Part shown: piece after piece, positions 1 through 64,000 of the stretch
How positions within the stretch are numbered: position 1 is the stretch's first letter
Layout of the letters: every line of letters begins with the position of its first letter
Assembly (NCBI GenBank): GCA_903862935.1
Contig: CAIOZY010000043.1
Location: forward strand, 1 to 64,000
Length of the DNA: 64,000 nt
Reading direction: 5' to 3'
DNA from: an uncultured Opitutaceae bacterium
GTDB taxonomy: Bacteria > Verrucomicrobiota > Verrucomicrobiia > Opitutales > Opitutaceae
Translations under genes and position numbers: made by a program
Notes under the pieces: generated by a model
What the model was told of the DNA's origin: nothing
Database searches by the model: none
What the model saw: only the letters and a program-made list of their open reading frames with translations

Positions 1-74
1 CATGAACCCGCATCAAAGAGTTGCTCTCCCACCGGAGGATGCGGTATCCGGGAAGAGTCAGGTGTAAGTGCATA

Positions 75-110
75 GGGGACATGGTGGCGCTTCCAACGCC
101 CCATGTCCCC
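75..110. repeat. Long inverted repeat (REP-like or terminator-like hairpin)
   Basis: The arms GGGGACATGG and CCATGTCCCC (75-84 and 101-110) are perfect complements. Inside them a GGCG/CGCC pair closes around a short loop, with one unpaired base on the left. No T-run follows, so it is not a classical intrinsic terminator on either strand. It sits just downstream of the minus-strand gene ending at 148 and may serve as its 3' end structure, or be one copy of a dispersed palindromic repeat. No second copy was seen in this window. Confidence 0.5.
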
Positions 111-147
111 AATCTTTGATCAAGAGCCCCTCTTTTTTGGGGTTCGC

Positions 148-1197
148 CTAGGATTTCTTCGAGCTCTTCCGCTGCTCAACAGCAGCACGGAACTCCTCAG
201 GCTTCTTGTCAAAGACGGTCTTAAGTTCGGCAGAGTAACCGAGGATCGCCCAGGGGGCGCGCTCGAGCGCGAATTCAAGGATCCTGTCGACGACCTTCTG
301 GCCCGCTTGGATTGCAGTGCTTGCCTTTGAGCCGGTGGCGAAATGCAGCACCGCGGAATAGCTCTTGCCCGTCGGTATGAAGTTTATGCTCCTGCGCGTG
401 ACATTCTTGTAGGCCCAGAGCAGGTCTGACCAGCGGAAGATGTCGAACGAGAACAGCGCCTGCTGGATGACATATCGCTCGCCCACCCTCCAGCCCCCGC
501 CGGCCTTGAGGACCAGGGAGAGAGACTCCCTCTGTGCGTCAGCGCCAACGACCATCGGGTCACCCCACGCCCTAGCCCGCGCGACCACTGGATGGGACTC
601 CGGATTGCACAGCAGCCTCCAATCCCGCCTCACGAAGATGAAGAGTAAGCCCCCAAACACGACCCAGGCCCCCAAGACGATATAGCCACCCTCCCGGAAC
701 GAGTCGTCGTCAATGTAGAAGGAATAGAGCTTCTCGCGGATCGCCTGGGCCTGTGACGGATCCACTGCGGAGTGGGGCTCTCCCAGCAATCGGTCGACCA
801 GGTAAGAGTCCGTCGGGACTAGCGCCCCGGTTGCAGTTGTCGAAGATGGCTTCGGGGTCTTTACGAAAAGCAGCCTGGGGCCGATCGCCAACGCGTAATA
901 ATGAGCTGTGACCTTCCGGCCAGTCTCGACCCCGCCCGTCGTCGTTACGGTGATCTCCTGAACTCCCGTGTCGATGCACGAGTCGCCGTGAACCGTGACG
1001 AAATACCGCGCCTGTGAGGCCGGATCCTGGATCGAGCCGAGTTCATCCGGGCCCAGCGTGAACGGGCCTTGGAGACAGTTCACAATGTACCGCTGCTGGG
1101 TCCAAGTCAGGCAGACCCCGATTCCGAAGACAATAAGCCATGCCGCGAGTCTGCGCCGGCTCCGAGCCTTGATCATCTGAACGATCCAGTCGTCCAT
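148..1197 (-). CDS. Hypothetical protein with two membrane segments
   Basis: A 349-residue protein of unknown function. One hydrophobic segment lies near the N-terminus (about residues 18-36) after a basic stretch (KARSRRR), and a second at about 174-192 (YIVLGAWVVFGGLLFIFV). The region between them is polar and probably extracytoplasmic. The C-terminal 150 residues look soluble and begin right after a basic FVRRDWR stop-transfer motif, so they are probably cytoplasmic; they end in a lysine/serine-rich tail. ATG start at 1197. It is transcribed away from the next gene and has no clear partner. I do not recognise the family. Confidence 0.7.
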   Translation of the reverse strand: MDDWIVQMIKARSRRRLAAWLIVFGIGVCLTWTQQRYIVNCLQGPFTLGPDELGSIQDPASQARYFVTVHGDSCIDTGVQEITVTTTGGVETGRKVTAHYYALAIGPRLLFVKTPKPSSTTATGALVPTDSYLVDRLLGEPHSAVDPSQAQAIREKLYSFYIDDDSFREGGYIVLGAWVVFGGLLFIFVRRDWRLLCNPESHPVVARARAWGDPMVVGADAQRESLSLVLKAGGGWRVGERYVIQQALFSFDIFRWSDLLWAYKNVTRRSINFIPTGKSYSAVLHFATGSKASTAIQAGQKVVDRILEFALERAPWAILGYSAELKTVFDKKPEEFRAAVEQRKSSKKS

Positions 1198-1446
1198 CGG
1201 GGGTTGGGCGCAATGAGAGCATGTCGCGCAGATCCGTCAAGCCCCCTACGAAGGGCGGCCACGAAGGGCGGCGCGGAGGGGGGCAGTGGGGATCCCTCCC
1301 CGATCTGCTCAGGCACCCGAACCAGACCGAAAACGACGCCCGAAGGGATGGCTTGGCCAAGGCCTCCTCAGGAACGTGTTGCCTGCATGGGGTGGAATGG
1401 TCACAGTGCCCGGCACCGTCAGAGCAAAACCACTGCATTCCCGAAA

Positions 1447-1965
1447 ATGAAGTTGCTCAGGCTGGCCGTCGTCCCCCTGCCCCTGGCCCTGGTGGCATTG
1501 GGCTTGGCGCAGCATTCGCCGCCTTCCCCAACCCCGTCCCCACCGGCCGTGGTACCCGCCGCGCCGAGCGTGGCCGTGGCCCAGCAGGTTGCGCCGGCTC
1601 CCGCAGCCCATGACATTCCCCAATGGCACGGCCAATACCGGGGTACCCCGGAACTCACCACCCAGGTCCTGCGCTCTGCCCGGTCCTGGTCGGACTTCTG
1701 GAGGCAGGTGGGTGAGAAGCCTCCGCAGAATCTGAACGAAGAAATGGAGATGGCGGTCGAGGTGTGCGCCGGCGAACGGCCCACCGGAGGCTATGTCGTC
1801 AGGATTCTTACGGCATCCGTGGAGCACGATAGCCTCGTTATCGTCTATGCCGTACAGGCGCCCGCCCCAAGCAGCTTTGTCACCCAGGTGGTCACGGCTC
1901 CGTGGGCCGTGGGGATCGTGCCCCGCTCGGATCGTGACGTGATCTTTAAGCAGAACACTGAGTGA
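1447..1965 (+). CDS. Secreted protein with PrcB-like C-terminal domain
   Basis: A 172-residue protein. It starts with a signal-peptide-like segment (MKLLRLAVVPLPLALVALGLA), followed by a proline/alanine-rich linker to about residue 60. The C-terminal part (GGYVVRILTASVEHDSLVIV through VGIVPRSDRDVIF) resembles the PrcB_C domain, named after the Treponema dentilisin complex subunit; these small beta-rich domains occur in many secreted proteins. The ATG at 1447 is chosen because it is followed by the signal peptide, although the frame is open further upstream. The next gene starts 77 bases downstream on the same strand. The domain call rests on pattern recall and is moderately sure. Confidence 0.6.
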   Translation: MKLLRLAVVPLPLALVALGLAQHSPPSPTPSPPAVVPAAPSVAVAQQVAPAPAAHDIPQWHGQYRGTPELTTQVLRSARSWSDFWRQVGEKPPQNLNEEMEMAVEVCAGERPTGGYVVRILTASVEHDSLVIVYAVQAPAPSSFVTQVVTAPWAVGIVPRSDRDVIFKQNTE

Positions 1966-2042
1966 TCCGCCCCCCTCCCATCGGCCAGGGAAGATTCCGC
2001 CCTCCGAATCGCCCAAGGACTGTGCTCTTCAATGTTCCTCCT

Positions 2043-3071
2043 ATGAAAAAGCCCCTGTTGATCCTGCTCCCCCTACTCCTTGCAGCTGCAGTAGCCCCGG
2101 TCCGCTCATCTCCTTCCACCGGCCCCGCGGCTCCCGTCCGGGTAAATCTGCTGGTGGACGGTATCGGCAAGATAAGGTCGTTTCCGGCCGTTCTTGCCGA
2201 ACGCCTCGGGTATTTTGGGGACGAGGGGCTCCTGGTCACGCTGGTCGAGATCCGGGATGACATCCCGACCGACGAGATGCTGGTCGACGGCCGGATCGAC
2301 GCCGCGATGGCCTACTACCACCACACGATCGTCTCCCAGGCCGCAGGAAGGCTGACGGAGGCGATCGTCACACTGGGGGTAACGCCCGGGGCTCGGGTGC
2401 TCGTCGCCACCGCGTCGCGGGACAAGTTCAAGTCCCTCGCCGACCTCAAGGGCAGCCGCATCATTGCGGGAGGCCCCGGGTCATCGAAGACAGCGATCGC
2501 AAACGCCCTGCTGATCAAGGGAGGCAACTCGATTGCGGACTACACCAGACTCGCACCCGAGGAGCGCGACAAGATCCTCCAGGCGCTCCAGCAAGGTAAG
2601 GCTGACCTCGTCGTCGCCCCCAATCCTGACGGGGACTATTACCAGTCCAAGGGGGCGGCCGTTGTCTTCGCAGACCTCACCACCCCAGAGCAGACCCGAA
2701 GGTGGTTCGGCACGCTTTTCCCGACCAATTGCATCTACATGTCCAACGCCTTCGCCCAGGCCCACCGGGAAACCGCCCAGCGCCTGGCCAACGCGTTCGT
2801 TAAGACCCTCCGCTTCATCAACACCCACCGCCCAGAGGAGATTGCCGCCCTGATGCCCAAGGAGTTCGCGGGCAAAGACAAGAAAGCCTACATTGCCGCC
2901 CTCACCGAAGAGATGCCCATGTTCGCAACAGACGGCCTGATGCCCGACGGCGCGGCCAAGACCGAGTGGGAAATCCTCGCGGCCGGCAACCCAAGGTACA
3001 AGGCTGTCGACCTGGCGAAGACCTACACCAATGAGTTCGCAGCCGCGGCCTTGGCGAGATCGCACCCGTGA
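2043..3071 (+). CDS. ABC-type periplasmic substrate-binding protein (NMT1/SsuA-like)
   Basis: A 342-residue protein with an N-terminal signal peptide (MKKPLLILLPLLLAAAVAPV), then the two-lobed fold of the NMT1/THI5, nitrate/sulfonate/taurine binding class. Recognisable stretches are FPAVLAERLGYFGDEGL near the N-terminus, the DGRIDAAMAYY segment and SLADLKGSRIIAGGPGSSKT. Family members bind small organic ligands in the periplasm and deliver them to an ABC permease. No permease or ATPase gene lies in the window. Its stop codon overlaps the GTG of the following membrane-protein gene (GTGA). A GTG exists upstream at 1962, but the ATG at 2043 gives the clean signal sequence. Substrate cannot be predicted. 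Confidence 0.8.
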   Translation: MKKPLLILLPLLLAAAVAPVRSSPSTGPAAPVRVNLLVDGIGKIRSFPAVLAERLGYFGDEGLLVTLVEIRDDIPTDEMLVDGRIDAAMAYYHHTIVSQAAGRLTEAIVTLGVTPGARVLVATASRDKFKSLADLKGSRIIAGGPGSSKTAIANALLIKGGNSIADYTRLAPEERDKILQALQQGKADLVVAPNPDGDYYQSKGAAVVFADLTTPEQTRRWFGTLFPTNCIYMSNAFAQAHRETAQRLANAFVKTLRFINTHRPEEIAALMPKEFAGKDKKAYIAALTEEMPMFATDGLMPDGAAKTEWEILAAGNPRYKAVDLAKTYTNEFAAAALARSHP

Positions 3072-4927
3072 GCCCGATCATGGACCTTGAGCGGGCGCTG
3101 CCCGCCGTGTGCCTCTGGAAATACGGCAAGGCGGACTATTTCCGCCACCTGCTCGCGATCGACCGGGAGCGACTGATCGCCTGCCGCGTAGGCCCGCTGC
3201 GCCGGATCCCCAGGGAAGCCTACGAGCCGGGGGCCTGCCTTGAGGCGCTTCTGCGCCCGAAGGGCCGCGGCAGCCTGTCGGTCGCCCTGGGTGCCGTATC
3301 CCGCGCAGTCCTGGGTCCCTTGACTGAGTTCGGGAGCCCCTGGCTGCTAAATTCTCGGATTGGCTACCCCATGCGGATGGACACGCTCGACGGAAGGTCC
3401 TGGGAGTCGGTCCTTCCGCCCCATGAGGCCGAGCTGGCCTCGGGGGTTCTTTCGGCCCTGATTCCCGACCGGTTTTCCAGGTCCCCGGAGCGGGTGACGA
3501 TCCCCCCGGAGGTCTGGTGGGATCGGTTCCTTGGGTGGCTCAGGCAGATCGTCCAAGCCGCCCGCAAGAAGCATGCTCTTTCAACCTGGGTCTACGGTCT
3601 GGCGATTGCAGCCGCCCTCGTCGCCGGGTTCTGGCTGGGCCCATCCGGGTTGCGCAGCGGCCTTTTCGCCGCCGCCATCGTGGTGCCGATCGTCCTGCTC
3701 CTTCTGATCGTCTTCGCCGCTGCCTTCTTCGTGGGACTCTACAGCCCCGTCTACCTGCTGCGGGCCCTGGATTTTGACATGACGCGCCGGAGGATCCTCG
3801 GGGCCGCCCGTCCGCGTCCCGCACCCGGCCTGCAGGGTGCGACGGTGAAGCAGCCGATGCGCCTGCCCGCGCTCGGATGGTTCCTGCGAATCGCCGGCGG
3901 CCTCGTCTGGCTCCCAGCAGGCCTGGCCCTGTTCTTTCTCTACAGCTTCTACCAGTTTTCAGGTGAGCCCCCGACGCTCGCGCTGACGCTTGTGACATTG
4001 GCCGCCCTGGTGCCGGCCCTGGGCCTGCCACCACTAATCTACCTGGGTTACAGGCTTTGCCTGCGCCCGGCCGAGGCGGCGCTTGCCGGGAGCCGGAAGG
4101 CTCCGGTCCTTTACCTGCGGGCCTTTGACGACGACGGTTACGACACGTTCAACCCCGGCGGGGTCACCGCCTACGTCCTCGGCCTTGTCTTCCCGGGCTC
4201 GACGGGGACCTTCGGCCTGCTGCTGACGCTGCACCCGCTCCGGGTCCTGAGGATGATCTGGGGGAACCCGCTCGACACCGCCGAGGAGCAGCTCGCCTGG
4301 TTCTTCGGCCGCCTCGGCCCCTTTGTGGCGATCGGAAAGCCGGGCGAGAAGCTTGCCCTGGGCGGGGCCGCTCGCGTCTACGTGCAGGACGACTCCTGGA
4401 AGCAGACGGTCCTCGAGACGATGTCGGTCTCCCAGGTGATCGTCCTCCAGCCGGCCGAGACCCAGGGAGTGTGGTGGGAGATCGACCAGATTCTCGCCCG
4501 GATCCCGCCGCAGAAACTGCTGCTATCCCTGATCAACTTCCGCGGCAGGCAGGCGCGCTACACGCTCTTCCGCCTGCGTTTCGAGCGAGTCACGGGCCGA
4601 CAGCTCCCGAGATGCATTGGCGATGGGATCTTCTGCCGCTTCGACTCGGAATGGATGCCTCAGGTCCTACCGGCCCGGATGCGCACGCCCTTCCTTTGGC
4701 CCATGTGCCGCTGCGTCCTCAGGTTTCGAGCGACCCTGAGGCCGTTTCTGGAGTCCCTGGCGGGGCGCCCGGCTGGTTTGCCGGAGCACGACTCCCCCGG
4801 CTGGAGGCTATGTTCGCAGACCGTGGCTGTGGCTCTCTGGCTCGGGGTGTTCTTCGCCCTGTGCCTCACATCCCTCGTCCTTGTCCCTCCCTTCCTCGGG
4901 CTGTTCCCGGGCGGTGCCCCCCCGTGA
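3068..4927 (+). CDS. Large polytopic membrane protein with conserved cytosolic domain of unknown function
   Basis: A 619-residue protein. Residues 1-165 are soluble. Two pairs of hydrophobic segments follow at about 168-220 and 268-330, then a soluble domain (about 345-510), and a last membrane segment near 585-612. The soluble domain holds a run typical of an uncharacterised bacterial membrane family: VLYLRAFDDD, GPFVAIGKPGEK, GGAARVYVQDDSW and a later WWEIDQIL, a layout reminiscent of Rossmann/TIR-like domains (inference only). The GTG at 3068 overlaps the stop of the binding-protein gene; an ATG at 3080 is an alternative start. Tight linkage suggests co-translation and a possible functional link with the periplasmic binding protein. 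Confidence 0.7.
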   Translation: MSPIMDLERALPAVCLWKYGKADYFRHLLAIDRERLIACRVGPLRRIPREAYEPGACLEALLRPKGRGSLSVALGAVSRAVLGPLTEFGSPWLLNSRIGYPMRMDTLDGRSWESVLPPHEAELASGVLSALIPDRFSRSPERVTIPPEVWWDRFLGWLRQIVQAARKKHALSTWVYGLAIAAALVAGFWLGPSGLRSGLFAAAIVVPIVLLLLIVFAAAFFVGLYSPVYLLRALDFDMTRRRILGAARPRPAPGLQGATVKQPMRLPALGWFLRIAGGLVWLPAGLALFFLYSFYQFSGEPPTLALTLVTLAALVPALGLPPLIYLGYRLCLRPAEAALAGSRKAPVLYLRAFDDDGYDTFNPGGVTAYVLGLVFPGSTGTFGLLLTLHPLRVLRMIWGNPLDTAEEQLAWFFGRLGPFVAIGKPGEKLALGGAARVYVQDDSWKQTVLETMSVSQVIVLQPAETQGVWWEIDQILARIPPQKLLLSLINFRGRQARYTLFRLRFERVTGRQLPRCIGDGIFCRFDSEWMPQVLPARMRTPFLWPMCRCVLRFRATLRPFLESLAGRPAGLPEHDSPGWRLCSQTVAVALWLGVFFALCLTSLVLVPPFLGLFPGGAPP

Positions 4928-4930
4928 GGA

Positions 4931-5638
4931 CTAGGAGGACTTGTTGAAGCGGAAATTCACCACGTCGTAGTCCTGCATGACGTAGGGCTTCATCTCCAGG
5001 CGCACCTTGTTCGCGCGCTTGGCCTGGGTCTCGCCCCCGCAGGCGACCAGGTCGGAAAAACCGATGATCTCGGCGCGGATGAAGCCCTTCTGGATGTCGG
5101 TGTGGATGATTCCCCCGGCCTCGGGCGCGGTCGCCCCGCCCCTGACGAGCCAGGCCCGGTTCTCGGGCCCGCCCACCGTAAGGAAACTGATGTATCCGGC
5201 CGCGCTCACAACCCGCACCAGGAATTCGTCAAATTTCTCGACGTCTGCGGCCTCCGCCACAACGACGGGCTTCACCGTGAAGAAGGCGTGCGAGCCGACC
5301 GTCTGGTGGTCCTGCTCGGTGAGTTGCGCCTGGGACACGGTTTGCTCCGACTCCAGGCACGCCTTGATCTTGGATAGGACCGCTTTCTCGGCCTCCGGCG
5401 GGTTGCGCTCCAGCCGGGTTTCCGTGAACTCGAGGTCGCGGATGATCAGTTCGAGCCGGCCCTCCGGCGAGGCGACAACGGCGTCCGAGGTCAGCGCCTC
5501 GGCGTCGTCCACGACGTCCACCTGGGCATAGGTCTTCTTGTCGGCCTCGACCAACTTGTCCGCCTGATCCATGCGCGGATCCTTGACCTTGTGCTTCCCC
5601 AACGGGATGCCGGTGATGCCTACGAGAGAGACTTTCAT
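4931..5638 (-). CDS. YchF-like protein lacking the GTPase core (DUF933 domain)
   Basis: A 235-residue protein. Its C-terminal 80 residues match the TGS-like/DUF933 end of the YchF (OLA1/EngD) translation-associated ATPase: FLTVGGPENRAW, then GIIHTDIQKGFIRAEII, then ACGGETQAKRANKVRLE. The N-terminus keeps only the first strand (VSLVGITG) and a VPDPR-like piece (VKDPRMDQADKL), then jumps to the helical region (LIIRDLEFTETRLER). The Walker A GKS/T, the G3 motif and the NxxE specificity motif are absent, and full YchF is about 363 residues. Nucleotide hydrolysis is therefore unlikely. The ATG at 5638 matches the family start. It is the last gene of a minus-strand group with the adenosine-specific kinase and metallo-hydrolase genes. 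Confidence 0.8.
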   Translation of the reverse strand: MKVSLVGITGIPLGKHKVKDPRMDQADKLVEADKKTYAQVDVVDDAEALTSDAVVASPEGRLELIIRDLEFTETRLERNPPEAEKAVLSKIKACLESEQTVSQAQLTEQDHQTVGSHAFFTVKPVVVAEAADVEKFDEFLVRVVSAAGYISFLTVGGPENRAWLVRGGATAPEAGGIIHTDIQKGFIRAEIIGFSDLVACGGETQAKRANKVRLEMKPYVMQDYDVVNFRFNKSS

Positions 5639-5726
5639 GCTGGTATGGGGCGATTTGCCTAGCCCCACAAGGCCATCCGATGAATCGGGTTGTCAAGACT
5701 CGGCCCTAGCGGGCCGGACGCGGCCC

Positions 5727-6212
5727 TCACAGCTTATAGCCGATCTTCCTGAGGAAGCCCTTCCTCCAAGCGATGTCGGGCTCGCCCTCGATCCCCTTGG
5801 GGGCCGACCCGTCTACCACGCCCGCCACGCCCCTGCCCTGCGCGGTCTGCGCGACAAGCACCTCGGTCGGGTTTGCGGTGGCGCAGAAGATGCGGCACAC
5901 CTCCGGAACGGCTTTGAGCGCATTGAGAACGTTGACGGGGAAGAATCCGTCGGCAAGGAAAACGATGAACGTGTGGCCCGCCCCGATCGCCAGGGCGTTT
6001 CGCCGGGCGAGCTCAATCATCTCCTCGTCAGTGCCCGACCAGCGCACCAGGCACTTTCCGGAGGCCTCGCAGAAGGCAGCGCCAAACTTGATGCCCGGCA
6101 CGGCGTTCACCAAGGCCTCGTGGACATCCTCGACCGTCTTGATGAAATGGCTCTGGCCGAGGATGAAGTTGATGGAGTCCGGCTTTTCAATCCTGACCGG
6201 GGTGAGTTGCAT
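5727..6212 (-). CDS. Adenosine-specific kinase family protein
   Basis: A 161-residue protein matching the small adenosine-specific kinase family (PF04008), better known from archaea and scattered in bacteria. Recognisable parts are INFILGQSHFIKTVEDVHEA, KFGAAFCEASG, the HTFIVFLADGFFPVNVLNAL segment and CRIFCATANPTEVLVAQT. Length is normal for the family. Biochemical function in bacteria is uncertain; the name comes from structural work on archaeal members. The ATG at 6212 is preceded by a good purine-rich ribosome-binding stretch (GGACGGGAG). The same frame stays open far upstream through the neighbouring gene, but that extension is just the other frame of the hydrolase gene. Confidence 0.85.
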   Translation of the reverse strand: MQLTPVRIEKPDSINFILGQSHFIKTVEDVHEALVNAVPGIKFGAAFCEASGKCLVRWSGTDEEMIELARRNALAIGAGHTFIVFLADGFFPVNVLNALKAVPEVCRIFCATANPTEVLVAQTAQGRGVAGVVDGSAPKGIEGEPDIAWRKGFLRKIGYKL

Positions 6213-6268
6213 CTCCCGTCCTTTCCGTTGGGCAATGGTTTGGTTTCGGTTCAACCCGAGGCGCCGCC

Positions 6269-7123
6269 TCAGGTGAGAAAGGGGTTGTAGCGCAGCTCGT
6301 TCTCGACGGTCGTCATCGGGCCGTGTCCCGGCGCGATCACCGTCTCTGGCGGCATGGCCGCCAACACGCGGTGGATCTGGGCGGCGAGTTCCTCGTAGCA
6401 GAAATAGCCCCGGCCGGCAGACCCCGCGAAGATAAGGTCTCCCGAGATCAGCAGCGAGCGCCCCTCCGGGGCGGAGGTCGACCTCACCACATAGCAGTTG
6501 TGTGCCGAGGCGTGGCCGGGGGTCTTGAAGGCCGAGACCTCCAGAGCTCCGAACGACCTGACCTGGGCCTCGCCGATCGGGCGGCCGCAGGGCGCCTGGG
6601 CCCCCTCGGGCACGTAGGCCGCCGGAACGGAGAACCTGCGCACAACGTCGCACAGCCCGCCGGCATGCTCGGTCTCGACGTGGGTCAGGAAGACGGCCCG
6701 CACCTCGCGGACCGCGGCCGGCCAGCACGATTCCAGCGCCGAGATCCCGGTTCCGGTGTCGAAGAGCAGCCCCGAGGAGCTGCCGCACTCGCCCACAAGG
6801 TAGGCGTTCACGACCCCGATGCCGTGCGGCATGTGCAGGGGCCACACGCAGAAGGGAAACCCCTTGATCTTCGGGAGGGGATAACGGCCCAGGCCCAGGG
6901 CGCAAAGGCCCACCTCGTTGAGCTGCAGTGCGGCCGCCAGGCGCCTCAGCTCCTCTGCCGTCAGGTCCGGCCGGTAGTCGATCGCGTCGAGGATCCGCGC
7001 TGCGGGCACACCCGAGCGGACGGCCAGTTCCTCCTCGGTCAAGCCGGAGCGGCGCATTGCCTTCTCCAACACGTCGCCGAGCTCGTCTTCCAGGCTGAGG
7101 GCGGCGGATGCGGTGGCGGACAT
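6269..7123 (-). CDS. Metallo-beta-lactamase-fold hydrolase with N-terminal HTH
   Basis: A 284-residue protein. Residues about 12-75 resemble an XRE-type helix-turn-helix (LTEEELAVRSGVPAARILDAID). Residues about 95-284 form a metallo-beta-lactamase/glyoxalase II-like domain. The usual HxHxDH zinc motif reads HVETEH (His148, Glu150, Glu152, His153), so two of the metal ligands are replaced by glutamate. The other expected ligands are present: His203 (TPGHAS), Asp228 (SGDLIF) and His266 (APGHGP). The protein ends in the glyoxalase II-like NPFL. Start ATG at 7123. It is the first gene of a minus-strand set and divergent from pyrE. Substrate unknown. Confidence 0.8.
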   Translation of the reverse strand: MSATASAALSLEDELGDVLEKAMRRSGLTEEELAVRSGVPAARILDAIDYRPDLTAEELRRLAAALQLNEVGLCALGLGRYPLPKIKGFPFCVWPLHMPHGIGVVNAYLVGECGSSSGLLFDTGTGISALESCWPAAVREVRAVFLTHVETEHAGGLCDVVRRFSVPAAYVPEGAQAPCGRPIGEAQVRSFGALEVSAFKTPGHASAHNCYVVRSTSAPEGRSLLISGDLIFAGSAGRGYFCYEELAAQIHRVLAAMPPETVIAPGHGPMTTVENELRYNPFLT

Positions 7124-7250
7124 GGGGGGAGGACGTTTTTTGGGCTGGGCGGACCAGCCTCGACACGCAGGCTAGGAAAGTTCTTTCATCCGCTCAACTG
7201 ACATAATTTACTTCCGTTCCCAAGCCGATTCAATCTCACACAAGCCTCCC

Positions 7251-7826
7251 ATGGACGCCACCCAGCAGGAAATCCTCGACATCTTTACGCGCACGCGGGC
7301 GCTATTGCGCGGGCATTTTGTCCTGCGCTCGGGCCTGCACAGCGGCCATTATTTCCAGTGCGCCCAGGTTTGCCAGCACATGGATGCGGTCGAGCGGCTG
7401 GGAGAATTGCTCGCCGCGAGGGTCCGCGCGTCGGGGCTTGAGTTCACAACCGTGCTCGCCCCAGCCATGGGAGGCCTCGTGATCGGCCAGGAGGTGGCCC
7501 GCCGCGCGAAGGCCCGCTACGTCTTTGCGGAAAAGGAGGCCAATGTGCTCGTCCTGAGGCGGGGATTCACCTTCAGCCCGGGCGAGCGCGTGCTCGTCGT
7601 AGAGGACGTGGTCACGCGGGGAGGCAGGGTCCTGGAGTGTCTCGAGATCATCAGGAAAGCGGGCGCGCAGCCGGTGGGCATCGCGATGCTCGTCGACCGC
7701 AGCGCCGGCTCCGCACGCTTCGACGTGCCGGCCGTTTCCCTGCTGGAGCTTAGTTTTCCGACCTACCCGGCCGACGCCGTGCCCGAGTCGCTTGCGAAGA
7801 GCCCGATCGAGAAGCCGGGCAGCTAG
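7251..7826 (+). CDS. pyrE: Orotate phosphoribosyltransferase
   Basis: A 191-residue protein of normal length for OPRTase. It joins orotate and PRPP to make OMP in pyrimidine synthesis. The PRPP-binding loop is seen as RVLVVEDVVTRGGR, close to the family pattern V(L/I)VxDDVxTxGG. The N-terminal segment HFVLRSGLHSGHYFQ matches the substrate-binding SGxHS/T..Y region, and APAMGGLVIG matches the conserved P-A-x-GG element. The gene ends four bases before the convergent htrA-like gene. The PRPP synthetase gene lies about 1.4 kb away on the other strand. Confidence 0.93.
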   Translation: MDATQQEILDIFTRTRALLRGHFVLRSGLHSGHYFQCAQVCQHMDAVERLGELLAARVRASGLEFTTVLAPAMGGLVIGQEVARRAKARYVFAEKEANVLVLRRGFTFSPGERVLVVEDVVTRGGRVLECLEIIRKAGAQPVGIAMLVDRSAGSARFDVPAVSLLELSFPTYPADAVPESLAKSPIEKPGS

Positions 7827-7830
7827 ACCG

Positions 7831-9234
7831 TCACTTCACGGTGACGACCAAGTAGCCAGGGGCGCCCCGGAAGAACACGAACAGGAGGTTGCGGCCCGTC
7901 TGGAGCAGGGCCTTGGCCGCCGACAGGTCGGCCACCGGAGTCCGGTTGATCTCCATGATGACCATGTTCGGAGCCAGCCGGTCGGCATAGGGAGAGTTCT
8001 CGTCGACGGTGGTGACGACCAAGCCGTTGATCCGCGCGTCGATACTCAGGCGGCGGCGCGCCTCGTCCGTGAGCCGGGCAGCCGACACGCCGGCGACCAG
8101 TTCGTCGGGCTTCTCCGCCAGCTGCCCGAGGGTCACGGCGATCGATAGCGGCTTGCCGTCCCGCACGAGCTTCAGGGTGATCTTGGCGCCGGGCGCCATC
8201 TCCGCGATTGTCAGCCTGAGCTCCTCGGTCGAGGACACGGGCATGTCGTTAATGGCCAAGATGACATCGGTGTTCCGAAGCCCGGCCTTGTCAGCCGGCC
8301 CGCCCGGGGTCACCTCGGCGACGACGACTCCCTTGGCGTCCTTGCCCAGTCCCAGCTGGTCGGCCAGGTCGGAGCCAATCGTCTGGGTGCCAACCCCGAG
8401 ATATCCGCGGGTGACCGTACCGGTCGCGATCAGGCTCTGCATGACAACGGCGGCCAGGTTCACCGGAACGGCCAGCCCTATGCCGATGTTGCCCTTGGAC
8501 GGGGAGATGATCGCGCTGTTGATCCCGACCAGCCGGCCCTTGGCGTCCACCAGGGCGCCGCCGGAGTTGCCCATGTTTATCGCGGCGTCGGTTTGGATGT
8601 AGTTCTCGTAGCCGCCTTCGTCGAGGAGTCCGAGCTGGTTGCGGCCCTTGGCCGAGACGATGCCCATCGTCACCGTCTCGCCTACGCCCAGCGGGTTGCC
8701 CACCGCAAAGACGATGTCCCCGACGCGCAGCTTGTCGCTGTCGGCAAGGACCACGGTTGGCAGCCCCGCCGCCTCGATCTTGACCACGGCGACATCGGTC
8801 TTCTGGTCAGCCCCGACCACCTTCGCCTTGAACTTGCGGTCGTCGGAGAGGGCCACGGTCAGCTCGTCGGCTCCTTCCACCACGTGGTTGTTGGTGAGAA
8901 TGTACCCGTCGGGAGTCACGATGACGCCGGAACCGAGGCCCTCCTCCTTGCGCTCCTGGTCCGGGATCTGGTCGCCGAAAAACTGGCGAAGCAGGGGGTT
9001 TGCCGGGATGCGCACCGTCTTGGTCGAGTAGATCGACACCACGGCCCTCTGCACGGGCTCGACCACGTCGGCGTAGCTGGAGACGACCGCGGCCTTGCCG
9101 TCGCCCACGGGTGAGGCGTCCCGGCGCAGAACCGGCTTCGCGGCGGCAGGGTCCTTGCCGGCCGTTAGGCCGAGCGCAAAGGCCGACGCCACCGCAGTGA
9201 AAATCAGGCAGGGCAGTAGGAATCTGGATCTCAT
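7831..9234 (-). CDS. HtrA/DegP-family periplasmic serine protease
   Basis: A 467-residue protein. It has an N-terminal signal or anchor (LLPCLIFTAVASAFALGLTAG), a trypsin-like protease domain at about 55-265 and two PDZ domains after that (first near 280-360). The catalytic triad is visible as His117 (NNHVV), Asp147 (KTDVAVV) and Ser224 (GNSGGAL). Such proteases degrade or refold damaged envelope proteins. The first PDZ has the GYLGVG carboxylate-binding loop. It starts 18 bases after prs on the same strand, so the two are probably co-transcribed. Confidence 0.93.
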   Translation of the reverse strand: MRSRFLLPCLIFTAVASAFALGLTAGKDPAAAKPVLRRDASPVGDGKAAVVSSYADVVEPVQRAVVSIYSTKTVRIPANPLLRQFFGDQIPDQERKEEGLGSGVIVTPDGYILTNNHVVEGADELTVALSDDRKFKAKVVGADQKTDVAVVKIEAAGLPTVVLADSDKLRVGDIVFAVGNPLGVGETVTMGIVSAKGRNQLGLLDEGGYENYIQTDAAINMGNSGGALVDAKGRLVGINSAIISPSKGNIGIGLAVPVNLAAVVMQSLIATGTVTRGYLGVGTQTIGSDLADQLGLGKDAKGVVVAEVTPGGPADKAGLRNTDVILAINDMPVSSTEELRLTIAEMAPGAKITLKLVRDGKPLSIAVTLGQLAEKPDELVAGVSAARLTDEARRRLSIDARINGLVVTTVDENSPYADRLAPNMVIMEINRTPVADLSAAKALLQTGRNLLFVFFRGAPGYLVVTVK

Positions 9235-9252
9235 TGCAGCAGGGGACAGCGA

Positions 9253-10203
9253 TTAGAAGCCCTTGATCCGGAAAAGACCCGTCACGCTTTCGTTCGTGTT
9301 GATTCGAAGGATCGCCTGGCCGAGCAGCCGGGCAATGCTCAGGACCCGCACTGACAGGCCCCGCGGATCGAGGACGACCGAGTTGGTCGTGATCAGCTCG
9401 TCGATCAGCCCGGTCCTCAGCCGGTCGTAGGCCGCATCGTTGAGCACGCAGTGGCTCACGGCGGCGCGCACGCTTCGGGCCCCCTTCTCGCGGAGGGTCC
9501 GGGCCGCCGCCGTAAGGGTGCCCGCGGTTTCCGTCATGTCGTCGACAAGCAGGATGTCGCGGCCCTCGACGTCGCCGACAACGTCGATCGCGTCGACGGT
9601 CATCGCGTTTCGCCGCTTCTTGGCTACGAGCGCCAAGTTCGCGTTGAGGACGCCGGCGTACGCCGCGGCCATCTTGATCCCGCCCACGTCGGGCGAGCAC
9701 ACGACCAGCGACTCGCTGCGCAGAGTGGAGAGGTACTCGAGGAAGACCGGGGATGCGGACAGGTGATCAACCGGAATGTCAAAGAAGCCCTGGATCTGCT
9801 GGCTGTGCAGGTCCATGGTGAGGATCCGGTTCGCTCCCGCCGAGACAAGCAGGTTCGCCACGAGCTTCGCCGTGATCGGAACCCGCGGCTGGTCCTTGCG
9901 GTCCTGGCGGGCATAGCCGAAGAACGGCACGACGGCAGTGATCCGCTGGGCCGACGCGCGACGGGCCGCGTCGATCATGATCAGCAGCTCCATTAGGTGG
10001 TGGTTCGTCGGCGGGCACGTCGATTGGACGATATAGACGTCGCGCCCGCGGATGTTCTCGTTGATCTTAACGAACGTCTCTCCGTCCGGGAAACTCGAGA
10101 CAGTCGCTTCCCCGAGGGGGACGCCGATCGCCCGACAGATCTCCTCAGCCAGGGGGCGGTTCGAGTTGCCCGAAAATACCTTTAGCCGGTTTTCCTCGCT
10201 CAT
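9253..10203 (-). CDS. prs: Ribose-phosphate pyrophosphokinase (PRPP synthetase)
   Basis: A 316-residue class I PRPP synthetase, making PRPP from ribose 5-phosphate and ATP for nucleotide, His and Trp synthesis. Family motifs seen: KVFSGNSNRPLAEEI at the N-terminus, PFFGYARQDRKDQPR (ATP-binding flexible region), ILTMDLHSQQIQGFF (metal binding), and DILLVDDMTETAGTL, the PRPP-binding loop. Length is typical (about 315). The ATG at 10203 follows 57 bases after the preceding minus-strand gene. The downstream htrA-like gene is only 18 bases away. Confidence 0.95.
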   Translation of the reverse strand: MSEENRLKVFSGNSNRPLAEEICRAIGVPLGEATVSSFPDGETFVKINENIRGRDVYIVQSTCPPTNHHLMELLIMIDAARRASAQRITAVVPFFGYARQDRKDQPRVPITAKLVANLLVSAGANRILTMDLHSQQIQGFFDIPVDHLSASPVFLEYLSTLRSESLVVCSPDVGGIKMAAAYAGVLNANLALVAKKRRNAMTVDAIDVVGDVEGRDILLVDDMTETAGTLTAAARTLREKGARSVRAAVSHCVLNDAAYDRLRTGLIDELITTNSVVLDPRGLSVRVLSIARLLGQAILRINTNESVTGLFRIKGF

Positions 10204-10260
10204 GCGCCGCGAATGTGGAGGCCCCGCTCGCGCTAGGCTATCCCAAAATGACAGCCGGCG

Positions 10261-10965
10261 TCAGGGCCCGGCGTCGTCCGAGGCGTGCCTGAAGACCAGC
10301 AGCATGCCGATCACAACGACGACCGTGAAAACGACGACCCCGCACGCCAGCAGGAAGGGAAGCCCGGCCAGCCCGAGCACCACCACCGAGCGGCTTCTGA
10401 CCTGCTCGGAGTAGTAGGCGCTAACCTGGCTCGCCCGCCCGGCCACAAATTTTGAAAGTCCCTCGATCGCAAGGCCGTAGTCGTCGCTAGCTGCGAGCAG
10501 CCGCTCGACCCGGGCCTTCTCCCCATCGGCGGTGTCCTCAACCCGCATCCCCGCAAGCATCTCCGCGGCCAGGCTCTCGTAGGTTCTTGCGCTGTCGACG
10601 AGCCGCTGGGTTGACGACGGCTCTTGGCGGCAGGCTTCGGACTCGATGAGCCGGCTTCGGAGCAAAGCCGACTGGGTTAAACCCTGGCGGCCCCGGGTCA
10701 CTGCGGCAGAGAAAGTCTGCGGATCGTGCGTCACCAGAGCGGCTATCACGTTGCGGAAGACGACCCCATTCCCCCGGCTCAGCTCACGCAGCTGCTGCAG
10801 GGTCGGGACGCTCTCGTCGAGCAGCGCGGAGTATTCGCGGTCCACCCGGCGAAGCAGATAAGCCCCAAAAAGGCCCAGAAGCAGATTGAGCAGCGCAAGG
10901 ACGATCACCAGGACCTTGAGACGCCGCACGGTCAACGCCTGTGCCGATTCACTTGTGGGGGGCAT
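10261..10965 (-). CDS. Membrane protein with MCP-like four-helix-bundle architecture, no output domain
   Basis: A 234-residue protein. Membrane segments lie at about 15-35 (VLVIVLALLNLLLGLFGAYLL) and 197-222 (LGLAGLPFLLACGVVVFTVVVVIGM), with a roughly 160-residue helical periplasmic region between. This is the layout of chemoreceptor or sensor-kinase ligand domains (4HB_MCP type), but the protein stops about ten residues after the second membrane helix. No HAMP, kinase or methyl-accepting part follows. The start at 10965 (MPPTSES) is chosen as the nearest ATG before the first membrane helix; a further 36 codons are open upstream and include another hydrophobic stretch. Function unknown. Confidence 0.65.
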   Translation of the reverse strand: MPPTSESAQALTVRRLKVLVIVLALLNLLLGLFGAYLLRRVDREYSALLDESVPTLQQLRELSRGNGVVFRNVIAALVTHDPQTFSAAVTRGRQGLTQSALLRSRLIESEACRQEPSSTQRLVDSARTYESLAAEMLAGMRVEDTADGEKARVERLLAASDDYGLAIEGLSKFVAGRASQVSAYYSEQVRSRSVVVLGLAGLPFLLACGVVVFTVVVVIGMLLVFRHASDDAGP

Positions 10966-11087
10966 TTCGGAGTCGGAAAATATTAGCGAACAGAGAGATA
11001 AAAGGCCACAGAAGGCCGCCCAGCCTCGGGCGGTCTGCAGGTAGGTTATTACGCCACCCCGACCGGCGCGCACAATCCCAATTTTCC

Positions 11088-11369
11088 ATGGACAAGCGGG
11101 CCGCTCTGCGTCTCCCTACCGGCATGGCACAGAAAGACCAGAGGTTGTCCGTGACCCCCGCAAGCCTTGCCGTGGACGGCGTTCTCGTCATCGGGTTCTT
11201 CGTCTACATGTACACGGTGCTCGCCTCCCATGTGCCCTCGAGCAACCCCCGCATGATCCACCTCTGGGGCGCGCTTGGCTCTTCCTGTCTGACCGGCGTC
11301 TTCTGGCTAGCCCTGCAGATGTTCCGGGTCACCCTGCGCGCCCAGCGCGAGGCGAAGAAGGGCGAATAG
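11088..11369 (+). CDS. Small two-helix membrane protein, hypothetical
   Basis: A 93-residue protein with two hydrophobic segments (about 29-47 and 61-78) separated by a short polar loop, and a charged C-terminus (RAQREAKKGE). The likely start is ATG 11088, with an alternative ATG at 11124 (MAQKDQ); neither has a strong ribosome-binding site. It stands alone between the sensor-like gene and ppdK. I do not recognise a family. Confidence 0.55.
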   Translation: MDKRAALRLPTGMAQKDQRLSVTPASLAVDGVLVIGFFVYMYTVLASHVPSSNPRMIHLWGALGSSCLTGVFWLALQMFRVTLRAQREAKKGE

Positions 11370-11437
11370 TTCCTCGGCAAACGGCGTCTGCGGCCGCCTC
11401 ATCTCGGGAAGGGCCTGAAATTTTGTTAGTCATTATT

Positions 11438-11453
11438 GGATAATTTTTTATCC
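11438..11453. promoter_or_regulatory. Inverted repeat upstream of ppdK
   Basis: GGATAA (11438-11443) and TTATCC (11448-11453) are exact complements around four Ts, inside a locally AT-rich stretch of otherwise GC-rich DNA about 180 bases before the ppdK ATG. It could be a regulator binding site or part of the promoter region. No partner regulator is evident. Confidence 0.35.
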
Positions 11454-11633
11454 ACTAAACGTGTCCGGATCCGTGCAACTGCGACAGGACGGCCCTTCTG
11501 GTCGGCCGACCCGTCGCTAATAGTCGAGCGTCCTCTCTCGGTCCCATTTGACAGGCGGCGGGGCGCCGTCTTGAAATGGACTGCCTGCGCACCCGCGCGG
11601 GCTTCGCGCATTCTTTTCACGAATCCTTCCCAC

Positions 11634-14411
<2,778 letters not shown>

Positions 14412-14420
14412 CCCCTCCAC

Positions 14421-14440
14421 CCGGGAGCTCACGCTCCCGG
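14421..14440. other. Small inverted repeat after ppdK
   Basis: CCGGGAG and CTCCCGG form a perfect 7-bp stem around a six-base loop, ten bases after the ppdK stop and just before the main terminator. There is no T-run, so it may protect the transcript end or help the terminator. Confidence 0.45.
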
Positions 14441-14446
14441 TAAAGC

Positions 14447-14483
14447 AAAAATCCCCGCCGGAATATTCGGCGGGGATTTTTTT
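14447..14483. terminator. Bidirectional intrinsic terminator between ppdK and DoxX gene
   Basis: An AAAAATCCCCGCCG arm pairs with CGGCGGGGATTTTT across a seven-base loop (GAATATT). The A-run before and T-run after make it work on both strands, fitting its place between the convergent ppdK and DoxX genes. Confidence 0.92.
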
Positions 14484-14505
14484 GGAATGGAGTCTCTTGC
14501 GCCTC

Positions 14506-14961
14506 TCAGGATGCGGCCGGCGTTGCCGCAACGTCGTTAGTCTGCTTGCACATGACGAAACGGCCGCCCCCGGCTAGGACGATCGTCATGAAACCGGCCA
14601 GATAGGTGAAGGCCAGTTCGCCGCTGCCGGGCCCCATGGCGAGCGCCGCGTGGTGCACCATGAAGAACGCCACGGCGAGCTCGATCGCGATGAACAGCGC
14701 TGCGAAGCGGGTGGCCACACCCACGACGAGCAGGGCGGCGCAGACCACTTCGGCTAGGACCGCGATCGCCACCGTCCCCGTGGCGCCGACCCCGATGGGG
14801 TCGAGGTGCACGTTGGAGAAGTACGACACCGTCTGGGAGAAGTGCACCAGCTTGCCGAGGCCGTGGTTAAAGAACAGGGTCAAGCCGAGCCACAGACGCA
14901 ATACGAGCAGCGCGAAGTCAGCGCTGCACGGGATGAAGCTAAGTTGCAGGAGCTTTTTCAT
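14506..14961 (-). CDS. DoxX-family membrane protein
   Basis: A 151-residue protein with four predicted membrane helices. It shows the typical DoxX opening (LLVLRLWLGLTLFFNHGLGKL), in which an Arg and a Gly-rich first helix are followed by a loop with the HGxxKL motif. Further helices lie at about 63-80, 84-104 and 113-132. DoxX/DUF4870-like proteins are inner-membrane proteins linked to redox balance in some species; a specific role cannot be assigned. It ends in an alanine-rich tail and is transcribed toward ppdK. Confidence 0.85.
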   Translation of the reverse strand: MKKLLQLSFIPCSADFALLVLRLWLGLTLFFNHGLGKLVHFSQTVSYFSNVHLDPIGVGATGTVAIAVLAEVVCAALLVVGVATRFAALFIAIELAVAFFMVHHAALAMGPGSGELAFTYLAGFMTIVLAGGGRFVMCKQTNDVAATPAAS

Positions 14962-15164
14962 TATGGATTTGGGGTCTCGAATCTCCCAAACCTGAATCCG
15001 ACGGGGGCTTCCGTGTCGAGGATGGAATGATCACGGGAATGAATCGACCTAAACGGCTCATAACAAAATCTACTGCTCTGACCGCCGATACCGTTGTCCG
15101 GCTAACACTTAGACCGGGCGGCGTTGACATAGGATCAGGCGGGGGCAAGCGTTTCGGTCCAAAC

Positions 15165-16955
15165 ATGAGCGTTGCCCCCCGCCCCATTCGAGACGTGGTC
15201 ATCCGCCTCGCCGGTGATTCCCAAGACGGCATCCAGACCGTCGGCAGTTTCCTCGCCCGGTTCGCCGGACGCTCCGACCAGGATGTGATGACCTACATGA
15301 CGATCCCCTCGACCATCTCGGGGGGACCGTCGATCTTCCAGGTGCGCATGGGCACCGGGGACATCCTGACCGCCGGCGACCATGCCGACTACCTAGTCGC
15401 CTTCTACCAGCACAGCTACGACAGCCACATCCATTCCCTCAAGCCCGGGGGCGTCCTCCTCTACGACAGCGACCACGTCACGCCCGATCCGAATGACAAG
15501 CGCTTCACGGCGATCGGGGTTCCCATCACCAGCTGCACGGTCGAGGCCGTGGGCGGGGCCGGCAAGGAGAAGGGAAAGAACATCTTTGTCTTGGGTTTGC
15601 TCGCGCGAATCTTCGAGTTGGACGTCGAAAAACTGACCGCGATCGTCAAGGAGCGCTTCGGCTCCCGCTCCGAGGACATCGTGCGCAATGCGCTGCTGGC
15701 CTTCGACGCCGGCTACGCGTACTCGGCCGAGGACCTCAGGGACAGCCTTCGCCGCTTCGATAGCGCGGGCCAGGCCCCGTCGAGCCGCCCCCAGGTCACG
15801 ATGGACGGGAACACGGCCATCACCTACGGCCTGATCGCTGCGGGCGTGCGCCGCGGGGCCGGCTACCCGATCACGCCTTGGTCGACGGTCATGGAGCTTC
15901 TGCGGACGGAGTTGCCGAAGTACGGCGGGATCTTCGTCCAGGCCGAGGACGAACTCGCTGCGATCGCCTATGCCCTGGGGTTCGCCCATGCCGGCCACCT
16001 GTCGGTCACCGGAAGCTCGGGCCCGGGCCTGTCGCTCAAGGCCGAGGCTCTCGGCTGGGCGGTTATGGCGGAGATGCCGCTGATCGTCGTCAACGTGCAG
16101 CGGGGCGGGCCGAGCACAGGGCTGCCGACGAACGTCGAACAGAGCGACCTGATGCAGGCAATTTACGGGAGCCACGGGGACGCCCCGCGGGTCGTCCTCG
16201 CGCCGAAGAACGTCGAGGAGTGCTTCCACGTCGCGCTCGAGGCCGGCCGGATCGCCCGCGAGTTCAGCACCCCGGTCATCATCCTCACCGACCAGGCGCT
16301 CGCCACGCGGATAGAGGCCTTTGACGAGCCCGACCTTCCCGCGATCATAGTCGACCCGAAGGACCTCTCTGCCGGGCGGGGTCAAGGCGACTTCAAGCCC
16401 TATCCGCTGGACCGGATGACCCGGCACGCCCCGGCCGGCGTCCGCGTCGCCACCGGAAGATACCCGACGGTGACCGGGCTCGAGCACGACGAGCTCGGGC
16501 ACCCGACCGCCAATCCCGCCCTGCACGCGAAGATGACCGCCAAGCGCAGGGAAAAGATCAAGGCGGTCGCCGCCGCGCTTCCGCCCACCCCGGTGTTTGG
16601 GGAACCAGATGGCGAGGTGCTCCTCGTCGGCTGGGGTTCGACCTGGGGGCCGATCCGGGAGGCCGTGACCCTCCTGAACGCCGGCGGCATCCGGACCGGC
16701 CAGATCCACCTGCGGCACCTCAACCCGCTGCCCCAGGGGCTCGAGGAGATATTCGGGCGGTACCGCGCCATCCTCGTTGTCGAGATGAACGACGAAGGGC
16801 TCTACGGCCTGGGCCAACTCGCCACGGTGCTTCGCGCCCGCTATGCGCTGCCCTCGATCCGGAGCATCACAAAGACCGACGGCCTCACCTTCAAGATCTC
16901 CGAGATTGTCTCCGCCGTGAAGAGCCGGATCCCCTCCGGCGCCAAGACCGCCTGA
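15165..16955 (+). CDS. korA: 2-oxoacid:ferredoxin oxidoreductase, fused gamma-alpha subunit
   Basis: A 596-residue subunit. The N-terminal 190 residues form the gamma domain (VVIRLAGDSQDGIQTVG start and a TYMTIPSTISGGPS segment). The alpha domain begins near 210 with AITYGLIAAGVRRGAGYPITP and contains VQAEDELAAIAYALG, SSGPGLSLKAEALGWA and VNVQRGGPSTGLPTNVEQSDL. This matches the KorA type acting on 2-oxoglutarate (or a related oxoacid), coupling oxidative decarboxylation to ferredoxin. The ATG at 15165 is chosen from family similarity; the open frame extends about 140 bases further upstream. The beta subunit gene follows after 11 bases. Confidence 0.9.
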   Translation: MSVAPRPIRDVVIRLAGDSQDGIQTVGSFLARFAGRSDQDVMTYMTIPSTISGGPSIFQVRMGTGDILTAGDHADYLVAFYQHSYDSHIHSLKPGGVLLYDSDHVTPDPNDKRFTAIGVPITSCTVEAVGGAGKEKGKNIFVLGLLARIFELDVEKLTAIVKERFGSRSEDIVRNALLAFDAGYAYSAEDLRDSLRRFDSAGQAPSSRPQVTMDGNTAITYGLIAAGVRRGAGYPITPWSTVMELLRTELPKYGGIFVQAEDELAAIAYALGFAHAGHLSVTGSSGPGLSLKAEALGWAVMAEMPLIVVNVQRGGPSTGLPTNVEQSDLMQAIYGSHGDAPRVVLAPKNVEECFHVALEAGRIAREFSTPVIILTDQALATRIEAFDEPDLPAIIVDPKDLSAGRGQGDFKPYPLDRMTRHAPAGVRVATGRYPTVTGLEHDELGHPTANPALHAKMTAKRREKIKAVAAALPPTPVFGEPDGEVLLVGWGSTWGPIREAVTLLNAGGIRTGQIHLRHLNPLPQGLEEIFGRYRAILVVEMNDEGLYGLGQLATVLRARYALPSIRSITKTDGLTFKISEIVSAVKSRIPSGAKTA

Positions 16956-16966
16956 CCCCCACTCCC

Positions 16967-17914
16967 ATGTCTGCGACCTCAGCCGCCATCGCCTCGACCC
17001 CCACCGCCTCGCCGGTTCCGCTCAGCAAGAAGGCCCTGACCGGCGACCACCCGACCTGGTGCCCCGGCTGCGGGGACTTCGCCGTCCTGGCCGCCTACTA
17101 CCGGGTGCTGGAGAAACTGCAGTACCCGCAGGAAAAGATCGTCACCCTTGCCGGGATCGGCTGCTCGTCGCGCTTTCCCTATTTCGTCAACACCCACGGC
17201 GTGCACTACATCCACGGCCGCTCCCTTCCCTTCGCGGCCGGGGTCAGCCTGAGTGACGACGAGTTGCACGTCTTCGCCTTCGGCGGCGACGGCGACGGCT
17301 TCTCGATCGGGGGCAACCACCTGGTGCACACGGCCCGCCAGAACGTGCGGCTGACCTATGTCATCATGGACAACTTCGTCTACGGGCTGACGAAAAAACA
17401 GACCTCCCCCACCTCGCCGGTGGGCTTCAAGACCAAGACCGACCCGACCGGGTCGGTGGACCAGCCGGTCAACCCGATGCGCACCCTCGTCAACAGCGGG
17501 GCCACCTTCGTGGCCCGCAGCCACGCCACCCAGGTCAGCCACATGATCGAGATGATCGAGCGGGCGGCCCGGCACGACGGCTTCTCGGTGGTCGAGATCC
17601 TCTCGGAGTGCGTCGAATTCTATCCCGGAGCGTTCGATGCCGGCAACCCCCGCAAGGGCGGCCAGTTCCGGCTCATCGAGGAGAAAAAAGGGGACGGGAG
17701 TCCCGAGGACGCCCTCCGGCACGACCCCTCCGACGAGCTCTCGGCCTACCGGCTCGCCTCGCAGCCCTGGCCCGGGCTCTTCGGGGTCTTTTACGAGGCG
17801 AAGCGCCCGACGAAAAATCAGCTGGAAGTCGGCCTGATCTCCAAGGCCCGGGAAAAGACAAAGGGGGCTTCCGACCTCGCGTTGCTGCAGTCGAGCCTGG
17901 CTCGCATGCGCTGA
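16967..17914 (+). CDS. korB: 2-oxoacid:ferredoxin oxidoreductase, beta subunit
   Basis: A 315-residue TPP-binding subunit. WCPGCGDF (Cys32, Cys35) and GIGCSS provide the usual cysteines near the cluster or active site. The TPP/Mg site is GGDGDGFSIGGNH (about 107-118) followed by VIMDNFVYGLTKKQTSPTSP, typical of KorB/VorB. Paired with korA it forms the complete alpha-gamma/beta enzyme. It lacks an extra 4Fe-4S ferredoxin domain, so electrons go to a separate ferredoxin. Substrate preference (2-oxoglutarate against others) is inferred from overall resemblance. Confidence 0.9.
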   Translation: MSATSAAIASTPTASPVPLSKKALTGDHPTWCPGCGDFAVLAAYYRVLEKLQYPQEKIVTLAGIGCSSRFPYFVNTHGVHYIHGRSLPFAAGVSLSDDELHVFAFGGDGDGFSIGGNHLVHTARQNVRLTYVIMDNFVYGLTKKQTSPTSPVGFKTKTDPTGSVDQPVNPMRTLVNSGATFVARSHATQVSHMIEMIERAARHDGFSVVEILSECVEFYPGAFDAGNPRKGGQFRLIEEKKGDGSPEDALRHDPSDELSAYRLASQPWPGLFGVFYEAKRPTKNQLEVGLISKAREKTKGASDLALLQSSLARMR

Positions 17915-17929
17915 CGGTGCGGAAAGGCC

Positions 17930-17946
17930 GCCGGGGGCAGCCCGGC
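17930..17946. terminator. Possible hairpin between convergent korB and response-regulator genes
   Basis: GCCGGG and CCCGGC form a 6-bp GC stem around five bases in the 33-base gap between the two stop codons. There is no T-run on either side, so its role as a terminator is uncertain. Confidence 0.3.
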
Positions 17947-17947
17947 G

Positions 17948-18334
17948 TCAGGCAGCGGTCGAGGCGCCCAGGGCGTGTTCCACTGCGGCTAGGAGCTGCT
18001 TTGCGCTGAAGGGCTTCTCCAGGAGCACGTGCGCCCCGAACCCCTTTGCGATCTGCAGGTACTGCTCGCGGCCGATCCGGCCCCCGCCCGACATCGCGAC
18101 AATGCGCACCGACGGATACTGCCGGCGCAATTCGTCGATCAGCTCGATCCCGTCCCGCTCTGGCATCAGCAAGTCGGTGACGACCAGGTCAAAGGGCTGC
18201 TGCTGCATCTGCTCGCTCGCCTTCCGGCCGTCCTCGGCGCTGGCGACGCGGTGGCCGGCCCTCTCGAGCATCTGCTGGACGAAGCCCCTCAGCAGGGGCT
18301 CGTCGTCGACAACAAGAATCGAACAGGCCGGCAT
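17948..18334 (-). CDS. Single-domain response regulator (CheY-like receiver)
   Basis: A 128-residue protein that is just a receiver domain. It has the acidic pair Asp10-Asp11 (VVDDEP), phosphoacceptor Asp54 (VVTDLLMPERDG), the switch Ser82 (AMSGGG) and Lys107 (EKPF). With no output domain it must act by protein contact or within a phosphorelay. It starts 12 bases after hflX on the same strand, so it is probably co-transcribed. No histidine kinase is nearby. Confidence 0.9.
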   Translation of the reverse strand: MPACSILVVDDEPLLRGFVQQMLERAGHRVASAEDGRKASEQMQQQPFDLVVTDLLMPERDGIELIDELRRQYPSVRIVAMSGGGRIGREQYLQIAKGFGAHVLLEKPFSAKQLLAAVEHALGASTAA

Positions 18335-18346
18335 ACGGGGTCAAAA

Positions 18347-19633
18347 TTATGCCTTGCGGGGCCCTCGTGCAAGTCGCCGAACCACAAAAGGCGCGAAAAA
18401 CCCGGCCTGGGCGGCCGGGAAGCGGGCGTGCATCAGGACCCCGTCCTCTTGGGGATCCTGGGAATAGATCTGGCCGAGGGCGTGGAGCCGGGCGATCGCA
18501 TCGCCGCGGCCGTGGGGGATCAGCAGGTCAACGGCACCCTCCTCGCTCGCGCACAGTTCGCGGCAGCGGCCGACGAGGACATCGAGCCCGGTTCCCTTCA
18601 GGGCGCTCACCGGGACCGCCTCGGGCGCGAGCCGGCGGGCGCTCACCAGCTCGGCCGGGTCCGCCAAGTCGATCTTGTTGAAGACCGTGATGACGGGCCG
18701 CTCACCGGCACCGAGCTCGGCCAGCACGCTCAGGGTGGTCGCGCGGTGCTTCTCCCAGTGGGGGCTGGTGACGTCGATTACGTGGATCAGGAAGTCGGCG
18801 ACCACGACCTCCTCCAAGGTCGCCTTGAACGAGTCGACCAGGCCGTGGGGCAGCCGCCGGATGAAGCCGACCGTGTCGGTGAGCAGGAGCTTCAGGTTGC
18901 CGGGCAGCACCAGCTGGCGGGTCGTCGGATCGAGGGTGGCGAAGAGCTTGTCCTCGACCAGGACCGAGGCGCCCGTGAGGGCGTTGAGCAGGGACGACTT
19001 GCCGGCGTTCGTGTACCCGACGATCGCCGCCGTGGGAACCGGGACCCGCATCCGCCGCTGGCGCTGGACTTCCCGGTGGCGGACGACGGCGGCCAGCTCC
19101 TCCTTTAGGTGGGCGACCCGGGCCCGCACGGTGCGCCGGTCCTGCTCCAGCTGGGTCTCGCCCTCGCCGCCGAGGGCGCCCCGGCCGCGCTGGCGCGACA
19201 GGTGGGTCCAGGCCCGCTTGAGCCGCGGCAGGGAGTACTCCAGCCGGGCGAGCGAGACCTGCAGCCGCGCCTCCCGGGTGCGGGCCCGATCGGCGAAGAC
19301 CTCTAGGATGACCTCCTGGCGGTCGATCACGGCCAGACCCGAAAGCTCATCCCAGTTGCCCTGCTGCGCGGGCGACAGCTCTGCGTCGAACACGATCAGC
19401 TGGGCGCCATCCGATTTTGCGAGGGCGACCATCTCGTTGGCCTTGCCCTTTCCCAGCAGGAGCGCTGGCGAACCCCGGCGCAGCGAGACCAGCGTGGTCC
19501 GCACGACCTCGAATCCGAGGTTTTCGACGAGCTCGGTGAGCTCCGCGAGCAACTCGGCGCCCTCGCCTGCGGGCATGTCGGGGGTCTGCACGCCAATCAG
19601 AAACGCGCGCTGGGCTGCGGGAGATTCGGGCAT
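18347..19633 (-). CDS. hflX: GTPase HflX
   Basis: A 428-residue ribosome-associated GTPase that splits or rescues stalled ribosomes. The N-terminal HflX domain shows LLGKGKANEM and IVFDAELSPAQQGNW, followed by the family signature SLARLEYSLPRL and GEGETQLEQDRR. The G domain has G1 GYTNAGKSS, G3 DTVGF and G4 NKID. The ATG at 19633 is preferred: the frame runs on upstream to 19765, but that would overlap the tRNA gene. A short C-terminal extension ends in a basic RRLARGPRKA. Confidence 0.93.
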   Translation of the reverse strand: MPESPAAQRAFLIGVQTPDMPAGEGAELLAELTELVENLGFEVVRTTLVSLRRGSPALLLGKGKANEMVALAKSDGAQLIVFDAELSPAQQGNWDELSGLAVIDRQEVILEVFADRARTREARLQVSLARLEYSLPRLKRAWTHLSRQRGRGALGGEGETQLEQDRRTVRARVAHLKEELAAVVRHREVQRQRRMRVPVPTAAIVGYTNAGKSSLLNALTGASVLVEDKLFATLDPTTRQLVLPGNLKLLLTDTVGFIRRLPHGLVDSFKATLEEVVVADFLIHVIDVTSPHWEKHRATTLSVLAELGAGERPVITVFNKIDLADPAELVSARRLAPEAVPVSALKGTGLDVLVGRCRELCASEEGAVDLLIPHGRGDAIARLHALGQIYSQDPQEDGVLMHARFPAAQAGFFAPFVVRRLARGPRKA

Positions 19634-19741
19634 CGTCAGGACAAGTAGGGCACAGTTGGGCCAGTCTGTCGAGCGGGGGCCCCTCCGCCTTTCAAACCTT
19701 GACCGCGCCGCAATCCGGAGCACGCTGGCGGATCCATCCTC

Positions 19742-19815
19742 TGCCTGGTGGTGTAATGGCAGCACAGGCGACTTTGACTCGCCTAGTCCTGGTTCGAATC
19801 CAGGCCGGGCAGCCA
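19742..19815 (+). tRNA. tRNA-Gln (anticodon TTG)
   Basis: A complete cloverleaf of 74 bases. The acceptor stem TGCCTGG pairs with CCGGGCA (one G-T pair). The anticodon stem GGCGA/TCGCC holds loop CTTTGAC, giving anticodon TTG. The T arm contains GGTTCGAATCC. Discriminator base G is followed by an encoded CCA. It lies divergently between hflX and the next gene. Confidence 0.95.
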
Positions 19816-19844
19816 GATCGCGAGAGCGGTTTGGAGGGTCCGCC

Positions 19845-20378
19845 TCAGACCGACCGATCCTTGCGGTCCCCGCCTGCGGCGGCCGGAAGCAGCATCACCG
19901 ACAGGAGGCAACCCAGGTGGTGGACGATCTCGGCGAGCTGCTCGCCATCCTTCGGCTTCTGGATGCACCCGTTGCATCCCAGCTGGTGGCAGCGATCCAC
20001 CGTGAGCGGATCGTCGGGCTCGGTGAGCATGAAAACGGGAATCGCGCGCAGGTCCGGGTGTGCTTTGAAGCGCCCCAGCACCTCGATCCCATCCCCCCCG
20101 GCCAACTGGGAATCAAGCAGGACAAAGTAGCTCCTCCCGGGCTCCCGACGCGACGGGATGCCGTCGCCGCCGAGGAAGAAGTCCAGCGCCTGCCGGCCGC
20201 TCTTGAGGTGGATGCCGCGGTCGCCGAGGCCGAAGGCCTCGAGGCCCCGGCCGATCAGCCCAGCCTCACGCTCGTCGTCGACGACGTAGGCAATCGACGG
20301 GGGGAACGGCTTGGGCTCGGTCAGCACAGACCCGCAGTTTGCCAGGATTGCCCGGCGTGTCAAAGGCGCCCGGTCCAT
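19845..20378 (-). CDS. Receiver-domain response regulator (Rcp1-like)
   Basis: A 177-residue protein with one receiver domain. It shows VVDDE at about 32-36, phosphoacceptor Asp89 (VLLDSQLAGGDG), Thr119 (MLTEPDD) and Lys141 (QKPKD). The longer loop before the phosphorylation site and the HPDLRAIPVFMLTEP stretch resemble the Rcp1 group that partners phytochrome-like or hybrid kinases. No kinase is in the window. A GTG at 20327 just before the receiver is an alternative start that would remove the first 17 residues. A tail of about 30 residues follows the domain. Confidence 0.8.
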   Translation of the reverse strand: MDRAPLTRRAILANCGSVLTEPKPFPPSIAYVVDDEREAGLIGRGLEAFGLGDRGIHLKSGRQALDFFLGGDGIPSRREPGRSYFVLLDSQLAGGDGIEVLGRFKAHPDLRAIPVFMLTEPDDPLTVDRCHQLGCNGCIQKPKDGEQLAEIVHHLGCLLSVMLLPAAAGGDRKDRSV

Positions 20379-20536
20379 TCCCGCGGGGGCGCAGTCCCCA
20401 GGTCCACCCCGGCCCGTCCGGGGTCCCCGCGGCCGGCCAAGCAAATTTCTCCTTCGCCGCCGTTGACCATCGACTCGGGGCGCCGCATGCTCGCAGTGAG
20501 ATAGACTCCGTTGCTGTCCCCAGCCCCTGATTTCAA

Positions 20537-22375
20537 ATGAGTCCCATCAATCGCTTCCTCCTTGAAAACAACCTTCGTCTCACGACGAACCCCTGCGTCA
20601 GTCCGGACTTCTGCCTGGACTGGCCCGGATTCCTCGATGGCCTGAAGAAGGACAGGCCGCTGACCCGCTACCGGCGCAGCGGGTTCAAGACGGCCGCGGG
20701 GGAGTGGATGCTGATCGAGAACGACCTGGGCGACCACGCCTGGCAGCTCAACGGGCGCGATCCCGGGCTGGAGGGCGCAGCGAGCCTCTCAAACGACCTG
20801 TGGGTGTTCCCCGCGACCTTCGCCAACTTGCTCAAGCTGAAGAATCTGATCCAGGAGAGCGATCCGGCCTCGACCATATTCCCCAGCGCGGCCGGAAGCC
20901 TCGGCCAAAGCACCCTCGGCCTCGGCGCCCGGTTCACAACCCTGCACTGGCCGGCCACGGAGTGGGCGATGGCGCAGCTCGGGCTGGCCCTGACCGCCAA
21001 CCAGAACAGCATCCCCCGGGAACTCGTCTACGACGTGGACCAGATGCTGGCCGGCCGCCTCGACACGGTCGCCTTCCCCTTCATCGGGGCCAACGTTCCG
21101 GAGGGGCACCAGGGCCAGAGCGTCGAGGGTATGAGCCACGGGGCCGTTCTCTCGAAACTCAAGACCGGTTTCCACCTGAGGCGCATCCCCTGGAGCTTCA
21201 ACGCGGACCACCAGCCGATCGGGGGCAAGTTCGACGAGCGCGAGGACCGCCTTGTCGCGGGCTCAATCCTGGCAAGCTACATCACCTTTGACCTTTCGCC
21301 TGAGCTGGCGCTCAAGTGCCCGGCCCGGCCGGACGAGATCGACGCAGCCCTGGTCGCCAAAGTCCGGCGCAGGCTCGCCGGCGCTGGGCTCACGGTCGAG
21401 GAGGGCAGATTCCAGAGCCTTCTCTGCCAGGTCTGGCCGTCCCTGCAGAAGATGCACCGGCGCGACATCAAGTACCGGGAGGCCCGGGCGCGGGCCTTCA
21501 CGACCGATGCGGGCCGCCGGTACCTGAGGGAGCTTTCGATCGATGAGCTGCCCGGGCTAACGGAGCCGGAGACGACGGCCATCATGCTCGCCCTTTGCGA
21601 GGTCCTCAACATGCCGGTCAACTTTGTTGCCCCGGCCTTCGGGTTCCAGAAGAACTGCCCCTATCCGGACAATGCGGCGCTGAAGACGATGATCGAGCGC
21701 CAGTGGAAGGTCTGCCGGCAGTTCCGCGTGAGCATCGGGTTCCATTCCGGATCGGGCAAATCGGCCGAGAACTACCAGGTCATGGGCAAGGTTACCGGAG
21801 GCCGCCTGGAGATCAAGACGAGCGGCCGCTACACCTACGAGATGGGAGTTGCGCTGTCGGCCTCCCGCGACCCAGGCGACCAGGCGCTTTGGAAGGACTG
21901 GTACCGGTTCACGATCGACCTGGCGGTCCTGGGCGCCTTCAGCTCGGACGAGGCCGAGCGCCGGATGGCCCGAAGTTTCATCGCTGATGCGCTGGGCAAG
22001 GCAGGCGTGGACTCCGCGGCCGCGTTTGGCTCGCCCGCGGTCTGCCGCGGCGCCCTTGAGGGGCTGCCGCCAAGCCCCGACCACATGTTCTTCTTCGAGT
22101 ACAACTTCCTGTTCGTCCTGGCCGGCGGCGGCCGGGCCGAGAAGGCGGCCCTTGGGGACCACTCGCCGGCCGGCTACAACCAACGGGCGCGCTTCTACGG
22201 GATCAGCCCCGAGGGACGCCTGCGGTACGCCCAGAGGACGGCCGCCTACATCGTGTTCCTAGCGGAGAACACGGGCCTTGCCAAACCCGAGGCCTGTGCG
22301 GTGGTCCGAAAACGCCTTGAGGGCTATTCGAAGCTCGAGGAAATGCTCGCCGACATCGCGCCGCAGGCCATCTAA
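20537..22375 (+). CDS. Tagaturonate epimerase-like protein (UxaE family)
   Basis: A 612-residue protein. The C-terminal half has IGFHSGSGKSAENYQVMGKV and GRLEIKTSGRYTYEMGVAL, resembling the UxaE family, which epimerises D-tagaturonate to D-fructuronate, first described in Thermotoga. It is longer than the roughly 500-residue reference members. It is the first gene of an operon with uxaC, kduI and a GH105 hydrolase, which fits: galacturonate is isomerised by UxaC to tagaturonate, then epimerised into the glucuronate branch. Assignment rests on motif recall plus context; it could be a related sugar-acid isomerase. Confidence 0.62.
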   Translation: MSPINRFLLENNLRLTTNPCVSPDFCLDWPGFLDGLKKDRPLTRYRRSGFKTAAGEWMLIENDLGDHAWQLNGRDPGLEGAASLSNDLWVFPATFANLLKLKNLIQESDPASTIFPSAAGSLGQSTLGLGARFTTLHWPATEWAMAQLGLALTANQNSIPRELVYDVDQMLAGRLDTVAFPFIGANVPEGHQGQSVEGMSHGAVLSKLKTGFHLRRIPWSFNADHQPIGGKFDEREDRLVAGSILASYITFDLSPELALKCPARPDEIDAALVAKVRRRLAGAGLTVEEGRFQSLLCQVWPSLQKMHRRDIKYREARARAFTTDAGRRYLRELSIDELPGLTEPETTAIMLALCEVLNMPVNFVAPAFGFQKNCPYPDNAALKTMIERQWKVCRQFRVSIGFHSGSGKSAENYQVMGKVTGGRLEIKTSGRYTYEMGVALSASRDPGDQALWKDWYRFTIDLAVLGAFSSDEAERRMARSFIADALGKAGVDSAAAFGSPAVCRGALEGLPPSPDHMFFFEYNFLFVLAGGGRAEKAALGDHSPAGYNQRARFYGISPEGRLRYAQRTAAYIVFLAENTGLAKPEACAVVRKRLEGYSKLEEMLADIAPQAI

Positions 22376-22388
22376 CTCTCAGCCCGCC

Positions 22389-23813
22389 ATGGCTTCCTCC
22401 TTCATCAACGAGGACTTTCTTCTCCACACCCCCGAGGCTCGCGAACTCTACCACACCTTCGCGGAGCGGGAGCCGATCTTCGACTACCACTGCCACCTTC
22501 CGGTTGGGCAAATCGCCGAAAATCACGCTTTCGCCGACCTGTCGGAAATCTGGATAGCCGGCGACCACTACAAGTGGCGGGCGATGCGGGCCAACGGCGT
22601 TGCCGAACGGTTCTGTACGGGCAACGCCACGCCCCGGGAGAAGTTCGAGGCCTGGGCGGGAACCGTCCCCCACACCCTCAGAAACCCGCTGTACCACTGG
22701 ACCCACCTCGAGCTCAAGCGCTACTTCGGGATCGACTCCCTGCTCAACCCCGCCACGGCCGCCGGAGTCTGGCGCGAGGCGAACGAGCGCCTCGCCTCCC
22801 TCAAGGTCCACGACCTGTTCGCCCGCTTCCGGGTCGCCGTGGTGTGCACGACGGACGATCCGGCGGACAGCCTTGAACTTCACGCCAAGATCCGCTCAAG
22901 CGGCTTGAAGACCCGCGTCTACCCAGCCTTTCGGCCCGACAAGGCGCTAGGGGTCGGCCAGCCCGCGGCCTTCAACGCCTGGGTCGACCGGCTCGGCGCC
23001 GCGGCGGGCTCCCCTGTCCGGTCCTTCGAAGGGTTCGTCGCCGCCCTGAAGAAGCGCCACGACGACTTCCATGCAGCCGGCTGCCGCCTGTCCGACCACG
23101 GGCTGGAGGTCGCCCTTGCGGAATCATGCACCCCGGCGCAGGCCAAGGCGGTTTTTGACGCGGCCCGCTCCGGCCGCCCCGCCTCGCCCGAGGAGCAGGC
23201 CCGGTTCGGCTCCTTCCTCATGCTGGAATTCGGCCGCTGGGACGCAGCCCGGGGCTGGACAAAGCAGCTGCACCTGGGCGCCATCCGAAACAACAACTCG
23301 AGACTTCTCGGTTCGCTCGGGCCCGACACCGGCTTCGACTCGATCGGGGACTTTGCCCAGACCCGGAGCCTCTCGTGCTACTTGGATGCCCTTGACTCAC
23401 ACAACGAGCTGCCCCGGATGGTGATCTACAACGTCAATCCCGTCGACAACTACGCCTTCGCCACAATGGCCGGGAATTACCAAGACGGGAGCGTGCCTGG
23501 CAAGATCCAGTTCGGGAGCGGCTGGTGGTTCCTCGACCAGAAGGAGGGCATGCAGTGGCAGTTGAACGCCCTGTCGAACCTCGGGCTGCTCAGCCGTTTT
23601 GTGGGAATGCTGACCGACTCCCGCAGCTTCCTGTCCTATCCCCGCCACGAGTACTTCCGCCGCGTCCTGTGCGATCTGGTGGGGGGCGACATGGCCCGGG
23701 GCGAGATTCCCGCCGATCTTGCACTCGTCGGGGGAATGATCAAAAACATCTGCTTTAAGAACGCCCGAGACTTCTTCCGCCTCGAGCTCGATTCCGAGTT
23801 CGCGGGCTCCTAG
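22389..23813 (+). CDS. uxaC: Glucuronate/galacturonate isomerase
   Basis: A 474-residue uronate isomerase of the amidohydrolase-like fold, interconverting D-glucuronate/D-fructuronate and D-galacturonate/D-tagaturonate. Family features: IFDYHCHLPVGQIAEN with the metal-binding HxH near residue 34, WAGDHYKWR-like segment (IAGDHYKWRAMR), CTTDDPADSL, the QLHLGAIRNNN motif and GSGWWFLDQKEGMQWQLNAL near the C-terminus. The ATG at 22389 is 13 bases after the preceding stop; the open frame extends upstream inside the previous gene without similarity. Confidence 0.95.
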   Translation: MASSFINEDFLLHTPEARELYHTFAEREPIFDYHCHLPVGQIAENHAFADLSEIWIAGDHYKWRAMRANGVAERFCTGNATPREKFEAWAGTVPHTLRNPLYHWTHLELKRYFGIDSLLNPATAAGVWREANERLASLKVHDLFARFRVAVVCTTDDPADSLELHAKIRSSGLKTRVYPAFRPDKALGVGQPAAFNAWVDRLGAAAGSPVRSFEGFVAALKKRHDDFHAAGCRLSDHGLEVALAESCTPAQAKAVFDAARSGRPASPEEQARFGSFLMLEFGRWDAARGWTKQLHLGAIRNNNSRLLGSLGPDTGFDSIGDFAQTRSLSCYLDALDSHNELPRMVIYNVNPVDNYAFATMAGNYQDGSVPGKIQFGSGWWFLDQKEGMQWQLNALSNLGLLSRFVGMLTDSRSFLSYPRHEYFRRVLCDLVGGDMARGEIPADLALVGGMIKNICFKNARDFFRLELDSEFAGS

Positions 23814-23831
23814 GCCGCAATTTTGAAAATC

Positions 23832-24662
23832 ATGAAACTGCATTACCTCCCCAGTTCTGAGGAAACCGCCACGTTGGGCACGGAAGCGCTGCGCGACCGG
23901 TTCCTTCTCGCAACGCTGTTCCAGCCCGGCCGGCTCACAGCCCATTACACGGGCCTTGACCGCATGATCGTCGGCGCCGCCATGCCCGCCGGCGAACCCC
24001 TGCCCCTTCCGAACTGGAAGGAGACTGGCACCAGCTACTTCCTTGAGCGCCGTGAGATCGGCATCATCAACCTGGGCGATCCGGGCTTTGTTCATGTCGG
24101 CCCGAAGCGCCACGCCCTCGGCACCCATGACTGCCTGTATGTCGGGCTAGGCGAGCGCGACGTTGCGTTCGAGGACACGGTCTCAGGGCACGGGCGGGCT
24201 GCGTTCTACTTTGTGAGCACCCCGGCCCACGCCAAGCACCCGACGGCCCACGTCAGCCGCTCCCAGGTCGAGACCGACCCGATCGGCGACCCCACCAAGG
24301 CGGCCCGGCGGCGCATCCACAAGTACATCCACCCCGACGGCATCAAGAGCTGCCAGCTCGTGATGGGCTTTACCGAACTCGAACCCGGCAGCGTCTGGAA
24401 CACGATGCCCGCGCATACGCACAGCCGCCGCACTGAGGTGTACCTGTACTTCGACCTGGAGGACAACGTCGTCGTGCACCTGCTCGGAAACCCCCGCGCG
24501 ACCCGCCACGTGATCGTGAGGGACCGCGAGGCCGTGCTGTCGCCGTCCTGGTCGATCCACAGCGGCGCCGGAACCGGAAGTTACCGGTTTGTCTGGGCGA
24601 TGGCCGGGGACAACCAGATCTTCAGCGACATGGATCCGGTCGCCGTCAGCGACCTGCGCTGA
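23832..24662 (+). CDS. kduI: 5-dehydro-4-deoxy-D-glucuronate isomerase
   Basis: A 276-residue KduI, converting 5-keto-4-deoxyuronate (from unsaturated pectin units) to 2,5-diketo-3-deoxygluconate. The cupin metal site is visible: His195, His197 and Glu202 in AHTHSRRTEVYLY, and His243 in IHSGAGT, matching positions known in the E. coli enzyme. Length is normal. ATG at 23832; a TTG nine bases upstream is also in frame. Its presence implies that unsaturated uronates are formed, probably by the GH105 enzyme encoded next. KduD is not in the window. Confidence 0.95.
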   Translation: MKLHYLPSSEETATLGTEALRDRFLLATLFQPGRLTAHYTGLDRMIVGAAMPAGEPLPLPNWKETGTSYFLERREIGIINLGDPGFVHVGPKRHALGTHDCLYVGLGERDVAFEDTVSGHGRAAFYFVSTPAHAKHPTAHVSRSQVETDPIGDPTKAARRRIHKYIHPDGIKSCQLVMGFTELEPGSVWNTMPAHTHSRRTEVYLYFDLEDNVVVHLLGNPRATRHVIVRDREAVLSPSWSIHSGAGTGSYRFVWAMAGDNQIFSDMDPVAVSDLR

Positions 24663-24670
24663 GGGGCATC

Positions 24671-25876
24671 ATGCGGCCGCTTCGTCCCGCCTGCCTGATG
24701 CTGGCGGCCGGGTTTGTGGCCGCCTGGCCCGTGCGGGCGGCCGATAGCTCACGGGAGCCTGCGTCCCCGCTGGATTGGTCGGTCCGTGCAGCCCGCTCCG
24801 CCATGGCGCGAGCGGACGGGTCCCTGGAATGGGGCGCCCCGGGGGCAAAATGGGACTACACCCCGGCGGTGTTCGCGCTCGCCCTGGTGCGGCTTTCGGA
24901 AGCCACGAACGATCCCTCCTTCGAACGTTTTGCCGAGAGGGCGGTCGGCTCCTTCGTCTCCCCGGACGGGCAGATCCGCACCTACCAACTCGAGGAGCTC
25001 AGCCTCGACCAGATCAACCCGGGCAAGGTCGTGCTCGCGCTGGCCGAGCGGTCTGGCGGCGCCGGCTACCGAGCCGCCGCACAGCAGCTGCGTCACCAAC
25101 TCGCCGTCCAGCCCCGCACAAGCGACGGGGCCTTCTGGCACAAGAAACGCTATCCGGACCAGATGTGGCTCGACGGCGTCTACATGGCCTCGCCCTTCCT
25201 CGCCGAATACGCCCTGCGGTTCCGCCAACCGTCCGACTTTGACGAGGTGGTCCGGCAAATCCGGCTCGCTGGGGCCCACATGTACGACAGCCACAGCGGC
25301 CTGTACCGGCACGGTTGGGACGAGAGCCGGAGGCAGTCCTGGGCAGACCCGAAGACCGGGGTTTCCCCATGCTGCTGGAGCCGGGCCATCGGCTGGTATG
25401 GCATGGCGATGGTTGACGCGCTCGATTACCTCCCGGTGGAGCACCCGGGACGGGCGGAGGTCCTCACCCAGCTTAGGAGGCTAGCCGCGGGCGTGGTGCG
25501 CCACCAGGACCCCAAGAGCGGGGTCTGGTACCAGGTGACTGACCAGGAAGCCCGTCCAGGGAACTACCTGGAAGCCAGCGGTTCGGCCATGTTCGTCTAC
25601 ACTCTGGCCAAGGGCGTCAACCGGGGCTATCTGGCGCAGGATCTGGTTCCGGCCATTCGGCGGGGCTATGCCGGCCTGTTGCGGCAGTTCGCGCGCGTGG
25701 ACGAAGCGGGGCAGGTCAGCATCGAGGGGATCTGCCAGGTGGCCGGACTCGGGTACGGGCGCGACGGCAGCTTCGCCTACTACCTAAGGGAACCGGTCGT
25801 GGCCAACGACTACAAGGGTGTCGGCCCGTTCATCATGACCGGGATCGAGGTCGCGGCGCTGCGCGGCGGGCGCTGA
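24671..25876 (+). CDS. GH105 unsaturated rhamnogalacturonyl hydrolase
   Basis: A 401-residue protein with a signal peptide (CLMLAAGFVAAWPVRA) and the (alpha/alpha)6-barrel of GH105 (YteR/RhiN type). The catalytic Asp168 lies in QMWLDGVYMASPFLAEYA. Other family segments are HGWDESRRQSWADP, CCWSRAIGWYGMAMVDALDYLP and NYLEASGSAMFVYTLAKGVNRGYL. It removes the unsaturated terminal uronate from rhamnogalacturonan or pectin fragments, probably in the periplasm. Eight bases follow kduI. Its 3' end overlaps the convergent GT2 gene by 44 bases. Confidence 0.9.
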   Translation: MRPLRPACLMLAAGFVAAWPVRAADSSREPASPLDWSVRAARSAMARADGSLEWGAPGAKWDYTPAVFALALVRLSEATNDPSFERFAERAVGSFVSPDGQIRTYQLEELSLDQINPGKVVLALAERSGGAGYRAAAQQLRHQLAVQPRTSDGAFWHKKRYPDQMWLDGVYMASPFLAEYALRFRQPSDFDEVVRQIRLAGAHMYDSHSGLYRHGWDESRRQSWADPKTGVSPCCWSRAIGWYGMAMVDALDYLPVEHPGRAEVLTQLRRLAAGVVRHQDPKSGVWYQVTDQEARPGNYLEASGSAMFVYTLAKGVNRGYLAQDLVPAIRRGYAGLLRQFARVDEAGQVSIEGICQVAGLGYGRDGSFAYYLREPVVANDYKGVGPFIMTGIEVAALRGGR

Positions 25877-26558
25877 GGCGGAGCTGCCACCAAACCCGGG
25901 CCAGTTCGATCAGGGGCAGCAAGATCAGGTTCCACGGGCCGTACTTCGAGGCGCCGTGCCTGCGCGGGTGGTGGCGCACCGGAACCTCCCGGACCCGAAA
26001 CCCGCCGGCAACGGCCATGGCCGGAAGGAACGATTGCATCATTCGGGTCGGCAGCAGAGCTGCGGTCACCTCGCGCCGGAACGCCCTGAGCTGGCATCCT
26101 GAGTCGCGAACCCCGTCGTGCAGGATATGGCGCCTGAGCGCGTTGCCCACCCGCGAGACGATCTTGCGCACCCACGGGTCGTACCGGGTGGAGCGCCAGC
26201 CGCAGACCAGATCCGCCTCGCCCCGGTCGAGAAGAGCAATCAGCGCGGGGAAATCCCGCGGATCGTTCTGCCCGTCCCCGTCCATCGTCAGGATCACCTC
26301 GCCGCGGGCCTCCCCCAGCCCCCGCCGCAGCGCGAACGCCTGGCCTTGGTTCCGCCCCATGCGGATCACCCTACAGGCGGGGTCCGCCGCCGCGACGGCC
26401 TCCAATTCGGATACCGTGCTGTCGGTGCTCCCGTCGTCGACCAGGATCGCCTCGAAGCCCCCTTCGAGCGGGCCAAGTACCTCCCGCGCATGACCCATCA
26501 GCGGAAGCACGTTGCCTGCCTCCTGAAAAAAGGGAACCACGAGCGAGAACCGGGGCAT
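25833..26558 (-). CDS. Family 2 glycosyltransferase (dolichol-phosphate mannosyltransferase-like)
   Basis: A 241-residue GT-A glycosyltransferase resembling polyprenyl-phosphate sugar transferases. It has SLVVPFFQEAGNVLPLM, the nucleotide-sugar ILVDDGSTD motif, the metal-binding MDGDGQNDP, and later DSGCQLRAFRRE and VREVPVRHHPRRHGASKYG, typical of the DPM1/GtrB group. No C-terminal membrane helices follow the catalytic domain; it ends in an arginine-rich tail. It may supply lipid-linked sugar to the GT-C enzymes encoded at 31-42 kb (inference). ATG 26558 is chosen because the conserved domain starts there; an in-frame ATG lies at 26597. Confidence 0.88.
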   Translation of the reverse strand: MPRFSLVVPFFQEAGNVLPLMGHAREVLGPLEGGFEAILVDDGSTDSTVSELEAVAAADPACRVIRMGRNQGQAFALRRGLGEARGEVILTMDGDGQNDPRDFPALIALLDRGEADLVCGWRSTRYDPWVRKIVSRVGNALRRHILHDGVRDSGCQLRAFRREVTAALLPTRMMQSFLPAMAVAGGFRVREVPVRHHPRRHGASKYGPWNLILLPLIELARVWWQLRLSARRAAPRPRSRS

Positions 26559-26681
26559 GAGAAAGGGAAAGTGCCGGAAGCGTTCCCGGCCGTGCAAGAG
26601 GGTCTACCGGCCGATCGGTCTGAAAACGAGCGGGAAAACGAACCGGCTTGCAGGCTGCGCTGATACTGATTGGGTCTCACC

Positions 26682-27980
26682 ATGCCCGACCCGCAACCCA
26701 GTCACCCCGTGGGACGCTACCGCTGGCTCGTCTGCGCCCTGCTCTTCTTCGCGGTCTCGATTCTGTACGTCGACCGCCAGATCCTGTCGCTGCTCAAGCC
26801 CCAGCTCGACGAGCAGATGAGGTGGACCGACGAGCAGTTCGGGTGGATCAACGGCGCCTTTCTTGCCGCGTACGGCCTGAGCATGATGGGGTTCGGCTGG
26901 TTCATCGACCGGTTCGGGACCAAGGTCGGCTACATCGTCACGATCACCGCGTGGAGCATCTCGGCGATCTGCACGTCCTTTGCCGGCAGCGTGCGGGGCT
27001 TCCTCCTTGCCCGGTTTGCGGTCGGCGGCAGCGAGGGCGGCTGCTTCCCCACCTCGATCAAGACCGTCGCCCTCTGGTTTCCCAAGAGCGAGCGAGCCCT
27101 AGCGACGACCATATTCAATTCCGGCACGAACGTCGGGGCAATCATCGCGCCGGCGGTGATCCCCTGGGTCGCCTTCCGGTGGGGCTGGCAGGGGGCCTAC
27201 ATTGGGGCGGGCGCGGCGGGCTTCGTGTGGCTCGTCTGGTGGCTGCTCCTGTACAACCGCCCCGAGAAGATCGCGCGGCTGAAGCCCGAGGAGCTGGCCC
27301 ACATCTTAAGCGACGGCGACAGTGCGGCAGGGAGCGGCGAAAAGGTTAGCTGGGCGGGGCTGCTCCGGCTCCGGCAGACCTGGTCGTTCATCATCGGCAA
27401 GTTCCTCACCGACCCGATCTGGTGGTTCTTCCTGATCTGGCTTCCCGACTTCTTCAAGAAGACCCGAAACCTGGACCTGAAGCACAGCTGGCTCCACCTC
27501 GTGAGCATCTACGCGATCGTGACCGTGCTCAGCATCATCGGAGGCTGGCTCACCGGGCACCTGATGAGCCGGGGATGGTCGGCCACGAAGGCCCGCAAGA
27601 CCGGGATGCTGCTCTTCGCCCTGTGCGTCGTCCCCATCCTGGCCGTCTCACAGCTCGGGGACTGGACGGTCGTCGTGCTGATCGGCATAGCGGGGGCCGC
27701 CCACCAGGCGTGGTCGGCGAACCTGTTCACCACCGTTTCCGACATGTTCCCGAAGCCGGCGGTGGCCTCGGTCACCGGCATTGGAGGGCTCGCCGGGGCG
27801 CTCGGCAGTATGCTCTTCCAGCCCTTCACCGGAGGGCTGCTCGACTTCTTCAAGACCCACGGCGGCGCGGTGGCCGGCTACAACATTTTGTTCATCATCT
27901 GCGGGTGCATCTACCTGGTGACGTTCGCAATCCACCACCTCTGCGCCCCGAGCTTTGAGCGGATCAAGCTGCCGAGTTAG
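26682..27980 (+). CDS. MFS transporter, hexuronate (ExuT)-like
   Basis: A 432-residue major facilitator with 12 predicted helices, resembling the anion:cation symporter group that includes ExuT. Family features: LYVDRQILSLLKPQL in the first helix region, the loop motif GWFIDRFGTKVGY, GGSEGGCFPTSIKTVALWFP, and FNSGTNVGAIIAPAVIPW. Its place among uronate genes supports galacturonate or glucuronate uptake through the inner membrane. ATG at 26682; a TTG 12 bases upstream is in frame. Its stop overlaps the convergent pectinesterase stop by four bases. Confidence 0.88.
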   Translation: MPDPQPSHPVGRYRWLVCALLFFAVSILYVDRQILSLLKPQLDEQMRWTDEQFGWINGAFLAAYGLSMMGFGWFIDRFGTKVGYIVTITAWSISAICTSFAGSVRGFLLARFAVGGSEGGCFPTSIKTVALWFPKSERALATTIFNSGTNVGAIIAPAVIPWVAFRWGWQGAYIGAGAAGFVWLVWWLLLYNRPEKIARLKPEELAHILSDGDSAAGSGEKVSWAGLLRLRQTWSFIIGKFLTDPIWWFFLIWLPDFFKKTRNLDLKHSWLHLVSIYAIVTVLSIIGGWLTGHLMSRGWSATKARKTGMLLFALCVVPILAVSQLGDWTVVVLIGIAGAAHQAWSANLFTTVSDMFPKPAVASVTGIGGLAGALGSMLFQPFTGGLLDFFKTHGGAVAGYNILFIICGCIYLVTFAIHHLCAPSFERIKLPS

Positions 27981-28945
27981 GGAACCCAGCCGTCGGCCCC
28001 GCCGAGCACCCGCTTGATCGTGATCGCCGCGGCTTCCGCGTCCGTCAGCCGGCGCGCCCATGAGACGCGGGCGGCCGGAGCCGCGCCGGCACCAAAGCTG
28101 GCGCTCTCGGAGAAGCGGGCGGTCTTCTCCCGGTCCGGTTGCTCCCAGTTGTTCCATCCCGAACTCCGCACAACCTCGGACATGCGCGTGCGCAAAAACA
28201 ACGACGACCCGTACGGGCGCCAAGGGCGACCCAGGTACGTCCGAACGGCTCCGGACTCCCCCTCGACGGAGCAATCGGCGAAGACGAACCCAAACGGCTG
28301 CTCGGGCGGCGTCGAGGGCGCCGTGATGTAGCCATCGCCCCGGCAGACGATCTGGCAGTGGTCGAAAAACGATGTCGCCCCGCCGAAGATGAAGTCGACC
28401 GCCCCGTAAATCGTGCAGCGCTCGTAGTAGTGGCGCCCCCGGTTGTCGAGAATCGTGTCCTGCCACCCCAGAAACCGGCAGTTGCGGAAGATCGCCCGGT
28501 CGCCATCGACCCGGACAGCGAGCGCCTGGCCGCGGGCGCCCGCTGAGTTGGCAAACGTCAGGTTCTCCGCTGTGAAGTCGTCCGCGTCGACCTGCACCGT
28601 GGGGGTTCTGAAGGTGCCAATGGGCCGGCCGTCGGGCCCCGGGCAGCTCGCGTACAGGTCGAAGGTGAGGATGGTGGACCCGGGCTCGGTCCCCAGAAGA
28701 TGCAGGCGGCGCTTCTCCCTCTGGACGTAGACCAGACCGCGGTAGGTGCCTGGCTTGATCAGGATCGTCCAGGCCCTAGGGGGCCCGTTCACGCCGGGGG
28801 AGGCATTGACGGCCTCCTGCACGGTGAGGTACTGGCCGCTCCCGTCCGCCGCCACGACCGCGTCCGGCACCCCGCCGCTGCCCGCACCGGGCGCCTCGGC
28901 CGCGATCGCAGCCGAGGCAAATAGAAAGAAAGCAATCGCCTTCAT
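27977..28945 (-). CDS. Pectinesterase (carbohydrate esterase family 8)
   Basis: A 322-residue secreted pectin methylesterase, which strips methyl groups from homogalacturonan so that hydrolases can act. It has a short signal peptide (MKAIAFFLFASAAIAAEA) and the right-handed beta-helix motifs in order: GQALAV, QDTIL with Asp163, DFIFGG with Asp184, and LGRPW with Arg240. The ATG at 28945 begins the signal peptide. It is divergent from the polygalacturonase gene, and the shared spacer carries a LacI-like operator. Confidence 0.93.
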   Translation of the reverse strand: MKAIAFFLFASAAIAAEAPGAGSGGVPDAVVAADGSGQYLTVQEAVNASPGVNGPPRAWTILIKPGTYRGLVYVQREKRRLHLLGTEPGSTILTFDLYASCPGPDGRPIGTFRTPTVQVDADDFTAENLTFANSAGARGQALAVRVDGDRAIFRNCRFLGWQDTILDNRGRHYYERCTIYGAVDFIFGGATSFFDHCQIVCRGDGYITAPSTPPEQPFGFVFADCSVEGESGAVRTYLGRPWRPYGSSLFLRTRMSEVVRSSGWNNWEQPDREKTARFSESASFGAGAAPAARVSWARRLTDAEAAAITIKRVLGGADGWVP

Positions 28946-28992
28946 ACCGATGCGATTACCGTAGGATGGGCCACAAGAACATCGACAAAAAA

Positions 28993-29006
28993 AGGATACG
29001 TATCCT
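28993..29006. promoter_or_regulatory. Candidate LacI-family operator, pectinesterase/polygalacturonase spacer
   Basis: AGGATACGTATCCT is a perfect 14-base palindrome with central CG, as LacI-family sites have. It lies 12 bases before the polygalacturonase ATG and 48 bases from the pectinesterase ATG, so a bound repressor could block both. The core matches the site at 42519 in 10 of 12 positions, with compensating changes in both halves. Confidence 0.75.
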
Positions 29007-29017
29007 AGTTCTTGGCC

Positions 29018-30310
29018 ATGCGCCTGCGCCTCTGCCTCGCCCTCGCCGCCGCACCCCTCGTCACGGCCTCTGCGGATCCCGGCGATCTCGCCCCCGCCCA
29101 GCCTGTGATTCCCCATCGCAGCTTCAACCTAGCCGACTACGGCGCAGCGCCCGGGGGGCGCGTGGAGGCGACTGCCGCGTTCCGAAGCGCGCTCGCCGCG
29201 GTCGAGCGGGCCGGCGGGGGCACCTTGGTCGTGGGGGCCGGCGAATACTTGACCGGGCCCATCACCCTGTGCAGCAGCTGCGAGCTCCGCCTGGAGGCGG
29301 GTGCGCGAGTGCTGGCCTCGCAGGTGCCCGAGGACTATCTGCTAGGGAGCGGGCAGCGCCGGCCGCTCATCGGGGCTGAGGCCTGTCACGACATCATGAT
29401 CTCCGGGAAGGGCGTCATCGACGGGCGGGGGGAGCCGTGGTGGGCGATCGAGCGAAAGGCGAAGTCTGAGGCCCGGGCGAAAGGCCTGCACGACGCCGAG
29501 GTCGGACGCCCCAAGATGATCGTCCTCAACCGGTGCCAGCGGGTCAGGATCGAGGGCGTGACGCTCACCAACTCCCCGATGTTCCACCTGGTGCCCAGCC
29601 GCTGCGAGGACGTCACGATTGACGGAATCCAGATCCTGGCCCCGTCCGACTCGCCCAACACTGACGGAATCGACCCGTCCGTGTCCCGCCGGGTGCTGAT
29701 CGCGCGCTGCCGGATCGATACCGGCGACGACTGCATCGCGGTCAAGGCCGGCGCAAAGGGCGGGGGCCCGGCGGAGGATATCCTGGTGACGGACTGCCAG
29801 TTCCTGCACGGCCATGGCTGCTCGATTGGGAGCGACACGGTTTCGGGCGTGCGCCGGATGACCGTGAGGCGGTGCACCTTCGACGGCACCGACATCGGGG
29901 TGCGCTTCAAGTCGGCCCGGGATCGGGGCGGGGTTGTCGAGGACGTGACGTTCACGGACCTGAAGATGAGGCGCGTGCGCGAGGCCATCGTGATCAGCAG
30001 CTATTACTACGACCTTCCGAAGTACGGCAGCCGGGACAACGCAAGACCGTTGACGGCGACAACCCCGCTGTGGCGCAATCTCACCATCCGCAACGTTGTG
30101 GCGACCGAGGGCACCGGTTCGGCCGGGCTGATCATCGGGCTTCCGGAGCAACCCGCTTCGGCGATCAGGCTCGATCACGTTCGGATCGAGGCGCCGGTCG
30201 GGCTGAGGCTCGGCAACGTCCAGGGCATCTCGCTGCACGACGTCGCCATCGCGGTCCTGCGCGGGCCGCCCCTGCTCACCGACGAGACCGTGACGGGGCT
30301 GGACCAGTAG
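29018..30310 (+). CDS. Polygalacturonase (glycoside hydrolase family 28)
   Basis: A 430-residue secreted GH28 beta-helix enzyme that hydrolyses homogalacturonan. Signal peptide (LRLCLALAAAPLVTASA), then FNLADYGA, the usual GH28 opening. Catalytic motifs are seen in order: NTDGID with Asp216, GDDCIAVK with Asp237 and Asp238, GHGCSIGS with His266, and RFKSARDRGG in place of the usual RIK. Downstream it overlaps the convergent LacI gene by 35 bases. ATG 29018 lies 12 bases after the operator palindrome; a TTG at 29012 is in frame. Confidence 0.92.
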   Translation: MRLRLCLALAAAPLVTASADPGDLAPAQPVIPHRSFNLADYGAAPGGRVEATAAFRSALAAVERAGGGTLVVGAGEYLTGPITLCSSCELRLEAGARVLASQVPEDYLLGSGQRRPLIGAEACHDIMISGKGVIDGRGEPWWAIERKAKSEARAKGLHDAEVGRPKMIVLNRCQRVRIEGVTLTNSPMFHLVPSRCEDVTIDGIQILAPSDSPNTDGIDPSVSRRVLIARCRIDTGDDCIAVKAGAKGGGPAEDILVTDCQFLHGHGCSIGSDTVSGVRRMTVRRCTFDGTDIGVRFKSARDRGGVVEDVTFTDLKMRRVREAIVISSYYYDLPKYGSRDNARPLTATTPLWRNLTIRNVVATEGTGSAGLIIGLPEQPASAIRLDHVRIEAPVGLRLGNVQGISLHDVAIAVLRGPPLLTDETVTGLDQ

Positions 30311-31361
30311 ACTCGCGTGCCACCAGCAGCGGCTCGATCATGTGGACGAGCGGAGAGGGGCTAGCCACCCCCTCGATCTGCGCGAGCAGCAGGTTTGCGG
30401 CGGTGTCCACCGTCTGCTGGATTTGCTGGTCTACGCTCGTGAGGCGGGGTGTCGGCATCAGGCAGATGTCCTGGTTGTTGAAACCCGCGACAGAGACGTC
30501 CTGGGGCACCCGGACTCCCGCTTCCTGGAGGGCCTGGAGCGCCCCGATTGCAATCTCATCGTTAAGGGCGACAAACGCGGTCGGGCGATCCCGTTCCTCC
30601 ACGAAGCCGCGGGCGAGGGCCCTCCCGTACTCAAAGTCGTTGTCCCGGGCGTGGAGCGAGTCGAGCGACCGCGTCGCTCCGGCAAAGGTCAGCCCGCGCG
30701 ATCCGAGGGCCGCCTCAATCCCGACAAGGCGGTCCCGCACGGCGCGCATCGGTCCGGTGATCCCCAGCAACCCATAGGTCCGGTGTCCGAGGGTCAGCAG
30801 GTGCGACACCAACTCCCGCATTCCGCGGGACCGGTCGAGCGCCACGGTGTCGGCCCCGGATATGCCGATCTGGTCGATCACGAGGTGCGGGGTCGCGTTG
30901 GTCCGCAGCTCGCGGATCCGCAGCGCGATCTCATCCTCCACGAAGTGCCCGATGAATACGACCGCGTCCACACGAAGGGAGAGGAAGTGCCGGATCACGC
31001 GCCGGCTCCCGCCGGGCTCGAGAATCTCGATCAGCGAGGCGTACCCGCGCTCGCGGAGGCGGTGCTGCAGGCCCGCCACCTTGAGGACCGCCGTCGGCGT
31101 GAGCAGGTTCTCCATGCAAAAGCCGATTGTTGCGGTGCGCTTCCCCCTGAGGTGCAGGGCGTGGGCGTTGGGGGTGAACCCGGTCCTCTCCATCGCCTGT
31201 TGAACCCGCGCAATCGTCTTCGGCCGCAGCCCGGGCTGTGCGTTCAACACGCGCGAGACCGTGGTGCGCGCCAGCCCGACGTAGCGCGCGAATTCGGCGG
31301 TCGACCGGATAACGGGGACGGGGGCGCGATCAGGCCTTTTCTGCGAGGCGGACTTGCTCAC
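30276..31361 (-). CDS. LacI-family transcriptional regulator
   Basis: A 361-residue regulator. After a basic N-terminal extension of about 18 residues, the HTH is STAEFARYVGLARTTVSRVL (recognition helix TTVSRVLN), followed by the hinge region NAHALHLRGKRT with the minor-groove leucine. The periplasmic-binding-like core has TATIGFCMEN, HLVIDQIG, LGHRTYGLLGI and TAFVALNDEIAIGALQAL. The gene lies next to pectinase genes, so a uronate or pectin-fragment effector is likely. It is the best candidate to bind the palindromes at 28993 and 42519. No such site is seen before its own start, so autoregulation is not evident. Confidence 0.93.
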   Translation of the reverse strand: MSKSASQKRPDRAPVPVIRSTAEFARYVGLARTTVSRVLNAQPGLRPKTIARVQQAMERTGFTPNAHALHLRGKRTATIGFCMENLLTPTAVLKVAGLQHRLRERGYASLIEILEPGGSRRVIRHFLSLRVDAVVFIGHFVEDEIALRIRELRTNATPHLVIDQIGISGADTVALDRSRGMRELVSHLLTLGHRTYGLLGITGPMRAVRDRLVGIEAALGSRGLTFAGATRSLDSLHARDNDFEYGRALARGFVEERDRPTAFVALNDEIAIGALQALQEAGVRVPQDVSVAGFNNQDICLMPTPRLTSVDQQIQQTVDTAANLLLAQIEGVASPSPLVHMIEPLLVARESTGPAPSRSRR

Positions 31362-31414
31362 GAGGGGGTGATTCGTACGCCGAAGCCAAGAAACGTCAAG
31401 CGGACGGGGGCCCG

Positions 31415-33538
31415 TCAGGGTCGCGGGAGTCCGCGCGCGTAGTCGAGGTTGTGGCGGGCCTGCGCATAGTCCGGACGCAGGCGCAAAGCGGCCTCGTAGC
31501 AGGCGATCGCTGGGGAAACCCGCCCCAGAGCGAGCTGGACATTTCCCAGGTCAAGCTGCGCCTCGGCGCTGCCGGGGTTCAGCTGAACGGCGGCCGACAG
31601 TTCGGCAAGGGCCCGGTCCATCATCCCGAGATGGGCCAAAAGCGTCCCAAACCGGTAGTGGCTCTCCCAGAAGCCCGGCCTGAGCCTGATCGCCTCCTCG
31701 ATCTGGAGTAACCCCTCCGAGGCGCGCCCGGTTTGAACAAGACCGAGCCCGAGGTTGTACCGGGCCTCAGCGTAGTCCGGGCTTGCGCGGACGGCTGCCT
31801 CAAACTGGTTCACGGCCTCGTCCGATCGTCCAAGCTGAAGGAGTGCGTTGCCCAGGCCGAGATGGGCGTCCGCAAAGCCCGGCTTTTGGCGGACCAATTC
31901 GGCAAAGTGTCCGGCCGCCTCGGCCAACCTGCCCTCCCGAGCGAGCAGCAGCGCCATGTTGTACCTCGCCTCCGAGTTGCGGGGGGCGACGCGCAGGGCC
32001 TCACCGTACTCCTCGAGGGCGTCGTCGTCGCGACCGCCCCGCTCGAAGACCAGACCCAGATTGTAATGGGCATCGGCCAAATCGGGCTTGATCTCGAGGG
32101 CACGCCGGAACTCCTGGACCGCCTCCTGCGAACGCCCGGCTTCGCCGAGCGCAAACCCGTAGTTGCTGTGGGCGTAGGGATTGTCCGGCCTGCGGGCGAC
32201 GGTGTCTGCGTAGAGGGAAAGCGTGCTCCGGTAGGTTGCGTTGCGGCTCGCAGTCAGGACTCCACAGGCTGCGGCAGCTGCAAAAAGCGGGACAAAGAGC
32301 AGCTTCGTTGCCGCTCGGTCCGGATCCGGCGCGGATCCGGCGGGGCCGCCCCGATGGTTTCGGCTGATTGCGCGGGACACCCATCTGTGGGCGCCGCACA
32401 CCAGCACCACCAGAACCGCAGCCAGCGGCAGGTACATGCGGTGCTCGGCCAAAGTCTGCCGGTTGCCCGGGATCAGGCTCGATGTCGGGGCAAGGATCAA
32501 AAAAAACCAGGCCCCGCAGAAACCCAGCGCCCGCCAGCCGATCTTGGGGCCGATTTCTGGCCCCTCGGCGTCCCGGGATAGGGCAAAGCCAGTGACCGCC
32601 AGCAGCCCAAAAACGATGCCACCGGGAACGGCTATTTCTCCGATTTCCGTCACCCACCGGGTCCCGTAATCAAAGATCAGCGGATGGGGAAAGATCGAAA
32701 GCCACAGATAGTGAACCAATGCCCCGGGCTGCGTCAGCGCATACTGCCAGACCCCCACCCCGCTTCCGGATCCCACCGTGCCGCCCCTGCCCCCCTCCCC
32801 CGCGACAAGCCAAGCGAGAGGAAGCCAAGTTGCGCCAAGGGCAAGGTAGTAGCGAGCGCGCTGGCGCCATGCCCCTACAAAGCTTCCCGAAAAGAACGTC
32901 CGGTCGCAGAGCAGGACGACGACCGGGGCGACCGCCATGACTTCCTTCGTGCCCATCCCCAGGAGGCAGCTCAAGACGGACACCCCCCCCCAGGCCCGCC
33001 CCCGAGCCGTCGCTCCTGAGGCGGTCTGTCCCTCCGCAAACCGGATGAACCCGTATACCGTCACCAGGAAGAACAACCCCATCAGGGACTCCGCCCGTTG
33101 AACCACATAGGTGACCGATTCCGTTTGGAGCGGGTGGAGGGTCCACAGCAGGGCGACCGCCACGGCGAGGGGTTCCGACGGGCCGGATCCCACGACCTTG
33201 GGCAGGGTCCGCCGCAGCAGTCCAAGCAGCGTCAACGCCGCAAGCAGATGGATCGCCAGATTGACCGCGTGGTAGCCCTGGACCTGAAGCCCCCCGATCG
33301 CATGGTTGATGGCCAGAGAGAGGTTGAGGACGGGCCGTCCCTCAACCGTGACGCCGCCGCCGTGCGGCGGCGCCAGCGGACCCGGCCAGGACCAAAGGTG
33401 GCGGATCGTCGGGTTGTGGACAATGGAGCCGTCGTCGTCGAATACGAACGGGGCGGTGAGGCTTGGGGCGTAGGCAGCAAGGCCCGCCAAGACGATGGCC
33501 GCTGCTGCCAGCAGCCCGGACCCGCGTCGTCGGTTCAT
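31415..33538 (-). CDS. GT-C-type membrane glycosyltransferase-like protein with C-terminal TPRs
   Basis: A 707-residue protein. Residues 1-430 form about ten membrane helices of GT-C type: the first loop has FVFDDDGSIVHNPTIRHLW (Asp34-36) and a later loop has HPLQTESVTYVVQRAESLMG, as in TMTC-like O-mannosyltransferases. Residues about 455-700 hold seven tetratricopeptide repeats (for example AHSNYGFALGEAGRSQEAV). Such proteins would glycosylate extracytoplasmic proteins from lipid-linked sugar, but the bacterial versions are uncharacterised. It is the last gene of a seven-gene minus-strand run and a paralogue of the two other full-length members. Confidence 0.8.
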   Translation of the reverse strand: MNRRRGSGLLAAAAIVLAGLAAYAPSLTAPFVFDDDGSIVHNPTIRHLWSWPGPLAPPHGGGVTVEGRPVLNLSLAINHAIGGLQVQGYHAVNLAIHLLAALTLLGLLRRTLPKVVGSGPSEPLAVAVALLWTLHPLQTESVTYVVQRAESLMGLFFLVTVYGFIRFAEGQTASGATARGRAWGGVSVLSCLLGMGTKEVMAVAPVVVLLCDRTFFSGSFVGAWRQRARYYLALGATWLPLAWLVAGEGGRGGTVGSGSGVGVWQYALTQPGALVHYLWLSIFPHPLIFDYGTRWVTEIGEIAVPGGIVFGLLAVTGFALSRDAEGPEIGPKIGWRALGFCGAWFFLILAPTSSLIPGNRQTLAEHRMYLPLAAVLVVLVCGAHRWVSRAISRNHRGGPAGSAPDPDRAATKLLFVPLFAAAAACGVLTASRNATYRSTLSLYADTVARRPDNPYAHSNYGFALGEAGRSQEAVQEFRRALEIKPDLADAHYNLGLVFERGGRDDDALEEYGEALRVAPRNSEARYNMALLLAREGRLAEAAGHFAELVRQKPGFADAHLGLGNALLQLGRSDEAVNQFEAAVRASPDYAEARYNLGLGLVQTGRASEGLLQIEEAIRLRPGFWESHYRFGTLLAHLGMMDRALAELSAAVQLNPGSAEAQLDLGNVQLALGRVSPAIACYEAALRLRPDYAQARHNLDYARGLPRP

Positions 33539-33548
33539 TGCAGGCGTT

Positions 33549-35636
33549 TCAAGGGGCGCTCGACGCCATGAGCTGCCGCTGGGCCCTCTCGAGGTTGCGG
33601 CGGGCGGCCGGATAGTCGGGGCGCAGCCTCAGGGCCTCCTGGTACTGGCCCACGGCGTCGGGAAGGCGACCGAGGAGCAGCAGAGCGTTTCCCAGGTTCA
33701 GGCGCGCCTCAGCGTACTCGGGCTGGAGGCGCACGGCCTCCCTGAAGTGGGCCAGCGCCTCGTCAAAGCGGCTGCAGTCGACCAGGGCGACCCCGAGGTT
33801 ACTGTGGGCCGCGGCGTAATCCGGCTTCAGCCTCAGCGCCTTCTCGAACAGCCCGACCGCCTCGGGCCTCCTCCCCATCCGCGTGAGCGCATTGCCGAGA
33901 TTGTAATAGGCGCCCGCATCCTCGGGGTCCAGTTCCACGGCCCGTTCGAACAGCCCGACCGCCTCGTCCAGCCGTCCCTGGGTCATCCGGACATCGCCGA
34001 GGTTGTTGGACGCCTCGGGGTAGGACGGATCGAGCCGCAGGGCCTCGGTGTATTGTCCGGCCGCATCGTCCTGCCTGCCGGCCCGCACCAGGGCGTTGGC
34101 AAGGTTGAAGTGGGCGTGGGCGTAGCGCGGCTTGATCCGCACGGCCCGCTCGAAGCAGCCGATGGCCTCCTCGCCCCGCCCCAAGGCGCTCAGGGCCATC
34201 CCGTAGTTGTTGTTTGCGACCGCGTCCCACGGGTTCAACCGCAGGGCAATCGCATACTCCTTCAGGGCCGCGGCGGTCTGGCCGGCGTTCATCAGCCCGT
34301 CGGCGAGGTTGCCGTGGGCCCTTGAGTTCTCGGGCCGGCGGGCGGCCGTGTCCTGCCAGATCGCAAGCTCCGAGCGGTAATCGCTGTTGCGCTCAAGGCT
34401 CGTCCACCCGAGCCCCGTCGCAACACCAGCGACCGCCACAATCCGCCCCCGGGTTGCCACCTTCCAAACCGCCAGCACAAAGAGTACCGCAAGAGCCGCC
34501 AGGGGCAGGTACATCCGGTGTTCGACGATCATCTGCGTTGTGCCGGGCATCAGGGAGGTTGGAGCCAGGATCCCGAAGAACCAAAATCCCAAGAAGCCGT
34601 AGATCGGGGCCCGCACGAGGGCCCAGACCGTGGCCGCCGCAAGAACAGACACCGCGAGAGCGTACGGTGCCGCCTGGGTGGGGGTCACCCAGAATGTCCC
34701 GTACTCGAACACCAGGGGATGGGGCCAAACCGCGAGCCTGAGATAGGTCATGACCGCCTCAAACTGCGTCAGGATGTAGCCGCCCCAGGGCGCGCCGGTT
34801 CCGAAGCCGACTGAGCCGCTGCGGTTGCCGCCCGTCGACGCGATCAGGCCAAGCAGGGGAAGCCAGGTCGCTGCGAGGGCGAGGTAGTAGCCCTTGCGGC
34901 GCCTCCAGGCCTCGGCAAGGCTCCCCGCGCAGAACGTCCGGTCGAAGACAAGGATCATCACGGGAGCCGTCACCATCACCTCCTTGGTGCCCATCCCGAG
35001 CAGGCAGCAGGCGACCGAAAGAGCGCCCCAGAAGGACCCTCCCTCTCGCAGGCCACCGGGCCCGGAAGGCGGCGCGCCCTCCGCATGCCGGACGAAGCAG
35101 TACAGGGTCAGAAGGTAGAAGAGTCCCATGAGGGACTCCGCCCTCTGGATGACGTACGTTACCGCCTCGGTCTGCAGGGGGTGCACGGTCCAGATGAGGG
35201 CGACGCCAAGGCCGAAGAGCAGGGGGCCCGCGGGCCGCTCGGCCGCGCCGGCGGCGGGGGCGGCTCGTCCCGCCGCAAGCCGCTCCGCCGTGCGTCGGAC
35301 GATCCCGAGCAACGCCAGGCCCGCCGCGAGATGGATCGCAAGGTTAAGCGCGTGGTAGCTCCACACGCGAGTCCCGCTGACCGCGTAGTTGACCGCGAAG
35401 GATAGGTTGAGCACGGGCCTTCCCTCGATCGTCAGACCCTCTCCGTGCGGGGGCGCAAGCGCCGCCCAGATTGGCCACAGGTGCCTGATCGACCGATTGT
35501 CCAGGATGGCCGGAGCGTCGTCGTAGATGAACGGCCCCGAGAAGCTATTGTGGTAGGCGGCGCAGCCTGCCAGCACCAGGATGCAGGCCGCCAGCGGGGT
35601 CTTCCAGGAACCGAGTCGCGATGCGGGAGCCGACAT
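33549..35636 (-). CDS. GT-C-type membrane glycosyltransferase-like protein with C-terminal TPRs
   Basis: A 695-residue paralogue of the downstream gene, with high visible identity (HPLQTEAVTYVIQRAESLMG; CCLLGMGTKEVMVTAPV). The first extracytoplasmic loop has FIYDDAPAILDNRSIRHLW with Asp39-Asp40. Membrane part about 1-440; TPR part about 455-690, with seven repeats such as AYYNLGNALTRMGRRPEAVGLFEKALRLKPDY. Ten bases separate it from the next gene. The repeats are very regular, as expected of recent duplication. Donor and acceptor are unknown. Confidence 0.8.
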   Translation of the reverse strand: MSAPASRLGSWKTPLAACILVLAGCAAYHNSFSGPFIYDDAPAILDNRSIRHLWPIWAALAPPHGEGLTIEGRPVLNLSFAVNYAVSGTRVWSYHALNLAIHLAAGLALLGIVRRTAERLAAGRAAPAAGAAERPAGPLLFGLGVALIWTVHPLQTEAVTYVIQRAESLMGLFYLLTLYCFVRHAEGAPPSGPGGLREGGSFWGALSVACCLLGMGTKEVMVTAPVMILVFDRTFCAGSLAEAWRRRKGYYLALAATWLPLLGLIASTGGNRSGSVGFGTGAPWGGYILTQFEAVMTYLRLAVWPHPLVFEYGTFWVTPTQAAPYALAVSVLAAATVWALVRAPIYGFLGFWFFGILAPTSLMPGTTQMIVEHRMYLPLAALAVLFVLAVWKVATRGRIVAVAGVATGLGWTSLERNSDYRSELAIWQDTAARRPENSRAHGNLADGLMNAGQTAAALKEYAIALRLNPWDAVANNNYGMALSALGRGEEAIGCFERAVRIKPRYAHAHFNLANALVRAGRQDDAAGQYTEALRLDPSYPEASNNLGDVRMTQGRLDEAVGLFERAVELDPEDAGAYYNLGNALTRMGRRPEAVGLFEKALRLKPDYAAAHSNLGVALVDCSRFDEALAHFREAVRLQPEYAEARLNLGNALLLLGRLPDAVGQYQEALRLRPDYPAARRNLERAQRQLMASSAP

Positions 35637-35668
35637 GGGGAGTGGGGTTTGTTTCTGCCAGTGTGAAA

Positions 35669-36625
35669 TCAGCGAGGCAACGGCAAAGGCGGCCCCGAGG
35701 CTTCGCTCTGCTTCAGGGCGAGCGCCAGATTATTGCGGGCCTCCTCAAAATCCGGACGGATCCGGAGCGCCGCCTCGAACTGCTCGATCGCCTCGGAGAG
35801 TTGCCCGGATTCCGCGAGAGCGTTGCCCAGGTTGTTGCGGGCCTCCGCAAAGTCACCGCGAAGAGCGATCGCACGGCGGTAGTGGGCGATCGCCTCCCCT
35901 GTCCGACCGGCGGCCATCAGGCAGGCTCCCAGATTGCACTCGGTGTCGGCGTCGCCCGGCCGGAGGCTGAGGGCGGCCCGGTACTGGGCCAGGGCCTCGC
36001 CGAGACGTCCGGCGCGCAGCAGGGCGTTGCCGTAGGCATTCAGGGCCTCGGTGTCATCCGGCCTTGCCGAGAGAGCCCGCCGCAGGTGGACGATGCCCTC
36101 CGATACGCGGCCTGTCGCCACGAGCACGATTCCCAGGTTGCATTCGGCGTCCGGATACCCGGGTCTTTCGGCGAGCGCCGCGCCAAGCTCCGCTATGGCC
36201 TCCGCCGGCCGGCCGGACCGATACAGGGCGACGCCCAGGTTCGCCCGGGCCTGGGTATAGTCGGGCTTCACCGCCAAGGCCGCCCGATATTGGGCGATCG
36301 CCTCCTCGAGCCGGCCTTGATGCACCAGCACGATTCCCAGGTTGTTGCGGGCTTCCGCGTAGTCGGGCCTGAGCCGAAGCGCCGTCTCGTAGGAGGGGAT
36401 GGCGTCGGCATAGCGGCCCTCGGCTACGAGGGCGACTCCCAGGTTGTTGTGCGACAGTGCATTTTTCGGCCTTGCCACAGCCGCGGCCCGCCACAGTCCC
36501 TCGGCGCTCGAGTAATCGCGGTTGCGCAGCACCGTGCAAAGCGCAAGCGCCGCTGCAGCGGCCACAACGACACCGGCCGTCCAGCCCACCCTCCCCCTCG
36601 GGGCCTCGCCCGGTCCGCGGCTCAT
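35669..36625 (-). CDS. TPR protein, C-terminal half of the GT-C/TPR family
   Basis: A 318-residue protein with one membrane segment (about 13-33, GWTAGVVVAAAAALALCTVL) followed by RNRDYSSAEGLWRAAAVARP, the same junction found before the TPRs in the full-length paralogues, then about eight TPRs. It therefore corresponds to the last membrane helix plus TPR half, without the GT-C catalytic half. It could serve as an accessory or docking subunit, or be a relic of gene splitting. Its start overlaps the previous gene's stop by four bases, arguing for coupled translation. Confidence 0.78.
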   Translation of the reverse strand: MSRGPGEAPRGRVGWTAGVVVAAAAALALCTVLRNRDYSSAEGLWRAAAVARPKNALSHNNLGVALVAEGRYADAIPSYETALRLRPDYAEARNNLGIVLVHQGRLEEAIAQYRAALAVKPDYTQARANLGVALYRSGRPAEAIAELGAALAERPGYPDAECNLGIVLVATGRVSEGIVHLRRALSARPDDTEALNAYGNALLRAGRLGEALAQYRAALSLRPGDADTECNLGACLMAAGRTGEAIAHYRRAIALRGDFAEARNNLGNALAESGQLSEAIEQFEAALRIRPDFEEARNNLALALKQSEASGPPLPLPR

Positions 36626-37521
36626 GGGCCCCTCCCCTCTCCAGGGCCGCCCTGCCGGGCCCGGGCGGCCTCGAGGTTGCGCTGCGCCTCGGCGTAGTCC
36701 GATCTGAGGCTAAGAGCCCGCTCGAACCTCGATGCCGCCTCGGTCAGGCGCCCCTCGGAGGCAAGCACGACCCCGAGGTTGTTCTCGGCCTCGGCGTAGT
36801 CCGCCCGGATTCGGAGAGCCTGTCCCAGGGCCTCTTTCGCCTCCTGGAGCCTGCCGAGGGCTGCGAGCGCCGTCCCGAGTTCATTGGCTGCCTCGGCGCG
36901 GGCGGGATCGAGTCGCAGGGACTGGGCGTACGACTCGGCCGCCTCCTGAAGCCGGCCCTCCTGGGCAAGCGCAAGGCCGAGGTTGTAGTGGGACACCGCC
37001 CATTCGGGTCCGAAGCGGACCGCGGCCTCAAAGTGGGCGCAGGCCTCGGGGAGCCGGCCTTCGTTTAGTAGCATCGTTCCCAGGTCGTTCTGGACGAGCG
37101 GCTCCCGGGGATTGATCTCGAGGGAGGCCTCGTAATGGGCCATGGCGTCTTCCAGCCTGCCGCTCTTCCGAAGTGCGCTCGCCAGGTCGGCGTGCGCCTC
37201 GGCGTAGCGGGGTCGCAGCCTGAGCGCGGCTTCATACTGCGCTATCCCTTCGGCTGAGCGGCCGGCGGCAACCAGGGCGTCGGCGAAGTTTGCCCGCGCG
37301 ATCGCGTTGTCCGGGCGCATGAGGACCGTCTGATTCCACAGAGGGAGCGCGCCGCGGTAGTCGCCGTTGCGCAGCCAGGTCATCCTCCCGAACCCCAGGG
37401 CAACCAGCCCCAGGATCGCGGCGGCGGCCCACTCCACTGGGGTGCTGATGGGGACAAATCCTCGCATATCCGGCGTGCGAGCCTTCACGCTACGGGCGGG
37501 CTCCGCAGGGAGGCCATTCAA
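36622..37521 (-). CDS. TPR protein, C-terminal half of the GT-C/TPR family
   Basis: A 299-residue protein built like its downstream neighbour: one membrane segment at about 31-49 (VEWAAAAILGLVALGFGRM), then the junction LRNGDYRGALPLWNQTVLMRPDNAIARANFADAL, then about seven TPRs. It lacks the catalytic GT-C half. Six bases separate it from the upstream full-length gene, and it overlaps the downstream gene by four. The TPR-only genes lie directly after a full-length or GT-C-only gene, suggesting function as pairs. Confidence 0.78.
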   Translation of the reverse strand: MNGLPAEPARSVKARTPDMRGFVPISTPVEWAAAAILGLVALGFGRMTWLRNGDYRGALPLWNQTVLMRPDNAIARANFADALVAAGRSAEGIAQYEAALRLRPRYAEAHADLASALRKSGRLEDAMAHYEASLEINPREPLVQNDLGTMLLNEGRLPEACAHFEAAVRFGPEWAVSHYNLGLALAQEGRLQEAAESYAQSLRLDPARAEAANELGTALAALGRLQEAKEALGQALRIRADYAEAENNLGVVLASEGRLTEAASRFERALSLRSDYAEAQRNLEAARARQGGPGEGRGP

Positions 37522-37527
37522 AACCGA

Positions 37528-39432
37528 TCATCGTGCCCCCTCCGCCAGGGCCTGGCGCGCCTGATCGAGGTTTGCCCTCGCGATTGGAAAGTCGGGCCGC
37601 AGGCGCAGCGCCGCCTCGAAGTGCTCGATCGCTTCGGGCAGCCGGCCGGCGCGGGCAAGGACCAATCCGAGATTGTTGTGCGCCTCGGGGTCAGCCCCGT
37701 TCAACCGCACCGCCCGCTCGCAGTCCTGGATCGCCCCAGGCAGATCCCCCAGCAGGGCAAACACCGTTCCCAACTCGTTCCAGCTCTCGGCACTGCTGGG
37801 ATCCAGCTGCAGGGCGGACTTGTAGCGGCCGATCGATTCCTCAAGGCGCCCGGCCTTGGCCAAGGCGTAGGCGAGGCTGGCCTGGGCCGGCGCGAAGTTG
37901 GGCTGGCTCTCGGCGGCCGTCGCATACTCCTGAATGGCCCGGTCGAGCTCGCCCTGCTCAAGCAGGACATCCCCGAGTTTCAGCCTCGTCAGGATGAGGC
38001 CTGGCTCCGCCCGGAGCGCCTCCTCGTAATGGTCGGTGGCCTCCCGCGTCCGCCCGAGCCTCCGGAGCAGGTCTCCGCAGTTCGAATGGGCCTCCGAGAA
38101 CCCCGGCTTGAGACGCACCGCCTCGGAGAACTCGCGGAGTGCATCCGCGGGCCTGCCCGCGAGGACGAGCGCGTTCGCCAGATTGTAGCGCACAGGCGCG
38201 GACAAGGGGTTCCGCGCAGCTGCGGCTCCCCAGAGGCTCACTCCGTCCCTGAAGATCCCGGCATAGCCGCGGCTTTCGATCATCAGGACGGCGAGGAGGG
38301 CTCCCACCGCGGCTGCGGCCAGCGGGCGCACCCTCTCGGAGAGCCTGGCCCGGACCCATCCGGCTCCGGCCGCCGCAAGCCCCACGAGGCCGATCAGGGG
38401 AATGTAGGCAAAATGATCGGATACCGGGCTCAGACGCATGAACGACATGGTCAGAAAGCCCAGTACCGGAACGAGGGTGATGACGAAGAATCCGAGCCCA
38501 AACAACCATGGCCGGCCCCAGGTCGTCCTCCGGGACCACAGGACCGTGAAGGCGGCCGCTAACCCGATCCAGGGGATGAACTGCGCCGGCTGCAAAGCTT
38601 TCGCCCAGCCCGGATAAACCGGCATCAGCCCGGCTGGGAAAAGGCACTTGCCTGCGTAGAAGCAGATCGCCATGCCGGCGCCGGCAAGCCGGGACAGGGG
38701 CCCTCCGATCTCGATGTGCTCGGCCCCGATGGCCCTGCTCCACTGGAACCAGATGGTGACCCATCCCAGGACGCCCGATATCGCGAAAAACGGAAGAACG
38801 GCAGCAGCGTCCCTCCTGCCCAGGCGCCCCCTCACCCACCAGGCATGCAGCAGCAGGACGACCGGCAGCATCACGACCGAAGCCTTGCAGAGCATCGCCG
38901 CAAGGAAGGCAGCCAGGGACAGGGCGTAGGCCCTGCGCCCTCCCAAGCCCCGGTCCCAGTTGAGAAAGGCAAGCGCGGACACAAGAAAGAGCGGCAGCGA
39001 CAGCGTGTTCTTCTGCTCGGAAATCCAAGCAACCGACTGGACCGCAACCGGGTGAACGGCGAAAAGGACCCCTCCGAGCCAGGCCAGGTGGACCCCGAGC
39101 CGTGCCAGCAGCCGCCACAGCAGAAGCGCCGCGGCGGCGTGGGCGACCAGACTCACCGCGTGATACCCGAAAGTCTGTCCTCCAAAAAGATGCCATTCCA
39201 GCCACTGAACCGTGGACTTTAGCGGGAGGTAGTCGGGGCCGGGCGGCGCGAACCAGATCTTCGCCAGGCCGCTGCCATCGCGAAGCGTCGGGTTTCCCAC
39301 GACCTCCGACACATCATCCCAGACCCAACCGCCGCGCAGGGATGGCAAATAGACGAAGATCAACGCCAGCAAGATTGCGGCTCCACCGAGAAGCCGGTCT
39401 ATGCGGTCGATGGTATCGCGCCCTTGGGTCAT
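37528..39432 (-). CDS. GT-C-type membrane glycosyltransferase-like protein with C-terminal TPRs (TMTC-like)
   Basis: A 634-residue protein, more distant from the two other full-length copies. The first loop has GGWVWDDVSEVVGNPTLRDG with Asp39-Asp40, and a later loop has HPVAVQSVAWISEQKNTLSL, close to the TMTC pattern of animal O-mannosyltransferases and common in bacterial GT-C/TPR proteins. Membrane part about 1-385; the TPR region (about 400-630) has six or seven repeats. It overlaps the upstream TPR gene by four bases. Probable role: protein O-glycosylation in the envelope; substrate unknown. Confidence 0.82.
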   Translation of the reverse strand: MTQGRDTIDRIDRLLGGAAILLALIFVYLPSLRGGWVWDDVSEVVGNPTLRDGSGLAKIWFAPPGPDYLPLKSTVQWLEWHLFGGQTFGYHAVSLVAHAAAALLLWRLLARLGVHLAWLGGVLFAVHPVAVQSVAWISEQKNTLSLPLFLVSALAFLNWDRGLGGRRAYALSLAAFLAAMLCKASVVMLPVVLLLHAWWVRGRLGRRDAAAVLPFFAISGVLGWVTIWFQWSRAIGAEHIEIGGPLSRLAGAGMAICFYAGKCLFPAGLMPVYPGWAKALQPAQFIPWIGLAAAFTVLWSRRTTWGRPWLFGLGFFVITLVPVLGFLTMSFMRLSPVSDHFAYIPLIGLVGLAAAGAGWVRARLSERVRPLAAAAVGALLAVLMIESRGYAGIFRDGVSLWGAAAARNPLSAPVRYNLANALVLAGRPADALREFSEAVRLKPGFSEAHSNCGDLLRRLGRTREATDHYEEALRAEPGLILTRLKLGDVLLEQGELDRAIQEYATAAESQPNFAPAQASLAYALAKAGRLEESIGRYKSALQLDPSSAESWNELGTVFALLGDLPGAIQDCERAVRLNGADPEAHNNLGLVLARAGRLPEAIEHFEAALRLRPDFPIARANLDQARQALAEGAR

Positions 39433-40178
39433 GGGGAATCCACCGTCTTTGGCCCGTTCCGGGCGAAATCCAAGTTTCGCCTGGCGGCGTCAAAATCGGG
39501 TTTGAGCCTGAGGGCCACCTCATATTGGGAGGCAGCCTCGGCTTGTTTTTCTGCGCGCAGGAGCGCGTTTGCCAAGTTAAAATGGGCCTCAGCGGACTCG
39601 GGGCTCAGGGCGGCGGCCTTCTCAAATGCGGCGATCGCATCGACGGGTCGACCCAAGTCCTGGAGCGAGTTGCCCAAGTTGGTTGCCGCATCAGCGTAGT
39701 CGGGTCTCAGACGAAGGGCCTCCTGCAGGTGGGCGACCGCATCGGTCGGCCTCCCCATCAACAGGCACATGAGCCCCTGGTTGTAGGCGACCTCGGCAAA
39801 GTTCGGCCTGAGCGCCGCGGCATGGCCGTAATGCTCCGCGGCTTGCGCGTAGCGGCCCTGGCTCGCAAGCCTTATGCCTAGGTTGTTATGGGCTATGGCC
39901 AAGTTCTCTCGGGCCTGCGGGTAAGCCGGCTTCAGACGCAGGGCGATGTCGTACTGCAGGATCGCCTCCTCATACAGCCCTGCGCCAACGAGGACCGCCC
40001 CCAGGTTGTTGTGCGCAACCGGGTTTCCGGGCCGCTTTGCGACAGTGTCCTCCCAGATGCCGCGTTCGCTCGAATAGTCCTGGGTGCGGGTTGCGGTGGT
40101 TGCGCCCAGCGCGAGCGCCGCCGCGGCCACCGCGACCGCCGCGGCCTTTGCACCCGATCCTATGTCGTGAACGCTCAT
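39429..40178 (-). CDS. TPR protein, C-terminal half of the GT-C/TPR family
   Basis: A 249-residue protein with one membrane segment (about 9-27, AKAAAVAVAAAALALGATT), the junction RTQDYSSERGIWEDTVAKRPGNPVAHNNLG shared with the paralogues, and about six TPRs. The start ATG 40178 lies four bases after the stop of the upstream GT-C gene; the frame is open upstream but only as the other frame of that gene. It may complement that GT-C protein, which has no TPRs of its own. Confidence 0.78.
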   Translation of the reverse strand: MSVHDIGSGAKAAAVAVAAAALALGATTATRTQDYSSERGIWEDTVAKRPGNPVAHNNLGAVLVGAGLYEEAILQYDIALRLKPAYPQARENLAIAHNNLGIRLASQGRYAQAAEHYGHAAALRPNFAEVAYNQGLMCLLMGRPTDAVAHLQEALRLRPDYADAATNLGNSLQDLGRPVDAIAAFEKAAALSPESAEAHFNLANALLRAEKQAEAASQYEVALRLKPDFDAARRNLDFARNGPKTVDSP

Positions 40179-40182
40179 CGGT

Positions 40183-42444
40183 TCACTGGAGGAGCCCACT
40201 TGCCACAAGCTCCTCGGGCATGTCGCGGCCGAGCTCGGCCGGGGGCCCGTCCAGGGCCCTCGCCAGATCCGAGCCGTCGAGCCGGAACACAAGGATCGAT
40301 CCGTGAAGCTGCACGTCGGGCCCGCGGTGCCTCAGGTACGCCGCGAGCCGGGAAAACCGCAGCGCGTCGAACTCGCCGACATCGCGCAGCAGGTTCCACC
40401 AGTCCTGTGTCGAGCCCCGCCCCAGTGCGGCGGCGCGCGCGCCGGGGTCGTCTCCCATGAGGGGGATCATCTCGGAGCGCAGCGTCTGATAGCGCGCCTC
40501 GAAGCGTCTGTTCCAAGGGCCCCAAGGCGCTTTCAGACTGTATTCCATTTGCTGCAGCACCGTCGCGCTCACTAGGTAGGTTCCCGGGACCAGGCGCAGG
40601 TCCGCAGCGCGCTTCAACCAGATGACCCGGACGAGGCCGGTTGTGTTCACCACCGCCGTGCCCGCCTTTTCGTATTCGGGATGGCTCCTGAGGAACTCGT
40701 CCATTCCGGCCTTAAGACGGTCCGGTTCAAAGTCCGTTGTCATGACCGGGAGGGAACCGGCCGGCTCTTCGCTTGGGGAGGCGCAGTTGGTGACGCTCGC
40801 CCGGACTCCGTAGGCAGCCGGACTGGCACTGCCGAAATACGACAGGGAAAAGGGGCCCTGCCCAGGGTGAGCCTCGATATACTGACGCACAGCCGGCAGG
40901 TCCTGGCCCCAGTCGAGCGAACTGTCCACAAGGTGACGGTATGCCGTGGCCGGGCGCACGAAGCCGTTGAAATAGGCAATGTAGTCGGGAAAGCTCCAGG
41001 CGGTCTCCAGCGCAAGGATGCCCAGCAGGCAGATCGTCGATCGTCGGATCCAGCGCGACCCGGGAAACGCCTCACCCGGGGCTCCGCCCCAGCCCGGGGC
41101 AAGCGCCGTTCCACAAAGAGTGAAGAGGGGGGGATAGACCGCGAGAATGTGGCGGTGGCCTATGTCGAGGTGCCCAAAGCTGGCCGCGGCGCCAGCTATG
41201 GCGATCAGCGTCCACAGGGGAAGCGTCGCATAGATGCCGCGCCCCGCCTGGGCCATAGACGTTGTCCCCTCGCGCCCCCTCACAGCCGCCCAGCGTCTTG
41301 CAGTCGCCAGCCCTGCGAGGCCCATCAGGGCGAGGAGCGCGATCGGGGTCTTAACAAGGAAGGTATAGGGGAAGAAAAGCCGCCAGCCCTGCAGGCTGTG
41401 CTCCCCGTTCCAAAAGGCATCTCTCCAGCGGGAGAACTTCCAGGCGTAGGCGCAGCCGTAGAGGAACCCCTCCGGCAGCACGTGATACCGCCGGGCTGCG
41501 TCGAACACCTGCTGGGGTCCGGCGGAGCGGCTGGTTCCCAGCACCTGTTCCCAGGACGGATCGAACTGCCCCGGCCCGCCGCGTGTTGCCGAGAAAGCCG
41601 AATACCGAAACCCATAGGCCGCCCAGACGACCGCAGCGGCGACCAACGCGACCGCTGCGAACCCCGCAGTGACAGCCGCAGCCTGGACCCATCGCGACCT
41701 AATCTCCCTCCGCCAGCGGCCTGCGGAGGCAGCAAGTGGGCCGCCGCAGGCCACCCGGGCTGCGCCGAGAACCAGAGCAATGGGCGCTACGAGCGCTCCG
41801 GACATCTTGCACACCAGCAGCGCACCGACGGCGAGACCCGCAAGTCCGACCCTAGCCGCGGACAGCTGTCCTAAGACGGCCCAAAGGGCGAGGGCCGCCC
41901 CAAGCAGGCCCAACGCAGCCGCCGCGTCCGAGGTCATCAGGGCCCCATTGGCCAGAATCGTCGGATTGAGAGCGTAGAGCAGCAGTGCGATCATCCCCCC
42001 GGTGCGGCCGGACAGCCGCGCCGCGGCGAGCCATACCGCAAAGCCCAGCGCGACGGCGATCAGCGCGCAGGCTGCCCGGCCCCCGCGCAGCATGGATTCA
42101 AAACTGTTGCCCTGCCGGTAGAACCACGAGTCGGCGACGGCCCACTCTCTCGAGAGTCGCCAGGCTTCGGAATCCCGTCGCGGGGGATCGACCGGGGCGA
42201 GGGCCAGTGGGAGACCCGCCACGCGCTGCGGAAGGTTTCCCGCCTCGGGATTGATCCGGTAGTCGTTCCACCTCCAGTAGGTAAAGCCGCCCGTCGCGTG
42301 AACCAGCTCGTCGTAGGTGGGGCTCTTGTTCCACAGGCTACCCCAAATCAGGAGCCAGAAGCCCGCGAGCACCGCGCCAGCAACCAGGAAGTCCCGGAGT
42401 CCCAGGCGGGGGCTGGCGTCGGAGGGGGTGGGTCCGGCATTCAT
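40183..42444 (-). CDS. GT-C/GT39-like polyprenol-phosphate-sugar glycosyltransferase
   Basis: A 753-residue membrane protein without TPRs. About 11 membrane helices lie in residues 18-520, followed by a soluble extracytoplasmic part (about 520-753). The first loop has WNKSPTYDELVHATGGFTYW with the acidic pair Asp45-Glu46, the catalytic position in PMT/ArnT-type GT-C enzymes; later motifs are NPTILANGALMTSDAAAA and HRHILAVYPPLF. It heads the seven-gene run. ATG 42444 is chosen just before the first helix; an in-frame ATG at 42513 would place the start next to the operator palindrome. Predicted to transfer a sugar onto a protein or lipid; substrate unknown. Confidence 0.8.
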   Translation of the reverse strand: MNAGPTPSDASPRLGLRDFLVAGAVLAGFWLLIWGSLWNKSPTYDELVHATGGFTYWRWNDYRINPEAGNLPQRVAGLPLALAPVDPPRRDSEAWRLSREWAVADSWFYRQGNSFESMLRGGRAACALIAVALGFAVWLAAARLSGRTGGMIALLLYALNPTILANGALMTSDAAAALGLLGAALALWAVLGQLSAARVGLAGLAVGALLVCKMSGALVAPIALVLGAARVACGGPLAASAGRWRREIRSRWVQAAAVTAGFAAVALVAAAVVWAAYGFRYSAFSATRGGPGQFDPSWEQVLGTSRSAGPQQVFDAARRYHVLPEGFLYGCAYAWKFSRWRDAFWNGEHSLQGWRLFFPYTFLVKTPIALLALMGLAGLATARRWAAVRGREGTTSMAQAGRGIYATLPLWTLIAIAGAAASFGHLDIGHRHILAVYPPLFTLCGTALAPGWGGAPGEAFPGSRWIRRSTICLLGILALETAWSFPDYIAYFNGFVRPATAYRHLVDSSLDWGQDLPAVRQYIEAHPGQGPFSLSYFGSASPAAYGVRASVTNCASPSEEPAGSLPVMTTDFEPDRLKAGMDEFLRSHPEYEKAGTAVVNTTGLVRVIWLKRAADLRLVPGTYLVSATVLQQMEYSLKAPWGPWNRRFEARYQTLRSEMIPLMGDDPGARAAALGRGSTQDWWNLLRDVGEFDALRFSRLAAYLRHRGPDVQLHGSILVFRLDGSDLARALDGPPAELGRDMPEELVASGLLQ

Positions 42445-42518
42445 GGCGGCGGCTCTCGCTAAGAGGCTGCGAGCCCTGGACGGTCTTAACGAGCTTTTTT
42501 GGCCAACTCCCATGAAAC

Positions 42519-42530
42519 GGACACGTGTCC
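42519..42530. promoter_or_regulatory. Candidate LacI-family operator, GT-C operon/TonB receptor spacer
   Basis: GGACACGTGTCC is a perfect 12-base palindrome with central CG, matching the core of the 28993 site (GGATACGTATCC) in 10 of 12 positions, the two differences being symmetric. It lies 88 bases before the TonB receptor ATG and 75 bases from the divergent GT-C gene start, in a position to affect either. Confidence 0.72.
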
Positions 42531-42538
42531 TAAAATGG

Positions 42539-42567
42539 TTGACAGCGCCCTTTCAGCTCCGTCCAAT
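42539..42567 (+). promoter_or_regulatory. Candidate sigma-70-type promoter of the TonB receptor operon
   Basis: TTGACA at 42539-42544, then 17 bases, then TCCAAT at 42562-42567 (four of six to TATAAT). It lies just downstream of the palindrome at 42519, so a regulator bound there would touch the upstream edge of polymerase. Promoter calls in GC-rich genomes are weak. Confidence 0.35.
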
Positions 42568-42617
42568 GCCCTCCAGAACAGACTGAGAGTCAGCGTTTCA
42601 ACTCCCTAACTAACCCC

Positions 42618-45600
42618 ATGCAATCCCAACCGCAACTTGGCGGCGCTATGCGCGCCTTTTTCGCCATCGTCGGCAGCGTCATCATCGCGTCCTCCGCGCT
42701 CGCCCAGAGCCCGGCGACCGGAATGATCACGGGCCGGGTGCTCAACGGAGCCAACGGACAGTACCTTGAGAGCGCCCGCATCTCTGTGGTCGGCACCCAG
42801 GCCGAGACCGTGACCAACCTCTACGGTGAATACCGGTTGACAGGCGTCCCGGCCGGGGCGGCCAAGGTCGAGGTCTTCTTCAGCGGCCTGGTGACCCAGA
42901 CCGCCGTCGTCGAGGTCCAGGCCGGCCAAGAGGCCCAGCAGGACTTCACCATGAAGACCGCCGCCCAGACGGCCTCCGGCGAGGTGCTGAAGCTGGACGC
43001 CTTTGTCATCGAGGCCGAGCGCATGACCAACGCCAACGACATCGCGATCAATGAACAGCATTTCGCCCCGAACATGAAGTACGTGATGCCGGCGGCCGCG
43101 TTCGGAACGATCACGGAAGGCAACCTGGGCGAATTCCTGAAGTTCCTGCCCACGGTGACGGTCGACTACAACTCGATGGACGCCCGCTGGATCATGGTGC
43201 AGGGCGTAAGCCCGCGGTACACTTCGGTGACCGTCGACGGGATGCGCATGGCAAGCGCCGCCTCCACGAGCCCAGGCCGGTTCTTCGAACTCGAGCAGGA
43301 TTCGATCCACAACATGGCGCGGGCCGAGGTGTCGGTGTCCCGGACCCCGGACCTGCCTGCCGACGCCCTCGGCGGCTCGATCAACATGGTGAGCCTGAGT
43401 GCGTTCGAGTACACCCACCCGGAACTCGACTATAACTTCAACTTCGTCGGCAACAGCGCCTTCATGGAGTTCGGCAAGACCCCCGGTGCTGTCGACGACA
43501 AGGAGACGATGAAGGTTATGCCGGGCGGCTCGCTGACCGCGATCATGCCGCTGACAAAGAACTTCGGCTTCACCCTGGCGATTCTTGACTCGAACATGTA
43601 CAACCCGCAGTACCGCTCGAATCCGAGTTGGTTCGCCAACGGCACCAATACCGCGCAGGCGGCCTCGAGCCCGTACCTGACGGCCCCCTATCTCGAGAAG
43701 TACACCCTGCAGGACGCGCCGAAGTACACGATCCGCCAGGCCTACTCGGCCCATGCGGAGTGGAAGATCAACAACGAGAACCGGCTGTCGTTTGAGGTCC
43801 AGGAAAACTACTACGACGCTTACGTCCACGCCCGCGGCATCAGCTTCGACACGGGCACGGGCGCCATGGTGGCGGCGGCGATGCCGGCCACGACCGTGGC
43901 CGGCGACTACGGTCAGACCTACACCGACGGGCTGGCCGGAAAGGGCTCGGTCACCATGTACTCGAGCGACCGAAAGAAGTTCGGGCGCACCTTCCACTTC
44001 GGCGCCCGCTTCAACCATGACGGCCCGGTTTGGACGGCCAACGCCGGCTTCGCGTTCTCCCACGCCTCCGCCCACTACGCGGACGCGGCCAACGGCTATC
44101 CCGACGTGATCAGCCTGACGATGAAGAGCGTCACGGTGAACTACGCCGGCCTAGATACGTTCGGCTACATCCGCCCGGGGATCGTCAACGTGTACAACAC
44201 GGCGTCGACCCCCGTGCAGCTCAACCCGTGGAGTTACGCCAACTACAACCTGGCCTCCATCACCTCCGATCCCGCGGATGCGGTCGACGTCATGAAGACC
44301 ATCAAGGGTGACATCAGGCGGGAATTCGAAACCCCCGGCGGCCGGACCACGATGACCCTGGGCGGCCAGATTCAGTATGAGAACCGCGACATTCACGCCC
44401 TCAAGAATGTCTTCAGCTTCCTACCGACCGGAGCGGCGGCTCTCGCGGGCAACTATAACTTCTTGGACAGCGCCTATTCCCGCGTTGCCCCGCCCTGGGG
44501 CTTTCCGCAGGTCCAGTGGGCGAGCAACAACTCGGTCTTCAACTACTTCCAGGCGAACCCGGCCAATTTCTCCCTCGTCCAGACCGGAACGGGCGGGTCG
44601 ATCGCCTACGAGACCATGCAGTCGCCGTACTTCACGGAGGAAATCCCGGCCGTGTATGTCATGGCCGACACGAAGTTGCTGCACAACCGCATCGATCTGG
44701 TCTACGGCGTCCGCTACGAGGAGACCCACGACAAGATATGGGGCGGGCTCTTCAGCCCGAGCGCCGGGTCGACCCTGCCGGCCGGCTCCGCGGCCCAGCT
44801 GCTCGCGCAGTACCAGCCCCGCGCGGCCCATGTGACCCAGAATTACAGCGGCGCCTATCCGAGCATCAACCTGACGTTCAACATCACCGAACAGCTGATC
44901 CTGCGCGCCGCCTACGGGCGGGCCGTCGGACGGCCCGACCTGAACAACATCATCCCCGGGTATGCGACGATCAACACGACCTCCCAGACGATCAGCGCGC
45001 CCAACCCGACCCTGGCGCCCGAGCAGGCGAGCAATTTCGTCGTGGGCGTACAGTACTACCCGGTCAAGGGAGGCGTGTTCGGAGGCGACGTCTTCTCGAA
45101 GAACTTCGCCAACTTCTGGGGAACCGTGACGACCAGCGCCACACCGGCCCTGCTCAGCCAGCTCGGTCTTTCCTCGGACTACCTCGGCTACCAGGTCACC
45201 ACCTCGATGAACTCCGGCACCGCAACGGTACGGGGCATCGATTTGAATTACCGCCAGAGCCTGTACTTCCTGCCGGGATGGGCCAACGGCTTCACCGTCT
45301 TCGCGAACGGGACCGCCCTTCATTTGAGCGGTGCGACAAACGCCGACTTCACCAACTTCATCGCCCGGGAGCTCAACTGGGGCGTCACCTATGCCCAGCC
45401 GCGGTTCTCCATCCAGCTGAACTGGAACTTCCGTGGACGGGAGCGCATGGGAAGCCTGGCCTTTGATCCGTCGGGAGCTGGCTACCAATACATCGAACCC
45501 AGGCTGCAGACCGACGGCGAGATCGGCTTCAACCTGACGAAGAACTGCACGCTCTATCTCAGCGGTCGAAACATCACGAACCAGCCTTGGGATAACCAGA

Positions 45601-45695
45601 TGAACTACAGCCCCAATACGCCCGGCTACGCTAAGGTTCTGCGCCGCGAGTACTTCGGCGCAATCTGGCAGCTCGGCGTCAAGGGCAAGTTCTAA
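42618..45695 (+). CDS. TonB-dependent receptor with carboxypeptidase-like N-terminal domain
   Basis: A 1025-residue outer-membrane receptor. A signal peptide lies at about 11-29 (MRAFFAIVGSVIIASSALA; ATG 42648 is an alternative start). A carboxypeptidase-regulatory-like domain (about 35-110, ITGRVLNGANGQYLESARIS) comes next, then the plug (LGEFLKFLPTVTV, VDGMRMASAAS, RTPDLPADALGGSINM) and a 22-strand barrel. The C-terminus ends with an aromatic residue (GVKGKF), as expected for Bam insertion. With the GH28 gene ten bases downstream, uptake of pectin oligosaccharides is a reasonable inference. No SusD homologue is present, which differs from Bacteroidetes loci. Confidence 0.93.
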   Translation: MQSQPQLGGAMRAFFAIVGSVIIASSALAQSPATGMITGRVLNGANGQYLESARISVVGTQAETVTNLYGEYRLTGVPAGAAKVEVFFSGLVTQTAVVEVQAGQEAQQDFTMKTAAQTASGEVLKLDAFVIEAERMTNANDIAINEQHFAPNMKYVMPAAAFGTITEGNLGEFLKFLPTVTVDYNSMDARWIMVQGVSPRYTSVTVDGMRMASAASTSPGRFFELEQDSIHNMARAEVSVSRTPDLPADALGGSINMVSLSAFEYTHPELDYNFNFVGNSAFMEFGKTPGAVDDKETMKVMPGGSLTAIMPLTKNFGFTLAILDSNMYNPQYRSNPSWFANGTNTAQAASSPYLTAPYLEKYTLQDAPKYTIRQAYSAHAEWKINNENRLSFEVQENYYDAYVHARGISFDTGTGAMVAAAMPATTVAGDYGQTYTDGLAGKGSVTMYSSDRKKFGRTFHFGARFNHDGPVWTANAGFAFSHASAHYADAANGYPDVISLTMKSVTVNYAGLDTFGYIRPGIVNVYNTASTPVQLNPWSYANYNLASITSDPADAVDVMKTIKGDIRREFETPGGRTTMTLGGQIQYENRDIHALKNVFSFLPTGAAALAGNYNFLDSAYSRVAPPWGFPQVQWASNNSVFNYFQANPANFSLVQTGTGGSIAYETMQSPYFTEEIPAVYVMADTKLLHNRIDLVYGVRYEETHDKIWGGLFSPSAGSTLPAGSAAQLLAQYQPRAAHVTQNYSGAYPSINLTFNITEQLILRAAYGRAVGRPDLNNIIPGYATINTTSQTISAPNPTLAPEQASNFVVGVQYYPVKGGVFGGDVFSKNFANFWGTVTTSATPALLSQLGLSSDYLGYQVTTSMNSGTATVRGIDLNYRQSLYFLPGWANGFTVFANGTALHLSGATNADFTNFIARELNWGVTYAQPRFSIQLNWNFRGRERMGSLAFDPSGAGYQYIEPRLQTDGEIGFNLTKNCTLYLSGRNITNQPWDNQMNYSPNTPGYAKVLRREYFGAIWQLGVKGKF

Positions 45696-45705
45696 GGTAT
45701 TCCTG

Positions 45706-47262
45706 GTGAAACTCTCCCTGCTTCTAGCAGCCCTAATCGGGCTGTGCTCTGCGGCAGCTGCGGCCCCCGGGGGCCCGGCGTTCAACGTGCGCGACTACGG
45801 CGCCGTTCCGGACGGGAGCACCAAGAGCACCGCCGCTATAGCCCGCGCCGTCGCCGCCTGCTCGGCGGCCGGCGGCGGCACGGTGCATTTCCCGGCCGGC
45901 CGGTACCTGACCGGCTCCATCCAGCTGGAAAGCAACATCACGCTGGATCTGGACGCGGGGGCGGTGCTGCTGTACAGCCCCGACCCCGCCGATTCGCCGC
46001 TGGTCCCGTCCCGGTGGGAGTGCACGAACGCATGGATCCACGCCCCGCTGATCTACGCAAACGGCAAGGAGAACATCGCGATCGTCGGGCGCGGCACGCT
46101 GAACGGGCAGGGTGAGAACTGGTGGTGGCGAAACGGCAAGACTCCGGCCCGGGCGGCCGAGGCCAAGCCAGCCCACGACGCCTGGCTCCGCCTCTACGAC
46201 AGGATCGAGGCCGGGGAGAAGACCACGGCCAAGGACTTCGAGTTCGCCGCCGAATACCTCCGCCCCACCCTGATCGAGGCCTACGGCTGCCGCAACGTGC
46301 TGATCGACGGGGTGACCGTGACCAACTCGCCGTTCTGGATATTACACCCCCTGTACTGCGAAAACGTGGTCGTGCGCGGGGTCAGGTTCATCTCCTGGGG
46401 GCCCAACGGCGACGGCATCGATGTGGACTCCTGCCGCGACGTGCGCATCTCCGACTGCTTCTTCACGACGGGCGACGACTGCATCGTCATCAAGTCCGGA
46501 CGGGACGCTGACGGGCGGCGCACCGCCCGGCCCACCGAGCACGTGGCGATCACCAACTGCGTCATGTACAAGGGCCACGGAGCGATCGTGATCGGCAGCG
46601 AGACCTCGGGCGACATCCGCAACGTGGTCGCCTCGAACATCGTCGCCAAGGGCACCGACCGCGGGATCCGGATCAAGAGCATGTACGGCCGGGGCGGCGT
46701 CGTCGAAAACGTGCGCTGCGACAACTTCGTGATCGAGGACGCCCTGGTAGAGGCCATTGAGGTCACCACCTCCTATGAGGGAAAATCAGCGCCCCAGCCC
46801 GTTTCTGAGAAGACCCCCATCTTCCGCAATTTCTCCTTCAGCAACCTGACGATCGTGAACGCCCGCAGGGTGGCCTCGATCGACGGGCTGGCCGAGAAGG
46901 CGATCGAGAACCTGCGCTTTACCGATATCTGCGCGACAGGGACGAGCGGTTTCATGTGCAGCGCTGTCAACAGCATCGAGCTGCACTCGGTCCGCGTGGA
47001 TGCGACCAATGGCGGGGCCTTCTGCTTCGAGCAGGTGCGCGGCCTCGTGCTCGATCAGGTCACAACCCGCACACCCCAGACGGCCTCCCCGGTCGTGAGG
47101 TTAGCCGACGTCGACGGGATCTGGATCCAGGGCTGCCAGGCAGCGGCGGGCACGAAGACATTCCTGCAGGTCGACGGAGGCGTGCCCCGGCACCTCAAGT
47201 TGAGCGGCAACGACCTGTCTGAGGCCGCCAATCCGGTGCTCCCGGCAGATATCTCGCACTGA
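45706..47262 (+). CDS. Glycoside hydrolase family 28 (exo-polygalacturonase-like)
   Basis: A 518-residue secreted GH28 protein. Signal peptide MKLSLLLAALIGLCSAAAAA, then FNVRDYGAVPDG. Catalytic motifs in order: NGDGID with Asp236 and Asp239, GDDCIVIKSG with Asp257-Asp258, GHGAIVIGSE with His291, and RGIRIKS. An insertion at about 150-185 (KTPARAAEAKPAHDAWLRLY and following) sits before the active site, as in many bacterial exo-acting members. GTG start at 45706 with AAGG eight bases upstream. It is probably co-transcribed with the TonB receptor gene. Confidence 0.9.
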   Translation: MKLSLLLAALIGLCSAAAAAPGGPAFNVRDYGAVPDGSTKSTAAIARAVAACSAAGGGTVHFPAGRYLTGSIQLESNITLDLDAGAVLLYSPDPADSPLVPSRWECTNAWIHAPLIYANGKENIAIVGRGTLNGQGENWWWRNGKTPARAAEAKPAHDAWLRLYDRIEAGEKTTAKDFEFAAEYLRPTLIEAYGCRNVLIDGVTVTNSPFWILHPLYCENVVVRGVRFISWGPNGDGIDVDSCRDVRISDCFFTTGDDCIVIKSGRDADGRRTARPTEHVAITNCVMYKGHGAIVIGSETSGDIRNVVASNIVAKGTDRGIRIKSMYGRGGVVENVRCDNFVIEDALVEAIEVTTSYEGKSAPQPVSEKTPIFRNFSFSNLTIVNARRVASIDGLAEKAIENLRFTDICATGTSGFMCSAVNSIELHSVRVDATNGGAFCFEQVRGLVLDQVTTRTPQTASPVVRLADVDGIWIQGCQAAAGTKTFLQVDGGVPRHLKLSGNDLSEAANPVLPADISH

Positions 47263-47268
47263 GGCCTG

Positions 47269-49077
47269 TCAGGCGAGCAGCCGCAGGCCTAGCCAGAAAA
47301 GCAGGACAATTGCGGCCGTGATGCCGCAACAGGTGACGAATCCGGCCGCATCGGTCCGGTCCCAGCGGGTGAACTCCCAGGAGGAGCCCGGGAAGAGCTT
47401 CATGGTGTCGAAACGGGCCGGGTCCCGGGCAGTAGCCCGAACGGCGGCCGCCTCGAGCTCTGGGCTGGACCCGACGGGGGTGCGCAGCTTCCCGAAAAAG
47501 GCCGCGACCCGCTCGGGCTTCGGCGGACGGGTCACCAGGCTAACTGAGAGCAGGACAGCAAAGGGGAAGAGCCCGTCCAAGAGAAACTGGACCGCCAGCC
47601 GGCCCCCGGCCGGGGCGCGGGACCAGTCCCTCCCGGTTTTCGACAGAAGCCAGGCCTCGAGGTTGAAACGGCCCCTGCCCACGGAAGCCCCCGTCTGACC
47701 TCCGGGGCCTCCCGGCAGCTGGAACTCGAAGTAGCTCGGCTGGCTCCTTGCGAGGGGTCCGTACTGGGCGCCGTACGGGATACCGACCATGGCGACTAGG
47801 CAGAGCCCAACGCACATCCACACCGCAGTCGACGTCACGCGGCGCCAGAAGAAAATCAGCAGCACCGCAGCACCGAAAGACAGATTGATCGTGAGGATGA
47901 ACTTCATCACCTCGACGACATTCTCCATGGCCAAGGCCGCGCCAACGCTAGTGGCCAGGACGGCGGCAACCCCCACCCTGCCGTAAAAGGCGCCCCGGGC
48001 ATCCCCTCCCGGCGCCCCACGGGCACCGAAGATATTGCGGGAAAACAGAGCCGACACCGCCAGGGTCTTCACGGCGATAGCCGAGGTGGCGGCGGCAAAC
48101 GTGCTTGCGAGCATCAGGCCGAGGACGCCGGTGCCGAAGAGCTGCCGGGACATCAGGCCCCATGCAGCGTCGGGATCCGCCAGCTTTTCGGGTCCTCGGT
48201 ACAGGCCGAGCGCAATCAGGCCGACCATGCCCCAGACAATGATCATCAACCTCTTCCCGTAGGTTCCGGACACCGCCCCGAACCGGCATGTCAACTCGTC
48301 TCGGGCCGAGCCGTGCACCGGCATGTTGCTGATGTTGGCGTTAATCTGGATTACGCTCACGAAGAGGATCGCGAGTACGGAGTACCACGTGAACTGCGCG
48401 TCTCCGGTCGACCCGAACAAATTGAACGCCGTGGGCGCCACCCGCGACCGCAGCGCCGCAAGTCCCCCCATCTGGCTCAGGCCCGCCGGAATCAGGACGA
48501 TGGAGAACCCCACGACAAGGACCCCCTGAAAGGCCTCGCTCAGCGCAGTCGCGGTCATTCCCCCCATCGCGACATAGGCGCCGACGGCCCCCGCGTAGGC
48601 CAAATAAAAGGGAAGCGCAGGGAGGTTCGGCACGAACGCCGTGCAAATCTTGTACGCGGTAAAGTGGCTGAACCCGATGAGCACCACGCCCACGCTCGCC
48701 TGGAACAGGGCGTACATCCTGGCCAGGCCCCGGCTCCCGAACCGGTCCTCGAAGAGGTCAGCCATCGTGATTAGGCGCGCCCGCCGGAACCAGGTGCTCA
48801 TGAACCAGTAGTACGGGTTGATGAAGATCATGTGCAGGGCGAGCCACACCCCAGCAATGCCCTGCCTATAGACCAGGCTCACCGTGCTAACCGCGGTGTT
48901 GGCGTCGATCGCATTACCGAAGTTCAAGAAGAACTGGTACGTCTTGCTCAGGCGCCGCCCGGCCAAGAAGAAACTTTCCTCGCCACTCACCGAACGCGCA
49001 GCCCTCCTCCCCAAAAACAGGAGAACTCCGAAGTAGGCGGCTACGATTGCGATGTCGAGAGGGTGGACGTCTCGCAT
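47269..49077 (-). CDS. Sodium:solute symporter family transporter
   Basis: A 602-residue SSS-family protein with about 13-14 predicted helices. The opening has LDIAIVAAYFGVLLFLGRRAARSVSGEESFFLAGRRLS, the family N-terminal pattern; GNAIDANTAVSTVSLVYRQG covers the unwound first core helix, and an ITMADLFEDRFGSRGLARMYA segment follows. A long cytoplasmic or periplasmic loop occurs near 440-510. Context suggests uronate or sugar uptake, but SSS specificity cannot be read from sequence. It ends six bases from the convergent GH28 gene. No LacI-type palindrome is seen upstream. Confidence 0.88.
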   Translation of the reverse strand: MRDVHPLDIAIVAAYFGVLLFLGRRAARSVSGEESFFLAGRRLSKTYQFFLNFGNAIDANTAVSTVSLVYRQGIAGVWLALHMIFINPYYWFMSTWFRRARLITMADLFEDRFGSRGLARMYALFQASVGVVLIGFSHFTAYKICTAFVPNLPALPFYLAYAGAVGAYVAMGGMTATALSEAFQGVLVVGFSIVLIPAGLSQMGGLAALRSRVAPTAFNLFGSTGDAQFTWYSVLAILFVSVIQINANISNMPVHGSARDELTCRFGAVSGTYGKRLMIIVWGMVGLIALGLYRGPEKLADPDAAWGLMSRQLFGTGVLGLMLASTFAAATSAIAVKTLAVSALFSRNIFGARGAPGGDARGAFYGRVGVAAVLATSVGAALAMENVVEVMKFILTINLSFGAAVLLIFFWRRVTSTAVWMCVGLCLVAMVGIPYGAQYGPLARSQPSYFEFQLPGGPGGQTGASVGRGRFNLEAWLLSKTGRDWSRAPAGGRLAVQFLLDGLFPFAVLLSVSLVTRPPKPERVAAFFGKLRTPVGSSPELEAAAVRATARDPARFDTMKLFPGSSWEFTRWDRTDAAGFVTCCGITAAIVLLFWLGLRLLA

Positions 49078-49250
49078 GGGGTCTTGAACACCTTGCCGAC
49101 ATCGGGCGTGCGATCAAGCGGCGAAGCGGGGGAATAAATACCGTCGCGCTTGCCTGCGACACCCGGAACCCCATGATGGCGCGCACGATCTAACCCTCCA
49201 CCTATGCGCCCTTTGCCCAAGGTAGCTCTCCAGCCCAAGCTGGCCGCCGC

Positions 49251-50885
49251 ATGACAAGCGACCCGTTTCGCGCATTGCTCCCCGACGGTGGTCCCGTGCT
49301 GGAGCTTCCCGCAGGCGCGGGGAACCTGGCGGAGCGCCTCGCCCGCGCCGGCAGGCCCTTGAACACCCGCTGTGCCCAGCGGGGCCTGTGCGCTGGGTGC
49401 ACGGTCCATCTGACCGAGGGCGCCGTCAGGCTGTCCACCGGCGAGACCGCCAGGTCCCCAGCGGACGTGAAAGCCTGCCAGTCAACCCCGGCCCCGGGGT
49501 CGCCCGTGACGATCTCTATTCCTTCTCGCTCGGTGGCCGTTCACCTGCCCCAGGTGGTGACGACCTTCAAGACCGAGGTTTCCGCCGCCCACGAACCCCT
49601 CGTTCCCGTCGTGCGGGGCGAGTCCGACCACGGGCTGGCCGTCGACATCGGCACGACCACGGTCGTGGTGGCCCTGGTCGACTTGCAGACAGGGGCCATC
49701 GTTCGGGAGGCCGCGGACTTCAACCGGCAGATCGAACTCGGCGACAACGTTCTCACCCGGATCGAGGTCGCGGGGCAGCCGGGAAGGCTGGAGGAACTGC
49801 GACGAGCGATCATTGACCGCACGCTCGGGCCCCTGATTCGCCAGGTCTGCACCGCTGCCGGGTTGGATGAGAAGCGGCTGGCTGGGGCGACCCTCGCCGG
49901 GAACACGACCATGCTTCACCTAGCGACCGGTACCGATCCGACCTCGCTCGGGGTGGCGCCGTTCCGGGCCGTGTTCACCGAACACCGGGTCACGACAGCG
50001 GGGAAACTCGGGCTGCCTGTCTGCGCACCGGGGATGCCGGTCCACCTGCTTCCCTCGTTCAGCGCCTACGTTGGCGCCGATCTGGCGGCCGGCTGCATCT
50101 GCTGCGGCATGCCCGTTGATGCGGAGACGAGCCTTCTTGTCGATTTTGGGACCAACGGCGAGATCCTCCTCCAGCACAAGGGGCGCCTGTACGGCACGGC
50201 GACCGCGGCAGGGCCCGCCTTCGAGGGAGGACGCATGGCCCGCGGCGCCAGGGCCGTGGCGGGCGCGATCTCCCACGTGGAGCTTCCCGGAGGCCGGTTC
50301 CCGCCCCTTCTGGACGTGATCGAGGGAAGCCGAGCAATCGTCGGACTTTGCGGAACGGCCTACGTCGATTTTCTTGCCCAGGCCCGCCGCAGCGGGTTGA
50401 TCGGCCCCCACGGCCGGCTGGTCATGGACGCCTGGCGCGCCCTGCCCGCTGGTCACCGCTACGAGAAGGGGGACGACCGGGGCGTCCTTTTGCATGCGAA
50501 CGACCTCGCCAGCGTCGTCACGGAAAGCGATATCGCGCACCTGATGCAGGCCAAGGCGGCGATCGCCTCGGGGATCCTTATCCTCCTGCGCCGCGCCGGG
50601 CTCTCCCCGGCGGATGTCGGCCGCGTCTACGTTGCGGGCGGATTCGGCCTGCACCTGAACCTTGAGAACACGATCGGGTGCGGCCTGCTCCCGGGGTTCA
50701 AGGCCGGCCAGCTCGAGGTCGTCGGCAACACCTCCCTGGGAGGGGCGTGGCTCGCCCTCCTGGACCGCGCCCTGCTCGACGAGATGATCGCCGTCAGCAC
50801 CCGCGCGCAAATCGTTGAGCTGAACCTCGAGCCCGGCTTCGAGGACACCTTCATCGACCAGCTTGAGCTGCCCGAGAGCCCGTAG
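49251..50885 (+). CDS. Ferredoxin-ASKHA protein, corrinoid activator-like (RACo/DUF4445)
   Basis: A 544-residue protein. An N-terminal 2Fe-2S ferredoxin-like domain has Cys41, Cys47 and Cys50 (NTRCAQRGLCAGC) and Cys76 (KACQ). From about residue 125 an ASKHA domain (DUF4445 type) follows: GLAVDIGTTTVVVALVDL, GNTTMLHLATG, LLVDFGTNGEI and GGFGLHLNLENTIGCGLLP. Related proteins reductively activate Co(II) corrinoid proteins for methyl transfer using ATP. No corrinoid protein or methyltransferase is in the window, so the partner is unknown. ATG 49251 precedes the domain directly. Confidence 0.85.
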   Translation: MTSDPFRALLPDGGPVLELPAGAGNLAERLARAGRPLNTRCAQRGLCAGCTVHLTEGAVRLSTGETARSPADVKACQSTPAPGSPVTISIPSRSVAVHLPQVVTTFKTEVSAAHEPLVPVVRGESDHGLAVDIGTTTVVVALVDLQTGAIVREAADFNRQIELGDNVLTRIEVAGQPGRLEELRRAIIDRTLGPLIRQVCTAAGLDEKRLAGATLAGNTTMLHLATGTDPTSLGVAPFRAVFTEHRVTTAGKLGLPVCAPGMPVHLLPSFSAYVGADLAAGCICCGMPVDAETSLLVDFGTNGEILLQHKGRLYGTATAAGPAFEGGRMARGARAVAGAISHVELPGGRFPPLLDVIEGSRAIVGLCGTAYVDFLAQARRSGLIGPHGRLVMDAWRALPAGHRYEKGDDRGVLLHANDLASVVTESDIAHLMQAKAAIASGILILLRRAGLSPADVGRVYVAGGFGLHLNLENTIGCGLLPGFKAGQLEVVGNTSLGGAWLALLDRALLDEMIAVSTRAQIVELNLEPGFEDTFIDQLELPESP

Positions 50886-50968
50886 GGGGTCGGAATCTCG
50901 GGCTGACAGGGCTGGTGCCGTCATCTCGGGAATTGACGCCCCTGTTGCGCCGTCGTTTCATGGTGGCC

Positions 50969-51706
50969 ATGAACGCACCCAAGGCGGTCGATCCTTCGGT
51001 CAAATACAAGCGCATCATCCTGAAGCTCTCTGGTGAAGTGCTCCGCGGGAAGTCAACGGACCCCATCGACTCGGTCGTCTTGGATCGCATCTGCACCCAG
51101 ATCAAAGAGATCCACAACCTGGGCGTCGAAATCTGCGTCGTGATCGGCGGCGGCAACATCTTCCGGGGACTGACCGGAGAGAAGCGGGGCGTGGACCGGA
51201 CGACCGGCGACTACATGGGCATGCTCGCCACCGTCATCAACGGGCTGGCCATCATGGACTGTCTGGAGCGCATGGGGGTAACGACCCGCGTACAGAGCGC
51301 GATCCCGATGAACCAGATCGCCGAGCCGTTCATCCTGCGCCGCGCCGTGCGCCACCTGGAGAAGGGCCGCGTCGTCATCTTCGTCGCTGGAACGGGCAAC
51401 CCCTATTTCTCGACCGACACGACGGCCGCCCTCCGCGCAACCGAGATGCACGCCGACATCATCGCCAAGGCGACCAAGGTGGACGGGATCTACGACAAGG
51501 ACCCCAAGAAGTTCCCCGACGCCGTAAAGTACGAGGAGATCACGTTCTTGGACGCTCTGAAGCAGCGGTTGAACGTGATGGACTCCACGGCTTTCTCACT
51601 CTGCCTGGACAACAACGTGCCCATCGTGGTGTTCGATCTGGACGGCGAGCATGCCATCCGCAGGGCTGTCCAGGGTAAGAAGGTCGGCACCCTCGTCAGA
51701 AATTAA
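50969..51706 (+). CDS. pyrH: UMP kinase
   Basis: A 245-residue hexameric bacterial UMP kinase, making UDP from UMP. Amino-acid-kinase motifs: RIILKLSGEVLRG, VIGGGNIFRGL, GMLATVINGLAIMDCLE, GTGNPYFSTDTTAALRA, and KVDGIYDKDPKK. The ATG at 50969 (MNAPKAV) is likely; ATG 50960 and a GTG at 50915 are in frame upstream. It is 12 bases before frr, the common pyrH-frr pairing. Confidence 0.94.
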   Translation: MNAPKAVDPSVKYKRIILKLSGEVLRGKSTDPIDSVVLDRICTQIKEIHNLGVEICVVIGGGNIFRGLTGEKRGVDRTTGDYMGMLATVINGLAIMDCLERMGVTTRVQSAIPMNQIAEPFILRRAVRHLEKGRVVIFVAGTGNPYFSTDTTAALRATEMHADIIAKATKVDGIYDKDPKKFPDAVKYEEITFLDALKQRLNVMDSTAFSLCLDNNVPIVVFDLDGEHAIRRAVQGKKVGTLVRN

Positions 51707-51718
51707 CCCCATCATGCC

Positions 51719-52264
51719 ATGAGTCATCCGATCCTAATCGACGCCCAGGCCAAGATGCAAAAGGCCGTGGCCCACACCCTGCAGGAGTTCGCGACGATCC
51801 ACACCGGCAAGGCAACCCCCTCAATGGTCGAAGGCGTCATGGTCGACGCCTACGGCACCCACATGCGCCTGAAGGAGTGTGCGGCAATCACGACCCCGGA
51901 CGCCCGCCTGATCCAGGTCCAGCCCTGGGACATCACACTCGTCAAGGCCGTCGAGAAGGCGATCCAGACCGCCAACCTGGGCTTCAATCCGATTGTCGAC
52001 GGGAAGCTCCTGCGGATCCCGCTGCCCGAGATGAGCCGCGAGCGCCGCCAGGAGTTCGTGAAGACCGCCCACCGGCTTGCCGAGGAGGGCCGCGTCCACG
52101 TGCGCAACATCCGCCGCGATGGGATGGAGACCGTCAAGAAGGCCAAGCTCCCCGAGGACGAGGCCAAGCGCGTCGACAAGGAAATCCAGATTGCGACCGA
52201 CAAGTCTATAAAAGACATCAACGACAACCTGGCCAAGAAAGAGGCCGAGTTGATGACCGCCTGA
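51719..52264 (+). CDS. frr: Ribosome recycling factor
   Basis: A 181-residue RRF of normal length; with EF-G it dissects post-termination ribosomes. Conserved parts: FATIHTGKATPSMVEGVMVDAYG, IQVQPWDITLVKAVEKAIQTANLGFNP, RIPLPEMSRERRQEFVK and VRNIRRDGMETVKK. ATG at 51719 immediately after the pyrH stop region. proB follows after two bases. Confidence 0.96.
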   Translation: MSHPILIDAQAKMQKAVAHTLQEFATIHTGKATPSMVEGVMVDAYGTHMRLKECAAITTPDARLIQVQPWDITLVKAVEKAIQTANLGFNPIVDGKLLRIPLPEMSRERRQEFVKTAHRLAEEGRVHVRNIRRDGMETVKKAKLPEDEAKRVDKEIQIATDKSIKDINDNLAKKEAELMTA

Positions 52265-52266
52265 GC

Positions 52267-53361
52267 GTGCCCGTCCCGAAACGCATCGTCGTCAAGCTCG
52301 GCACGGGCGTCCTGACTTCCGACGGCGGGATCCTCGACGGAGCCCGGATCGGGGGCGTTTGCGCCCAGCTTGCCTCCCTCCGCTCGACCGGCTCCGAGGT
52401 CCTCGTCGTCTCCTCCGGGGCGGTTGGGCTCGGCATGGGGGTCATGGGGCTGTCCCGCCGGCCGCGGGAGCTGGCGCGCAAACAGGCCTGCGCCGCCATC
52501 GGGCAGGGTCTGCTCATGCAGACCTGGCAGTCCGCCTTTGCTCGCCACGGAGTCACCGTGGCCCAGGTTCTGCTCACCCACGACGACCTGCGGATCCGCA
52601 GCCGCTACCTCGGGGTTCAGGAGACCTTGAGCGAACTGATCTCCTACGGATCGGTGCCGATCATCAACGAAAACGACACGGTCAGCGCCGCAGAGATCAT
52701 GTTCGGAGACAACGACACGCTTTCGGCCATGGTGGCGAGCCTGGTCGAGGCGGAGTTCCTGATCATCCTCTCCACGGCCTGCGGGCTCGTCGATCTGCGT
52801 GGTTCGGGCCGGATCGTGCCGGTCGTCGAGAAGATCACCCCCGAGATCGAGGCGATGGCGCAGGGCACGACGAGCGAGACGGCCGTCGGCGGCATGGTGA
52901 GCAAGATCTCGGCCGCAAAGATCGCGACGCGCGCTGGATGCGGAGTGTTCATCGCAAGCGGGGCCGAGCCCGAGATCGTCCCGAGGCTGCTCGCCGGGCA
53001 CGGCCCGGGGACTTTTTTTGTCCCGAGCGGCATACCCCTGGATGCGAAGAAGCGCTGGCTCGCCTACTTCCAGCGCCCGGCGGGTACGATCCGGGTCAGC
53101 GCCCCGGCGCTGCGCCCGCTGCTCAAGGAGGGCAGAAGCCTGCTCGCCGTCGGGGTCACCGGGTCGAGCGGCTCCTTTGAGGCCGGCGAGGTCGTGAACA
53201 TCGCCGGTCCCGACGGGGTTGTGTTTGCGCGGGGCCAATCCGCCTTCTCCAGTTCCGAGGTTCCCGCGATCGCAGGAAAGAAGGGCGAGGATGTGCGCGT
53301 GCTTTTCCCGCGCCGCCGGCGAACGGAGGTCGTTCACCGCAACGACTTGGTGCTATTATAG
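52267..53361 (+). CDS. proB: Glutamate 5-kinase
   Basis: A 364-residue enzyme for the first step of proline synthesis. The amino-acid-kinase domain shows RIVVKLGTGVL, VVSSGAVGLGMGVM, QVLLTHDDLRIRSRYLG, VPIINENDTVSAAEI and GDNDTLSAMVA. A C-terminal PUA domain (about 285-360) is present, so it is the long type. GTG start at 52267, two bases after the frr stop; the frame runs upstream through frr without similarity. proA is not adjacent. Confidence 0.94.
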   Translation: MPVPKRIVVKLGTGVLTSDGGILDGARIGGVCAQLASLRSTGSEVLVVSSGAVGLGMGVMGLSRRPRELARKQACAAIGQGLLMQTWQSAFARHGVTVAQVLLTHDDLRIRSRYLGVQETLSELISYGSVPIINENDTVSAAEIMFGDNDTLSAMVASLVEAEFLIILSTACGLVDLRGSGRIVPVVEKITPEIEAMAQGTTSETAVGGMVSKISAAKIATRAGCGVFIASGAEPEIVPRLLAGHGPGTFFVPSGIPLDAKKRWLAYFQRPAGTIRVSAPALRPLLKEGRSLLAVGVTGSSGSFEAGEVVNIAGPDGVVFARGQSAFSSSEVPAIAGKKGEDVRVLFPRRRRTEVVHRNDLVLL

Positions 53362-53376
53362 AGGGCCGCCGTCCGA

Positions 53377-55380
53377 ATGGAGTTCACCCTCGACAACCCG
53401 CGCTCGCCGGGAGCGATCCCGCCGATCGACTTCAAGGCGCAGCTCAACGAGGAGCAGCTGGCAGCGGTGACCGCCGAGCCAGGGCCCCTCTTGGTCCTCG
53501 CGGGCGCAGGCTCCGGCAAGACGCGCACGCTGACCTACCGGGTGGCCTGGCTTCTGTCCCAAGGGGTGCGTCCCGGGGATATCCTGCTTCTGACCTTCAC
53601 GAACAAGGCCGCCAAGGAGATGCTCCACCGGGTGAACGACCTGACCGGGATCGAGCCGGGGCGCTTCTGGGGGGGGACCTTCCACAGCATGGGGCACCGG
53701 GCCCTGCGCACCCACGGCGAAGCAATCGGGCTCACCCGCAACTTCACGATCATGGACGCGGAGGAGTCCGAGAGCCTGCTCAAGGAGGCCGTGCAGGATA
53801 CCGACAAGGCCTTCTTCAAGGACAAGACCCACCCCAGGCCCGGCCCGCTCCACGACCTGATCTCGCTGGCCCGGAACACTCGGGCGACCTTTGCCGAAAC
53901 GATAACCCGTTATTTTCCCCAGTACGACGGGCTGGTCGAGCGCGTTCCCCTCTTCGCCAAGCGCTACGCCGACAGGAAGAAGTCCGCCAATGTCGTCGAC
54001 TATGACGACCTGCTCGAGTTCTGGCTCGACCTGCTGCGCCGCTCCCCGGAGACGGCCGCCTACTTCTCCCACCGCTTCAGCCACATCCTGGTGGACGAGT
54101 ACCAGGACACCAACGGACTCCAGGCCGAGATCGTCGACCTGATCGGCACCCACCACCGTGTGATGGCCGTCGGCGACGACGCACAGTGCATCTACTCCTG
54201 GCGCGGCGCCAATTTCGAGAACATCCTGACCTTTCCCGAGCGCCACCCGGGCACGCGAATCCACCGGATCGAGACAAACTACCGGTCGACCCCCCAGATC
54301 CTCGAGTTGGCCAACGGCGTCCTGCTCGCCCAGCCAAAGGGCCGCCACTTCGACAAGGAGCTCAAGCCCGCCCGGTCCGACGGGGAGAGGCCCTTTCTCG
54401 TCCAGGCGATGGACGGCCGCGAACAGGCCCAATTCATCGTGCAGCGGGTGCGCGGCCTGCAGGACGAGGGCTGCGCCCTCAAGGACATCGCCATCCTTTA
54501 CCGGGCGCACTTCCAGGCGCTGGACATCCAGCTCGAGCTCTCCCGGCTGCAGATCCCCTACCAGATCACGAGCGGCGTGCGCTTTTTCGAGCAGGCCCAC
54601 ATCCGGGACCTGGTGGCAATGCTCCGGTTTGTCTACAACCCGAGCGACCTAGCCGCCTGGCAGCGGGTCGCGGTACTGCTGCCGAAGGTGGGGGAGAAAA
54701 ACGCCCATAAGCTTCACGCGGCGGCCGTCGAGCACGCACGCGCGAAGAGCCGGGACCTACTGGACGCCTTGGGCGACCCCGAGGTCGCCTCGCGCGTGCC
54801 GAAGGACGCGGCGGAGGAGTGGCCAAAGCTCACGGCCTCCCTGCAGCAGGTTGCCGAGGCCATGCGGACCCTCCCTCCGGCAAGCGCCGTAGACCTAGCG
54901 ATCGACGGCTGGTACGGCGACTACCTCAAGGGCGCGTACGCCAATTACGTGTCCCGCCTGGACGACCTCAAGTCGCTCGTCGGCTTCGCCGGCCGCTTCG
55001 AGGAGATGCCCGATATGCTCGGCCAGATCATGCTCTTAAGCAGCGAGACGAGCGACCGCTCCGCCGACCCCGACGCGGACTCCCTGCGCCTGACGACCGT
55101 TCACCAAGCCAAGGGACTGGAGTACGGGGTCGTATTCCTGATCGGACTGGCCGACGGGCTGTTCCCGCTGCGGCGCTCCATCGAGTCGGGCGATGTGGAG
55201 GAGGAGCGGCGTCTGTTCTACGTGGCAGTAACCCGCGCCCGCGACGAACTCTACCTGTGCTACCCCCAGGTGAACACCAAGGGGGGGCCCGCCGTCATGA
55301 TGACGCCCAGCCGCTTCCTGCAGGAGATCCCGGCGGGCCTCTACCAGCAGCTCAAGCTCAAGCGCCGCTTCGCCTGGTAG
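53377..55380 (+). CDS. UvrD/PcrA-type ATP-dependent DNA helicase
   Basis: A 667-residue superfamily 1A helicase. Motif order: Q motif LNEEQLAAV, Walker A AGAGSGKT (42-49), Ia TFTNKAAKEM, II VDEYQDTN, III GDDAQCIYSWRGA, IV NYRSTPQI, V TVHQAKGLEYGVVFLIGL, VI FYVAVTRARDELYL. It is somewhat shorter than typical UvrD (about 720) and lacks the C-terminal RNA-polymerase-binding Tudor-like part. Probably works in repair or replication restart (UvrD, PcrA or Rep role not distinguishable). It follows proB by 15 bases. Confidence 0.93.
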   Translation: MEFTLDNPRSPGAIPPIDFKAQLNEEQLAAVTAEPGPLLVLAGAGSGKTRTLTYRVAWLLSQGVRPGDILLLTFTNKAAKEMLHRVNDLTGIEPGRFWGGTFHSMGHRALRTHGEAIGLTRNFTIMDAEESESLLKEAVQDTDKAFFKDKTHPRPGPLHDLISLARNTRATFAETITRYFPQYDGLVERVPLFAKRYADRKKSANVVDYDDLLEFWLDLLRRSPETAAYFSHRFSHILVDEYQDTNGLQAEIVDLIGTHHRVMAVGDDAQCIYSWRGANFENILTFPERHPGTRIHRIETNYRSTPQILELANGVLLAQPKGRHFDKELKPARSDGERPFLVQAMDGREQAQFIVQRVRGLQDEGCALKDIAILYRAHFQALDIQLELSRLQIPYQITSGVRFFEQAHIRDLVAMLRFVYNPSDLAAWQRVAVLLPKVGEKNAHKLHAAAVEHARAKSRDLLDALGDPEVASRVPKDAAEEWPKLTASLQQVAEAMRTLPPASAVDLAIDGWYGDYLKGAYANYVSRLDDLKSLVGFAGRFEEMPDMLGQIMLLSSETSDRSADPDADSLRLTTVHQAKGLEYGVVFLIGLADGLFPLRRSIESGDVEEERRLFYVAVTRARDELYLCYPQVNTKGGPAVMMTPSRFLQEIPAGLYQQLKLKRRFAW

Positions 55381-55470
55381 CGGGGGCTCTCTCGCCCGGG
55401 CGCCGGCGGGTGGAAGCAACTTTCCCCTTCCCAACCGGGCCAACTTGGCCGAGATTCTGGGCTCCAGACC

Positions 55471-56418
55471 ATGTCCCAGCCCACCATCGAAAACATCGTT
55501 ATCGTCGGCACCGGCTGCGCCGGGCTCACCGCGGCCGTTTACACGGGCCGGGCAAACCTCAACCCCCTCGTCCTCGATGGCGTGCAGCCCGGGGGGCAGC
55601 TCACGACGACGAGCGAGGTGGAGAATTTCCCCGGATTCCCCGAGGGAATCGACGGGTACCAGCTGATGGACAACCTGCGCAAGCAGGCCGAGAAGTTCGG
55701 GACCCGCTTCGAGCAGGCCGTCGTGACCGAGGTCGACTTCACATCGAGCCCCCGCAGGCTCGTGTGCGCGGAGCGGACGATCCTCGCGAAGACCGTGATC
55801 ATCGCCACCGGCGCCTCCCCGCGCATGACCGGGATCGCTGGTGAGAAGGAGCTCTACGGCGGCCGCGGGGTGACGACCTGCGCAACCTGCGACGGGGCCT
55901 TCTACCGCCAGATGGAGGTCGCCGTCATTGGCGGCGGCGACAGCGCCGCCGAGGAGGCCCTTTTCCTGACCCGCTTTGCAAGCAAGGTCTACTTGGTCCA
56001 CAGGCGGGACGCCCTGCGGGCCTCGAAGATCATGGCCGAACGCGCCACCTCCCACCCGAAGATCAAGCCGGTCTGGAACAGCGTTCCGGTGGAGGTCACG
56101 GGGGTCAAGGAGGGCGCCGTAAGCGGGCTGAAGGTGCGCGACATTAAGACCGGCGCCGAGACTATCCTTCCCGTCAAGGGGGTGTTCGTCGCGATCGGGC
56201 ACCAGCCCAACACCGGCCCCTTCGCAAAAGCCCTGGACGTGGATGAGAACGGGTATTTCCGCCCGGCAGCGGGCTCTCAGGTAAAGACCCGGATTCCTGG
56301 AGTCTTCGTGGCAGGCGACTGTGCGGACCATGTCTACCGCCAGGCTGTGACGGCGGCCGGCATGGGATGCCAGGCAGCGATCGAGGCCGAGCGCTGGCTC
56401 GCCGAGCACGGCGGTTAG
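55471..56418 (+). CDS. trxB: Thioredoxin reductase
   Basis: A 315-residue low-molecular-weight NADPH-thioredoxin reductase. FAD-binding [18 protein letters not shown] at the N-terminus, redox pair Cys137 and Cys140 in [17 protein letters not shown]-binding [17 protein letters not shown], and C-terminal [27 protein letters not shown]. Length is normal. A VanY-type gene starts seven bases downstream. Confidence 0.95.
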
Positions 56419-56425
56419 CACGGGT

Positions 56426-56956
56426 ATGCAAGACGGCCGCTACGCGCAGCGCATCGCCGAACTCGCGGCGCAACTCGGTGTGCCGGCCGACTACGCCCAG
56501 AGCCGGAGTCTTCCCTTGCAGCCGGAGGCGGCGGAACTGGTGCCGGTCGGGGTTTCCCCCGAGGGCCGCAAGATTGAGCTCTCCCCGAAGGGCGCCCGGG
56601 CCTGGGAGCAGATGCGCGCAGCAGCAGCCCGGGACGGCATTGAACTGCAGCCCCTCTCGGGATTCCGGAGTGTGGGGCGCCAGGCGGAAATTATCCGGGG
56701 CAAGCTCGCGGGCGGCCGCACGATTGCGGAGATTCTTACGGTCCTGGCCGCGCCCGGCTACAGCGAGCACCACACCGGGCTGGCACTTGACATCGGTTCA
56801 CCAGGGGCACCCCCGCTTGAGGAGGGTTTTGGGGATTCGCCGGCCTTCCGGTGGCTGGAACTCAGGGCAGGAAGCTTTGGATTTCGGTTATCGTTTCCCC
56901 GGGAAAATCCCCACCAGATAGCCTACGAGCCCTGGCATTGGTATAATTTTATCTAA
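56426..56956 (+). CDS. D-alanyl-D-alanine carboxypeptidase-like protein (VanY family)
   Basis: A 176-residue zinc peptidase of the VanY/DdpX-like group, which trims D-Ala from peptidoglycan peptides. The domain motifs are SGFRSVGRQAEI, then SEHHTGLALDIG containing the SxHxxGxAxD signature (His115, Asp122), and EPWHWYN with Glu168 and His171. There is no obvious signal peptide or membrane anchor, unusual for a cell-wall enzyme, so it may act in the cytoplasm on recycled peptides or have another export route. It ends just before an AT-rich intergenic stretch. Confidence 0.88.
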   Translation: MQDGRYAQRIAELAAQLGVPADYAQSRSLPLQPEAAELVPVGVSPEGRKIELSPKGARAWEQMRAAAARDGIELQPLSGFRSVGRQAEIIRGKLAGGRTIAEILTVLAAPGYSEHHTGLALDIGSPGAPPLEEGFGDSPAFRWLELRAGSFGFRLSFPRENPHQIAYEPWHWYNFI

Positions 56957-56961
56957 GTAAC

Positions 56962-57009
56962 TTGCTGTAAGGAAGAGTCTTAATTAATTATCTTGGAATG
57001 ATTCTAATC
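56962..57009 (+). promoter_or_regulatory. Candidate promoter and operator region of the fur-suf operon
   Basis: This 48-base part of an unusually AT-rich spacer holds TTGCTG (56962), 17 bases, then TAATTA (56985), a plausible promoter. Directly after it, GGAATGATTCTAATCC (56996-57011 approx.) is an imperfect inverted repeat of the general Fur/PerR-box type. It would let the first gene regulate its own operon. Consensus match is only partial. Confidence 0.35.
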
Positions 57010-57055
57010 CTCACTTGCAACTAAGACCCATTCCAATTTATTGCGTGAACCTTTA

Positions 57056-57490
57056 ATGCGAAACGTCCTCGAAACCCCCGAAGGCCTAGCGGAACGGCTG
57101 GCCCACAGCGGACTCCGACCAACGGAGCAGCGCAAGGTGGTGTACGGGGTCTTGCTGAAAAACCGCAATCACCCGACAGCTGACGAGGTCTTCGCCCACA
57201 TCCGCTCCGAGATGCCCAGTGCGGCCGTCTCCATGGCCACCGTGTACAACTGCCTAGAGACCCTGGTCCAGTGCAATCTGGTCCGCCAGGTCAACTTCGA
57301 GCGGGGACCGACTCGCTACTGCCCGAACCTGCGCCCCCACGCCCATTTCCACGACGAGGCCACGGACACGATCCACGATATCGAGCTGCCAGCCGGCCTG
57401 CTCGAGCAGCTCCACTCAATCCTGCCCCCCGGCCACCAGGCCAACTCCGTGGAGATCATCTTCCGGGGAAAGTCCGGCCCCTCCTCCTAA
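57056..57490 (+). CDS. Fur-family metalloregulator (Fur/PerR-like)
   Basis: A 144-residue regulator. Winged HTH: LRPTEQRKVVYGVLLKNRNHPTADEVFAHI and SMATVYNCLETLVQCNLV. The dimerisation domain has NLRPHAHFHDEATDTIHDIELP with the metal-binding histidines. The CxxC pairs that bind structural zinc in many PerR/Fur proteins are missing; only single cysteines are seen. It heads the suf operon, nine bases before sufC, which makes it a candidate SUF regulator sensing iron or peroxide. ATG 57056 is chosen; a TTG at 57041 is in frame. Confidence 0.88.
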   Translation: MRNVLETPEGLAERLAHSGLRPTEQRKVVYGVLLKNRNHPTADEVFAHIRSEMPSAAVSMATVYNCLETLVQCNLVRQVNFERGPTRYCPNLRPHAHFHDEATDTIHDIELPAGLLEQLHSILPPGHQANSVEIIFRGKSGPSS

Positions 57491-57499
57491 TTTTATCCC

Positions 57500-58255
57500 A
57501 TGTCATCGCTCGAAATCACCAACCTGCACGTCTCCATCGGCGAAAAGGAAATCGTCAAGGGCCTCTCCCTGACCGTGAACAGTGGCGAGGTCCACGCGCT
57601 GATGGGGCCGAACGGCACCGGCAAGTCGACCCTCTCCAAGGCGATCATCGGGCACCCCGACTACACGATCACCGGCGGCGACGTCCGGCTGGACGGCAAG
57701 TCGGTTCTGCAGATGGAGCCCGACGAGCGGGCCCGAGCGGGGCTCTTCCTCGCCTTCCAATACCCGAGCGAGATCCCGGGGGTAACGATTGCCAACTTCA
57801 TCCGGGCGGCCCTCCAGGCCCGCCACGCCGAAGGTGAGGAGCTGGACGCCTCGGCCTACTACAAGCGGCTCTACCAGAAGATGGACATGCTCAAGATCGA
57901 CCGGAAGTTCACCTCCCGGGCGGTCAACGCCGGGTTCTCCGGCGGGGAGAAGAAGCGCTGCGAGATCCTCCAGATGGCCATGATCGAGCCGAAGTTCGCC
58001 CTGATGGACGAGACCGACTCCGGCCTGGACATCGACGCCCTGAAGATCGTCTCGGAAGGGGTCAACCAGCTCCGCGGGCCCGGCCTCGGAGTGCTGATGA
58101 TCACGCACTACCAGCGGCTGCTCAACTACATCGTCCCGGACCACGTGCACGTAATGTGGGACGGGCGCATCGTCCGCAGCGGCGACAAGTCCCTGGCCGT
58201 CGAGCTTGAGGCCAAGGGCTACACCTGGGTCAAGAAAGAGCTCGCCCACGCCTGA
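57500..58255 (+). CDS. sufC: Fe-S cluster assembly ATPase SufC
   Basis: A 251-residue ABC-type ATPase of the SufBCD scaffold. Walker [11 protein letters not shown]-loop [10 protein letters not shown], signature [11 protein letters not shown], Walker [13 protein letters not shown] with the SufC-specific [13 protein letters not shown], and H-loop MITHYQRLL. It energises cluster assembly on SufB-SufD. It is 14 bases before sufB. Confidence 0.96.
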
Positions 58256-58269
58256 ACGGCACCCCCGCC

Positions 58270-59706
58270 ATGTCCCAAATCGACACCACTGCCTCAGCCG
58301 CCGCGGAGAACCCCTTCGCCGGCATAGACCAGTCCTCAGGCAACTTCAGCTACGACGTCAAGTACGACTTCGACGCCGGAAGCGGTCTGAACGAACGGAC
58401 GGTCGACTACATCAGCACGGTAAAGAAGGATGCCCCCTGGATCCGCGAGTTCCGCCAAAACGCCCTCAAGGCGTTCCTGGCGAAGCCGATGCCCACCCAC
58501 TGGGCGACCAAGGACCTGGAGAACATCAATTTCGACAAGATCCGCTACTACCTGTCCAGCGGCCAGAAGCCCAAGCGGACCTGGGACGAGGTGCCCGACG
58601 ACATCAAGCATACCTTCGAGCGCCTTGGGATCCCCGAACAGGAGCGCAAGTTCCTGGCCGGCGTCGAGGCCCAGTTCGACAGCGAGGCGGCCTACTCCAA
58701 CATCAAGGATGTGGTCTCCAAGCAGGGGGTCATCTTCATGAACTCCGGCGAGGCCCTCAAGGAACACCCGGACCTGTTCCGGAAGTGGTTCGGCAAGGTG
58801 ATCCCCACGGGCGACAACAAGTTCTCGGCCCTCAACAGCGCCGTATTCTCCGGCGGCTCCTTCATCTACGTGCCGCCTGGGGTCAAGGTGTCCCACCCGC
58901 TCCAAGCCTACTTCCGCATCAACGCCGAGAACTTCGGCCAGTTCGAGCGGACCCTGATCATCGCCGACGAGGGCGCTGAGGTGACGTACATGGAGGGCTG
59001 CACCGCGCCGAAGTTCTCCACCTCGACCCTGCATAGCGCAGTCGTCGAGCTGGTCGCTCTGAAGGGAGCGAAAATCCAGTACATCACCGTCCAAAACTGG
59101 GCCAACAACGTCTTCAATCTCGTCACCAAGCGCGGTCTCGCCCACGAGGAGGCCGAGATCAAGTGGATCGACTGCAACATCGGCAGCCGCCTGACGATGA
59201 AGTACCCCGGGGTCGTCCTGAAGGGGCGCAAGTCCCGCGGGGAGGTGATCTCGATCGCCCTGGCAAACGACGGCCAGCACCAGGACACGGGAGCAAAGAT
59301 GGTCCACGGGGCCGACGAGACCACCTCCAACATCGTCGCCAAGTCGATCTCCGTCGGCCAAGGCCGCAGCACCTACCGCGGCCTGGTCCACATCCCCCGC
59401 CACCTTAAGGGCTGCAAGAGCAACACCGAGTGCGATGCCCTGCTCATCAACACGAACAGCCGGACCGACACCTACCCGTCGATCACGGTCCGCGGCTCCG
59501 AGAACAGCGTGCAGCATGAGGCGAGCGTGTCCAAGGTGAGCGAGGAGCAGATCCTGTACATGCGGCAGCGCGGCCTCACCGAGGGCCAGGCAATGAGCCT
59601 GTCCGTGAACGGTTTTGTAAACGACCTGGCGAGCCAGTTTCCGATGGAGTATTCCGTGGAACTGAAGCGCCTGATCGACCTGGAGATGGAAGGTTCCGTC
59701 GGCTGA
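58270..59706 (+). CDS. sufB: Fe-S cluster scaffold SufB
   Basis: A 478-residue beta-helix scaffold protein, normal length. Recognisable: [65 protein letters not shown] with Cys244, and [13 protein letters not shown] with Cys388, both candidates for cluster or sulfur handling; C-terminal [30 protein letters not shown]. Five bases before sufD. Confidence 0.97.
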
Positions 59707-59711
59707 CACGC

Positions 59712-61025
59712 ATGGCCTCCCCCACCCTAACCTCACCCGCCCTGGGAAGCTTCACGGCGGAGACCTTCGAAAGGGCTCTCGGCGCGCAGGCCGGGGCCCC
59801 GGCCTGGTGGCTTGAGCGCAAGCGGGCCGCCTATGAGCGGTTCGCAGCCCTGCCCATGCCGCAGCGGACCGACGAGTCCTGGCGCTTCAGCAGTATCGCC
59901 GGCGTCAACCTCGATTCGCTCGAGCCCCTGGCCCCGGCGGCGCCTACGGCGCGGCCCCATGTGCCCGACTTCGCGCCGCTCACCTCCCTGTCCTTCGTCA
60001 ACAACCGCCTCCACGGCCGCACGGCGCTACCGCCCGAGCTGGCGGCGAAGGGGGTTGTCGTGACCACCTTCTCCGAGGCCCTGACCCGCCACGGCGACCT
60101 GCTGAAGGCGCATTTCATGGCCCAGCCCCAGCGCCTGGGCTCGGAGAAGTTTGCGGCCCTCCACGCGGCCTTTGTCGGCGACGGCGCCTTCATCTACATT
60201 CCCCGCGGCGTGGAACTCGACGGCCCGATCCTGGTCGTCCACGCAGCCTCCGGGGCCGGAGCAAGCGTCTTCCCCCACACCCTCGTCGTGGCCGAGGAAA
60301 ACTCCAAGGTCACCGTCATCGACTTCTTCACCTCGCCCGCGAACGAGCCGCTCTTCGCCTGCGGGGCAAACGACCTCTACGCCGGACACGGCTCGAAGCT
60401 GACCTACGCGGCCGTTCAGAACTGGTCCCGCAAGGCGCTGTCCTTCCAACTCAACTCCACGGTCGTCCGCCGCGACGCCCGGGTGCAGTCGCTGAACATC
60501 CACCTCGGCGGCCGCCAGGCCCGGCACGAGTCCCTGAGCCAGCTGCAGGCCCCGGGAGCCTTCTCGGAGATGCTGGCCCTCACGGTCGCCTCGGACTCCC
60601 AAGAGTTCGACCAGAGGACTCTCCAGGTGCACCAGGCTCCGAACACGAAGTCCGACCTGCTCTACAAGAATGCGCTCCTTGAGACGGCGAAGACCATCTT
60701 TTCGGGCCTTATCATCGTCGACCCGGACGCCCAGAAAACGGACGCCTACCAGAGCAACCGCAACCTGGTCTTAAGCGACGGCGCCGAGGCAAACTCCCTG
60801 CCCGGTCTCGAAATCCAGGCGAACGACGTGCGGTGCACCCACGGGGCCACGACCAGCCGGGTGGACCCCGAGCAGATGTTCTACCTGCAGGCCCGTGGGA
60901 TCACCCCAGTCTACGCCCGCGAGTTGCTCGTTTTCGGGTTTTTCGAGGAGGTCCTGAACCGCCTCGAAAGCGAGGAACTGCACGCGGCCCTGCGAACCCT
61001 TCTCAAGTCAAAGCTCAAGCTATGA
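59712..61025 (+). CDS. sufD: Fe-S cluster assembly protein SufD
   Basis: A 437-residue partner of SufB. Conserved: AFVGDGAFIYIPRGVELDGPI, LVVAEENSKVTVIDFF, DARVQSLNIHLGGRQARHE, KTIFSGLIIVDPDAQKTDAYQSNRNL and CTHGATTSRVDPEQMFYLQARGI with the SufD histidine that faces the SufB interface. The stop overlaps the next start (ATGA). Confidence 0.95.
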   Translation: MASPTLTSPALGSFTAETFERALGAQAGAPAWWLERKRAAYERFAALPMPQRTDESWRFSSIAGVNLDSLEPLAPAAPTARPHVPDFAPLTSLSFVNNRLHGRTALPPELAAKGVVVTTFSEALTRHGDLLKAHFMAQPQRLGSEKFAALHAAFVGDGAFIYIPRGVELDGPILVVHAASGAGASVFPHTLVVAEENSKVTVIDFFTSPANEPLFACGANDLYAGHGSKLTYAAVQNWSRKALSFQLNSTVVRRDARVQSLNIHLGGRQARHESLSQLQAPGAFSEMLALTVASDSQEFDQRTLQVHQAPNTKSDLLYKNALLETAKTIFSGLIIVDPDAQKTDAYQSNRNLVLSDGAEANSLPGLEIQANDVRCTHGATTSRVDPEQMFYLQARGITPVYARELLVFGFFEEVLNRLESEELHAALRTLLKSKLKL

Positions 61026-61570
61026 ATCGAGAGCGCACCCTGGCCCGCGACGTAACCGCAACCCAGATCCCCTCCGGGGACAAGCAGCTGCTGGCGTCCG
61101 GCACCCTCATCACCCTGCACCAGACCCTGGGAGGAAGCTTTACGGTGCAGACCGACTTCGGCCTGTTCCGGATCGACAGCCGGGACGGGGACGCCCTCGG
61201 CGAAAAGTCCGAGGTCCCGGTCTCCGCCCAGGCGGCAGCCCTCGCGGACGGCTCGCCCGACCCCGAGGCGATCTGGAGCCAGCTTCGCACGGTTTTTGAC
61301 CCGGAGATTCCCGTCAACATCGTGGACCTAGGTCTTGTCTACTCGATGGACATTGCTCCCCTGCCCGAGCCTAAGGCCTTCAAGGTCGATGTGGCGATGA
61401 CCCTCACGGCGCCCGGCTGCGGCATGGGTCCGGCGATCGCCGAGGACGCTCGGGGAAAGGTCCTGCTGGTTCCCGGAGTGGCCACAGCTGAGGTCCGCAT
61501 CACCTGGGATCCGCCCTGGAACCAATCGATGATCAGCGAAGAGGGCAAGATGAAGCTCGGGTTGATTTAG
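61022..61570 (+). CDS. sufT: SufT-like Fe-S maturation protein (MIP18/DUF59 domain)
   Basis: A 182-residue protein. The N-terminal 75 residues hold a beta-rich segment found in bacterial SufT proteins (SGTLITLHQTLGGSFTVQT). The C-terminal DUF59 domain has the DPEIPVNIVDLGLVYSM motif, MTLTAPGCGMGP with a cysteine typical of the group, and VRITWDPPWNQSMISEEGKMKLG. SufT helps deliver clusters to target proteins. It overlaps sufD by four bases. SufS and SufE are absent from this window. Confidence 0.9.
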   Translation: MNRERTLARDVTATQIPSGDKQLLASGTLITLHQTLGGSFTVQTDFGLFRIDSRDGDALGEKSEVPVSAQAAALADGSPDPEAIWSQLRTVFDPEIPVNIVDLGLVYSMDIAPLPEPKAFKVDVAMTLTAPGCGMGPAIAEDARGKVLLVPGVATAEVRITWDPPWNQSMISEEGKMKLGLI

Positions 61571-61601
61571 CGCCCCGGCAGTGGATAATGGCGCCGCACC
61601 C

Positions 61602-62390
61602 ATGGAAGGCGCCCCCATTTACGAAGAGCTGACCACCCTGGAGCGGGAAGAGACTGCTTTTGTCCTGGTGGTCATGGTGGACGCGCGGGGAAGCACGCCC
61701 CAGGACGCCGGCGCGAAGATGCTCGTCACGGCCGCGGGCCGCTATTGCGGCACGGTCGGCGGAGGCCGGATCGAGGCAAAGGCCCTCGGGGTTGCAGCCG
61801 AGATGCTTTCGAGCGGCGCGACCAAGCCCCGCTTCGCCAGCTGGACCCTGAAAGGCGACGTGGGCATGACCTGCGGGGGGGCGGTCAGGCTCTACTTCGA
61901 GCCCCACCCCGCCGGCGGCCCGTGGACAATCGCTGTGTTCGGGGCGGGCCATGTCGCTCAAGCCCTGCTGCCTGTCATCCTCCCTCTGCCCTGCGCGGTC
62001 GTCTGTTGCGACCCAAGGGCCGAGTGGCTTGAGAGGCTTCCGCGGGCCCGGAACCTGCGGACCGTTCGACGCGACGACCCGGCGAGCCTTGTTCCTGAAC
62101 TTCCCGACGGCGCATTCGTCCTGTGCCTCACCCAGGGGCACCAGACAGACCGCCCCATCCTCAAGCGAGCCCTGTCCGAGCGCAGCTTCCCGTTCGTCGG
62201 GGTGATTGGCAGCGACTCAAAGGCGGTCGTCCTGCGGCGGGACCTCGTGGCCGACGGCGTGCCGGCGAAGCAGGCGGCTAAGTTTCACTGCCCCGTCGGG
62301 CTCGACTTTGGGACCAACCACCCTCACGAGATCGCGCTCAGCATCGCCGCACAACTTCTCCGGGAGCGGGATGCCTTGAGTCGGGACTAG
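61602..62390 (+). CDS. xdhC: XdhC/CoxI-family molybdenum-hydroxylase maturation protein
   Basis: A 262-residue protein of the XdhC group, which binds molybdenum cofactor and inserts it (with sulfuration) into xanthine-dehydrogenase-type enzymes. Signature parts: RGSTPQDAGAKMLVTAAG, CGTVGGGRIEAKAL, MTCGGAVRLYFEP, the Rossmann-like AVFGAGHVAQAL, and FVGVIGSDSKAVVLRRDL. ATG 61602 is likely; GTG 61581 is in frame. No hydroxylase subunit is in the window. It overlaps the convergent carbamate kinase gene by four bases. Confidence 0.88.
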   Translation: MEGAPIYEELTTLEREETAFVLVVMVDARGSTPQDAGAKMLVTAAGRYCGTVGGGRIEAKALGVAAEMLSSGATKPRFASWTLKGDVGMTCGGAVRLYFEPHPAGGPWTIAVFGAGHVAQALLPVILPLPCAVVCCDPRAEWLERLPRARNLRTVRRDDPASLVPELPDGAFVLCLTQGHQTDRPILKRALSERSFPFVGVIGSDSKAVVLRRDLVADGVPAKQAAKFHCPVGLDFGTNHPHEIALSIAAQLLRERDALSRD

Positions 62391-63322
62391 GCCGTGATCC
62401 GGGTTCCGGCGCCGCCCTCGAAGATCCCGGAAAGAGCCTCGGGGCAGGTAATCAGCGCCTCTTTTCCCCCGTGCTCAATGAACCGAATGCATGCCTCCAC
62501 CTTCGGGAGCATCGAGCCCGCATGGAAGTGCCCCTCGGCGATGTACCGCCGCGCCTCCGTCACCGTCATGGCGTCAATCGGGCGCTGGTCTGGTCTCCCA
62601 AAATTAAGGCAGACGCGCTCTACCGCCGTCGAGATGACAAGCAGATCGGCACCGATCTCGTGGGCGAGCACCGACGCCGCGAGATCCTTGTCTATTACGG
62701 CGGCTACCCCCCGCAGGGCTCCGCCCTCCGATACCACAGGAATTCCGCCGCCCCCTGCGGCCACAACGACGTAGCCGTCCTTCACCAAGTGCCGGATAAC
62801 CTCCGACTCGATTATCCTGCGAGGCTGCGGCGACGCGACTACCCGGCGCCAGCCCCGGCCGGCGTCCTCGACCATTGTCCAGCGTTCGACCCGCATGCGT
62901 TCCTCAGCCTGGTCGCGCGCGTAGAATTCTCCGATCGGCTTGCTCGGCCGTTCAAAAGCCGGGTCGTCCTGGTCAACGAGGGTCTGGGTGATTACCGTCG
63001 CGACAGACTGCTTTAGCCCCCTCCGGCGGAACTCGTTTCCCAGGGCCTGCTGGATCTGGTAGCCGAGCGCCCCCTGGGTGTCCGCAACGATGGAGTCGAG
63101 CGGAACTTCGTGGAGGATTCCTCGGGAATACTCGCTCCGTCGCAGGATGAAGCCTACCTGAGGTCCGTTGCCATGGGTGATCACGATCCTGTGCCGGCGC
63201 TCCAGCAAATCCGCGATTTGGTGCGCGGTCTTTGCAACAGCCGCATACTGGTCGGGGACGCTCATGTGCCGGGCATCCGTGATGAGGGAATTTCCGCCTA
63301 TGGCGATGACGGTCGTTTTCAC
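62387..63322 (-). CDS. arcC: Carbamate kinase
   Basis: A 311-residue amino-acid-kinase protein, normal length for carbamate kinase, which makes ATP from carbamoyl phosphate. Motifs: TTVIAIGGNSLI, VITHGNGPQVGFILRRSE, AGGGGIPVV, VIDKDLAASVLAHEIGADLLVISTAVE and GHFHAGSMLPKVEACIRFIEHGGKEALIT. GTG 63322 gives the family N-terminus; an upstream in-frame GTG at 63346 would add eight residues. Context with XdhC and a dihydropyrimidine dehydrogenase-like gene suggests purine or pyrimidine breakdown rather than arginine deiminase. Confidence 0.93.
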   Translation of the reverse strand: MKTTVIAIGGNSLITDARHMSVPDQYAAVAKTAHQIADLLERRHRIVITHGNGPQVGFILRRSEYSRGILHEVPLDSIVADTQGALGYQIQQALGNEFRRRGLKQSVATVITQTLVDQDDPAFERPSKPIGEFYARDQAEERMRVERWTMVEDAGRGWRRVVASPQPRRIIESEVIRHLVKDGYVVVAAGGGGIPVVSEGGALRGVAAVIDKDLAASVLAHEIGADLLVISTAVERVCLNFGRPDQRPIDAMTVTEARRYIAEGHFHAGSMLPKVEACIRFIEHGGKEALITCPEALSGIFEGGAGTRITA

Positions 63323-63492
63323 GAGCAACGGGGTGGAGGCCAGCACCTAAGGATTGGCACAGCGCGGGGCCTTTGGCGAGCCGCGCCTGCCGCGGCCGTA
63401 ATCCATGCGCATCCTTCGGCAAGAAATGCGCAGAGACCAAACCGCCTATCTCTTACCCTGTAAGAGGTTCATTCCCTTCCGGTTCCACCGCC

Positions 63493-64000
63493 ATGAAAAC
63501 GAGCGACGGCTTCCTCTCGGACGCCCAACTGCGGGCTGAATTGGAACGGTGCGAATACTGCGAGGAGAAGCCCTGTTTAAAGGCCTGTCCGGCAGGCTGT
63601 TCCCCCGCAGACTTTATCATGGCGGCCCGTGTCGGCGGGGTTGCCGACTACCGAAGGTCCGCCGCCATGATCCTGGGCGCAAACCCACTTGGGGGCGTCT
63701 GCGGGGCCGTCTGCCCCGACACGTTCTGCATGCAGGCGTGCACCCATCGCAGGTTCGACCGCCCGATCGAGATCCCCGCGGTGCAGGCAACGATCGTCCG
63801 CAAGGCCAAGGCTGACGGTTTGGCCCGCTTCCAGACCCCTCCCCTCAACGGCAGAAAGGTGGCCGTGGTCGGAGCGGGGCCAGCGGGCCTGGGCGCGGCG
63901 GCCCTGCTCGCCCAAAGGGGCTACCGGGTGACCGTCTTCGAGCAGCAGGAGCGGGCGGGGGGAATGATGAACCTGATCCCCGACCTCCGGTTGGACAAGG
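63493..64000 (+). CDS. NADPH-dependent Fe-S flavoprotein, DPD/GltD-like (partial, runs off the window)
   Basis: The first 169 residues of a protein cut by the window edge. The N-terminus is a double 4Fe-4S domain rich in cysteine (RCEYCEEKPCLKACPAGCSP; GGVCGAVCPDTFCMQACTH). It is followed by an FAD-binding GAGPAGLGAAALLAQRG near residue 125 and GGMMNLIPDLRL. This layout is that of dihydropyrimidine dehydrogenase subunit A/PreT, YgfK and glutamate synthase small subunits. With XdhC and carbamate kinase alongside, a purine or pyrimidine catabolic role is likeliest. The true C-terminal domains decide between these and are not visible. Confidence 0.85.
   Translation, partial: MKTSDGFLSDAQLRAELERCEYCEEKPCLKACPAGCSPADFIMAARVGGVADYRRSAAMILGANPLGGVCGAVCPDTFCMQACTHRRFDRPIEIPAVQATIVRKAKADGLARFQTPPLNGRKVAVVGAGPAGLGAAALLAQRGYRVTVFEQQERAGGMMNLIPDLRLDK

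Follow-up and report, generated by a model that had tools for sequence, protein, structure and literature searches.

A seven-gene run of GT-C/TPR genes and TPR-only half-size genes in a pectin locus of an uncultured Opitutaceae bacterium

The seven-gene run and its setting

The window analysed here comprises 64,000 nucleotides of an uncultured Opitutaceae bacterium (GCA_903862935.1, contig CAIOZY010000043.1, positions 1 to 64,000), the source genome of which is 3.35 Mb in 62 contigs and 95.55% complete. A run of seven minus-strand genes, referred to here as A–G, had been proposed in an earlier sequence-only reading to consist of one gene for a GT-C protein, three for GT-C proteins with TPRs, and three which start at the last transmembrane helix (TM11) and continue into TPRs, and this composition was confirmed from the ORFs. 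The run and its immediate neighbours are as follows:

TonB-dependent receptor: 42618..45695, (+) strand, divergent from A and 104 nt apart
A: 40183..42513, (-) strand, 776 aa, GT-C protein without TPRs, PMT/ArnT-like
B: 39429..40178, (-) strand, 249 aa from the ATG (longest ORF 287), half-size, 5 TPRs
C: 37528..39432, (-) strand, 634 aa, full-length GT-C + TPR, second subtype (GC)
D: 36622..37521, (-) strand, 299 aa from the TTG at 37521 (first ATG at 37467), half-size, 6 TPRs
E: 35669..36625, (-) strand, 318 aa, half-size, 7 TPRs
F: 33549..35636, (-) strand, 695 aa, predicted full-length TMTC-like GT-C + TPR, subtype GF
G: 31415..33538, (-) strand, 707 aa, full-length GT-C + TPR, subtype GF
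LacI-family regulator: 30276..31361, (-) strand, 53 nt downstream of G

The run is tight, as had been described, with borders of +4, -4, +6, -4, +32 and +10 nt for A/B, B/C, C/D, D/E, E/F and F/G, and the four-base overlaps which had been reported for it are found at just two of these six borders. The pectin LacI gene is on the same strand and could close the A–G transcript, while the TonB receptor is divergent and separated from the TPR genes by A. Pfam matches confirm the suggested location inside a pectin locus: UxaE, UxaC, KduI, GH88, MFS, pectinesterase, GH28 and LacI make up the left flank, and the right flank has the TonB receptor, GH28 and an SSF symporter. In two sister species, too, the pectin locus contains GT-C/TPR genes. 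No second instance of the A–G gene order was found among the other loci annotated in our survey.

The array had also been thought to be expanding, and this does not hold for the locus itself, where the copies are old. Recent local duplication was rejected because there are no long direct repeats beyond diverged TPR units (direct repeats of at least 40 nt are just 62-nt TPR units with 61–77% identity), and the best full-length matches of B, D and E share no more than 50% identity among the matches listed. The family is instead enlarged genome-wide: a search of the source genome gave 32 junction matches with E of 1e-8 or lower, and a second array of eight consecutive full-length genes lies on another contig (C55).

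Predicted fold of the full-length proteins, and the separate family of A

F has seven TPRs, and its full-length AlphaFold2 model, built with 45 sequences (pLDDT 92.2), contains what we read as eleven transmembrane helices (residues 12–33, 91–123, 137–151, 162–187, 200–215, 219–237, 240–267, 319–342, 344–362, 378–393 and 398–419), with a further helix (284–303) in an outer loop and the TPR superhelix beginning at residue 423. The matches listed in a fold search with the whole protein were mostly TPR proteins, and we therefore modelled the GT-C part by itself (pLDDT 89.1). The best 18 rows of the Foldseek search with this second model were all GT-C enzymes, headed by Pmt4 (9i5k, E 1.1e-4, TM 0.53), AftB (9dlh, 2.5e-4) and ArnT (5f15, 6.9e-4), and structural comparisons gave VIA Z 20.2 with the oligosaccharyltransferase OST (3waj; 322 aligned, 4.3 Å), 19.2 with ArnT (330 aligned, 4.4 Å) and 18.8 with Pmt4 (337 aligned, 4.4 Å). 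A GT-C profile had zero matches to PDB sequences at E 1 or better. No TMTC chain was present among the fold matches listed, which does not speak against a likeness to TMTC.

F-type sequences have a set of residues that are invariant in all 45 members aligned (D39 D40, R73 P74, R165 E167, K218 E219, and E372 R374 Y376). In the GC subtype, which includes C, the first loop has either DD or ND, a Lys is found in the third loop and D-H lies close to the last, with the second Asp kept in 38/38 ungapped sequences and K183 and D339 each kept in 41/41. On the computed fold of F and these motifs, F, G and C would most simply be regarded as a glycosylation-type apparatus of GT-C/TPR proteins. The protein glycosylation apparatus proposed earlier is thus sustained as regards fold and motifs, and its acceptor and sugar are putative.

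Protein A matches PMT_2 with 21.3 bits, below the curated Pfam cut-off of 26.1, and has a D68 E69 pair which at least 95% of the 20 homologues aligned also have; this is probably the PMT-like acidic DE pair of the first outer loop. It lacks the junction motif discussed below and has no detectable sequence kinship with F (hhalign probability 0.6%), and the suggestion that it shares common descent with the rest of the run is not supported. To judge from its sequence, A is a member of a separate PMT/ArnT-like GT-C family, matches to which were found in 23 of 57 genomes (source genome included). At a genus-level locus (L153, L154, L155, L156 and L157), two or three A-family genes lie near one GF gene, and in 4/5 of these cases a PF00535 family-2 glycosyltransferase is also found beside the GF gene; this is possibly a polyprenyl-phosphate sugar synthase, and we counted it as support for donor supply. 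We also note a BspA-type leucine-rich-repeat ORF elsewhere (L045:1126-7031) which overlaps an A-family ORF by 4 nt and may be another client pairing.

Half-size genes at the locus and in relatives

B, D and E each have an N-terminal hydrophobic helix (that of D is marginally below the stricter hydrophobicity cut-off) followed by five, six and seven TPRs, respectively, without a GT-C part. At the junction they can be aligned with the TM11/TPR boundary of the full-length genes, where in the F model the last transmembrane helix (residues 398–419) gives way to the TPR helices (from 423), so that they start at TM11, which has presumably been retained as an export anchor. The common descent claimed earlier for the TPR junctions is upheld by the motif for B, D, E, F and G, and does not extend to A. 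The C junction has diverged, with a score (32 bits) lower than that of each of the 134 full-length F-type genes scored. B, D and E score 86.7, 69.8 and 70.8 bits with a profile made without the window rows, corresponding to the 58th, 16th and 18th percentiles of these 134 genes, and in mean TPR score they rank at the 53rd, 60th and 97th percentiles of 173 full-length genes. Although C sits between B and D, the B, D and E junctions group with the F-type (GF) and outside the C-type (GC). The motif marks the whole GT-C/TPR family and not this locus alone, and one common origin for the three half-size genes is neither supported nor contradicted by the AU test (p 0.47), with the tree largely unresolved and its bootstrap support unsettled.

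It had been recognised from the outset that half-size genes might prove to be frameshifted full-length genes, and the evidence is that, on the present sequence, they are genuine. A check of all three forward frames ahead of each half-size gene revealed no GT-C coding, and directly upstream of B, D and E are the ends of A, C and D, leaving no room for a GT-C part. The codon-usage scores also fit the annotated frames, with 0.23, 0.31 and 0.29 for B, D and E compared to 0.25–0.38 for A, C, F and G, from which the reference table was built, and with negative scores for the three genes in all five other frames. The start of E overlaps D by 4 nt and has a purine-rich GGAGAGGGGAGGGG stretch ahead of the ATG. 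A 13-codon ATG frame (37490-37532), which is out of frame with D, lies over the stop of C, and the start of D is uncertain (TTG or ATG). Among the matches listed, B, D and E missed the NCBIfam equivalog cut-offs for PilW, Tgl and MamA (for E, these were 127.7 of 154, 153.9 of 225 and 116 of 200, respectively).

We surveyed relatives, which are mostly MAGs (Opitutaceae, Opitutae and Opitutia), several of them from fens, bogs and lakes according to the isolate names. The first survey covered 122 loci including the window and, after 17 duplicate ORFs were dropped, yielded 199 distinct junction ORFs, 177 of which are full-length. The other 22 are B, D and E, 14 ORFs running off the end of a contig or locus, two with GT-C coding directly upstream (L145 and L147), two which we assign to a different family (L069) and to a spurious frame (L093), and one lone half. 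This last, L066:454-1299 (G008:C399), is an F-type half which starts inside TM10 and is preceded by 450 nt devoid of GT-C coding, and it is the only intact half besides B, D and E in the first survey. A second sample of 40 loci, taken in list order while skipping same-array neighbours and contig starts, provided 61 ORFs, with 60 full-length, one partial and no half. Among the matches listed for 100 family genomes, B, D and E and two contig-end ORFs account for all frames shorter than 460 aa; among those listed for 13 genus genomes, such short frames comprise the same three genes, L066, five contig-end ORFs and one interrupted full-length gene.

Rows of full-length GT-C/TPR genes are common in relatives and halves are exceptional. 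Tandem runs are ordinary (25/137 distinct runs have at least two genes) and a 4-nt overlap is possible in 31/61 adjacent gene pairs, while two genomes of the genus, G010 and G012, have 44 junction matches each. The picture is mixed with respect to the refuting condition set with the original proposal, namely that relatives would have unlinked single genes, as both tandem runs and single genes are found, and halves like those of the window are not. We note that one full-length GC gene (L065:2604-4037, G002:C32) is split into two frames, and is either a pseudogene or the result of a sequencing error.

Receptor neighbours, competing readings and known systems

LacI orthologues with 78% and 72% identity were found in G010 and G012, respectively. 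In G010 a TonB receptor gene and a GC gene lie between LacI and SSF/pectinesterase/GH28, and these two ORFs overlap by 4 nt provided that the GC gene starts at a TTG. The GC gene of the G012 locus comes after GH28 and MFS. No GT-C/TPR genes were found in the fetched stretch of the LacI locus of G001 (same genus, LacI 62%), or in those of two (G016 and one of two in G018) of the five LacI matches from other genera, the remaining three being in G014, G022 and G018. Orthology of the GC genes across the three pectin loci was not supported by a quick tree, in which they do not form one clade, and one clade was not rejected (AU p 0.28).

A more general pattern, first noticed beside several arrays and then tested, is seen in the genes next to GT-C/TPR runs. 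We counted 137 runs with the 'half' ORFs and 131 once ORFs lacking GT-C had been removed everywhere except in the window, dropping runs which shared a gene with an earlier run, and regarded those with at least 1.5 kb of flank as testable (102 upstream and 115 downstream, where downstream receptors were counted only if there was no upstream receptor). Seven receptors, namely those of the window and L168 and five from the first survey, served as seeds for the receptor profile, which was then iterated over the loci of that survey. A codirectional receptor lies directly upstream of 19/102 testable runs (18 of the 19 confirmed by Pfam) and downstream of 0/115, with two upstream divergent and two downstream convergent receptors among the 131 runs. 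The surveyed loci have a background of 34 receptors among 1011 ORFs, and the excess is significant (Fisher p 2e-7; binomial p 1e-14 when half of the receptor frequency within the loci is taken as the expectation), while 83/102 testable runs have no receptor directly upstream in this orientation.

The second sample provided 35 new runs after 11 already counted were dropped, with 31 testable upstream and 25 downstream. Upstream receptors were codirectional in 5/31 (four Pfam-confirmed) and divergent in 4/31 (four confirmed), and 4/25 runs had a downstream receptor (one codirectional and three convergent), against a background of 19 receptors among 202 ORFs (p 0.014 for codirectional upstream, 0.002 for either orientation upstream and 0.20 for downstream). 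The association thus holds in both samples, and in the second it is modest, and less sharp in strength and orientation. The calls for L080 in the first sample and L205 in the second come from our custom profile, as neither receptor has a Pfam match at 1e-5. Loci with upstream receptors include:

First sample: L018:16910-19903, L058, L061, L063, L093, L100, L101, L105, L106, L109, L111, L112, L120, L125, L128, L134, L140, L150
Second sample: L176, L181, L191, L204

Receptor and GT-C distances for 20 pairs (18 codirectional and two divergent, with L080 left out) are correlated, with r 0.32 overall (8 of 5000 permutations) and r 0.67 and 0.79 within two receptor types (each 1 of 5000 permutations), all of these being values which ignore species kinship. 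Ser/Thr enrichment in the paired receptors was considered and rejected, as their content does not differ from that of unpaired receptors (18 vs 14, p 0.47; L097, counted as 'unpaired', probably duplicates one of the paired receptors). The source genome has just one strong OMP_b-brl_4 match, namely the receptor which immediately precedes the C55 array. This recurrent pairing of TonB-type receptors with GT-C/TPR genes is new in this analysis, and among the titles listed in searches of the open-access literature there was none on such arrays or on their pairing with TonB receptors. It points to outer-membrane clients and is the most useful lead to come from this work.

The reading we prefer, and to which we give an even chance, is that the run is a TMTC-like array for the glycosylation of envelope proteins in which B, D and E are non-catalytic TPR adaptors. 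F, G and C would be polytopic GT-C enzymes (by the predicted fold of F and the motifs of all three) whose catalytic face, like the TPR superhelix, would be periplasmic; there, as known GT-C enzymes and TMTCs suggest, sugar from a polyprenyl-phosphate carrier would be transferred to exported proteins held by the TPRs. Given the recurrent neighbourhood, the clients would probably be outer-membrane proteins, for instance TonB-type receptors, encoded in the operon itself or in one next to it, and A may act as a second PMT/ArnT-like transferase of the array, unrelated by sequence. B, D and E may have arisen from F-type genes by loss of TM1–TM10 with TM11 left as a signal anchor, so that the TPR half would still reach the periplasm, and would most likely serve as acceptor-binding adaptors without catalytic activity, which is the weakest step in this mechanism.

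The main competing view of the half-size genes is that they are recent relics which have lost the catalytic half and have yet to decay, leaving just A, C, F and G as the working apparatus. The near absence of half forms elsewhere (L066 among 199 ORFs, and 0/61 in the second sample) favours this, as does the doubt over the start of D caused by the out-of-frame ATG over the stop of C, and we regard relics as a fair suspicion that falls short of being probable, since the frames are intact (249–318 codons), codon usage and TPR scores are both normal, the borders are tight with a strong purine-rich stretch before the start at D/E, and the export helix has been kept in all three. It is unlikely that B, D and E are instead general periplasmic TPR scaffolds or assembly chaperones (PilW/Tgl-like) for the neighbouring receptor, with no part in glycosylation. 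They are TPR-only and membrane-anchored, there is a TonB receptor in the locus, and a receptor neighbourhood recurs for the family, but this neighbourhood belongs to the full-length genes, B, D and E seem to derive from GT-C/TPR genes, and the equivalog cut-offs were unmet among the matches listed.

The target of the enzymes and the location of the array can also be questioned. The best fold matches of F include ArnT and AftB, and the array sits amid sugar genes, as might be expected if the GT-C/TPR genes made or modified a polysaccharide or lipid and not proteins. However, the protein-acceptor enzymes OST and Pmt4 match equally well, and the GT-C enzyme is fused to a TPR superhelix, the nearest architecture being that of TMTC, a system for protein O-mannosylation (PMC7801869), and we consider a polysaccharide or lipid target improbable. 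A good case, if a little under an even one, can be made that such genes are frequent enough in the genome for the array to be in the pectin locus by chance, with the numbers of junction matches given above (32 in 3.35 Mb, and 44 in each of G010 and G012), the GC genes of three pectin loci not forming one clade, and G001 lacking a GT-C/TPR gene in the fetched stretch. Against this, all three genus genomes with a LacI of at least 72% (the source included) carry GT-C/TPR genes there, differently arranged.

Returning to the glycosylation array, we offer as speculation, and as rather improbable in its full form, a scheme of client-dedicated glycosylation in these Opitutaceae, where a good share of the numerous TMTC-like transferases would each form an operon with one TonB-type receptor, recognised through the TPRs and glycosylated in transit, and in which the recognition half has here been split into three anchored adaptors handing pectin-locus clients to a shared A, C, F and G. 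TMTC-type enzymes have been studied in animals, and the receptor pairing gives the bacterial family a testable client, while the three TPR-only offshoots represent a natural split of acceptor binding from catalysis.

TMTC1–4 (CAZy GT105) are the animal O-mannosyltransferases of cadherins. As in TMTC, F has an 11-TM GT-C domain (by the TM count read from the model) followed by TPRs, and the model of F also shares the helix in the TM7–TM8 loop. Full-length prokaryote TMTC homologues are noted, typically as not yet well characterised, in PMC7801869, in which motifs M1–M4 and M7 (Table 4) provide a comparison set for the invariant F-type residues. The DD of M1 in the first outer loop is present (D39 D40, 45/45). 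Of M4, KE(T/Q)xxT in EL3, the KE is invariant (45/45), but the next residue is V in F and in at least 90% of members. E372 R374 Y376 is comparable to the E/R/Y of the fifth outer loop (PMC7801869). By eye, however, the RxD (M3), DW (M5) and ERxxY (M7) of human TMTCs correspond to RxE, DY/EY and ExRxY in the F-type (PMC7801869), with EY at the M5 position in F and DY in the majority. PF08409 (TMTC_DUF1736) matched 0/45 F-type members at E 0.01 and had no match in the source genome or in 14 control genomes. We call the F-type TMTC-like and not TMTC because M3, M5 and M7 differ and the DUF1736 match is absent; on its model, F would work like a TMTC, yet we keep it out of the TMTC family. The F-type also differs in being bacterial, often in tandem, and sometimes beside TonB receptors.

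F shares its predicted GT-C fold with the PMT/GT39 and ArnT-type enzymes, and PMT_2 is matched weakly by A and by 13/45 F-type GT-C domains. To our knowledge, PMT/GT39 and ArnT-type enzymes have no TPRs, unlike the F-type. A TPR superhelix joined to a glycosyltransferase is also found in OGT/SPINDLY, and the TPR part of F compares well with the OGT TPR structure (6eou, Z 28.4, 258 aligned, 2.6 Å), but OGT/SPINDLY are soluble, whereas the catalytic domain of the F-type is predicted to be of the membrane-bound GT-C kind.
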